A stretch of 33,994 nucleotides of DNA from contig JANQIV010000133.1 in assembly GCA_028282005.1 (NCBI GenBank), positions 1 to 33,994 of the forward strand, given 5' to 3'. Positions 1 through 33,994 of the stretch are shown here, piece by piece. The translations under genes and the position numbers were made by a program. The notes under the pieces were generated by a model that had not been told where the DNA came from, searched no databases, and saw only the letters and a list, made by a program, of their open reading frames with translations. The stretch comes from Melioribacteraceae bacterium. Its GTDB lineage: Bacteria > Bacteroidota > Ignavibacteria > Ignavibacteriales > Melioribacteraceae. Position 1 is the first letter of the stretch. The number at the start of each line of letters is the position of its first letter.

Positions 1-673
1 AAGTAAGAAATTCCTTATTCTTCATAAAATCTTCTAAAGTCATCTCCTCAGACGCTGTAACGGCTACTACACGTGGGGTCATTATATTATCTATTTTAAC
101 TGGCCTTAGCTTTATCAAATTTTGAATTATCGCGTTTTCTTTTTCGTCGAGTATTCCTTCTTGAATGCCAATGTCTGCTATGGCTGAAATTTCTTCACGG
201 CTTACGGTTTTCTCTTTTTTACTGCTAACAAATATTTTCGTAACAAGCTCAGACATGACCACAAGCGGGTAAGTTATATAAATCATACCTTGAATAATCA
301 CACCAGAGATCAACGCAAGGTTTCTCCAATATTTAGCTCCAAGAGTTTTGGGAATAATTTCTGAGAAAAATAATATCATTATTGTTAGTACCGCAGAAAT
401 TAAACCGAAATATACTTCCCCAAATATTTTTGTAGCTTCAGCACCAACGCCGGCAGCACCAATGGTATGAGCAACTGTGTTTAAGGAAAGAATAGCAGAA
501 AGAGGTTTATCAATATCATTTTTAAATTTTATAAATGTTGAAGCTGCCTTATTTCCGGCATCTTCCTTTACTCTGAGAAAAGAAACCGGAGTGGAAAGCA
601 GAACGGCCTCCATTATTGAACAAAGAAATGAAACCAGTATAGCAAGTGATAAATAAAAGAATAGAAGAAACAT
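1..673 (-). CDS. CNNM (DUF21)/CBS membrane protein of the HlyC/CorC family, 3' end missing
   Basis: The ATG at 671-673 opens a frame that stays open for 224 codons to the window edge, so the C-terminus is missing. The N-terminal part (about residues 1-150) has hydrophobic segments starting MFLLFFYLSLAILVSF, then EIIPKTLGAKY, a hallmark of the DUF21/CNNM membrane domain. From about residue 165 it becomes soluble (SREEISAIADIGIQEGIL), followed by NIMTPRVVAV, which opens the first CBS domain in CorC-type proteins. The family is linked to divalent cation (Mg/Co) transport or resistance, and some members were once called hemolysins. It lies downstream of the serine dehydratase gene on the same strand with a 125-bp gap, so co-transcription is possible but unproven. 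The family call is firm; the ion is unknown. Confidence 0.88.
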   Translation of the reverse strand, partial: MFLLFFYLSLAILVSFLCSIMEAVLLSTPVSFLRVKEDAGNKAASTFIKFKNDIDKPLSAILSLNTVAHTIGAAGVGAEATKIFGEVYFGLISAVLTIMILFFSEIIPKTLGAKYWRNLALISGVIIQGMIYITYPLVVMSELVTKIFVSSKKEKTVSREEISAIADIGIQEGILDEKENAIIQNLIKLRPVKIDNIMTPRVVAVTASEEMTLEDFMKNKEFLT

Positions 674-798
674 TTTATTAAAGGTCTGTTTTGAGTTTTA
701 GCAAAGATAAACTAATTTCAAAGATAATTAATGAAAAAAAGAAATTAAGTTAATGTTGGTTCATAAATCTAGTGTTATATAAAGAGATTTCAAACTGA

Positions 799-2337
799 TT
801 AATCCCTATTATATTTCTCAAACAAATTTTTTGAAGTTTTGGTTTGTGATAATCCACCTAACGCTGTACATTTTAATTCGTGCGGAATTCCTTTAGCAAC
901 TTCATTCATAGCTTGAATTACTTCATCGAGCGGAATTAAATGATTATAATTAGCCAACGCCATGTTTGCACAACTCAGTGCATTTGAAGCAGCCATTGTA
1001 TTTTTACCCAAACAAGGTGCTTCAACGCGATTTGCAACCGGGTCACAAACCATACCGAATGAATTCTGTAACGCGACCGATGCAGCCGAAATAGATTGAT
1101 CAAATGCTCCACCACCAAGCCAGGTAATTGCTGCTGCTGCCATTCCGGAACCTGAGCCGCATTCTGCCATGCAGCCGCCAACCTCAGCAGCAAAAGAAGA
1201 ATGGGCTGAAATGAAAATGCCGATAACAGCTGAAGCTAACATAGCTTTCGTAATTTCATCTTCCGAAAGATTCATTGAATCTGCTACACCAAATATTGCT
1301 CCGGGCAACGCTCCGCAAGAACCGGCAGTTGGTGCTGCCACTATAACACCCATTGAACTTTTAACTTCCATTAATGAAGTAACATACATAATTATTTTGT
1401 TCAGTGAATTGCTCTCGATCAGTTTCTTCTTTTCCATTAATTCTTTGAATCCCACAGACTGTACACCTAAAATTCTGTCTTCGTATTCTGTTCCTTGCAA
1501 ACCGGTATTGATTCCATTTCGCATTACTTCAACAATCTCTCTCATTTTTACAAAAACATCTTCCTTAGATATTCCTCCTCTTGCGCTTTCGTAATCTAAT
1601 GCCAATTCCCACAATTCAAGGTTTTTATCTTTGTTATAGTTGATCATTTCTTCACAAGTAATAAACGGAACAGTCATATTTTTTCGGGACATAATAGGCA
1701 ATACAGGATTTATCCTTTTTACAGATTTGAAATCTTCGAGTAATTTTTCCGGAATAAACTGTTGGGCTTTAACTTCAACAAAAGTTTTATTACCATGATG
1801 TATTAAAATTTCATCGCATTCAAATTCTGTTTCGATTTTGTCTTTAATGCCTTCCGGCTCATCAGAATAAATTAATGTTTCAAAATAATCACCTGCCATA
1901 AAAACAGATGCGCCATCAATTTCAATAATCTCAATCATGCCCCCACCGGTTGAAATTGCTGTCACCGTTTTAATTTCATTTCCATTTTTCAAAATCATTT
2001 TATATGTGTTCGGATGTCCACCGCCAATATCAGTTATCTCTATTCCAACATTTATACCTGAATCAATCAGTGCTTGATTATAATTTGGAAGTCTCTTATC
2101 TGTTGCATCCCAGCCAAGAAATCCTCCGAACAACCCCATATCAGAGCCTTGAGTTTTGTGCGTGGTTGCAAGGGATCCGGTCGGATCAAATTGGATTTTA
2201 ACTTCTTTAATATTTCCATCCATTAAATCGCGGCAAATTCTCCCAATTCTTAAAGCGGCGGCGCAATGTGAACTTGAAGGCCCCCGCATTACCGGACCTA
2301 TTACATCATTAAAAATACTTGATAACTTTTTGTCCAT
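799..2337 (-). CDS. sdaA: L-serine dehydratase, iron-sulfur dependent, single chain
   Basis: This enzyme deaminates L-serine to pyruvate and ammonia in the cytoplasm using an oxygen-sensitive 4Fe-4S cluster. The N-terminal beta-type domain (about 1-190) starts with MRGPSSSHCAAALRIGR, matching the GPSSSHT region of the family. The alpha-type domain (about 225-512) has APTAGSCGALPG, AAEVGGCMAECGSGSGMAAA and CDPVANRVEAPCLGKN. Cysteines near 389/393, 431 and 442 are the likely cluster ligands. At 512 aa it is longer than E. coli SdaA (about 454). The usual AEVGCQGE reads AEVGGCMAEC here, so the exact first ligand is uncertain. The ATG at 2335-2337 was chosen. The gene diverges from the sensor kinase across 128 bp and precedes the CNNM gene. 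Confidence 0.93.
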   Translation of the reverse strand: MDKKLSSIFNDVIGPVMRGPSSSHCAAALRIGRICRDLMDGNIKEVKIQFDPTGSLATTHKTQGSDMGLFGGFLGWDATDKRLPNYNQALIDSGINVGIEITDIGGGHPNTYKMILKNGNEIKTVTAISTGGGMIEIIEIDGASVFMAGDYFETLIYSDEPEGIKDKIETEFECDEILIHHGNKTFVEVKAQQFIPEKLLEDFKSVKRINPVLPIMSRKNMTVPFITCEEMINYNKDKNLELWELALDYESARGGISKEDVFVKMREIVEVMRNGINTGLQGTEYEDRILGVQSVGFKELMEKKKLIESNSLNKIIMYVTSLMEVKSSMGVIVAAPTAGSCGALPGAIFGVADSMNLSEDEITKAMLASAVIGIFISAHSSFAAEVGGCMAECGSGSGMAAAAITWLGGGAFDQSISAASVALQNSFGMVCDPVANRVEAPCLGKNTMAASNALSCANMALANYNHLIPLDEVIQAMNEVAKGIPHELKCTALGGLSQTKTSKNLFEKYNRD

Positions 2338-2465
2338 AAAATGACTTTCGATTTTTGAATTTCATAATAATATAAATCCATTACAAAATAATATCATCAA
2401 TAAAATTTGAGCTTGCTTAGATATTAGTGTCTTTTATTGAAAATCCTTTTTATATTTAATGCAGT

Positions 2466-4427
2466 ATGAAAACCTTCATGTTAATATTTCTAATATTTCT
2501 ATTTCAAGAAGGATATCGATCACAGTCACAATTTGATAGTATTTCTTCTTTTCTTACCGGATTAACAAAAATTGAAAAAGCTGATGCCCTGCTCGATAAA
2601 ATGTGGGAAAACCGCAGTAACAATCCTTTACTTGCGATTCAATTGGGAAATGAAGCAATAAAAATATGCCGCGAGTTAAATAACAAATCCCTTGAAGCAA
2701 AGGCGATAAATTTTCTCGGTGTAGCATATACTAATATGGGTGCTAACGAAAACGCATTAGCACTTCATGAAACAGCTCTTGAATTGTCGAGAGAAGTGAA
2801 TGACTCAACCCAACTTGGATATTCGTATAATAATATTGGCGGAATTTATAGAGAGAAAAAGGATGTAACAAATGCTTTGAATAACATTCAACTTGCAATA
2901 CCCATATTTGAAAATATTGGTGACCTAAGAGGTTTAGCTTATTGTTATATCAATATCGGGAGATTGTACAAAGATCAAAATAATTTTGAGAATAGCCTTA
3001 GATATTTGAACTCAGCTTTAGATTTGGTAGATATTATTCAGAACAATGAAATGAGAGCTCGTATTTTACTTGACATTGCAAATCTCTCATTGGATGCAGG
3101 TAACAACAAACAAGCTATTGAATCTTTCAAAGAGCTTGAGAGGAATTATAAAAGTATAAATTACTTGAAAGGGCTTGCTGAAGTTTGGATGGGTTATAGT
3201 AAATTGTATTACAATAGCGGGGGTTACGATCTTGCTCTTAACCATGCCCAGAAAGCTCTCAAACTTCATAAGCAGATTTCCAATACTGTTGGAGAAATAA
3301 GCACTTTAAATCAGATAGCCGCAATTTACCTGGTAAATAAAAATTACAATCAAAGTAAAAGTTATCTTGATACATCTTTAAAACGAGCTCAAGGAATTAA
3401 CGACGCAGCATTACTTGCTGAAACTTATAATAGCTATTACAATTTGTATAAACAGCAAAAAGATTATTCAAACGCATTAAAATATTTTGAAATAACTCAT
3501 CAAATAATTGATTCAATATTTACATTTGAAGAAGGAAGCAAACTTGCAGAACTTGAATCGCTAATTGAAATTGAACGGAAAGAAAAAGAGAAACAGCTTT
3601 TAAAAGCTGATCTCAAGAGCCAAAAGAGACAAAGCAATTACTTGCTGTTAATTATTGCACTATTTTTTTTAATTGTAATTATCCTTTACGTTAGATATAA
3701 AGAAAAGAAAAAACTAAATGATGAACTGACGAGAACAAACCTAATTAAAGACAGATTTTTCAAAATAATTGCTCACGACTTAAGAGAACCGTTTAATGCA
3801 ATTTTCGGCAGTGTGGATTTACTTACAAACCATGCAGAAGAATTAACAGAAGAAGAAAAAAATGAATCAATAAATTCAATTGGCAGGTCTGTAAAATACA
3901 GCTTTGAACTTCTTGATAATCTTTTAGCATGGTCAAAATTACAATCAAAAGCTCTATACTTTAATCCGGCACAAGTAAATTTGAAAGAGATAATCGAGAG
4001 TGCAATTAATCTTGTCGAGCAAAAAATTAATAGTAAAAACATCAATTTAAAATTGAATTTTAAAAATGACTTTGAAGTATTTGCAGATAAACAAATGATT
4101 TCAACAGTTCTAAGGAATTTACTATTTAATTCTCTTAAGTTTACTCATCAAAACGGAAACATAATTATTACTGCAGCCACTCAAGAGAAATTTGATGTTA
4201 TCGAAATTGAAGATGACGGAATCGGGATGAATGAAGAGGCTATTGAAAATATTTTTAAACTAGATAAAAAATTTATTGCTAAAGGAACCGAAGGTGAAGT
4301 TGGCTCTGGTATTGGTTTAATTCTCTGCAAAGAATTCGTTGAGTATCACAAAGGACTTATTCACGTAAGAAGTGAGTTAAGGAAAGGAACGAGCTTCATA
4401 ATTACTCTCCCTAAAAACAACAAATAA
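2466..4427 (+). CDS. TPR-repeat sensor histidine kinase, orphan
   Basis: A membrane sensor kinase. Residues 1-20 resemble a signal peptide or anchor. About 57-350 holds tandem tetratricopeptide repeats (for example ALELSREVNDSTQLGYSYNN and ALKYFEITHQ). A basic coiled-coil stretch follows (365-390), then one membrane helix (about 392-410). The HisKA H-box is KIIAHDLREPFNAIFG with the phospho-acceptor at His437. The HATPase domain shows the N-box (LRNLLFNSLKFTHQNG), the G1 box (EIEDDGIGM) and the G2 box (GSGIGLILCKEFVE). This TPR-TM-HisKA-HATPase layout is common in Bacteroidota, where the TPR part lies outside the cytoplasm. No response regulator is encoded next to it, so its partner lies elsewhere. 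No strong Shine-Dalgarno precedes the ATG. The signal sensed is unknown. Confidence 0.92.
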   Translation: MKTFMLIFLIFLFQEGYRSQSQFDSISSFLTGLTKIEKADALLDKMWENRSNNPLLAIQLGNEAIKICRELNNKSLEAKAINFLGVAYTNMGANENALALHETALELSREVNDSTQLGYSYNNIGGIYREKKDVTNALNNIQLAIPIFENIGDLRGLAYCYINIGRLYKDQNNFENSLRYLNSALDLVDIIQNNEMRARILLDIANLSLDAGNNKQAIESFKELERNYKSINYLKGLAEVWMGYSKLYYNSGGYDLALNHAQKALKLHKQISNTVGEISTLNQIAAIYLVNKNYNQSKSYLDTSLKRAQGINDAALLAETYNSYYNLYKQQKDYSNALKYFEITHQIIDSIFTFEEGSKLAELESLIEIERKEKEKQLLKADLKSQKRQSNYLLLIIALFFLIVIILYVRYKEKKKLNDELTRTNLIKDRFFKIIAHDLREPFNAIFGSVDLLTNHAEELTEEEKNESINSIGRSVKYSFELLDNLLAWSKLQSKALYFNPAQVNLKEIIESAINLVEQKINSKNINLKLNFKNDFEVFADKQMISTVLRNLLFNSLKFTHQNGNIIITAATQEKFDVIEIEDDGIGMNEEAIENIFKLDKKFIAKGTEGEVGSGIGLILCKEFVEYHKGLIHVRSELRKGTSFIITLPKNNK

Positions 4428-4510
4428 ATTTTTATAAACTTATTGAATTGCATCTAAATTGATAAAAGTCCTATCTTAATTAATCTACTTTAACCTAATT
4501 TGAGGCTTGC

Positions 4511-6037
4511 ATGGAAGAAAACAAATCTACTAAAAAAGGAATCTTTCAAAAAATATTGGACAGGGTTGAAATTGTTGGCAATAAACTTCCACAACCTGTT
4601 ACTCTTTTTCTTATTCTTGCCGGAATTGTACTAGTAGCATCTTGGATATTTTCGATGCTTGGAATAAGTGCAGTTCATCCGGGAACAGGAAATGAAATCA
4701 AAGCCGTCAACCTTTTAAGCGCAGACGGTATTAGAAGAATTTTCGTAGAAATGGTAACCGTATTTACATCTTTCCCTCCTTTGGGATTGGTACTTGTAGT
4801 GATGATCGGGATTGGTGTTGCAGAAAGAACAGGCTTGATCGCCGCATCATTAAAATCATTTGTGGCAAGTGTGCCATCAAAATTAATAACATTTACAATT
4901 GTTACTGCCGGTATGATTTCAAGTGTTGCCGCTGATGCCGGCTATGTTGTTTTAATACCGCTGGGTGCAGCTTTATTTTACGGAATGGGTAGACACCCAA
5001 TCGCCGGCTTGGCTGCAGCTTTCGCAGGTGTTTCCGGGGGATTCGGCGCGAACATTCTTTTAACTTCGCTTGATCCTTTGCTTGCCGGATTTACAACTCC
5101 TGCCGCACAAATTATTGATCCTGATTATATCGTGAGAGAAACATCAAACTGGTATTTAATGGCAGCATCTGTGCCAATAATTGGTATTGCGGGAACCTGG
5201 GTAACAGAAAAAATACTCGAGCCAAGATTAGGTAAATACGAAGCCGAAGACCATGTTGAAGAAGAAAATAATGATTTGACTGACCAGGAAAGAAAAGGTT
5301 TAAGATGGGCAGGAGTTTCACTTTTAATTTCTGCTATTATAGTTTGTTTCATGTTTATACCTGAATGGGGATTATTGAGAGGTGATGACGGTAGTTTTAC
5401 CCCATTTTATATAAGTATTGTTCCTCTTATGTTATTACTATTTTTTATTCCGGGACTTGTTTACGGAATGGTTACAAAATCAATTAAAACAGATAAAGAA
5501 GTTGCACAATTTACTGCTGAGTCAATGGCATCAATGGGCGGATATATTGTTCTTGCTTTTGTGGCAGCTCAGTTTGTTGCATTTTTTAATTGGTCTAACT
5601 TAGGTTTGATTATTGCAGTTAAAGGTGCTGATGCATTAAAAGCGGTTAACTTTGAAGGTATCCCATTAATTATCGCTTTTATTTTAGTATCATCTTTAAT
5701 AAACATTGCTATTGGAAGTGCTTCTGCTAAATGGGCTATTATGGCTCCGGTATTTGTACCAATGTTAATGTTAATGGGCTATTCACCGGAAATGACTCAA
5801 GCTGCATACAGAATAGGCGATTCATATACAAACATATTAACTCCATTGTTACCTTACTTCCCTATTATCATTGTCTTTGCACAAAAGTATGTCAAGGACA
5901 TCGGGATTGGAACAATTATTTCTTCGATGATGCCGTACGCAATTATTTTTGCTATTATCAGAATTGTAATGATGATTTTATGGATGTTATTCGAAATTCC
6001 ACTTGGTCCTGACGCACCAATGCACTACGTGCCGTAA
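4511..6037 (+). CDS. AbgT-family transporter
   Basis: A 508-aa polytopic inner-membrane protein. The N-terminus NKLPQPVTLFLILAGIVLV and later segments (FPPLGLVLVVMIGIGVAERT, SSVAADAGYVVLIPLG, AFAGVSGGFGANILLTSLDP) are typical of AbgT. The family includes E. coli AbgT (p-aminobenzoyl-glutamate uptake) and MtrF/YdaH, reported as sulfonamide or antimetabolite exporters. Substrate and direction cannot be read from the sequence. GAGG sits seven bases before the ATG and supports this start. A hydrophilic loop rich in Asp/Glu (about 240-260, EAEDHVEEENNDLTDQE) separates two transmembrane blocks. It follows the histidine kinase by 83 bp on the same strand and ends at a clear hairpin terminator. Confidence 0.9.
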   Translation: MEENKSTKKGIFQKILDRVEIVGNKLPQPVTLFLILAGIVLVASWIFSMLGISAVHPGTGNEIKAVNLLSADGIRRIFVEMVTVFTSFPPLGLVLVVMIGIGVAERTGLIAASLKSFVASVPSKLITFTIVTAGMISSVAADAGYVVLIPLGAALFYGMGRHPIAGLAAAFAGVSGGFGANILLTSLDPLLAGFTTPAAQIIDPDYIVRETSNWYLMAASVPIIGIAGTWVTEKILEPRLGKYEAEDHVEEENNDLTDQERKGLRWAGVSLLISAIIVCFMFIPEWGLLRGDDGSFTPFYISIVPLMLLLFFIPGLVYGMVTKSIKTDKEVAQFTAESMASMGGYIVLAFVAAQFVAFFNWSNLGLIIAVKGADALKAVNFEGIPLIIAFILVSSLINIAIGSASAKWAIMAPVFVPMLMLMGYSPEMTQAAYRIGDSYTNILTPLLPYFPIIIVFAQKYVKDIGIGTIISSMMPYAIIFAIIRIVMMILWMLFEIPLGPDAPMHYVP

Positions 6038-6045
6038 ACTTTATA

Positions 6046-6088
6046 AAAGCTGTTTAATGAATTATTTCGTTAAACAGCTTTCTTTTTT
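6046..6088 (+). terminator. Rho-independent terminator of the AbgT-type gene
   Basis: AAAGCTGTTTAA (6046-6057) pairs perfectly with TTAAACAGCTTT (6070-6081) around a 12-nt loop, and CTTTTTT follows. It lies 9 bp after the transporter stop. The T-tract touches the stop codon of the convergent gene at 6087. On the minus strand the hairpin lacks a T-run, so it acts mainly on plus-strand transcripts. Confidence 0.88.
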
Positions 6089-6998
6089 AATTATCCTGCT
6101 GTAAAGGTATTTCGTTTAGCACATCAATTAATAGGTTCCAATTTTCTTCTTTATCTTTCTTCCAAACATGTAAATAATATGCTCCGGCAAAGTTTGCTTT
6201 TTCTTTGAAAGCAATTTTTCCATAAGTATATCCAAGATCATTTGATGCAGAAACTTTGCCGCCCATTGTTTCCCACTCGTGATTTTCAGGTTGTGCTGAT
6301 AAATGTTTTATTATATCTTTACCTTTAATTTCATTAATTCCATTTCGTAAATAAACTGTTTCGTCAATAACAAAATTTGAATAAACGTAACCTTCATCAG
6401 AATTTACTTTTTCCTCGATATTTATCAATCTATCAAATTCATCTGCTTTACTTGAATTGTAATCAGTAATTGATGAAGAGTGATTTTCTACTTTCAAAGG
6501 TTCTATTACATCTTTTGGTTTCGGATTACTGTTTCCCACATCAATCAAAAATTTCCATGTCCCGTCTTTTTGTTTTTGCCAAACTGTTACAAAATTTCCA
6601 AAAGCAACTGATTCCTCATTCTCTGATCTTTTAAATTCCCAAGGACCTTTGTTTACACCTAAATCACCTGCTTTTGAAATCTCAGAAAAAGAAGGGTACC
6701 ATAAGAGCAACCCGGGATTAGCAGGGGATTTTTCTAAAAACTCCTTCCCATTTACGGGGTGAGGCCTAAACAATATTCCATCATCATCTATGAATTTTAG
6801 GAATCCGTCTTTTATAGTGGATTTTTTTGTAACCTCGGCAAATTCGTATTCAGTTTTTATCAAACTTTCTTTTCCATTTTCTTCCAATTCCGTTCCCTCT
6901 GCAAAGCTAAATATCATAAGAAAAATAATTGCGTAACTTATTTTTATCAATACTTTTCCATCAATAATCGAATAGATAAATGGGTATGTTTTATTCAT
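6087..6998 (-). CDS. Exported protein with two NTF2-like (DUF4440/SnoaL-type) domains
   Basis: A 303-aa protein with a hydrophobic segment at about residues 20-36 (KISYAIIFLMIFSFAEG), suggesting export or membrane attachment. Two similar alpha+beta cone-fold units follow. The first is about 45-165 (GILFRPHPVNGKEFL, WEFKRSENEESVAFGNFVTVW, GTWKFLIDVGN). The second is about 185-300 (DETVYLRNGINEIKGKDII, ETMGGKVSASNDLGYTYGK, ENWNLLIDVLNEIP). Each ends with the WxFLIDVG/WNLLIDVL strand common in DUF4440 proteins. The folds are typical of NTF2-like proteins, but no catalytic residue set is evident, so function is unknown. AGAGGA lies six bases before the ATG at 6996-6998. It converges on the transporter gene. 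Confidence 0.75.
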   Translation of the reverse strand: MNKTYPFIYSIIDGKVLIKISYAIIFLMIFSFAEGTELEENGKESLIKTEYEFAEVTKKSTIKDGFLKFIDDDGILFRPHPVNGKEFLEKSPANPGLLLWYPSFSEISKAGDLGVNKGPWEFKRSENEESVAFGNFVTVWQKQKDGTWKFLIDVGNSNPKPKDVIEPLKVENHSSSITDYNSSKADEFDRLINIEEKVNSDEGYVYSNFVIDETVYLRNGINEIKGKDIIKHLSAQPENHEWETMGGKVSASNDLGYTYGKIAFKEKANFAGAYYLHVWKKDKEENWNLLIDVLNEIPLQQDN

Positions 6999-7274
6999 TT
7001 ATATCCTCTTAGAATAGTATCAAACATTTGTTTATTCTTTTGAAAAGTGTACTTTGAAATAATATATTTCATTCACTTAATTTGTCGTTATAATTTTTTA
7101 ATTGTTCCCCAAATAAATATTCAATATCAAGCTCAGTAAAATATTATTTCGACCTGAGAATCAATGAGACTTAAATCTTAATTTGGAAAATATGAGAGTA
7201 ATTGGGATTAGATCACTAACTAATTAGTATGTACAACATTTATTACATCAATAAATTTCTTTCTGCAAAACTTT

Positions 7275-8222
7275 TTATAATTTTCTTTTATAGTAATTCT
7301 CAAGTAATGTTTGAAGTTTTAGTGAGTCCAAATAATTTATTGCGACAAATATAAACTGTTTTATTGTTCCCAAAGACATGTACTTACACTCTTGACAAAA
7401 ATCAATATTCTCACGTCCTTTTAAATGCATCGACCGAAAGTCTTTCATACTTTCCCCATTCCAGATTTCTTCCAGTGTATTATTTGATGCATCTCCAAAA
7501 ATCTCTTTACCGTCATAGTCGTTACAGCAAGGAACTACTTTGCCATTCGCATGAATTACCATTTGCCTCCAGGGCCAATCACATATATTCTTTCTATATT
7601 TTAGATGTCCGTTTACTTGGTAACTTTTAATTTCCTCATCTTTGCCGTTCCATGTACTGTAAGGCTTAAGCCAAATATTTCCCCCTGCTTTTTCCCATTT
7701 TTCCTTAAAGGGAATTACTTCATCCTTATTCATTGTTGTGTAAACTAACTGCGCTACTACAAATGTTTTAGAATTCGTTGCTTTGACTCTTTTGAATAAC
7801 CATTTTATATTTTCAACCATTTTATTATAATTTCCGCCGGCTCTTTGCTTTTTATATGTAGCCTCATTTATAGCGTCTATGCTGCAAACCAAGAAATCCA
7901 ATCCGCTTAATAATAGTTTATCTGTCTTATCTTTATCTAAAAAAGTACCGTTTGTCGACAGTTGGGTTTTAATTCCATTGTCTTTGAATCTTTTTATAAT
8001 AAGATCAAATTGGGGATGGAGAATACTTTCACCCCAAGCGTGAAGGGTCACTAATTCAGCTTTTCCTTTGGATTCCTTTATTATCTTGTCAATCAATTCC
8101 AACTCTATGAAAGATACCGACCGTTTCATATAGATTCTTGGGCAAATAGGACATTTTAGGTTACAAGCGTTAGTTAATTCAACATGTAATATCGAAGGAA
8201 AACTAGCCTGAAGTTTCTTCAT
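7275..8222 (-). CDS. Radical SAM protein with SPASM domain
   Basis: The N-terminal motif C20-x3-C24-x2-C27 (NACNLKCPICPR) is the classic SAM-binding 4Fe-4S site. The TIM-barrel core continues through ESILHPQFD and STNGTFLD. A SPASM-type C-terminal region supplies C214, C232, C233, C276 and C279 (NICDWPW, VVPCCNDYDG, DFCQECKY), likely binding auxiliary clusters. Such proteins modify peptides, build cofactors or alter cell-surface sugars and lipids. No precursor peptide or partner gene is adjacent, so the substrate is unknown. The ATG used (8220-8222) has no good Shine-Dalgarno. A strong AAAGGAGT lies 35-50 bp upstream with the frame open, so translation may begin earlier at a non-AUG codon. 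Confidence 0.87.
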   Translation of the reverse strand: MKKLQASFPSILHVELTNACNLKCPICPRIYMKRSVSFIELELIDKIIKESKGKAELVTLHAWGESILHPQFDLIIKRFKDNGIKTQLSTNGTFLDKDKTDKLLLSGLDFLVCSIDAINEATYKKQRAGGNYNKMVENIKWLFKRVKATNSKTFVVAQLVYTTMNKDEVIPFKEKWEKAGGNIWLKPYSTWNGKDEEIKSYQVNGHLKYRKNICDWPWRQMVIHANGKVVPCCNDYDGKEIFGDASNNTLEEIWNGESMKDFRSMHLKGRENIDFCQECKYMSLGTIKQFIFVAINYLDSLKLQTLLENYYKRKL

Positions 8223-8769
8223 TCTGTAATCTAATACTGAGTTTAATCTATTTCTGATGGAAATACTCCTTTCATAAAAAAACTACCTGATCAAACTTTT
8301 TATCACTTTACTAAAAGGTTCATTATGGTAATTCGATTGAAAAGCATCAAACTTTCTTGTTTAAGCAAATGTCACAGTAAATAATATGGCAATATTTAAG
8401 TTCAAAGATTTTGGTTTTGAAAGAATTTTTTTTTAATAACCAGTATTGCTACAAGCATTTTTTATGAATTTAATTCATGTGGAAGGATATTTCGATTCCG
8501 TTGATCATATCCCCCCACATTTTTGAAGGCAATATTGTAAAAATAAAATGCGGAGTCGTCCGACTTTAAGACGTTTACTTGAATTAGGACTCAAAACGTA
8601 TGAATTTAATGCTTTTCTAAATTTTTTTCTTAAAAACTTAGTCTCATCAAATTCAATTAATTAAAATATAGATAAATTTATATATACTTGAATTGATGTA
8701 TGGGAATTTCGAGTAGTACACAAAAACCGCCCTATCATAATATATTTAGCCCTTATCAAGAAATTAGCC

Positions 8770-8783
8770 TTGATCAAAATCAT
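8770..8783. promoter_or_regulatory. Possible Fnr/Crp-type binding site
   Basis: TTGATCAAAATCAT matches the Fnr consensus TTGAT-N4-ATCAA at nine of ten defined positions. It is about 250 bp upstream of the paaZ start. The window encodes a Crp/Fnr regulator at 18587-19276, but nothing links the two directly. A chance match is possible in AT-rich DNA. Confidence 0.3.
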
Positions 8784-8966
8784 TCGAATTTTTAATAAAA
8801 AAATTGAAATTATCGTATTTAGATTTATAAAAATACCATAGTATGAAATAAATTATGACTATATAAATTTTGATCATAAAAATGCAAGAACAAAGCTATT
8901 TGGTCTTGCTCTCTTCAAACTCACAATTCATCTCTAATCATTTTTTATTTTTTCCTTGTCAAAAAA

Positions 8967-8982
8967 GTTCATTAAATTGAAC
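8967..8982. promoter_or_regulatory. Inverted repeat upstream of paaZ, possible operator
   Basis: GTTCA (8967-8971) and TGAAC (8978-8982) form a perfect inverted repeat around six AT bases. It lies 50-65 bp upstream of the paaZ ATG. A TATACT at 9003-9008 could be a -10 element just downstream. The position suits a repressor or activator site. The cognate protein is unknown. Confidence 0.35.
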
Positions 8983-9032
8983 ACAATATCTTTTTTCCTA
9001 ACTATACTTTCAATTTTTCTAGTGGAGAATCA

Positions 9033-11063
9033 ATGAGACTCAAATCATATGCAATTGGCAAATGGGTCCAAGGTACTGGTAACTTTCAAAACTTATACAA
9101 CCCTGTAAATGGCGAAAAAGTCGCAGAAATATCTTCCGAAGGCTTGGATATAAAAGGTATGCTTGAATATGCACGCGAAGAAGTAGGGCCAAAATTGCGT
9201 GATAAAACTTTTCACGCTCGCGGACGCATGTTAAAAAAACTTGCACAGCATTTAATGGACCGCAAAAAAGAATTTTATCCATTATCATTTCAAACGGGCG
9301 CAACAAAAATTGATTCATGGGTTGATATTGAAGGGGGCATCTCGACTCTTTTTACTTATGCGAGCAAAGGTAGACGCGAAATTCCAGACGGCAAAATTTG
9401 GGTTGAAGGAAATATGGAACGTCTTTCTGCCGAAGGCACATTCGTCGGGCAGCATGTTTTGGTTCCTTTACAGGGTGTGGCTGTTCATATAAATGCATAC
9501 AATTTTCCGGTTTGGGGTATGCTGGAGAAATTTGCACCGACATTCATTGCCGGTATGCCTGCAATAATTAAGCCTTCCCCTTACTCAGCTTTTCTAGCTG
9601 AAAAAATGGTGCAGGCAATTGTTGAATCAGAAATCTTGCCGGAAGGATCACTTCAATTAATTTGCGGCGAACCCTACGACTTGCTCGATCACTTAACAAG
9701 CCAAGATGTTTTAACATTCACCGGTTCAGCCGAGACAGGCAAAAAATTGAAGTCGCACCCAAATATAATAAACAATACTGTTCGCTTTAACATGGAAGCA
9801 GATTCAATAAACTGTTCTGTTTTGGGTGAAGACATTACTCCCGAAATGGATGAGTTTAAATATTTTGTTAAAGAAGTCGCAAATGAAATGACAACCAAAG
9901 CGGGACAGAAATGTACTGCAATCCGCCGGACAATCGTCCCGCAAAAAATAATGAACGAAGTGACCGAAGCGATAAAAGAAAGATTGGCTCGAGTTAAAAT
10001 AGGTAATCCGGCAGACGCAGAAACACGAATGGGATCACTTGCCGATAAAAGATATGTTGAATTAGTAAACGAAAAACTTGAGCTGTTAAAAGAATCATTG
10101 GAAGTTGCTTACGAAGGGAAAGAAGAGTTCGATGAAAACTCTGCTTTTGTAAATCCGGTTTTATTAAAATGTGACAATCCTTTTGAAACAGAGATTGTAC
10201 ACGACATTGAAGCATTCGGCCCGGTAAACTCAGTTATGCCTTATAATAGTTTTGCAGACGCAATAAAAATTGCAAAACTTGGGCAGGGTTCGCTTGTTGC
10301 TTCCCTTTACACTCTGGATAATGACGCTGCGAAAAAGTTTGTATTTGAAACCGGGGCTTATCACGGAAGAATAAATATAATTAACAGGTATTCTGCAAAA
10401 GAATCTACCGGGCACGGATCGCCATTGCCGCACATGTCACATGGCGGACCAGGCAGAGCAGGCGGCGGAGAAGAACTTGGCGGTATCCGTGGGATATTGA
10501 AATATATGCAGCGAGTTGCTTTGCAAGGGCACCCGACAAATATTACAAAAATCGGTGAACAGTATTTACCCGGCGCAGAGCAAACACACGATAAAGTTCA
10601 CCCGTTTAGGAAATATTTTGAAGAACTGGAAATCGGCGAAACATTAATTACTCACCGAAGAACTGTCACAGAAAGTGATGTAATAAATTTTGCCGGAATT
10701 AGCGGTGATTATTTTTACGCACACATGGATGACATCGCCGCGAAAGAATCAATGTTTGAAAGACGGGTTGCACACGGATATTTTGTTCTCTCAGCTGCCG
10801 CAGGTTTGTTTGTACACCCAGCCCCAGGACCGGTAATGGCAAATTACGGTTTAGACAACCTGCGTTTCATTCAGCCGGTTTATATTGGCGATACTATTTA
10901 CACCAAACTAACATGTAAGAAAAAAACATATAAAGAAAAACGGGAAGAAACCGACAAGCCCAATGGTGTTGTGGAGTGGTATGTCGAAGTTGTAAACCAG
11001 GAAGAAGATGTTGTTGCTGTTTACACAATTTTAACATTAGTTGAAAGAAAAGAAGATAATTAA
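9033..11063 (+). CDS. paaZ: PaaZ: oxepin-CoA hydrolase / 3-oxo-5,6-dehydrosuberyl-CoA semialdehyde dehydrogenase
   Basis: A bifunctional cytoplasmic enzyme of aerobic-hybrid phenylacetate degradation. The C-terminal hydratase opens the oxepin-CoA ring and the N-terminal dehydrogenase oxidises the resulting aldehyde. Residues 1-500 are an aldehyde dehydrogenase with catalytic Cys294 (KAGQKCTAIRR), general-base Glu255 (RFNMEADSIN) and the nucleotide-binding TFTGSAETG. Residues about 525-676 are a MaoC-type (R)-hydratase hot-dog domain with GISGDYFYAHMD giving Asp559 and His564. The length (676) is close to E. coli PaaZ (681) and the catalytic positions nearly coincide. GTGGAG precedes the ATG. 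No other paa gene lies in the window, which is unusual. Bacteria with other ring-cleavage routes also carry lone PaaZ-like proteins, so the physiological substrate could differ. Confidence 0.93.
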   Translation: MRLKSYAIGKWVQGTGNFQNLYNPVNGEKVAEISSEGLDIKGMLEYAREEVGPKLRDKTFHARGRMLKKLAQHLMDRKKEFYPLSFQTGATKIDSWVDIEGGISTLFTYASKGRREIPDGKIWVEGNMERLSAEGTFVGQHVLVPLQGVAVHINAYNFPVWGMLEKFAPTFIAGMPAIIKPSPYSAFLAEKMVQAIVESEILPEGSLQLICGEPYDLLDHLTSQDVLTFTGSAETGKKLKSHPNIINNTVRFNMEADSINCSVLGEDITPEMDEFKYFVKEVANEMTTKAGQKCTAIRRTIVPQKIMNEVTEAIKERLARVKIGNPADAETRMGSLADKRYVELVNEKLELLKESLEVAYEGKEEFDENSAFVNPVLLKCDNPFETEIVHDIEAFGPVNSVMPYNSFADAIKIAKLGQGSLVASLYTLDNDAAKKFVFETGAYHGRINIINRYSAKESTGHGSPLPHMSHGGPGRAGGGEELGGIRGILKYMQRVALQGHPTNITKIGEQYLPGAEQTHDKVHPFRKYFEELEIGETLITHRRTVTESDVINFAGISGDYFYAHMDDIAAKESMFERRVAHGYFVLSAAAGLFVHPAPGPVMANYGLDNLRFIQPVYIGDTIYTKLTCKKKTYKEKREETDKPNGVVEWYVEVVNQEEDVVAVYTILTLVERKEDN

Positions 11064-11091
11064 AAAATTCCTCTAATAATTTAGAGGAATT
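11062..11091 (-). terminator. Terminator of the putative outer-membrane protein gene, enclosing its stop codon
   Basis: On the minus strand an 11-bp perfect stem (AATTCCTCTAA with TTAGAGGAATT, 11066-11076 and 11081-11091) around a 4-nt loop runs into TTTTTT. The stop codon of the minus-strand gene (11081-11083) is inside the stem. The plus strand has no T-run after the hairpin, so it is directed against minus-strand transcripts. It lies directly at the end of paaZ. Confidence 0.8.
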
Positions 11092-12493
11092 CATATCCTA
11101 TTTGAATACCATAATACTGATTAAATGCTTTTGCAGTAAAAATCAATCCATTTGGTAACGAATAATTAATTGAAAATAATGGCACAATGAACCACTCTTC
11201 ATATTTCAAATTGTCGGCTTTGTGGCTATCAAAGCCTCTAACAAGAACATCTATCCAAGTTCCTCCTCCTAATAAAGATCCTCTTTCAAGTTTTGAATAG
11301 TAATAACTATTGTCAACACTATAGTCAATGCTATTGAACATTGCTGTTACTCCCGCGGAAATGAAGAAATCTTTACTAATAAACAACATTGGCGATTCAA
11401 TACTAAACAATAAACTATTTTGAGAATTCATTCTAACTAAATCTAGTTTTTCTCGAAAATTAACAACATTATAAATCTCTTGTAAACCTTTATAAGGTGG
11501 CAATGCTGTTAATGGGGATGTCAATTGATAAGTTTTATTGCCTGTGCCTTTTAGATATGAAAGGCTTACATTAATTTCTGAGAGGAATGTTTTGTGTTCC
11601 TTCATTAAAATATTATAACCTATAGAAAAGAATAATTGTGTCATATCTGTTGAAAAACTATAATTAAGTGAATAATTCATTTCATCAATACTAATTTTAT
11701 AATCAAGATTAGCTAGGTTATTTTTCCTAAATCCAAAGGAAACTCTAAATCTGTTTCTATTATTTTCAGAATAAGAAAATCTTCTTCGAACAATTTCAGA
11801 AATTAATTCATAAGCTTGGAAAGAAATATCAGAATTAAAATCTTTAAAAAGAAACCAATGATCAAAAACATGATCTACAAAATCTTCATAATCTGATTCT
11901 GCATTCATATTATTCTTTAGTTCGTCAAAAGAATTATTCATTTCATCAATTATTTTCGATACTACGTTATTTTTTGTAACAGAATAATCTTTTTGAATAT
12001 CTAATCTCATACCGGAATCTTTACTAAGCCATTTTGAAATGAAATAATTATAAAGGTTTTTGTTTTCTTTTATTGTAGTAATTCTCTCATTCAAAATATT
12101 AATCGAATCAGGCATTAAATCATAAAAATACCTAGCGGGTATATTTCTGTAATGGCTATTTTTTTCATAATTGCTTAATAATTCCAATTGAGAATTAATC
12201 CAATTGATTTTGTTATTAACTTCCTTTTGTTTTTCAAGAGCAAGAAAATTCATTATTCTTTTATATTCTTTTTTACCCTCATCATCACTGGCATATTCAT
12301 TTAGTGCCTTGAAATAATAATGCAACAGTTCCGGATTAAGTTTGGAAAGAGCATTAATATTTGCTTCAATTAGCACTTTCATTTCACTTTTTTCAATAAG
12401 TGATTTGGGAATATCTTCCTCAAAAATTTCGATTAAATTTTGAGCGCTAGTTTGAGCTATGATCAATATTAGCAGAAGAAGAATTTTTTTCAT
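11081..12493 (-). CDS. Putative outer-membrane protein of unknown function
   Basis: A 470-aa protein with a clear signal peptide (MKKILLLLILIIAQTSAQN). The first half (about 20-235) is charged and helical, rich in Lys/Glu/Asn. From about 235 to the end the pattern alternates aromatic and polar residues as in beta-barrel strands (FRVSFGFRKNNLANLDYKIS, NYSLNYSFSTDMTQLFFSIG, GLIFTAKAFNQYYGIQIGYEFL). The protein ends in an aromatic-hydrophobic pair, as outer-membrane proteins often do. I recognise no named family. It converges on paaZ, has its own terminator and diverges from the lipoprotein gene across 306 bp. Export and a barrel-like C-terminus are inferred from composition; the function is open. 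Confidence 0.62.
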   Translation of the reverse strand: MKKILLLLILIIAQTSAQNLIEIFEEDIPKSLIEKSEMKVLIEANINALSKLNPELLHYYFKALNEYASDDEGKKEYKRIMNFLALEKQKEVNNKINWINSQLELLSNYEKNSHYRNIPARYFYDLMPDSINILNERITTIKENKNLYNYFISKWLSKDSGMRLDIQKDYSVTKNNVVSKIIDEMNNSFDELKNNMNAESDYEDFVDHVFDHWFLFKDFNSDISFQAYELISEIVRRRFSYSENNRNRFRVSFGFRKNNLANLDYKISIDEMNYSLNYSFSTDMTQLFFSIGYNILMKEHKTFLSEINVSLSYLKGTGNKTYQLTSPLTALPPYKGLQEIYNVVNFREKLDLVRMNSQNSLLFSIESPMLFISKDFFISAGVTAMFNSIDYSVDNSYYYSKLERGSLLGGGTWIDVLVRGFDSHKADNLKYEEWFIVPLFSINYSLPNGLIFTAKAFNQYYGIQIGYEFL

Positions 12494-12799
12494 TATTTAC
12501 CAGTCAATAATTTGTGGAAAATTAGATGTTATGTATCATTTTACAAAACTGGAGAAAACTTTTTTCTTAGCTTGAAGTTGTACAATATATAGCTATTCTT
12601 GAATTTAGTAAAGATATAATAATTATTTAATATCCTATTAAAAACTCTACCTAATTTTCATATTTAGAATCAAAAACTTCACTATTTTAATGCAGGTTAA
12701 TACTTAGATATCCATTTGGAAATAAAACGGAAATTCAACAACTTAATTTTCCATTCGAAAACAACTTGAACTTAGGGTTTCTAATTAGTAGAGGACTAA
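12494..12799. other. 306-bp divergent intergenic region
   Basis: This AT-rich spacer lies between the divergent outer-membrane-protein and lipoprotein genes and must hold both promoters. I see no ORF, hairpin terminator or clear repeat in it. Confidence 0.5.
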
Positions 12800-13621
12800 A
12801 TGAAAATTTTTAAATTATCACTACTGTTAATGATTGCTGCAATCTTCTGTACAGGCTGTATTGAATACAAACTAACCGTTAAAGTTAAATCTGACGGATC
12901 GGGCACAATACACGAGAAAGTTATGCTTGGCGAGGCTTTCACAGAAATGATGACTTCACTAATGGCATTAGGCGGTGAGGAAACTAATGAAGAATTTTCA
13001 ATGTATGATGAGGAACAATTGATAGCTGATGCGTCAAAAATGGGCAAAAGCGTTAAATTTATTAAGGGTGAAAAAATCTCCGAAAAAACACGTGAAGGTT
13101 ATCTGGCAATTTATTCATTTAATGATATAAATGATTTAAAACTTGAACAAGATCCCTCAGATGTAATGCCCATGGGAGATATGAATGTTGAAAGTGAAAG
13201 CGATGGGAATCCAATGACATTTAATTTCAAAAAAGGAAACCCATCTGAATTAACTGTTTTTCTTCCGGATGAAGAAGTAGGAAAAGGTGATCAAAATGAA
13301 TATGAGACTTCTTCCGAATATGAAAACGAAGAATTCAATGAAGAGGCTTTGGAAGAATTAAGAAAATATGTAAAAGATTTTCGAATCATTATAAAATTAG
13401 AAGTTGATGGGAATATTGTTGGAACTAATGCCACACATGTTAAAGAAAACCTAATTACATTAGTAGATATGAATTTTGATAAAATGTTGGACTCACCTGA
13501 AAAACTAGCTGAACTTGAAAAATACAAAAATGCAGAGATGAGCGATTTAAAGGAATTTTTAAAAGAAATTCCAGGAATAAAGTTTGAACTAAAAGAAAAA
13601 ATAGAGATCAATTTCAATTAA
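12800..13621 (+). CDS. Lipoprotein of unknown function
   Basis: A 273-aa protein beginning MKIFKLSLLLMIAAIFCTGC, a signal peptide ending in a lipobox-like FCTGC with the likely lipidated cysteine at residue 20. The mature part starts with a strand-rich segment (YKLTVKVKSDGSGTIHEKVML) often seen in membrane-anchored proteins of Bacteroidota. It continues as an acidic, Glu/Met-rich chain with a charged helical C-terminus. No catalytic motif is visible. GAGGAC precedes the ATG. The DUF2911 gene follows after 24 bp on the same strand, so the two probably form an operon and both products act in the envelope. Confidence 0.72.
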   Translation: MKIFKLSLLLMIAAIFCTGCIEYKLTVKVKSDGSGTIHEKVMLGEAFTEMMTSLMALGGEETNEEFSMYDEEQLIADASKMGKSVKFIKGEKISEKTREGYLAIYSFNDINDLKLEQDPSDVMPMGDMNVESESDGNPMTFNFKKGNPSELTVFLPDEEVGKGDQNEYETSSEYENEEFNEEALEELRKYVKDFRIIIKLEVDGNIVGTNATHVKENLITLVDMNFDKMLDSPEKLAELEKYKNAEMSDLKEFLKEIPGIKFELKEKIEINFN

Positions 13622-13645
13622 CAAACTAAACGAAAGGAGTTACTC

Positions 13646-14962
13646 ATGGGGGTAACACAAAGACGATTTGCCGGAATATTTTTGGCACTTTTATTTTTAT
13701 TACCATTAACATATATAAACGCACAACTTGATTTACCACGTCCGAGCCCAAAAGCTGAAGTAAGCTCAAAAGCTGGTGACGCTGATGTAAAAATTACTTA
13801 CAGCAGGCCAGGGGTAAAAGGGAGAACAATCTGGGGTGGACTTGTTCCTTACAATGAATTATGGCGCACTGGTGCTAATGAACGCACAAGAATTGAATTT
13901 TCCAAAGATGTAAAAGTTAATGGAAATTCTGTTGCCGCAGGTACTTATTCGCTGTTCACAATTCCTAGTGAAAATGAGTGGACTGTAATTATAAACAAAA
14001 ACTATAAAGATGGTATCAACAAATATGATGAAAAAGATGATGCTCTGCGCTTCAAAGTTAAGCCGATGAAGTCAGAACTTTTTCACGAAAGAATGACATT
14101 TGTGGTTTTTCCAAAATCTCAGAAAGATTCTGACGTTGGTTTTGCTTGGGAAAACCTGATGTTAATGTTCAATGTTGAAGCTGAATCCGGCGGTGATAGA
14201 GTTAGTCCGGCTGCATCAGTTTATCAAAGAATTGGTGTAACAGATGTTAAAGTTAATTATGCCAGCCCTGCTGTTAAGGGGAGAGAAATTTTCGGTGGAT
14301 TGGTTCCTTATGGAAAAGTGTGGCGCAGCGGTGCAAACGAAGCAACCACAATTGAATTTGCCACAGATGTTACAGTTGAAGGAAACAAAGTACCTGCTGG
14401 CAAATATGCTTTATTTACAACCCCAGGTGAAAATGAGTGGACAATCATTTTGAATAAAACTCACAAACAGTGGGGAGCGTTCAAATATGATCAAGCTCAA
14501 GATCAAGTTAGGTTTACTGTTAAAGCCGAAACCAACCCTGCAAGAGAAAGATTGTTTTATGTATTCTATGGATTGGATGACAGCTCTTCAAAATTATACT
14601 TAAAATGGGCAGATAAAAAAGTTGGCTTCAAAATTGAAACTGATGTTGTAAATCTTGCAATTGCTGATATCAAAAAAGAAATTGAAAAGACCAATGGCGA
14701 AAATTGGTCAGTATTCTCAAGCGCTGCAAACTTTGCAGTTGATTATGACACACACTTAGATGATGCAAAAACATGGGCTGTTAAAGGTGCAGAAATGGAA
14801 GCACACTGGTGGGCAAATTATGTTGCTGCAAAAACTCATCACAAATTAGGCGACAACACAACAGCTAAAACATATCTTGATAAATCTTATGAGATTGGCA
14901 AAAAAGCTGAGAACTATAATGGCTTTAAAGGTTTACTTGATAGCTTGAATGAAAAATTATAG
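13646..14962 (+). CDS. Exported protein with two tandem DUF2911 domains and a helical C-terminus
   Basis: A 438-aa protein with a signal peptide (about 1-26). Two copies of DUF2911 follow at about 27-178 and 186-335. The copies align closely: SRPGVKGRTIWGGLVPYNEL against ASPAVKGREIFGGLVPYGKV, and AGTYSLFTIPSENEWTVIIN against AGKYALFTTPGENEWTIILN. Residues 336-438 are alpha-helical and TPR-like (HWWANYVAAKTHHKLGD). DUF2911 is abundant in Bacteroidota but has no established activity. AAAGGAG precedes the ATG. It is the second gene after the lipoprotein and ends at a strong terminator. The internal duplication is directly visible; its purpose is unknown. Confidence 0.88.
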   Translation: MGVTQRRFAGIFLALLFLLPLTYINAQLDLPRPSPKAEVSSKAGDADVKITYSRPGVKGRTIWGGLVPYNELWRTGANERTRIEFSKDVKVNGNSVAAGTYSLFTIPSENEWTVIINKNYKDGINKYDEKDDALRFKVKPMKSELFHERMTFVVFPKSQKDSDVGFAWENLMLMFNVEAESGGDRVSPAASVYQRIGVTDVKVNYASPAVKGREIFGGLVPYGKVWRSGANEATTIEFATDVTVEGNKVPAGKYALFTTPGENEWTIILNKTHKQWGAFKYDQAQDQVRFTVKAETNPARERLFYVFYGLDDSSSKLYLKWADKKVGFKIETDVVNLAIADIKKEIEKTNGENWSVFSSAANFAVDYDTHLDDAKTWAVKGAEMEAHWWANYVAAKTHHKLGDNTTAKTYLDKSYEIGKKAENYNGFKGLLDSLNEKL

Positions 14963-14985
14963 TTAACTATAACATATTTTCAACC

Positions 14986-15019
14986 AAAGTCACTGGAAAT
15001 TTTTTCAGTGGCTTTTTTT
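14986..15019 (+). terminator. Rho-independent terminator of the lipoprotein-DUF2911 operon
   Basis: AGTCACTG (14988-14995) pairs with CAGTGGCT (15006-15013), with one G-U pair, around a 10-nt loop. Seven T follow. It starts 24 bp after the DUF2911 stop and separates this operon from ispH. Confidence 0.85.
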
Positions 15020-15068
15020 GTGAATTTATTTTCCGAAATTTTGTTAATTATTAAAATTAAGTTTAGAA

Positions 15069-16283
15069 ATGAAAAAATTCGATATACCAATACATTATAA
15101 AAGCAGCATAATTTCACGGATAAAAGAGCTGCGCAAAATTCAGGATCCGCGCAAAAAGGATTTTACCCCGACCCACCTAGATTTCGGCCCGGTTAATTTT
15201 ATTATTGCACGGCATTTTGGCTTCTGTTACGGAGTGGAAAACGCAATCGAAATTGCATATAAAACTATTGAGGAAAATCCCGGCAAGAGAATTTTTCTGA
15301 TTAGTGAAATGATTCACAATCCCGGTGTGAATGAAGACCTTAAAAGCCATGGCATAAATTTCATAATGGACACAGAAGGCAACAAGTATATTGAGCTTGA
15401 CGAAATTACAAAAGACGACATTGTTCTAACCCCGGCATTTGGAACAACTATTGAACTGGAAAATATTTTTAGAGACAAAGGAATTGAAATAGAAAAATAC
15501 GATACAACCTGTCCTTTCGTAGAAAAAGTTTGGAACCGTGCAAACTCAATTGGCAAGAATGATTATACTGTAATAATTCACGGCAAACATAAACACGAAG
15601 AAACACGTGCAACTTTTTCTCACACAGTTCAAAACACGCATTCTGTAATCGTGCGTGATTTGGAAGAGACAAAATTGCTCGGCAAAATAATTCTCGGTGA
15701 AATTGAGAAAGAAGAGTTTTATAAAATCTTTGGGGGTAAATACTCACAAAGCTTTGATGTAGATAAACATTTGTCGCGCGTAGGAGTTGTAAACCAAACA
15801 ACAATGCTGGCCAGCGAAACACAGGAAATTGCCGATCACTTAAAAGATGTCATGACGAAAAAATTCGGCAGCGATAAAGTTGATGAACACTTTGCCGATA
15901 CCCGTGATACTTTGTGTTACGCAACAAATGACAACCAGCGCGCTACTTACGGATTGATGGAGGAGGAGGCAGACTTTGCGATTGTTGTGGGTGGTTACAA
16001 CAGTTCAAACACGTCACACATTGTTGAATTGCTTGAAAGTAAATTCAACACATATTTTATTTCTTCGTCAGATAAAATTTTATCGAGTGAATTAATTAGT
16101 CATTTTGATATTCATTCAAAAAAAGAAATCGAATCGAAGGATTTTATTCCTCAAAATGATAAAGTAAAAATAGTTTTAACCAGCGGGGCTTCCTGCCCGG
16201 ATTCGATGATTGATGCGGTGTTGAATAAGTTTTTATCTTATTTTGAAAGTGTAAAAAGACTTGATGAAGTAATCGAAGAATAA
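15069..16283 (+). CDS. ispH: 4-hydroxy-3-methylbut-2-enyl diphosphate reductase (IspH/LytB), long form
   Basis: The last enzyme of the MEP isoprenoid pathway reduces HMBPP to IPP and DMAPP with a 4Fe-4S cluster. The three expected cluster cysteines are Cys53 (ARHFGFCYGVENAI), Cys148 (YDTTCPFVEKVW) and Cys283 (DTLCYATNDNQRA). HMBPP-binding segments are visible (SEMIHNPGVNEDL, IIHGKHKHEETRAT, VGGYNSSNTSHIVE, TSGASCPDSMID). At 404 aa it is longer than E. coli IspH (316). The extra length is an N-terminal extension of about 40 residues and an insertion after about residue 195, as in long-form homologues. The presence of IspH indicates the MEP rather than mevalonate route. It stands alone between two terminator-like structures. 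Confidence 0.95.
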   Translation: MKKFDIPIHYKSSIISRIKELRKIQDPRKKDFTPTHLDFGPVNFIIARHFGFCYGVENAIEIAYKTIEENPGKRIFLISEMIHNPGVNEDLKSHGINFIMDTEGNKYIELDEITKDDIVLTPAFGTTIELENIFRDKGIEIEKYDTTCPFVEKVWNRANSIGKNDYTVIIHGKHKHEETRATFSHTVQNTHSVIVRDLEETKLLGKIILGEIEKEEFYKIFGGKYSQSFDVDKHLSRVGVVNQTTMLASETQEIADHLKDVMTKKFGSDKVDEHFADTRDTLCYATNDNQRATYGLMEEEADFAIVVGGYNSSNTSHIVELLESKFNTYFISSSDKILSSELISHFDIHSKKEIESKDFIPQNDKVKIVLTSGASCPDSMIDAVLNKFLSYFESVKRLDEVIEE

Positions 16284-16286
16284 CTT

Positions 16287-16345
16287 GAATAAGATTATGA
16301 TTAAGAGAAAGATTAAGACAGCTATTCTTAATCATAATCTTATTC
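16287..16345. repeat. 20-bp perfect inverted repeat between convergent genes
   Basis: Positions 16287-16306 (GAATAAGATTATGATTAAGA) pair perfectly with 16326-16345 around a 19-nt loop. GATTAAG-like units recur in the loop and in the flank (for example TCTTAATCC at 16350-16358), giving a quasi-periodic look. No T-run follows on either strand, so it is not a classic terminator, though a 20-bp hairpin could stop transcription or protect the 3' ends of ispH and the convergent gene. Confidence 0.8.
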
Positions 16346-16351
16346 TTACTC

Positions 16352-16951
16352 TTAATCCCATTCCAGATATTCGCCTGTATCGGTTAGTTCGTTAAACCGA
16401 AGTTCTATTATCTTACTTTTGTTTTTAGCACGTACGGCAAGCTTTTGTTTTAGTTCCTTTAATTCCTCTTCAAGCAATTTAACCTGTAATCTTTTTTCTT
16501 CTTCCTTCAGATCAAAAAGTGCATTCAAAGCTTTCATTAAATCTGATTTGATTTTAGTTTGTTCAGAAACTTTAGCTCTTTCGTATCTCAAGGCAAGTGC
16601 TTCAGTGATAATTTCGTTATCCAAAATCTGCTTGTTTCTCTCGTAAATTTCTTTGTCTTTTTTATCCATAAAAGGAAATTCTATTCCTCGGTATTGGGTT
16701 TCTCTTAATAAATCCCAATATCTCTCTTCATCAATACCCTTAATGTACTGCAACTCACTTCTCAATTTTGAGCTAAGTCTTTGCAACAATTTTTGTTCTT
16801 GTTTTTCAGACAACTTAAAATCAAACTCGTAAAATTCCATTAACTCAGGCGGTTCAGGCACTTCAACTATTGTTGGTTTATCTTGAGCAAACAAATAATC
16901 CGTACTTAAGATTAAAAATAAAACGGGAATTAATAATTTTACTGTTTTCAT
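16352..16951 (-). CDS. Exported coiled-coil protein of the ECF sigma operon
   Basis: A 199-aa protein if translation starts at the ATG at 16949-16951, which has AGAGGT eight bases upstream. A TTG 36 bases earlier is possible but overlaps the anti-sigma gene. A signal peptide (MKTVKLLIPVLFLILSTDYLFAQ) precedes a proline-rich linker (PTIVEVPEPPEL). The rest is almost entirely charged helix, with an apparent coiled coil in the last 80 residues (KEEEKRLQVKLLEEELKELK). This resembles small periplasmic helical stress proteins of the Spy/CpxP kind in layout only; no LTxxQ motif is visible. It is third in the operon after the ECF sigma and anti-sigma genes, so a role in envelope stress sensing or feedback is a reasonable inference. 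Confidence 0.7.
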   Translation of the reverse strand: MKTVKLLIPVLFLILSTDYLFAQDKPTIVEVPEPPELMEFYEFDFKLSEKQEQKLLQRLSSKLRSELQYIKGIDEERYWDLLRETQYRGIEFPFMDKKDKEIYERNKQILDNEIITEALALRYERAKVSEQTKIKSDLMKALNALFDLKEEEKRLQVKLLEEELKELKQKLAVRAKNKSKIIELRFNELTDTGEYLEWD

Positions 16952-16967
16952 GATATTACCTCTTTGT

Positions 16968-17564
16968 TTAAAATTTATTTTCTTCAATTTCTCTGTTCAT
17001 TTGCTTTATTTTTGATCCAATCTGATAAACGTCACTTGACCATTCGTCATTAGATATTTTTTCAAGAACATATTTTTTTGCTTCCTCATCTTTAATAAAA
17101 TTAAAAGTAATTTGGGCATCGCGTATTTGTTCAGTAATTTCCTCCGGATTCCATTCCAGTAGTTCTGCACTAATGTTCTTTACTGGGTTTGGAGTTTTTG
17201 AAACCATAAAAATTATAATTGATGCGATAACCAATGTGGAACCAAATGCAATTTTTAGCGTACCGTTTTCATTTGCTGATTTATCACTCCTAATTCCAAA
17301 TAATAATTTTACTTTTTCACCAAGTGTCTTTTGTGAAATTGTTTTTTCTATCACTTCTTTGTAATATTTTGAATCAATTTCTACTTCCGAATGCTTATCA
17401 TAAATTTCGAGCACTTGATTAGTTTCAATCAACATTTCTTTTAATTCGGGATACTCACTTATTTTTTCTTCCCAAAATTTTATTCTATCCTCACTTAGAG
17501 AACCGTCAATAAAGAGCCACATCTCGGTTTCAAATAACTTTATTATTTCTTCTTTAGATAACAT
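16968..17564 (-). CDS. Putative membrane anti-sigma factor
   Basis: A 198-aa protein with a cytoplasmic N-terminal domain of about 100 residues (LFETEMWLFIDGSLSEDRIK, EKISEYPELKEMLIETNQVL), one transmembrane helix at about 103-122 (LKIAFGSTLVIASIIIFMVS) and a short outer domain. The N-terminal pattern (few residues, then 'DGxLxxDExxxxEExLxxxPELxxxL') is that of anti-ECF sigma proteins. The zinc-binding HxxxCxxC motif is absent. Its start overlaps the end of the ECF sigma gene by 11 bp, which is typical of a translationally coupled sigma/anti-sigma pair. The family is assigned mainly from context and architecture. Confidence 0.75.
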   Translation of the reverse strand: MLSKEEIIKLFETEMWLFIDGSLSEDRIKFWEEKISEYPELKEMLIETNQVLEIYDKHSEVEIDSKYYKEVIEKTISQKTLGEKVKLLFGIRSDKSANENGTLKIAFGSTLVIASIIIFMVSKTPNPVKNISAELLEWNPEEITEQIRDAQITFNFIKDEEAKKYVLEKISNDEWSSDVYQIGSKIKQMNREIEENKF

Positions 17565-18105
17565 TTCTTTCTCTCAAATCTTTTTTTATTTTTTTTACAG
17601 CATAGTTCATGTGGCTAAGTACTGTGTTTAAAGGCTCATCTAACATTTTTGCAATCTCTTTGAATTTCATTCCACCGTGTTGCCTCAATAAAAAAACCTG
17701 CTTTTGTTTTTCGGGTAGTTTTTCGATAATCTTTTCAATAATGCTACTCATTTCCTTTATTTCATATTCTTGTTGAAGATTTGCGTTTTCATCACCTTTC
17801 TCAATGTCATTTGTATCAATTAACTCTACTTTTTGTTTACTCTTTCTAATGCTATCTATTGCCGTGTTATGTGCAATTGAGAATAACCATGAAGAGAATC
17901 TATTTTTCTCATTGTATTTTTTTATTCCCTTCCATGTTTTAATTATCGTTTCCTGAAAAAGATCTTCAGCGGTATCAACATCCTTACAGAGTCTTAGTAA
18001 ATAACCGTACAATTTATTTTTGTAATTATTAATCAATAAATTGAACGCAGTTGAATCACCGCTTTTTAATCTCTCAATCAATATTATATCCAAGTTATTT
18101 TTCAT
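17554..18105 (-). CDS. ECF-type RNA polymerase sigma factor
   Basis: A 183-aa sigma-70 family protein. Region 2 (about 20-90) includes YGYLLRLCKDVDTAEDLFQE and RFSSWLFSIAHNTAIDSIRK. Region 4 (about 120-175) includes LPEKQKQVFLLRQHGGMKFK and the helix-turn-helix EIAKMLDEPLNTVLSHMNYA. Region 3 is missing, as expected for ECF sigmas. AGAGGAC precedes the ATG at 18103-18105. It is the first gene of a three-gene operon with the anti-sigma and an exported coiled-coil protein, the usual arrangement for envelope stress control. Its target promoters are unknown; it probably activates its own operon. Confidence 0.93.
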   Translation of the reverse strand: MKNNLDIILIERLKSGDSTAFNLLINNYKNKLYGYLLRLCKDVDTAEDLFQETIIKTWKGIKKYNEKNRFSSWLFSIAHNTAIDSIRKSKQKVELIDTNDIEKGDENANLQQEYEIKEMSSIIEKIIEKLPEKQKQVFLLRQHGGMKFKEIAKMLDEPLNTVLSHMNYAVKKIKKDLRERNVI

Positions 18106-18280
18106 GTCCTCTAATTATGTGAACGCAAAAACCGGAATTTTATTGTAGGAATTTTTTGATTATTTAAAGATAAGGCGGGAAAATTTAAAAATAGAGTTTT
18201 TGATTCCGTAGCACAGATCGGAAATCAACAAAACATTTAGAACAAACCCTTTTTTTATTTGATCCAAATGAAACTGCCTT

Positions 18281-18514
18281 TTAATGATCAAAACTTTCGA
18301 TAAAGCAGATAAGCTTATTTAAGTCAATTTCCCCGTAAGTATAAAGTGTATCTTCAACATAAAGGGCAGGGACAATAATCGATTTTGTAGAACTATGCTG
18401 AACGTCTATCACGTTTAGTTTTATTTTTTTTCTATCCGAGGCAAAACTTAATAATTTTTCTCTAGCCCTAACACACGCCGGACAAGTATTAACAACATAT
18501 AAAGTCAAATTCAT
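18281..18514 (-). CDS. Small thioredoxin/glutaredoxin-fold protein
   Basis: A 77-aa protein with the redox motif CPAC at residues 11-14 (YVVNTCPACVRAREKLLSFA) and the cis-proline region (IIVPALYVEDTLYTYGEID), both expected of a minimal thioredoxin-like fold. A disulfide reductase or thiol-transfer role is likely; partners are unknown. It lies 72 bp downstream of the Crp/Fnr gene on the same strand. A near-palindrome (18562-18577) sits in the gap, so it may be controlled by that regulator. No strong Shine-Dalgarno was seen before the ATG. Confidence 0.82.
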   Translation of the reverse strand: MNLTLYVVNTCPACVRAREKLLSFASDRKKIKLNVIDVQHSSTKSIIVPALYVEDTLYTYGEIDLNKLICFIESFDH

Positions 18515-18561
18515 TACAAATATTTTTTGAGATAAAAATAATTGGCAGGTAAAAAATAGGA

Positions 18562-18577
18562 TGTCGCACCAGTGACA
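18562..18577. promoter_or_regulatory. Possible Crp-family site upstream of the thioredoxin-like gene
   Basis: TGTCGCACCAGTGACA has the TGTnn-N6-nnACA shape of Crp-family sites, with arms TGTCG/TGACA differing at one pair. It lies 48-63 bp upstream of the thioredoxin-like ATG and directly after the Crp/Fnr gene. The call rests on symmetry and location only. Confidence 0.3.
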
Positions 18578-18586
18578 AAAGAAAAG

Positions 18587-19276
18587 TTATTCTAAAATCT
18601 TTTTAAGCTCTTCTTCTTTATAAATAATAAGTTTTCTTCTGTCAAAATTGATTACTTTCTGTTCTCTCAACTTTGCGAGTACTGAGTTTACGGTTTGTCT
18701 TGAACAAGCGGTAAGTTCAGCAATATCCTGGTGAGTTAAAAAAGGTTTTATAAAAATTTCGTCTCCAATTTTTTTTCCGTTATCTCTTGCGAGGTTCAGC
18801 AAAAAAGAAACAACTCGTTGTTCCGCATCTTTAAATACAAGGTCTTCAATTCTTTCACTGTATCTTCTCAGTTTGAAGCCGATAAGTTTAGTGATCTTTA
18901 AATTTAGCACAGGATTTTCTTCAACGAAATCTTTGAAATCACCTTTACTGATAGCACATATCAAACATTCATCAAGAGCGAATGCAAAGTCTGTTCTTTG
19001 TTCTTCATCTATTAAAGACATTTCGCCAAATACTTCTCCTGGATTAACCAAAGCAATAATCATTTCTTTGCCTTCGGGAGAAGTTCGGGTAAGCTTTACT
19101 CTTCCTTTTTTTAATAAGAAAATTGAATTGGAAGGTTCCTGTGCAAAATAAATAGGCTGATTTTTTTTAAAGCTTTCCATTGTAGTAATTTTGCTCAATG
19201 TTTCCATGCTTTGTTTATTCAAGCCGGAAAAAATATTGAAGTTTTCCAAATACCACAATTTTGACTTATCAGCCAT
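18587..19276 (-). CDS. Crp/Fnr-family transcriptional regulator
   Basis: A 229-aa protein. Residues about 15-130 form the cyclic-nucleotide-binding-type sensor domain (FAQEPSNSIFLLKKGRVKLT, PGEVFGEMSLIDEEQRT). A long dimer helix follows, and the winged helix-turn-helix at about 181-205 reads THQDIAELTACSRQTVNSVL, with the recognition SR-T motif at 192-195. The N-terminal cysteine cluster of oxygen-sensing Fnr is absent, so the effector is not an Fnr-type 4Fe-4S cluster. PGEVFGEMSLxxxxxRT resembles the cAMP pocket, but binding cannot be judged. A perfect palindrome 43-58 bp upstream of the start suggests autoregulation. The neighbours are a thioredoxin-like gene downstream and the divergent DUF3179 gene. 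Confidence 0.9.
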   Translation of the reverse strand: MADKSKLWYLENFNIFSGLNKQSMETLSKITTMESFKKNQPIYFAQEPSNSIFLLKKGRVKLTRTSPEGKEMIIALVNPGEVFGEMSLIDEEQRTDFAFALDECLICAISKGDFKDFVEENPVLNLKITKLIGFKLRRYSERIEDLVFKDAEQRVVSFLLNLARDNGKKIGDEIFIKPFLTHQDIAELTACSRQTVNSVLAKLREQKVINFDRRKLIIYKEEELKKILE

Positions 19277-19310
19277 AATTTATTCTTTCATTTTGTGAAT
19301 ATTTAAATAT

Positions 19311-19334
19311 AAAATCAATTGATTTTGTAATCAA
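19311..19334. promoter_or_regulatory. Overlapping palindromes in the crp/fnr - DUF3179 divergent region
   Basis: AAAATCAATTGATTTT (19311-19326) is a perfect 16-bp palindrome. It overlaps TTGATT-TTGT-AATCAA (19319-19334), also perfect with 6-bp arms. The second has Fnr-like TTGAT/ATCAA half-sites but 6-bp (Crp-type) spacing. It lies just upstream of the Crp/Fnr start and about 172 bp upstream of the DUF3179 gene, so it could serve both. Confidence 0.5.
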
Positions 19335-19410
19335 ACAAAAACATACTTAAATAGAAAAACTAATTCATTTTAAAAAATTAGTACCAAGTTTTAACCCTCT
19401 CAATTCGGAT

Positions 19411-19436
19411 TTGTTTGTCATTCCTCCGACAAACAA
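19411..19436. repeat. Hairpin resembling a dispersed GTCATTCCTCC-type repeat
   Basis: TTGTTTGTC and GACAAACAA form a perfect 9-bp stem around the loop ATTCCTCC. No T-run follows. The core GTCATTCCTCCGAC resembles short intergenic sequences I have seen dispersed in Bacteroidota-like genomes; this resemblance is from memory. It lies 70 bp upstream of the DUF3179 gene and the loop contains CCTCC, complementary to Shine-Dalgarno sequences. Confidence 0.5.
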
Positions 19437-19505
19437 TGGCCCTAAGCTTGAATAAATTGAAAGAAAATTTTAGGTAATAAATGGACTTTTTAAAAAGGAA
19501 ACTAA

Positions 19506-20612
19506 ATGCTAAAAATATTTGTATTAATCATGATCACAATGATATCTACAAAAGCCCAGAATGTTTCTCATATTAAAAGGGCTTACTCAAATTGGATTAC
19601 GAACTTTGACAAAACAGCAGTTGATTTTAATGAAATTAGGTCCGGCGGACCACCGAAGGATGGTATTCCCGCAATTTTCAATCCTAATTTCGTTACTACT
19701 AGCCAGGCTTCAAATTGGTTGAAAGATAATGAACCTGTAATTTCGCTTGAGATGAGAGGTGAATTTAAGGCGTATCCTCTACAAATTCTAATCTGGCATG
19801 AAATAGTAAATGACGAAATCGGCGGCACGCCGGTTATTATTACTTTTTGTCCCCTCTGCTATAGCGCAATTGTTTTTGACAGAAGAATAAAAAATGAAAC
19901 ACATCGATTTGGAGTTTCCGGACTTTTAAGAAATTCCGATATGATTATGTACGACCAAAAAACCGAAAGCTTTTGGCAGCAGTTCACAGGTGAGGCGATT
20001 GTCGGTGATATGCTCGGCGAAAAACTAGAAATTATCCCTTCACAAATAATTTCGTTTGCCCAATTTCAAGAAGCATATCCTTCGGGAAAAGTTTTATCAA
20101 AAGAAACGGGATATAATAGAAGATACGGAATTAACCCCTACGTCGGCTATGATGATGTTGATCAAACCCCTTTTCTTTTTGATGGCCCGAAAGACGGCAG
20201 ATTAAAACCCAACGAAAAAGTTATCGCAATACAAAAAGACGGAATAGCGAAAGCGTATCCATACAAAATCACTCAAATAAAAAGAGTTATAAACGATAAA
20301 ATTGGCGACCAAAGCATTGTTGTATTTCATGCAAAAGGTGCGGCATCAGTACTCGACGCAAATAAAATTAGTTCTTCAAAAGAGTCCGGTTCAACAGGTA
20401 TTTTTGATCCGGTGATTGACGGCAGACTTCACAAGTTTTCTTACAGCAAAGGGTTCTTTTACGATGACCAAACAGACTCAAAATGGGATGTAACCGGAAG
20501 AGCAATTGAAGGAAAACTGGAAGGGACAAAGTTAAAAAGAATTGCTCATGGTGATTACTTTGCTTTTGCATGGCTTGCTTTTCGTCCTGAGACAGAAATT
20601 TATAAAAACTAA
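19506..20612 (+). CDS. DUF3179 domain protein, exported
   Basis: A 368-aa protein with an N-terminal signal peptide (about 1-17, ending in AQN). It matches DUF3179 through FNEIRSGGPPKDGIPAIFNP, WHEIVNDEIGGTPVIITFCP and MIMYDQKTESFWQQFTGEAI. Two related lobes are visible: KAYPLQILIWHEIVNDEIGG in the first and KAYPYKITQIKRVINDKIGD in the second. The first lobe carries a CPLC motif that the second lacks. The family is widespread in environmental bacteria and its function is not established. The gene ends just before a terminator that abuts the next gene. AAAAGGAAACTA precedes the ATG. Confidence 0.88.
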   Translation: MLKIFVLIMITMISTKAQNVSHIKRAYSNWITNFDKTAVDFNEIRSGGPPKDGIPAIFNPNFVTTSQASNWLKDNEPVISLEMRGEFKAYPLQILIWHEIVNDEIGGTPVIITFCPLCYSAIVFDRRIKNETHRFGVSGLLRNSDMIMYDQKTESFWQQFTGEAIVGDMLGEKLEIIPSQIISFAQFQEAYPSGKVLSKETGYNRRYGINPYVGYDDVDQTPFLFDGPKDGRLKPNEKVIAIQKDGIAKAYPYKITQIKRVINDKIGDQSIVVFHAKGAASVLDANKISSSKESGSTGIFDPVIDGRLHKFSYSKGFFYDDQTDSKWDVTGRAIEGKLEGTKLKRIAHGDYFAFAWLAFRPETEIYKN

Positions 20613-20629
20613 CAACCCTCATGTTATGT

Positions 20630-20681
20630 ACCCGGTAATTGTTTTTTTTATTATGTTAGTAAAAACGTTGCCGGGTTTTTT
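20630..20681 (+). terminator. Terminator abutting the start codon of the next gene
   Basis: ACCCGGTAA (20630-20638) pairs with TTGCCGGGT (20668-20676), with one G-U pair, around a 29-nt loop. TTTTTT runs to 20681 and the next gene's ATG begins at 20682. It suits termination after the DUF3179 gene, but the large loop and T-rich content leave room for an attenuator role. Confidence 0.7.
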
Positions 20682-22049
20682 ATGTCAATTTCATTATTTC
20701 AATTTTCAATACCACTTTTAATAATAGGATTTCTGATACTAATCTCCTTTCTCTATTTTTCATTTTTATCACTAAAAGAAAAGGAGCCAAGAGCAGCAAA
20801 CCTTCTTTTGTTTTCAGCACTTATATTTTCAATCCCTTTTTTTAACACAGCTCTTTTTGATTTTCAATTCAGAGATTTAGCCGCATGGGTATTGTTTTCT
20901 GTAACCATTATTTCTTTGATGATTTTTGTGATACCGGTAAAATTTAAAAAGAAACAAACTTCGGAAACTCCGAACTCAAAAATTGACGAACGAAACATTA
21001 TGTTTTCTCGAAGGCTGTTAAAAGAAGGCGACGGCAAATTTGAAGAGTATTACTCAAAAAATCCCGAAAAGAAAATTGCAGATGATGAATTCAGAAAACA
21101 GCCCGGGCTGCTTCAGCAGAAAACAAGTTATTACCACAAAGAAATGTTCACTTCAGCAGATGCTACTTTTTTTGTAGTTGATGCACTAAAGTTTAAAGTG
21201 AATGGCGAAGTAAATTCGGAAAAGAAAAATTACGATCCGCAAAAAATTACTACTTATATAAAAGAGTGGACAAAACATCTCGGAGCTTTAGATTGTGGAA
21301 TTACGGAATTAAAAGATTACCACAAATATTCAGTTGCCGGAAGAAATTTTAATTACGGCGAAGAAATAAATTTGAATCACAAATACGCAATTGCATTTAC
21401 TGTTGAAATGGATTACGAAATGGTGAAAGCTGCGCCGGCCGGGCCGATCGTGATGGAATCATCCAAACAGTATTTAATGTCTGGTGCGATTGCTGTTCAG
21501 CTTGCCGAGTTTATTCGTCAGCTTGGATACCCCGCACTTGCTCACATTGACGGCAATTACCAGGTTGTATGTCCGCTTGTTGCCCGCGATGCCGGACTCG
21601 GGGAAATTGGAAGAATGGGTTTATTGATGACACCAAAACAAGGCCCGCGCGTGAGAATCGCAGTTGTTACAACCGACTTACCTTTAAAAATTGATGACAG
21701 AAAAAGAGATGACTCAGTAATAGATTTTTGTATAGATTGTAAAAAGTGTGCGGATACTTGCCCGAGCCAGGCAATATCTTTTGAAGAGCAAATAGAAATT
21801 GACGGTGCAGTACGCTGGCAAATTAATTCCGAAGCTTGCTTTACTTTTTGGTACACTTCCGGCACAGACTGCGGAAGGTGCATGTCGGTCTGCCCTTACT
21901 CTCATGAAGATAATATACTGCACAGCTTAGTGCGGGGAGCAATTAAAAGATCTGACATCGTCAGAAAAGTTGCTGTACCACTCGATGATTTTTTATACGG
22001 AAGAAAACCGGTTCCGCTTGATCCTCCAATTTGGACAAATGTAGATTAG
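20682..22049 (+). CDS. Membrane-anchored reductive-dehalogenase-like iron-sulfur protein
   Basis: A 455-aa protein. Residues 1-88 form three hydrophobic helices (about 7-31, 40-58, 66-86), like the separate RdhB anchor. Residues about 150-455 match the RdhA corrinoid/Fe-S core: GRNFNYGEEINLNHKYAIAF, VEMDYEMVKAAPAGP with Tyr245 at the position of the catalytic tyrosine of characterised RdhA proteins, and GLGEIGRMGLLMTPKQGPRV. Two cluster motifs follow: C350-x2-C353-x2-C356-x3-C360P, and C386 then C397-x2-C400-x3-C404P. No twin-arginine signal is present. RdhA enzymes use a cobamide to remove halogens; the fold is shared with epoxyqueuosine reductase. Activity here is inference. The ATG directly follows a terminator T-tract with no usual Shine-Dalgarno. 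No other in-frame ATG, GTG or TTG lies just upstream. Confidence 0.82.
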   Translation: MSISLFQFSIPLLIIGFLILISFLYFSFLSLKEKEPRAANLLLFSALIFSIPFFNTALFDFQFRDLAAWVLFSVTIISLMIFVIPVKFKKKQTSETPNSKIDERNIMFSRRLLKEGDGKFEEYYSKNPEKKIADDEFRKQPGLLQQKTSYYHKEMFTSADATFFVVDALKFKVNGEVNSEKKNYDPQKITTYIKEWTKHLGALDCGITELKDYHKYSVAGRNFNYGEEINLNHKYAIAFTVEMDYEMVKAAPAGPIVMESSKQYLMSGAIAVQLAEFIRQLGYPALAHIDGNYQVVCPLVARDAGLGEIGRMGLLMTPKQGPRVRIAVVTTDLPLKIDDRKRDDSVIDFCIDCKKCADTCPSQAISFEEQIEIDGAVRWQINSEACFTFWYTSGTDCGRCMSVCPYSHEDNILHSLVRGAIKRSDIVRKVAVPLDDFLYGRKPVPLDPPIWTNVD

Positions 22050-22060
22050 GCAAAGTATCT

Positions 22061-22738
22061 TTATTTAGTTTGGTACTCTTCTGTTTTAGATAATAGTCTC
22101 AATTGTGATACTTCAGCACTATTTGTAGAATTATATTTATATGTAGCCCAGTCCGGTTGATAATCATTTATTTGATTACCCCAAACTGTCCATCCCTGCC
22201 TTTTACCTCTTGAAAACAATTCAATATATGGTCCTGGACTGCACGATTCAATAATATCGTAAAGTTCATCTGGTTTTCTCGAATGTTCCCTTTTCCTTGT
22301 TCTAACTATGTTAACTTGTGTTCGTCCAGGTTTTAACGTACGCATACTTCCTTTTACACCAAAAAGAACAACTTCTGTTACATTTCTAAAATAGAAGCCT
22401 ACGCCCCTTCCATCGGGACCACCATCTTTTCGAATTTTATACCAAACAATATTAGTCTTATAATTGAATCCCCATTTTTTCATAGTTTCAAGACCTTCTG
22501 CAAGTAAAGCATTTGGCACCCATAAATATAAATGGCAATTTTCATCTGCTATACTGTTCACAGGTATATCAAGAATTTCCTGTAAAGTTAAAGTTGGATA
22601 TCTAGACAATCTTTTATGTTCAGGAGCAACTTTGCCAGTGCTATTTTGAAAACGCCATGGAGGATCCGCAAGAATAGTCTGATACTTTCCATCTATTTCA
22701 TGAACAAAATCTTGAGCTGCAGTAGTTTTATTATTCAT
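22061..22738 (-). CDS. MT-A70 family DNA adenine methyltransferase
   Basis: A 225-aa SAM-dependent methyltransferase with the catalytic DPPW at 25-28 (YQTILADPPWRF) and later family segments (LYLWVPNALLAEGLETMKKW, TEVVLFGVKGSMRT, GPYIELFSRGKRQGWTVWGN). MT-A70 enzymes make N6-methyladenine; bacterial members often come from phages or restriction-modification systems. Here it follows the BglII-type endonuclease gene after 2 bp, with AAAGGATG upstream of its ATG, so it is most likely the protective half of a type II system. Recognition sequence unknown. Confidence 0.9.
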   Translation of the reverse strand: MNNKTTAAQDFVHEIDGKYQTILADPPWRFQNSTGKVAPEHKRLSRYPTLTLQEILDIPVNSIADENCHLYLWVPNALLAEGLETMKKWGFNYKTNIVWYKIRKDGGPDGRGVGFYFRNVTEVVLFGVKGSMRTLKPGRTQVNIVRTRKREHSRKPDELYDIIESCSPGPYIELFSRGKRQGWTVWGNQINDYQPDWATYKYNSTNSAEVSQLRLLSKTEEYQTK

Positions 22739-22740
22739 TT

Positions 22741-23331
22741 TTAAACATCCTTTTCAAATAGGGATTTTTTTATCCCCAATACCAATATTGGACAACCTCC
22801 TCCACTTCCACCTTGGATTCGAGGTAAAAGCTTTCCCATGTGAGTTGTCGAAGCACCGTAAGATGATCCTCTCCCTAATTCATTAAATATTTCTTGCAGT
22901 TCATCGCTACGAGTAATAATAATTCCGACACTAATAGCACGTAAATCAAATAATAATCTGAAGTTATTTAAATCTCTATCATAAAATGGATCTTTATTGT
23001 TCCATTCTATTTCTAATGCTATTCTATTTTTATAACAATCAATTTTATGTGTAGGAGAAAGATTAACATCATTATCAACAACCATTTTTGTATCAAATGA
23101 TTTTTCACTCCAACCGAATTCATTTAATTTTGAATCCAACCATTCTGCTACTAATGATTTTCTTCCACCACCAATTGTAATCCAACTTTTTTTCAGTCTA
23201 AATCCATTAAGTGTTTCCAATAAATTGGACCATTCTTCAGGAAAATCTCCGTGTAGAATTGTTGTTGCATGTTTCCATTCGTGAATTTCATAATTATTTC
23301 GAACGAACTCCGGGAAAAGATCGATTGACAT
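22741..23331 (-). CDS. BglII/BstYI-type restriction endonuclease
   Basis: About 196 aa from the ATG at 23329-23331; a TTG 18 bases upstream is less likely. The segment IDCYKNRIALEIEWNNKDPF, followed by YDRDLNNFRLLF, is the signature of the BglII/BstYI endonuclease family. Asp98, Glu107 and Glu109 (from this start) probably form the metal-binding PD-(D/E)xK-type site. Family members cut AGATCT or RGATCY, but the specificity here is not proven. It is the first gene of a two-gene unit with the MT-A70 methyltransferase. Endonuclease before methyltransferase without a controller gene is noteworthy, because the modification enzyme usually has to act first. Confidence 0.85.
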   Translation of the reverse strand: MSIDLFPEFVRNNYEIHEWKHATTILHGDFPEEWSNLLETLNGFRLKKSWITIGGGRKSLVAEWLDSKLNEFGWSEKSFDTKMVVDNDVNLSPTHKIDCYKNRIALEIEWNNKDPFYDRDLNNFRLLFDLRAISVGIIITRSDELQEIFNELGRGSSYGASTTHMGKLLPRIQGGSGGGCPILVLGIKKSLFEKDV

Positions 23332-23396
23332 AAGTATTACCAAAAACAATGATTATTGAGAGATATAATTATACAAAAAATTCATTATAATTTATA

Positions 23397-23633
23397 TTAT
23401 AAACTATTCTTCATATCCTCAAATTCTTCTTTAGTAATTTCACCTTTGGCGTAGCGTTTCTTTAAAATATCTAAGGCTGATTCTTCCTGAGAATCGCTGC
23501 TACTTTCGTTCATAAATCTACCTTTGCCACCAAACATTTTTCCCATTCCAAATCTGAAAAACAGAAAACACAAAATCATCATCACTACTGGAATTATCCA
23601 CATTCCGCTGCTGAAAAATTTTTCCGGTCCCAT
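23397..23633 (-). CDS. SHOCT-domain membrane protein
   Basis: A 78-aa protein with one N-terminal transmembrane helix (about 12-28, WIIPVVMMILCFLFFRFG), a Gly/Met/Lys-rich linker and a C-terminal SHOCT motif (ALDILKKRYAKGEITKEEFE). SHOCT is a short oligomerisation domain common in small membrane proteins. AGAGGAGAA precedes the ATG. It is the third same-strand gene after the DUF302 and methionine-rich genes, with a 75-bp gap holding a dispersed repeat. It may therefore belong to the same sigma-54-type operon or have its own promoter. Its Met content (WIIPVVMM, GMGKMFGG) fits the operon theme but is not extreme. Confidence 0.85.
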   Translation of the reverse strand: MGPEKFFSSGMWIIPVVMMILCFLFFRFGMGKMFGGKGRFMNESSSDSQEESALDILKKRYAKGEITKEEFEDMKNSL

Positions 23634-23656
23634 TTAGTTCTCCTCTTGTGTTTAAC

Positions 23657-23696
23657 GGATCCCTTTTCTTCGACTGCGCTCAGAATGACGGGATCC
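23657..23696. repeat. Dispersed TTCTGAGCG-type intergenic repeat with terminal GGATCCC inverted repeats
   Basis: A core CTTCGACTGCGCTCAGAATG (minus strand: CATTCTGAGCGCAGTCGAAG) is flanked by GGATCCC (23657-23663) and GGGATCC (23690-23696). The core matches a short intergenic sequence found dispersed in many bacterial genomes, recognised here from memory. It lies between the methionine-rich and SHOCT genes. It stands out from its AT-rich surroundings. Confidence 0.75.
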
Positions 23697-23708
23697 TATT
23701 TTCAAAAA

Positions 23709-24314
23709 TTAATTATTTATTGTTTCTTCACGGTCTGCGGTTTCCGGTTTCCCGTCTCCGTTCAGTATTTTATTCATTTTTTCTACAAACTCTTTTTTAG
23801 TTTCTTCTTCCATATATGGCAGCATACCTTCAAGACAGTGGGGCATCATAGTTGCCATCATTTTCGGCATAAGTTTTCTAAGCTCTTCTTGCTCCATCAT
23901 TTTCGGCAGTAAACGTTTTGGGAAGTTTTCCATTTTCTGCATGTGTTCTTCGGTCATTATAACGGGCATAATTTTATTCATCATTACCGGCATCATAATT
24001 TCCGTGAATGGCATCATGTTAAGCATTGCATCCGGCAGCTTTTTAACAATCTTTGGAAATACATTTTCCCAATTTGCTAATAGCTCAGCTACAGAGTTTA
24101 TCCCCTTCAAAATGTGTGGGAAGATCTTCTTCAGCACATTAAAAATATCCATCAGCGTAATTTGGTCCATCATTTGAGGAATCATCTTCAGCATTGTTTC
24201 CGCCATGTTTACATCTTGCATCATCATCGGCATCATTTTCAGCATCATTTCTTGTTTCTTTTCAATACTCATTCTGCCGATCATTGCTTCCATCATTTTA
24301 TCCATTAGCGCCAT
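23709..24314 (-). CDS. Methionine-rich protein of unknown function
   Basis: About 201 aa from the ATG at 24312-24314, which is preceded by AGGAGGGAG. The ATG 18 bases earlier lies upstream of that site and is rejected. About 40 of 201 residues are Met, in clusters such as LKMMPMMM, LKMIPQMM, EIMMPVMM and KLMPKMMATMM. The chain is otherwise helical with repeated LxxMPxMM units and has only one Cys (MMPHCLEG). No signal peptide or membrane helix is evident, so it is probably cytoplasmic. The start lies one base after the stop of the DUF302 gene, indicating translational coupling. No family was recognised. Met clusters can bind Cu(I) or act as an oxidant sink; neither role is shown here. Confidence 0.82.
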   Translation of the reverse strand: MALMDKMMEAMIGRMSIEKKQEMMLKMMPMMMQDVNMAETMLKMIPQMMDQITLMDIFNVLKKIFPHILKGINSVAELLANWENVFPKIVKKLPDAMLNMMPFTEIMMPVMMNKIMPVIMTEEHMQKMENFPKRLLPKMMEQEELRKLMPKMMATMMPHCLEGMLPYMEEETKKEFVEKMNKILNGDGKPETADREETINN

Positions 24315-24315
24315 T

Positions 24316-24858
24316 TTATTCTCCCTCCTCATTTACAATGATATCTTTCAACACAGTGTGCAGATCGTCTGATGCAGTTCCCATTATGCTTGAAACTTTT
24401 TCGCCGAACATTTTGCCCATCATTTTAATGTTCATCCAGCTTATATAAACTTTTCCGTTTTCTTCGTAGACTGCGATCTGCATTGGCATCATTGCAGCGA
24501 GTTTTTTGTTCACTTTTAGTATTTCATAGGCTTTTCGTGGAATGCACATTGACACAGATCCAACCGGATTGGAATCAGCATAATCAAAGTTTTTTTCAAG
24601 TTCTTTTCTGTCCATTATATCCGGCCTGTACCAACCAAATGATTCTCCGCCGGCTTTGATTTCCTGAAGCGTCTTTTCGAAACCGAATTTACTTTGATGA
24701 GTTACGAACATCATCTCACTAATTTGTCCGCTTATTAATTCCATTATTTCCGAGCCTTTGATTCTTTTCATCATTTCCGGCATAAGTTTCAGCATGGTGC
24801 CCTGCTTTTCATCCGGACTCATTGAATTCATCATGCCTTTCATCATTGAGTTCATCAT
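24316..24858 (-). CDS. DUF302 domain protein with methionine-rich N-terminus
   Basis: A 180-aa protein. Residues 1-50 are methionine-rich (MMNSMMKGMMNSMSPDEKQG, then LKLMPEMMKR), sharing the LKxMPxMM unit with the next gene's product. Residues about 60-160 form a DUF302 domain (FEKTLQEIKAGGESFGW, NPVGSVSMCIPRKAYEILK, MPMQIAVYEENGKVYISWMN, LHTVL). DUF302 proteins are small and poorly characterised. The domain is cytoplasmic here, because no export signal is seen. AGAGGG lies nine bases before the ATG at 24856-24858. The gene is first in the operon and lies 172 bp from the sigma-54 activator gene, with a -24/-12-like promoter and two inverted repeats between them. Confidence 0.87.
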   Translation of the reverse strand: MMNSMMKGMMNSMSPDEKQGTMLKLMPEMMKRIKGSEIMELISGQISEMMFVTHQSKFGFEKTLQEIKAGGESFGWYRPDIMDRKELEKNFDYADSNPVGSVSMCIPRKAYEILKVNKKLAAMMPMQIAVYEENGKVYISWMNIKMMGKMFGEKVSSIMGTASDDLHTVLKDIIVNEEGE

Positions 24859-24891
24859 GTTTATTTGCCCTCTATTGTTTTGATTTAAAGA

Positions 24892-24907
24892 GTCATGTAT
24901 CGTGCCG
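24892..24907 (-). promoter_or_regulatory. Candidate sigma-54 (-24/-12) promoter of the DUF302/Met-rich operon
   Basis: The minus strand reads CGGCACG-ATAC-ATGAC against consensus TGGCACG-N4-TTGCA. The -24 box matches six of seven, including GG, and the spacing is right. The -12 box keeps TG but has A where consensus has C. Transcription would start near 24881, giving a leader of about 23 nt that contains the AGAGGG site. An adjacent sigma-54 activator gene supports the call; the weak -12 box lowers confidence. Confidence 0.5.
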
Positions 24908-24974
24908 TAAAAAAAAATTTGTAAGTGCTATATTTCTATTGGGTTAAATGGAATTGTAAAACAATGGTAAATTA

Positions 24975-24995
24975 ATTGTTACTTTTTGTAACAAT
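24975..24995. promoter_or_regulatory. Activator-site candidate 1 (perfect inverted repeat)
   Basis: ATTGTTAC-TTTTT-GTAACAAT is a perfect inverted repeat with 8-bp arms. Its centre is about 104 bp upstream of the predicted operon start, the usual distance for a sigma-54 enhancer site. It shares GTTACTTTTnGTAAY with site 2. Confidence 0.6.
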
Positions 24996-25010
24996 GGAAA
25001 ATGAGTAGAT

Positions 25011-25025
25011 GTTACTTTTGGTAAT
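25011..25025. promoter_or_regulatory. Activator-site candidate 2
   Basis: GTTACTTTTGGTAAT repeats the core of site 1 with two changes. The centres are 33 bp apart, about three helical turns, so both sites face the same side of the DNA. It lies immediately after the stop of the activator gene. Confidence 0.55.
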
Positions 25026-25030
25026 GCTCG

Positions 25031-26395
25031 TCAGTTTGAGATTGGTCGATTAATTCCCCAGCGCTTTCGTTTTTCCCAAAGACTTTTACGGCTGATACCC
25101 AAAATCTCAGCAATCTTCTCTTCGTTGTATTCAGTCTGCAAAGAAATAATTGACTGCTTTGTGAATTCTTCAATGGATATAAACCCACTTTTTTTAATCT
25201 TCTCTTTAGGTTGATTTAGAATTTTTGCCGGGAGATGTTCTTCAGTAATTAAACCATTATCTTCTGCAATATGCAATGAATATTCAACTGCATTTTGAAC
25301 TTCGCGAACATTGCCGGGCCAGTTGTAGTCCATTAATACTTTTAAAGTGGTTGAAGAAATTCCGTTTACATTGCGATTGTTTTCTTTACAAAATTTTTGG
25401 AGAAAGTGATTTGCCAGCAAGGCTATATCTTCTTTTCTTTCACGCAGCGGTGGAATGTAAATGGGGATTACATTCAAGCGGAAAAACAAATCCTCTCTGA
25501 ATAACCCGTCTTTAACCGCTTCTTCAAGGTCACGGTTTGTAGCTGAAATTATTCTAACATCAAACTTCTGAACTTTTGTATCACCGACTCTGCGGCATGT
25601 GCCTTCCTGCAGAAATCGTAAAAGCTTTGATTGAAGTGGCTGTGGAATTTCACCGACTTCATCCAAAAACAATGTCCCGCCATCTGCAGTGGATATTAAT
25701 CCGGGATGATTTCTGAATGCCCCGGTAAATGCACCTTTAACATGCCCGAATAATTCCGACTCCAAAAGGTTTTCCGGAATGGCACTACAGTTAACAGAAA
25801 TGAATGGTTCTTTGCGTCTGTTTGAATTTGAGTGAATCGCCCTCGCGATAAGTTCTTTGCCTGTGCCCGATTCTCCGGTAATTAAAACAGTGCTATCGGT
25901 CGGAGCAATTTTTTTTATCACATTAAAAATCTGTTTTATACTTTTTGATTGAGTGATAATGCTTTCAAAATCTACCTGACGTTCGATTTCCCTTTTTAGT
26001 GTGGCACACTGTTCGGTTAAAAACATTTGCTCTGTTACATCACGGACAATTTCAACAGCACCAATTATATTGCCGTCTTCATCCAATAAAGGCCCGGATG
26101 AACATTCCATCCACATTACATTACCGTTGCAACCAACAGTATCTGAAAGTACTTTACGTGGTTTTCCATCTTCAAGAACTTTAAGAATCAAACAATCAAT
26201 ACACGGCTCAGCTCTGTTGCGATAGGCTTCGTAGCAAAGCCTGCCTTTTATATCACCAAACTTTTTCTTAATAGCTTCATTTTGAAATAGCACATTGAGA
26301 TTTTTATCGATGATCGTAATACCATCATCAACAGTATCCAAGACAGATCTTAGGAGAGCTTCTTCTTTCAGACTGAATATATTAATCATACTCAC
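25031..26395 (-). CDS. PAS-domain sigma-54-dependent transcriptional activator
   Basis: A 454-aa enhancer-binding protein. The N-terminal PAS domain (about 10-125) carries a cysteine motif: Cys54, Cys65 and Cys68 in [18 protein letters not shown]. The AAA+ domain (about 145-370) has Walker A GESGTGKE (174-181), the sigma-54 contact loop GAFTGA (221-226), Walker B TLFLDE (241-246) and arginine finger [10 protein letters not shown] Fis-type helix-turn-helix ends the protein ([20 protein letters not shown], 427-446). The cysteine motif is common in PAS regulators and could bind a metal, Fe-S cluster or heme. The start is GTG at 26393-26395, or ATG six bases later. It is a full-length, intact activator and most likely controls the adjacent DUF302/Met-rich operon. 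Confidence 0.95.
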
Positions 26396-26402
26396 TTGTC
26401 AT

Positions 26403-26467
26403 TTTTGTTATACAAAATAAGAATGATGGAAATAAAATGTTGTTAAATTAGTTTTGTTTTTACAAAA
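26403..26467. promoter_or_regulatory. Two TTTTGT/ACAAAA inverted repeats upstream of the sigma-54 activator gene
   Basis: TTTTGT-TAT-ACAAAA (26403-26417) and TTTTGT-TTTT-ACAAAA (26452-26467) have identical 6-bp arms and lie just upstream of the activator start. They may be operator sites for the activator gene, or the second may be a weak stem at the 3' end of the nitrilase-family transcript. No T-run follows on the minus strand. Confidence 0.35.
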
Positions 26468-26487
26468 GATTTAAAGGAGCTAATTTG

Positions 26488-27219
26488 TCAATTCAAAATT
26501 TTACTTAAACATATTTCTGAATCAGTATCAAAAATTATTAAACCTTCATTCGAATTATTTAGTTGATCAACCAACTGACCTTGGCTATTCCAAACTGAAG
26601 TTTTCCCAACACAATTTTGCCCATCACATTCTCCAACACAATTTGACATCAAAACCGGAATGAAATAATTTTTCGCAATCTCTGATAATCTTTCAATTGA
26701 TTTATCTATTCCGCTTTCAAATTTTGCAACGCTTGCGATATAAATATCAGCCCTGCTCTTATTAGCCTCTTCAATATGCTTGTTAACTGATATTTCATAG
26801 CAAATAGCAAAAGCAATGTTTGTGTCATTAATTTTTAATATTGGAAAATTTTCTCCGCTTACAAAGTAGGGTTCTTCATCTGAATGCAAATATTTTTTTG
26901 AATAAACAGTTTTCTCTTTCTGAGGTTGAAAAAGAATCATGCTGATATAAATGCCATTATTGCTTTTCGTTGGTACTCCGACTCCAATGGTTATTCGATT
27001 TGCATTGCTGATTTTTTGGAAAACATCTAAACGGTTGTCATTTTTATCAATAGCTAATTCATTTGCAATTGTCGGCTCGTAACAAGTTAAAGACAACTCA
27101 GAAAAAACAACTAAGTCGGCTTTATTAGAAACAGCATGCTCTATAAATTTCACATGATTTTCAATGTTAAGTTGGATATTACCTTTAATAGGTTTTGTCT
27201 GTGCAACACATATTTTCAT
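26488..27219 (-). CDS. Carbon-nitrogen hydrolase (nitrilase superfamily)
   Basis: A 243-aa enzyme of the nitrilase/amidase superfamily. The Glu-Lys-Cys triad is visible: Glu41 (LVVFSELSLTCYEP), Lys108 (YSKKYLHSDEEPYF) and Cys140 (IAFAICYEISVN). Members hydrolyse amides, nitriles or carbamates, sometimes as repair enzymes such as omega-amidase-like Nit proteins. The substrate cannot be assigned. The C-terminal end contains an extra Cys-rich segment (NCVGECDGQNCVGKTS), which is uncommon in this fold. It diverges from the DUF2652 gene across 46 bp and precedes the activator gene on the same strand. Confidence 0.87.
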   Translation of the reverse strand: MKICVAQTKPIKGNIQLNIENHVKFIEHAVSNKADLVVFSELSLTCYEPTIANELAIDKNDNRLDVFQKISNANRITIGVGVPTKSNNGIYISMILFQPQKEKTVYSKKYLHSDEEPYFVSGENFPILKINDTNIAFAICYEISVNKHIEEANKSRADIYIASVAKFESGIDKSIERLSEIAKNYFIPVLMSNCVGECDGQNCVGKTSVWNSQGQLVDQLNNSNEGLIIFDTDSEICLSKILN

Positions 27220-27265
27220 TGATTATCGATCTTTGGTTTTTTGTTATATTTAAAATAAAAAACTA

Positions 27266-28363
27266 ATGCAGAATTCCGGACTTATTTTTATTCCTGATAT
27301 CAGCGGATTCACAGAGTTTGTAACCCAAACTGAAATTTCTCATAGCAATCATATTATAAAAGAACTGCTCGAAGAGATAATTGACAATAACAGCCTTAAT
27401 TTTGAGATTTCCGAAATCGAAGGTGATGCTGTTCTTTTTTATAAAATGGGTGACCCTCCGAAAGTTGAAAAAATTATTGAGCAGGCTAAAAAAATATTCT
27501 TAGCATTTCACACGCACTTAAAAATTATTGAAAGAGATAATATTTGCCAATGCGGAGCTTGTCAAACAGCATCAAATTTATCATTAAAATTCGTTACTCA
27601 TTTTGGTGAAATAAATGAAGTAAATGTTCAAAATTTTAAAAAATTAATGGGCAGTGATGTTATACTTGCACACCGATTGTTAAAAAACAACATTGAAGAA
27701 AAAGAGTATCTGTTATTGACTGAAAATTACTTGAATAATTTTGATACAGATTCTTTTGGCTCAGAAGAATGGATCGAAATAAAAGATTGTAGTAATGATT
27801 ATGAAAACTTTGGAGAAGTGAAAAGTAAATTCATATCACTCAAAAAATTATTATCGCAAATTACTGAATCATCATTGAAATCTTCGAACCGTTTTCGAGA
27901 ATCAAATTACAGTTATTCAATTTTTATTGATGCGCCAATACTTACTGTACACGGAGTACTAATAGACAATAACTCAAAGTACAAATGGGTGCCGGGTATA
28001 AAAGAAGTTACACAAAGTACTCCTATTAATAGAAAAAACTCAACCCACACATGTGTTTTCGATGATCTCGAAGTCCACTTTGTTACAAAGTCCAACGAAA
28101 AAATGAAAGATGAAATTATTTATTCAGAGCAAGGTGATCCCGGTTTTGGATTTACAATTGTTAATGATTATAAATTATTAGAAAAAAATGGCGGCACAGA
28201 GTTAACATTAAATCTTATTCCCGGACATATCACAAAGAAAGAAAACTTCATTCAAAGAATTATAACAAGATTGAAAATGAAGATTGCACTTTCTCAAACA
28301 ATAAAAGGGGCGAGTGTAAGTTTACAGAACTTAAAAGTATACTGTGAGTCACTCGATATTTAG
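27266..28363 (+). CDS. DUF2652 protein with C-terminal SRPBCC-like domain
   Basis: A 365-aa protein. Residues 1-190 match DUF2652, which resembles the class III nucleotide cyclase fold: IFIPDISGFTEFV has an Asp11 like a metal-binding Asp, and EIEGDAVLFYK has Asp54. A CxCxxC motif occurs at 94-99 (NICQCGACQT). Residues about 215-360 look like an SRPBCC (Bet v1-type) lipid-binding fold (YSIFIDAPILTVHGVLID, GFTIVNDYKLLEKNGGTELT). Cyclase activity is not shown and the family is uncharacterised. The ATG has no Shine-Dalgarno. The 3' end overlaps the convergent TonB receptor gene by 15 bp. Confidence 0.8.
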   Translation: MQNSGLIFIPDISGFTEFVTQTEISHSNHIIKELLEEIIDNNSLNFEISEIEGDAVLFYKMGDPPKVEKIIEQAKKIFLAFHTHLKIIERDNICQCGACQTASNLSLKFVTHFGEINEVNVQNFKKLMGSDVILAHRLLKNNIEEKEYLLLTENYLNNFDTDSFGSEEWIEIKDCSNDYENFGEVKSKFISLKKLLSQITESSLKSSNRFRESNYSYSIFIDAPILTVHGVLIDNNSKYKWVPGIKEVTQSTPINRKNSTHTCVFDDLEVHFVTKSNEKMKDEIIYSEQGDPGFGFTIVNDYKLLEKNGGTELTLNLIPGHITKKENFIQRIITRLKMKIALSQTIKGASVSLQNLKVYCESLDI

Positions 28364-30160
28364 TTTTACCCCTCCTAAAAAGTTAATTCCAGGCATTGGG
28401 TAACCAAAATTTATTTCGTAAGCTTCATCTAAAATATTATTTGCCATAAAATAGAGCGAAATATTCTTGTAAACTTTTGCAGATACCTTTGCATTAAGCA
28501 AAGTATAATTCTGCGTGATTTCTTGTTGCACAGAAGTATAAAGCTTATCAATATGCTGCAATGATAGGTTGACATTAACCGGATCAAAATTATAATTAGC
28601 GACTATATTGATTTGCTGTTTCGGTGCAGCTAAAACCGGCTGTTCTAGATCAAGATAATTGTAGTTTGCTGTAACATGTAAATTTTTATTCACCCAATAT
28701 TTTGAAGAAAATTCAATTCCTTTGTTTTCAAACTTACCTGAATTCATTCTTGTTACATTTGGAAACTGACCAACCATTTGAATGATATTATCCGCTTTTG
28801 CTACGAAACCTGTAATTTCAAAACTTAGGCGATTGCCCACAGTCTGCAAATATGATAATTCGTAGCTTAAAACTTCTTCGGCTGATAAATCCGGGTTTGG
28901 TGCAAACAAGTACAGTTCCAAAATTGTTGGGCTTCTAAATCCTTTTGAAACAGCCGCTTTGAACGATGTGCCTTCGTTTGCGATGAAAGTAACACCTCCA
29001 AAAGGAGAAACTGTATTGCCGAAAACAGAATTGTTATCCAGTCTTATTCCTGCGCTGATTGAAACCTTTGCGTTCAATAAATGTCGATAATAAGAATAAA
29101 CGCCAATTTCATCAATTGTTTTATTCTCATTTGCCGCAGCTCCCCTATTGGCTTCACCTCCATAATTTTTGTAATCTATTCCGGCCGTAATCGTACTAGT
29201 TGATGCGAAACGGTACGACTGATAAATCATCACTCCGGAATTATGATCTGTAGATATAAACCCGTCGGATAAATCGTGTTCTCCAAAGTTGTGATATAAT
29301 TTTAATGAGCCTTCAGTTTTATCAAATACATTATTAAACGATAAAGCTGCTTTCCCGCGAGTGATATCAATGCCGAATGGAGACGGGGCAAACACGGGGC
29401 CGTTGTCGTTTGCATCAAAAGATGCAATACTGTAATCTGTGCTCACGCTAAAATTGTTACTTAAATCGTAAACAGCTTTTGCATATCCGTTGGTAATTTT
29501 GAAGTCAGTATTTTCCCTGTGCCCGTCAGTTCTGTCGTGATTAATAGAAGCAAATACACCAAATTTATTTTTTTTGTAGCCGACTGTACCATTGTAGCGT
29601 TGGGTGTTATAAGAACCGTTAGAAAAATTTAGAGTTGAGGTTACCCCTTCAGTTTCAGGCTTTTTAGTAATTATGTTTATTACTCCACCTGTGGCATTTG
29701 TTCCATATAATACAGAAGCAGGCCCGCGAATAATTTCAACTTTTTGTACATCTGATGAAACATACGAATCCGGCAAAGGGTGTCCGAATATTCCCATAAA
29801 CTGGGGGTGACCATCTATCAAAACCAAAACGTTTGTGTTCGGAGATCCACTTAATCCTCTTATACTTATTGAGCCTGCGCTGCCATTGGAAACTCCGAAT
29901 CCCAATATTCCTCTTTCAGTTACAAACACACCCGGAGCTTTATTACTTAAGACGGGAAGAATATTTATCTCGCCTGTATTTTCAATATCATTGCGATTGA
30001 TTTGATTAATAGATAGCGGAACTAACTTTTTAGAAATTTCAACTTTGGTACCCGTTACAACAACTTCGTCAAGTTCAACAGAATTGTTTGTGTATGATTG
30101 AGCTGTCAAAAATTGAAACGGGATAAAAAGAAAAACAATAATCAGTAATATTTTTTTCAT
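28349..30160 (-). CDS. TonB-dependent outer-membrane receptor
   Basis: A 603-aa receptor with a signal peptide (1-20), a TonB-box-like segment (ELDEVVVTGTKVEI), a plug domain (about 30-140, with SISIRGLSGSPNTNVLVLID and VEIIRGPASVLYGTNATGGV) and a 22-strand-type barrel (RSPTILELYLFAPNPDLSAE). It is shorter than SusC proteins and lacks their N-terminal carboxypeptidase-like domain, so it resembles siderophore, cobalamin or metal receptors. The substrate is unknown. The last residues (GGVKLNIE) do not end in an aromatic, which is unusual for an outer-membrane barrel. It is the last gene of a six-gene same-strand run, 42 bp after the EFR1 gene. No cobalamin riboswitch was seen upstream. Confidence 0.92.
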   Translation of the reverse strand: MKKILLIIVFLFIPFQFLTAQSYTNNSVELDEVVVTGTKVEISKKLVPLSINQINRNDIENTGEINILPVLSNKAPGVFVTERGILGFGVSNGSAGSISIRGLSGSPNTNVLVLIDGHPQFMGIFGHPLPDSYVSSDVQKVEIIRGPASVLYGTNATGGVINIITKKPETEGVTSTLNFSNGSYNTQRYNGTVGYKKNKFGVFASINHDRTDGHRENTDFKITNGYAKAVYDLSNNFSVSTDYSIASFDANDNGPVFAPSPFGIDITRGKAALSFNNVFDKTEGSLKLYHNFGEHDLSDGFISTDHNSGVMIYQSYRFASTSTITAGIDYKNYGGEANRGAAANENKTIDEIGVYSYYRHLLNAKVSISAGIRLDNNSVFGNTVSPFGGVTFIANEGTSFKAAVSKGFRSPTILELYLFAPNPDLSAEEVLSYELSYLQTVGNRLSFEITGFVAKADNIIQMVGQFPNVTRMNSGKFENKGIEFSSKYWVNKNLHVTANYNYLDLEQPVLAAPKQQINIVANYNFDPVNVNLSLQHIDKLYTSVQQEITQNYTLLNAKVSAKVYKNISLYFMANNILDEAYEINFGYPMPGINFLGGVKLNIE

Positions 30161-30202
30161 AGACTATAGACAACCTTTTGTTAAAAGAAAGTAACGCGAG
30201 TT

Positions 30203-31285
30203 TCAAAGCGGGTTTTTATTCATTCTGAATTTAGTATAGTTGTACCTTCGCCAGAATTTGTACTTGGTTAAAGAAGTATAAACAATAATTCTTTCGACGA
30301 TCTTAAATCGTAAAAGGTAATGGAGCAGCCTATAACTCAATATTAAACAGCCAATTAAAATAAACGAATCGAAAAAAAATAATGCTGTTTTAGAAATGAA
30401 TAACGGCAAAAGATCAATTAAAAGTTGATCCAAATTAATAAGTTTGTAAAGCTGAAAAATCAAAAAAGAATCTACAAGAAAAACTGTTGCAATTACAAAA
30501 CCATGTGCTATTTCAATTGCCCTATGCGGACAAAAGTTTATACAATGCATACAGCTTTCACAATTGTGTTTCCAGTACGGCCTATTATCAACAAGCTTAA
30601 TAGCATCAACCGGACATTCTTTTATGCAGAGATTACAATTATTACAATCACTAGAAGCTATAAATGATTTGGCAAAGAAGTAGCGCCCGAAGAAATAATA
30701 CAGTATTGAAATGGGTGCTACAAGCACATCTTGAATAATGTCATAAAGTGCCCTGAAATTCCGGCGGCCATTAAGAATTTTATTTGCAAACTCTAGTGTC
30801 TGTTGTTTCCTTCTTGCATAAATCGATTCGATAACTTCAGTTTTAAAACCCCGATGAACTGATATCCAATTTGAAGGCAAATCAACCGGGTACATTCCGA
30901 CTACTTTATAACGTTTGACCCACAAAACCAAAGCAGAAAAAATTTGTGCAATTCCACTTAAACCGGGAAGGAAAAATTTTCCAACTTTAAATCCGCCTCG
31001 GGTATTCATTATAAATGCTTTACAGTTTTTTACCTTCGGAAATCTCAGCAAAAAATGAAACATCAATGGAGGAAAGTTAAATCCATGAGTGGGAGAAACA
31101 AAACCAACTAAAGAGCCTTCCGGGGGTATATCCGGTTTTGCTCTATTAGCATCAGACAAACTTATTGCCGTAACAGTTATTCCCCTTTCCTTTGCAACAT
31201 TACAAATCCATTTTGTAACGTTGAAAGCATTACCTGTCCCTGAGAAGTAGTAAATGATTAAATTTTTGATCGCTCTATTTTTCAT
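30203..31285 (-). CDS. EFR1-type flavodoxin/4Fe-4S ferredoxin fusion with C-terminal membrane helices
   Basis: A 360-aa protein. Residues 5-175 are a flavodoxin-like domain with the FMN loop YYFSGTGNA (12-20) and FVSPTHGFNFPP. Two 4Fe-4S motifs follow: C214-x2-C217-x2-C220-x3-C224P and C242-x2-C245-x2-C248-x3-C252P. The C-terminus has two hydrophobic helices (about 263-280 and 300-322). An electron-transfer role at the membrane is likely. Its place directly before a TonB receptor, after PhzF-type and cupin genes, hints at reduction of an imported substrate, but no partner is proven. Membrane topology is predicted only. Confidence 0.9.
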   Translation of the reverse strand: MKNRAIKNLIIYYFSGTGNAFNVTKWICNVAKERGITVTAISLSDANRAKPDIPPEGSLVGFVSPTHGFNFPPLMFHFLLRFPKVKNCKAFIMNTRGGFKVGKFFLPGLSGIAQIFSALVLWVKRYKVVGMYPVDLPSNWISVHRGFKTEVIESIYARRKQQTLEFANKILNGRRNFRALYDIIQDVLVAPISILYYFFGRYFFAKSFIASSDCNNCNLCIKECPVDAIKLVDNRPYWKHNCESCMHCINFCPHRAIEIAHGFVIATVFLVDSFLIFQLYKLINLDQLLIDLLPLFISKTALFFFDSFILIGCLILSYRLLHYLLRFKIVERIIVYTSLTKYKFWRRYNYTKFRMNKNPL

Positions 31286-31317
31286 TACAATATTAGAAGC
31301 AGTTGCGTTATTTACAA

Positions 31318-32220
31318 TTATATTAAAATCTCAGTCTTAAAGGCTACAGTTGCATCACCCTTAATCTGAATTACCGAAGGCATTCCTTTTTCTATTTTTA
31401 CTTTGACGCCGATAACACCATGCCTGTTCATTTTTTCACCCTGAGCACCGCTGAACTCAAAGTAATCGCCTGTTGAATCAACAATTTTATTTTGTACAAG
31501 ATAGCCACCCAAAGGACCGTTGGCATTGCCGGTAACCGGATCTTCATTTATTCCGATTGCCGGAGCAAACATTCTTCCGTGTGTTAAAATGTTTTGGTCA
31601 TTTGAATCAAAAGTGAAAACAAAATATCCGTTACATTTAATTTCTTTGCTCAGTTCTGCTAGTTCAAAATAATTTGGATCAAGACTATTTAGCTTTTCTC
31701 TGCTGTTAATTCCAATTATAACTTTTGAATGGCCGGTTGATGCAATTTGAACCGGGCATCTTTTGTCTAAATCTGAATCAGTAACTCCCAGCGCTTCAAT
31801 TATTCTTTTTTTCATTTCATCATCAACAGGCGGACTTAATTCAAACTTACCTTGAGTCATCACAACTTGATAATCATCATCTGTTTTAATTATTGCAAAA
31901 GGCAGAACTCCTATTTGAGTTTTGTATCTCAAAGTGCAGGATTCCAAATTCTCTTCTATGGCTTTTACATACATTGCAGCAATAGTTGCATGTCCGCAAG
32001 TCGGTACTTCTTTGCCCGGGGTGAAATATCGAATTATTCCATCACAGTCATTACTATCAGGCGAAAATAAAAATGAAGTTTCAGAATTGTTTAATTCTCT
32101 TGCGATCATTTGCATTTGATTATCTGTTAAGCCATCTGCATAAGGTACAACTCCTGCAGGATTTCCTTTAAATTTTTCTTTAGTGAAAGAATCTATTTGA
32201 TAAACGGTTAGTTTTTTCAT
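31318..32220 (-). CDS. PhzF-family isomerase/epimerase-like protein
   Basis: A 300-aa protein of the PhzF family, which shares the diaminopimelate-epimerase fold. The likely catalytic Glu47 is in NNSETSFLF. Family segments are GNPAGVV (19-25), PTCGHATIAAMY and EDPVTGNANGPLG. PhzF itself isomerises a phenazine precursor; most homologues have no known substrate. No other phenazine gene is present, so phenazine synthesis is not implied. It lies 9 bp after the cupin gene and 32 bp before EFR1. Confidence 0.92.
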   Translation of the reverse strand: MKKLTVYQIDSFTKEKFKGNPAGVVPYADGLTDNQMQMIARELNNSETSFLFSPDSNDCDGIIRYFTPGKEVPTCGHATIAAMYVKAIEENLESCTLRYKTQIGVLPFAIIKTDDDYQVVMTQGKFELSPPVDDEMKKRIIEALGVTDSDLDKRCPVQIASTGHSKVIIGINSREKLNSLDPNYFELAELSKEIKCNGYFVFTFDSNDQNILTHGRMFAPAIGINEDPVTGNANGPLGGYLVQNKIVDSTGDYFEFSGAQGEKMNRHGVIGVKVKIEKGMPSVIQIKGDATVAFKTEILI

Positions 32221-32229
32221 TTTGCTTTT

Positions 32230-32601
32230 TTAATCTCCCGTCGGCTGAATTGCACTTGTTTCGACCATAAGCATTACGGTCTTTTTTGGTGCTCTTGGTC
32301 GGTGCATTACACCTTTTGAAATTGTTACGCCTTGATTTGGATTTAATTCGATTGTTTGGTCTTCAAGGTCAATCAGCAGCTGCCCTTCGAGCACAAAGAA
32401 AAACTCATCGTCATTGTCGTGTTTGTGCCAGTGATATTCTTCTTCAACAATTCCGAGTCTAACTACGCTATTGTTTACTTTAGTTAGAGACTGGTTAAAC
32501 CATTTATCTTTACACTCCTCAACCATTTTGGGAATATCAATTTTTTGCTGATGATCAAATTTAATATCGAGCTTGGTAACGTAGTTATATTGTTTGTCCA
32601 T
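32230..32601 (-). CDS. Single-domain cupin protein
   Basis: A 123-aa cupin. Motif 1 is YHWHKHDNDDEFFFVLEGQL, with metal ligands His59, His61 and Glu66 plausible, and motif 2 gives His100 (KGVMHRPRAP). Small cupins bind a metal and act as isomerases, dioxygenases or sensors; function is unknown. The cupin core begins near residue 45. The N-terminal 40 residues are an extra helical segment. It is third in the same-strand run, 17 bp after the ABM gene. Confidence 0.9.
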   Translation of the reverse strand: MDKQYNYVTKLDIKFDHQQKIDIPKMVEECKDKWFNQSLTKVNNSVVRLGIVEEEYHWHKHDNDDEFFFVLEGQLLIDLEDQTIELNPNQGVTISKGVMHRPRAPKKTVMLMVETSAIQPTGD

Positions 32602-32618
32602 TGCTTATTCTTTCTTTT

Positions 32619-32924
32619 TTATGTTGAATATTTTATTTCGTAGTGTTTCACTTTCTCATCATATCGAATCATCATCCTCTGCGCTATTTCGGGAACTACT
32701 GCAGTCTCGTAATTTGTTCCCGCAAACTGTTTAATTGCGTCAAATGTTTCCCATTCGGTTATTATCAAAAATTCAACACCTTCTTCGGTTTCCCTCCTTA
32801 ATATTGAAGCTTTTAAAAAACCGTCAATGTTTAATAATTGTTTAAAAGTATCATTTTGAAGATGAGCGATATAATCATCTGCTCTTTCTTTTTTTGCTAA
32901 ACCCGTCCAGTGTCTTGCTATCAT
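32619..32924 (-). CDS. Antibiotic biosynthesis monooxygenase (ABM) domain protein
   Basis: A 101-aa protein with the dimeric alpha+beta-barrel fold: MIARHWTGLAKKERADDYIA, ILRRETEEGVEFLIITEWET and YETAVVPEIAQRMMIRYDEK. Members include quinone-forming monooxygenases and heme-degrading enzymes, and many are uncharacterised. The activity here is not assigned. Its start overlaps the stop region of the DinB gene by 4 bp, so the two are coupled. Confidence 0.87.
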   Translation of the reverse strand: MIARHWTGLAKKERADDYIAHLQNDTFKQLLNIDGFLKASILRRETEEGVEFLIITEWETFDAIKQFAGTNYETAVVPEIAQRMMIRYDEKVKHYEIKYST

Positions 32925-33460
32925 AGTAAACCTATTTTTAAATACCTTTCTTTTATGATATTCATATGATGCAATTCATGCCCGGCAATATGATATCCCA
33001 AAGCGCGGACACTTGCTTCATTTCCGTCCGCTGTACCGATCCGCTTAAGTGCTTCTTCAGAAAGTCCGTTGAATAAGGCTATTGTTGATTTCCGAACAGC
33101 TTCGTATTCTTCCAGTATATTTTCGATCTTTCTATTATGTGTATCCGAATATTTTGCATAATCATCTTGCTCAAAACCCGGGAGTGAAGTTTTATCATTC
33201 CTTGCGAAGGCAAGCGCACGATAAGCATAAATCCTTTCGTCATCAACAATATGAACCAGTACTTCTTTTATTGTCCATTTATCATCCGAGTATCTGTAAT
33301 TCAATTCATCTTCGGTTAATGATGATACAAACTCTTTTGTAATTTCCAAATTATCCTTTAGTTGTTTAAGAAGAGTCTCATCTTTCCGCACTAATTTCAT
33401 GTACATTTCTGCATAAAGTGGATATTCATTTGGAGAGGGAAAATCTATTAATTTATTCAT
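32921..33460 (-). CDS. DinB-family protein
   Basis: A 179-aa four-helix-bundle protein of the DinB/YfiT type. A metal-binding histidine triad is plausible: His70 (VLVHIVDDER), and His161 and His165 (GYHIAGHELHHM). The segment YRYSDDKWTIKEVLVHIVDD is characteristic of the family. Members bind a divalent metal and include thiol transferases; this substrate is unknown. It is the first gene of the run ending with the TonB receptor, and the plus-strand small gene lies 202 bp upstream. Confidence 0.9.
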   Translation of the reverse strand: MNKLIDFPSPNEYPLYAEMYMKLVRKDETLLKQLKDNLEITKEFVSSLTEDELNYRYSDDKWTIKEVLVHIVDDERIYAYRALAFARNDKTSLPGFEQDDYAKYSDTHNRKIENILEEYEAVRKSTIALFNGLSEEALKRIGTADGNEASVRALGYHIAGHELHHMNIIKERYLKIGLL

Positions 33461-33662
33461 TTATGTGTCTCAATTAGTAGAGGCTGTGCTACAAAGATTA
33501 TATAATTTGCTCTTAATAAAATAGGAAAACTTTTCTTGTGGCGCTTATCAATGGGTTTTTAATTTTTCCCGTGCAATCCAAAATTTGAAATTGTCTTACG
33601 TTTTAATATTTTCAGTTAAATATTTAATTGCTTCAATTCATCTGATTAAAAAGGAGAACACA

Positions 33663-33923
33663 ATGTTAGACGACAATAAAAAAAATCTTATTTTTTTTGA
33701 AGGCTCTTCAATGCGACAACTTTATGATAATATGGAAAAATGGCAAACAGAAAACAAAAAACGCCTGCTTTCAATGAATATTCAAAAAGAAAATGACAAT
33801 TATTTTTGCATTGCCCTTACAAATCCATCCGAGGTTGTGATTGTTGCAAAAACACATATTGGCTCTGAGGGCTACCAAGAAATTAAAGGTTATATGAATG
33901 CTCTGAAAGTAGAAACTAGATAA
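33663..33923 (+). CDS. Small protein of unknown function
   Basis: An 86-aa product from the ATG at 33663 (AAGGAG eight bases upstream). A TTG at 33585 in the same frame is weaker and was rejected. The sequence is polar, with one aromatic-hydrophobic block (NYFCIALTNPSEVVIVAKTH), and has no signal peptide or membrane helix. I recognise no family. It has its own Shine-Dalgarno and a clear terminator, so it is probably expressed as a single gene. Confidence 0.7.
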   Translation: MLDDNKKNLIFFEGSSMRQLYDNMEKWQTENKKRLLSMNIQKENDNYFCIALTNPSEVVIVAKTHIGSEGYQEIKGYMNALKVETR

Positions 33924-33929
33924 AAAATG

Positions 33930-33965
33930 TTTTCTATCCTCGACTTATTACGATAGAAAATTTTT
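33930..33965 (+). terminator. Rho-independent terminator of the small protein gene
   Basis: TTTTCTATC (33930-33938) pairs perfectly with GATAGAAAA (33952-33960) around a 13-nt loop, and five T follow. It lies 7 bp after the stop of the small gene. Confidence 0.82.
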
Positions 33966-33994
33966 ATTTGATTTATCGTTTTATTAAATTAAAA

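Follow-up and report, generated by a model that had tools for sequence, protein, structure and literature searches.

A methionine-rich protein family with DUF302 and SHOCT partners as a candidate cytoplasmic soft-metal assembly

A compact cassette of three genes (~1.5 kb) in the genome of a Melioribacteraceae bacterium encodes a DUF302 protein, a highly methionine-rich protein and a SHOCT protein, and related sets in distant phyla suggest a portable system. We analyzed it within a window of 33,994 nucleotides, the whole stretch of DNA under study. Our preferred reading, to which we assign a probability of roughly 0.38, is that the products may form a cytoplasmic, membrane-tethered assembly that is held together by shared Met helices and binds Cu(I), Ag(I) or a similar soft metal. 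Among methionine-rich proteins that deal with metals or oxidants, the best-known ones are exported. A Met-helix family that stays in the cytoplasm, keeps its methionine positions and is paired with DUF302 would be a new use of methionine chemistry. It would also offer a way into what DUF302, a widespread domain of unknown function, does.

The genes are arranged on the minus strand in the order PAS/sigma-54 activator, DUF302, Met-rich, SHOCT (Table 1). When the open reading frames were rechecked, the positions given for the three cassette genes in the initial annotation proved correct, as did the single base that it had placed between the DUF302 stop and the Met-rich ATG. All three cassette starts are preceded by a Shine-Dalgarno-like sequence. 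An alternative start would yield a Met-rich protein of 207 aa; the 201-aa start is preferred because the Shine-Dalgarno sequence favours it. Judged by gene spacing, the DUF302, Met-rich and SHOCT genes are likely to constitute one operon.

Table 1 Features of the cassette locus, in coordinates of the window
Feature	Position	Strand	Basis
PAS/sigma-54 activator (AAA+), Fis-like HTH just below the Pfam cut-off	25031..26395	-	Pfam, NCBIfam
DUF302 protein, 180 aa, Met-rich N-terminal unit (aa 1-50)	24316..24858	-	PF03625; same-architecture homologues in SAR202 and Acidobacteriota
Met-rich protein, 201 aa, 40 Met, predicted all-helical, C160 in MPHC	23709..24314	-	Homologues
SHOCT protein, 78 aa, hydrophobic helix near the N-terminus, then SHOCT domain	23397..23633	-	PF09851, hydropathy
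Palindrome ATTGTTAC-TTTTT-GTAACAAT, candidate regulator site	24975..24995		Pattern count in the window
Imperfect second palindrome copy TGTTACTTTTGGTAA	25010..25024		Start-to-start 33 bp from the first palindrome

The methionine content of the central protein, put at about 40 residues in the earlier description, is exactly 40 of 201 (19.9%), compared with a median of 2.4% for the open reading frames of the window; after the two cassette genes, the next richest frame of at least 100 aa reaches 5.5%. The protein had been described as built of LKxMPxMM-like units. The exact unit occurs once in it and once in the DUF302 protein, and the other Met clusters are degenerate MPxxM or MMP versions. It has no family match in Pfam, NCBIfam or PADLOC, and PADLOC gives no defence match for the cassette. 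A phage protein was also considered and dropped, as there was no credible PHROG match. By hydropathy and sequence inspection, the Met-rich and DUF302 proteins show no signal peptide and no TM-like segment, which agrees with the earlier statement that both lack an export signal and supports a cytoplasmic location; the Met-rich protein is apparently cytoplasmic. AlphaFold models are mainly helical at low confidence (mean pLDDT 52-53), and a PDB profile search with the Met-rich family returned weak matches only, mainly to designed helical proteins.

Homologues were sought with a codon-level scan for the unit M-x-K-[LMV]-M-P-x-M-M across a collection of 84,980 species genomes. The scan recovered at least two true homologues, in SAR202 Chloroflexota and in the Olavius-associated Delta 3; most of its matches were chance or unrelated (YidC-like and SRP54-like sequences, oxidoreductase tails). 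A profile search added one further Desulfobacterota protein and, from a sample of Acidobacteriota (the phylum to which an Aminicenantes genome belongs), one genome. Homologues are now recognised in SAR202 Chloroflexota, in two Desulfobacterota and in this one Acidobacteriota genome, the taxa being those given by record titles or by the phylum sampled. The SAR202 locus is collinear, with a Met-rich protein of 215 aa, a Met-extended DUF302 protein of 226 aa and a SHOCT protein of 80 aa, the DUF302 and SHOCT genes overlapping. In the Acidobacteriota copy the gene order is that of the window, with a 17-base overlap between DUF302 and Met-rich, and the Met-rich protein shares 51% identity with its window counterpart. 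The Met-rich protein stands alone, with neither DUF302 nor SHOCT nearby, in two of the five genomes, both Desulfobacterota. A lack of co-occurrence, named in the initial annotation as grounds for refutation, is not what the genomes show: the trio recurs in SAR202 and the pair in Acidobacteriota, although the two Desulfobacterota have the Met-rich gene only. The absence of neighbours from some copies could reflect assembly gaps, because some of the genomes are fragmented MAGs.

Elsewhere the searches were negative. A protein search of 58 close relatives and 395 genomes of the window's phylum gave only borderline, unrelated matches, and a direct protein scan of the genome contigs collection found no Met-rich relative. 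None of 388 genomes was positive in the Pseudomonadota sample, for which there was no positive control. Viral contigs returned noise only, and plasmids held no Met-rich relative and two plain DUF302 proteins. Outside the starting genomes, 2 of ~1,750 sampled genomes were positive. The cassette is rare, and the six Met-rich homologues and three cassettes compared here are a small set. Its patchy spread, together with the high identity between phyla, suggests horizontal transfer, and the cassette is probably horizontally shared.

The Acidobacteriota genome also encodes a stand-alone Met-rich paralogue elsewhere (L192:4171-4593, plus strand; 140 aa, 28.6% Met), with the sequence features MSKEEK..MMPKMM..GGGEGPGG..MPLC. 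With a Desulfobacterota protein (L181:6409-6861) it makes up a shorter Met-rich subfamily. An Actinomycetota open reading frame (L109:7400-7999, minus strand) encodes 199 aa, of which 17% are Met, and has MMPxMM units; it does not match the Met-rich query.

Homologues lacking the Met clusters were looked for, and the homologues keep them. Methionine is retained at 66% in aligned homologues, compared with 28% for leucine and 18-20% for isoleucine and valine. Between the window and SAR202 proteins there are 27 Met-Met matches where 17.3 ± 2.0 are expected when Met is shuffled among hydrophobic positions, and extra matching is seen in 15 out of 15 pairs (each p ~0.06 or less; the pairs are not independent). 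Since these matches exceed what the hydrophobic pattern predicts, a Met-specific role is indicated. In addition, each of the six Met-rich proteins has a single cysteine close to its C-terminus, in an MPxC motif; in the Delta 3 protein its position differs by about one repeat. Cross-phylum homologues and conserved positions exclude a chance or low-complexity artefact.

Nearly as likely as the soft-metal role is a "Met bristle" assembly or chaperone role in which metal has no part. Here a flexible hydrophobic surface of methionines, comparable to that of the SRP54 M domain, would bind hydrophobic peptides, membrane or partner helices, and DUF302 and SHOCT would complete a membrane-proximal complex. 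The hydrophobic helical moment of the Met-rich protein, calculated with Met counted together with L, I, V, F and W, is 0.43, against 0.26 ± 0.03 in shuffled sequences (0 of 500 shuffles reach the observed value); for Met alone the moment is unremarkable (99 of 500). Amphipathic helices with Met among the residues of the hydrophobic face would also fit hydrophobic packing, which counts against the metal reading. Further support comes from the C-terminal MPxxM part. In an hhalign comparison (probability 63%, E 7e-5; shuffled and reversed controls negative) it resembles the tails, rich in Met and Pro, of FAD/Fe-S oxidoreductases of ~1030 aa, where a metal store would hardly be expected. SHOCT, moreover, is described as an anchoring or localisation domain in work cited in PMC10694973. 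Against this role, the identity of the methionines is kept beyond what hydrophobicity requires, and neither the lone conserved cysteine nor the Cys-to-Met exchange in DUF302 described below is predicted by it. The SRP54 M domain is likewise cytoplasmic and made of Met-rich amphipathic helices, but the Met-rich protein shares no sequence match with it, has no GTPase or RNA partner and carries the lone MPxC cysteine; Pfam detects no M domain in the window protein or in the other Met-rich members.

The oxidoreductases themselves (L106, L082, L126, L139, L182, L183 and others) have FAD-binding, 4Fe-4S and CCG domains and a C-terminal tail of ~130 aa with MPxxMP repeats. They occur in Actinomycetota, Bacillota, Desulfobacterota and Methanosarcinales, with Pfam domains checked in L182 only. 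Whereas the tail is part of an enzyme and has no MPxC cysteine, the Met-rich protein is free-standing; the likeness is a weak profile match, upheld by the controls, that covers the C-terminal MPxxM segment.

The DUF302 partner is assigned with confidence by domain score (PF03625, 39.5 bits against a cut-off of 23; 45.9 bits in SAR202). It had been called Met-tailed, a description that needs revision: there is no tail, and the Met region occupies the N-terminus, with 14 methionines within the first 50 residues. The idea that this region and the Met-rich protein have a unit in common is upheld, not only by the LKxMPxMM that each contains but also by sequence comparison: queried with the Met-rich protein, the window genome yields the DUF302 N-terminus at 38% identity (E 0.002). 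The DUF302 proteins inspected in close relatives of the window genome are without the Met N-terminus, and several relatives in the window's own family carry N-terminal signal-like segments. In SAR202, the DUF302 N-terminus resembles its own Met-rich partner at 54% and its counterparts in the two other cassette genomes at 24-28%, a pattern that fits co-evolution or repeated exchange; the window pair has no such closer resemblance to its own partner. The view that the two proteins belong together is now well supported by the pair in Acidobacteriota, the trio in Chloroflexota, the retained Met clusters and the SAR202 likeness.

The cassette DUF302 proteins also differ from the rest of the family in a pair of cysteines. 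The first (C-x-P) is present in all three. The second ([MLIV]PC) is methionine in all three, compared with cysteine in 14 of 15 plain DUF302 proteins (the single exception has lysine) and in the solved relative 1q9u; in the window protein the position is M126, within MMPM. The cysteine pair is a feature observed here and not a curated family criterion, and the PF03625 assignment stands. In sum, the window partner has the DUF302 domain but adds a Met-rich N-terminus, lacks an export signal and replaces the second cysteine with methionine.

A further reading is a role in sulfur-compound handling, with DUF302 acting on sulfur species and the Met-rich protein as scaffold or acceptor. DUF302 genes of unknown function are located between soxA and soxB in Acidithiobacillia (PMC5037610), and a Salinibacter plasmid DUF302 gene lies near DsrE-family genes. 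Loss of the second conserved cysteine in the cassette and the lack of recognised sulfur-oxidation genes beside any copy make this role very improbable. Among open-access papers we found none linking DUF302 to methionine-rich proteins or SHOCT, which does not imply that such a link is unpublished.

The third gene encodes a SHOCT domain (PF09851, 39.9 bits against a cut-off of 27) in a protein 53% identical to its SAR202 counterpart. Hydropathy gives one TM-like segment in each SHOCT protein (KD19 2.2 in the window). As a modest control covering only ~1.5 kb on each side, the surroundings of 29 plain DUF302 loci contained no SHOCT signatures.

Returning to the soft-metal reading, its core would be a cytoplasmic protein of amphipathic Met-rich helices with the single MPxC cysteine near the C-terminus. 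Because the DUF302 N-terminus carries the same Met-helix unit, the two proteins most likely assemble by Met-Met helix packing, and the SHOCT protein, where present, would tether the pair to the inner membrane. The thioethers, the lone cysteine and the Cys-to-Met change in DUF302 would most likely form low-affinity sites of the Cu(I)/Ag(I) type, which could buffer or relay metal in the cytosol. Against this reading, cytosolic copper proteins mostly rely on cysteine, and the window Met-rich protein has a single one. Methionine and cysteine are both established Cu(I) ligands (review PMC7558416). From the position-specific methionines, the lone cysteine and the DUF302 exchange we lean towards soft-metal coordination in the cytosol. 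Further points against it are the Met-rich protein without DUF302 or SHOCT in two of five genomes, the failure to find a good -24/-12 site in the gap upstream of DUF302 and the low confidence of the models. Nor were genes for copper, silver or any other metal, such as P-type ATPase, CueR, Cus or multicopper oxidase, recognised next to a copy of the cassette or of its parts. A fuller version, a thioether soft-metal buffer or relay in which a free Met-helix protein works with a Met-grafted DUF302 on a SHOCT tether, in a cassette mobile between phyla, is rather unlikely. If true, it would place in the cytosol what Met-rich copper proteins do in the periplasm, and DUF302 would gain its first molecular role.

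Known copper proteins offer a partial parallel. CopM, with two DUF305 domains, and other periplasmic Met-rich copper proteins such as CusF have proposed Cu(I) ligands, but they are exported and their genes often neighbour those of copper regulators or pumps. In the window's Met-rich protein there is no sequence match to them, no DUF305 match in Pfam and no signal peptide by hydropathy. The nearest functional analogues are the periplasmic Met-rich peptides MrpX/BcrX (PMC8315932), which go with YedYZ/MsrPQ; they too are small bacterial proteins, very rich in Met and encoded in an operon of their own. Their periplasmic location, their MXKDX repeats and their link to genes for methionine sulfoxide reductases set them apart, whereas the cassette has no export signal and combines MPxxM helical units with DUF302 and SHOCT partners. 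The window Met-rich sequence contains no M-x-K-D-x, and no Msr domain was found among the neighbours examined.

MrpX/BcrX are thought to act as oxidant sinks (PMC8315932), and a cytoplasmic counterpart could be envisaged in which methionines react with peroxide or hypochlorous acid as scavengers, with methionine sulfoxide reductases restoring them. A methionine content of ~20% would suit such a sacrificial role, and so would a rubrerythrin gene that in the Acidobacteriota copy lies upstream, same strand, at a distance of ~0.45 kb. We nevertheless regard it as distinctly unlikely: no msrA, msrB or msrPQ is recognised beside any copy, the msrPQ-type linkage and MXKDX repeat of MrpX/BcrX are missing here, and a sink would need no specific Met positions, ordered helical pattern, or DUF302 or SHOCT partners.

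Regulation of the window copy may be local. The gap between the activator and DUF302 genes measures 172 bases and contains both palindromes, the one at 24975-24995 perfect and the copy at 25010-25024 near-identical. The pattern TGTTACNNNNNGTAA is expected 0.08 times in the window and is found only at these two sites, which could be activator sites; in the soft-metal model, the PAS/sigma-54 activator probably switches the operon through them. No convincing -24/-12 promoter (GG-N10-GC) was found in the gap: nothing there matches TGGCAY-N6-TTGC with up to two mismatches, and a weak CGGCACG-N4-ATGA at ~24893-24907 is without the -12 GC. Linkage to an adjacent sigma-54 activator, which the initial annotation proposed to check in other genomes, is not conserved: none lies beside the SAR202 or Acidobacteriota copies. 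The PAS region of the activator (25031-26395) contains clustered cysteines, a possible sensor of redox state or metal.

The surroundings of the cassette have features of their own. The Met-rich/SHOCT intergenic region holds TTCTTCGACTGCGCTCAGAATGAC at 23655-23697 with GGATCC on either side; it is present once in the window and has the look of a short insertion or dispersed repeat. The cassette is followed directly downstream (22061-23349, minus strand) by a BglII-type restriction endonuclease gene (PF09195) and then an MT-A70 methyltransferase gene, a compact restriction-modification pair; such pairs are frequent at mobile or variable sites. On the plus strand, 20682-22049 encodes a reductive dehalogenase-like protein (TIGR02486, 160.8 bits against a cut-off of 160.35) with N-terminal membrane helices and a ferredoxin domain, adjoining a DUF3179 gene.
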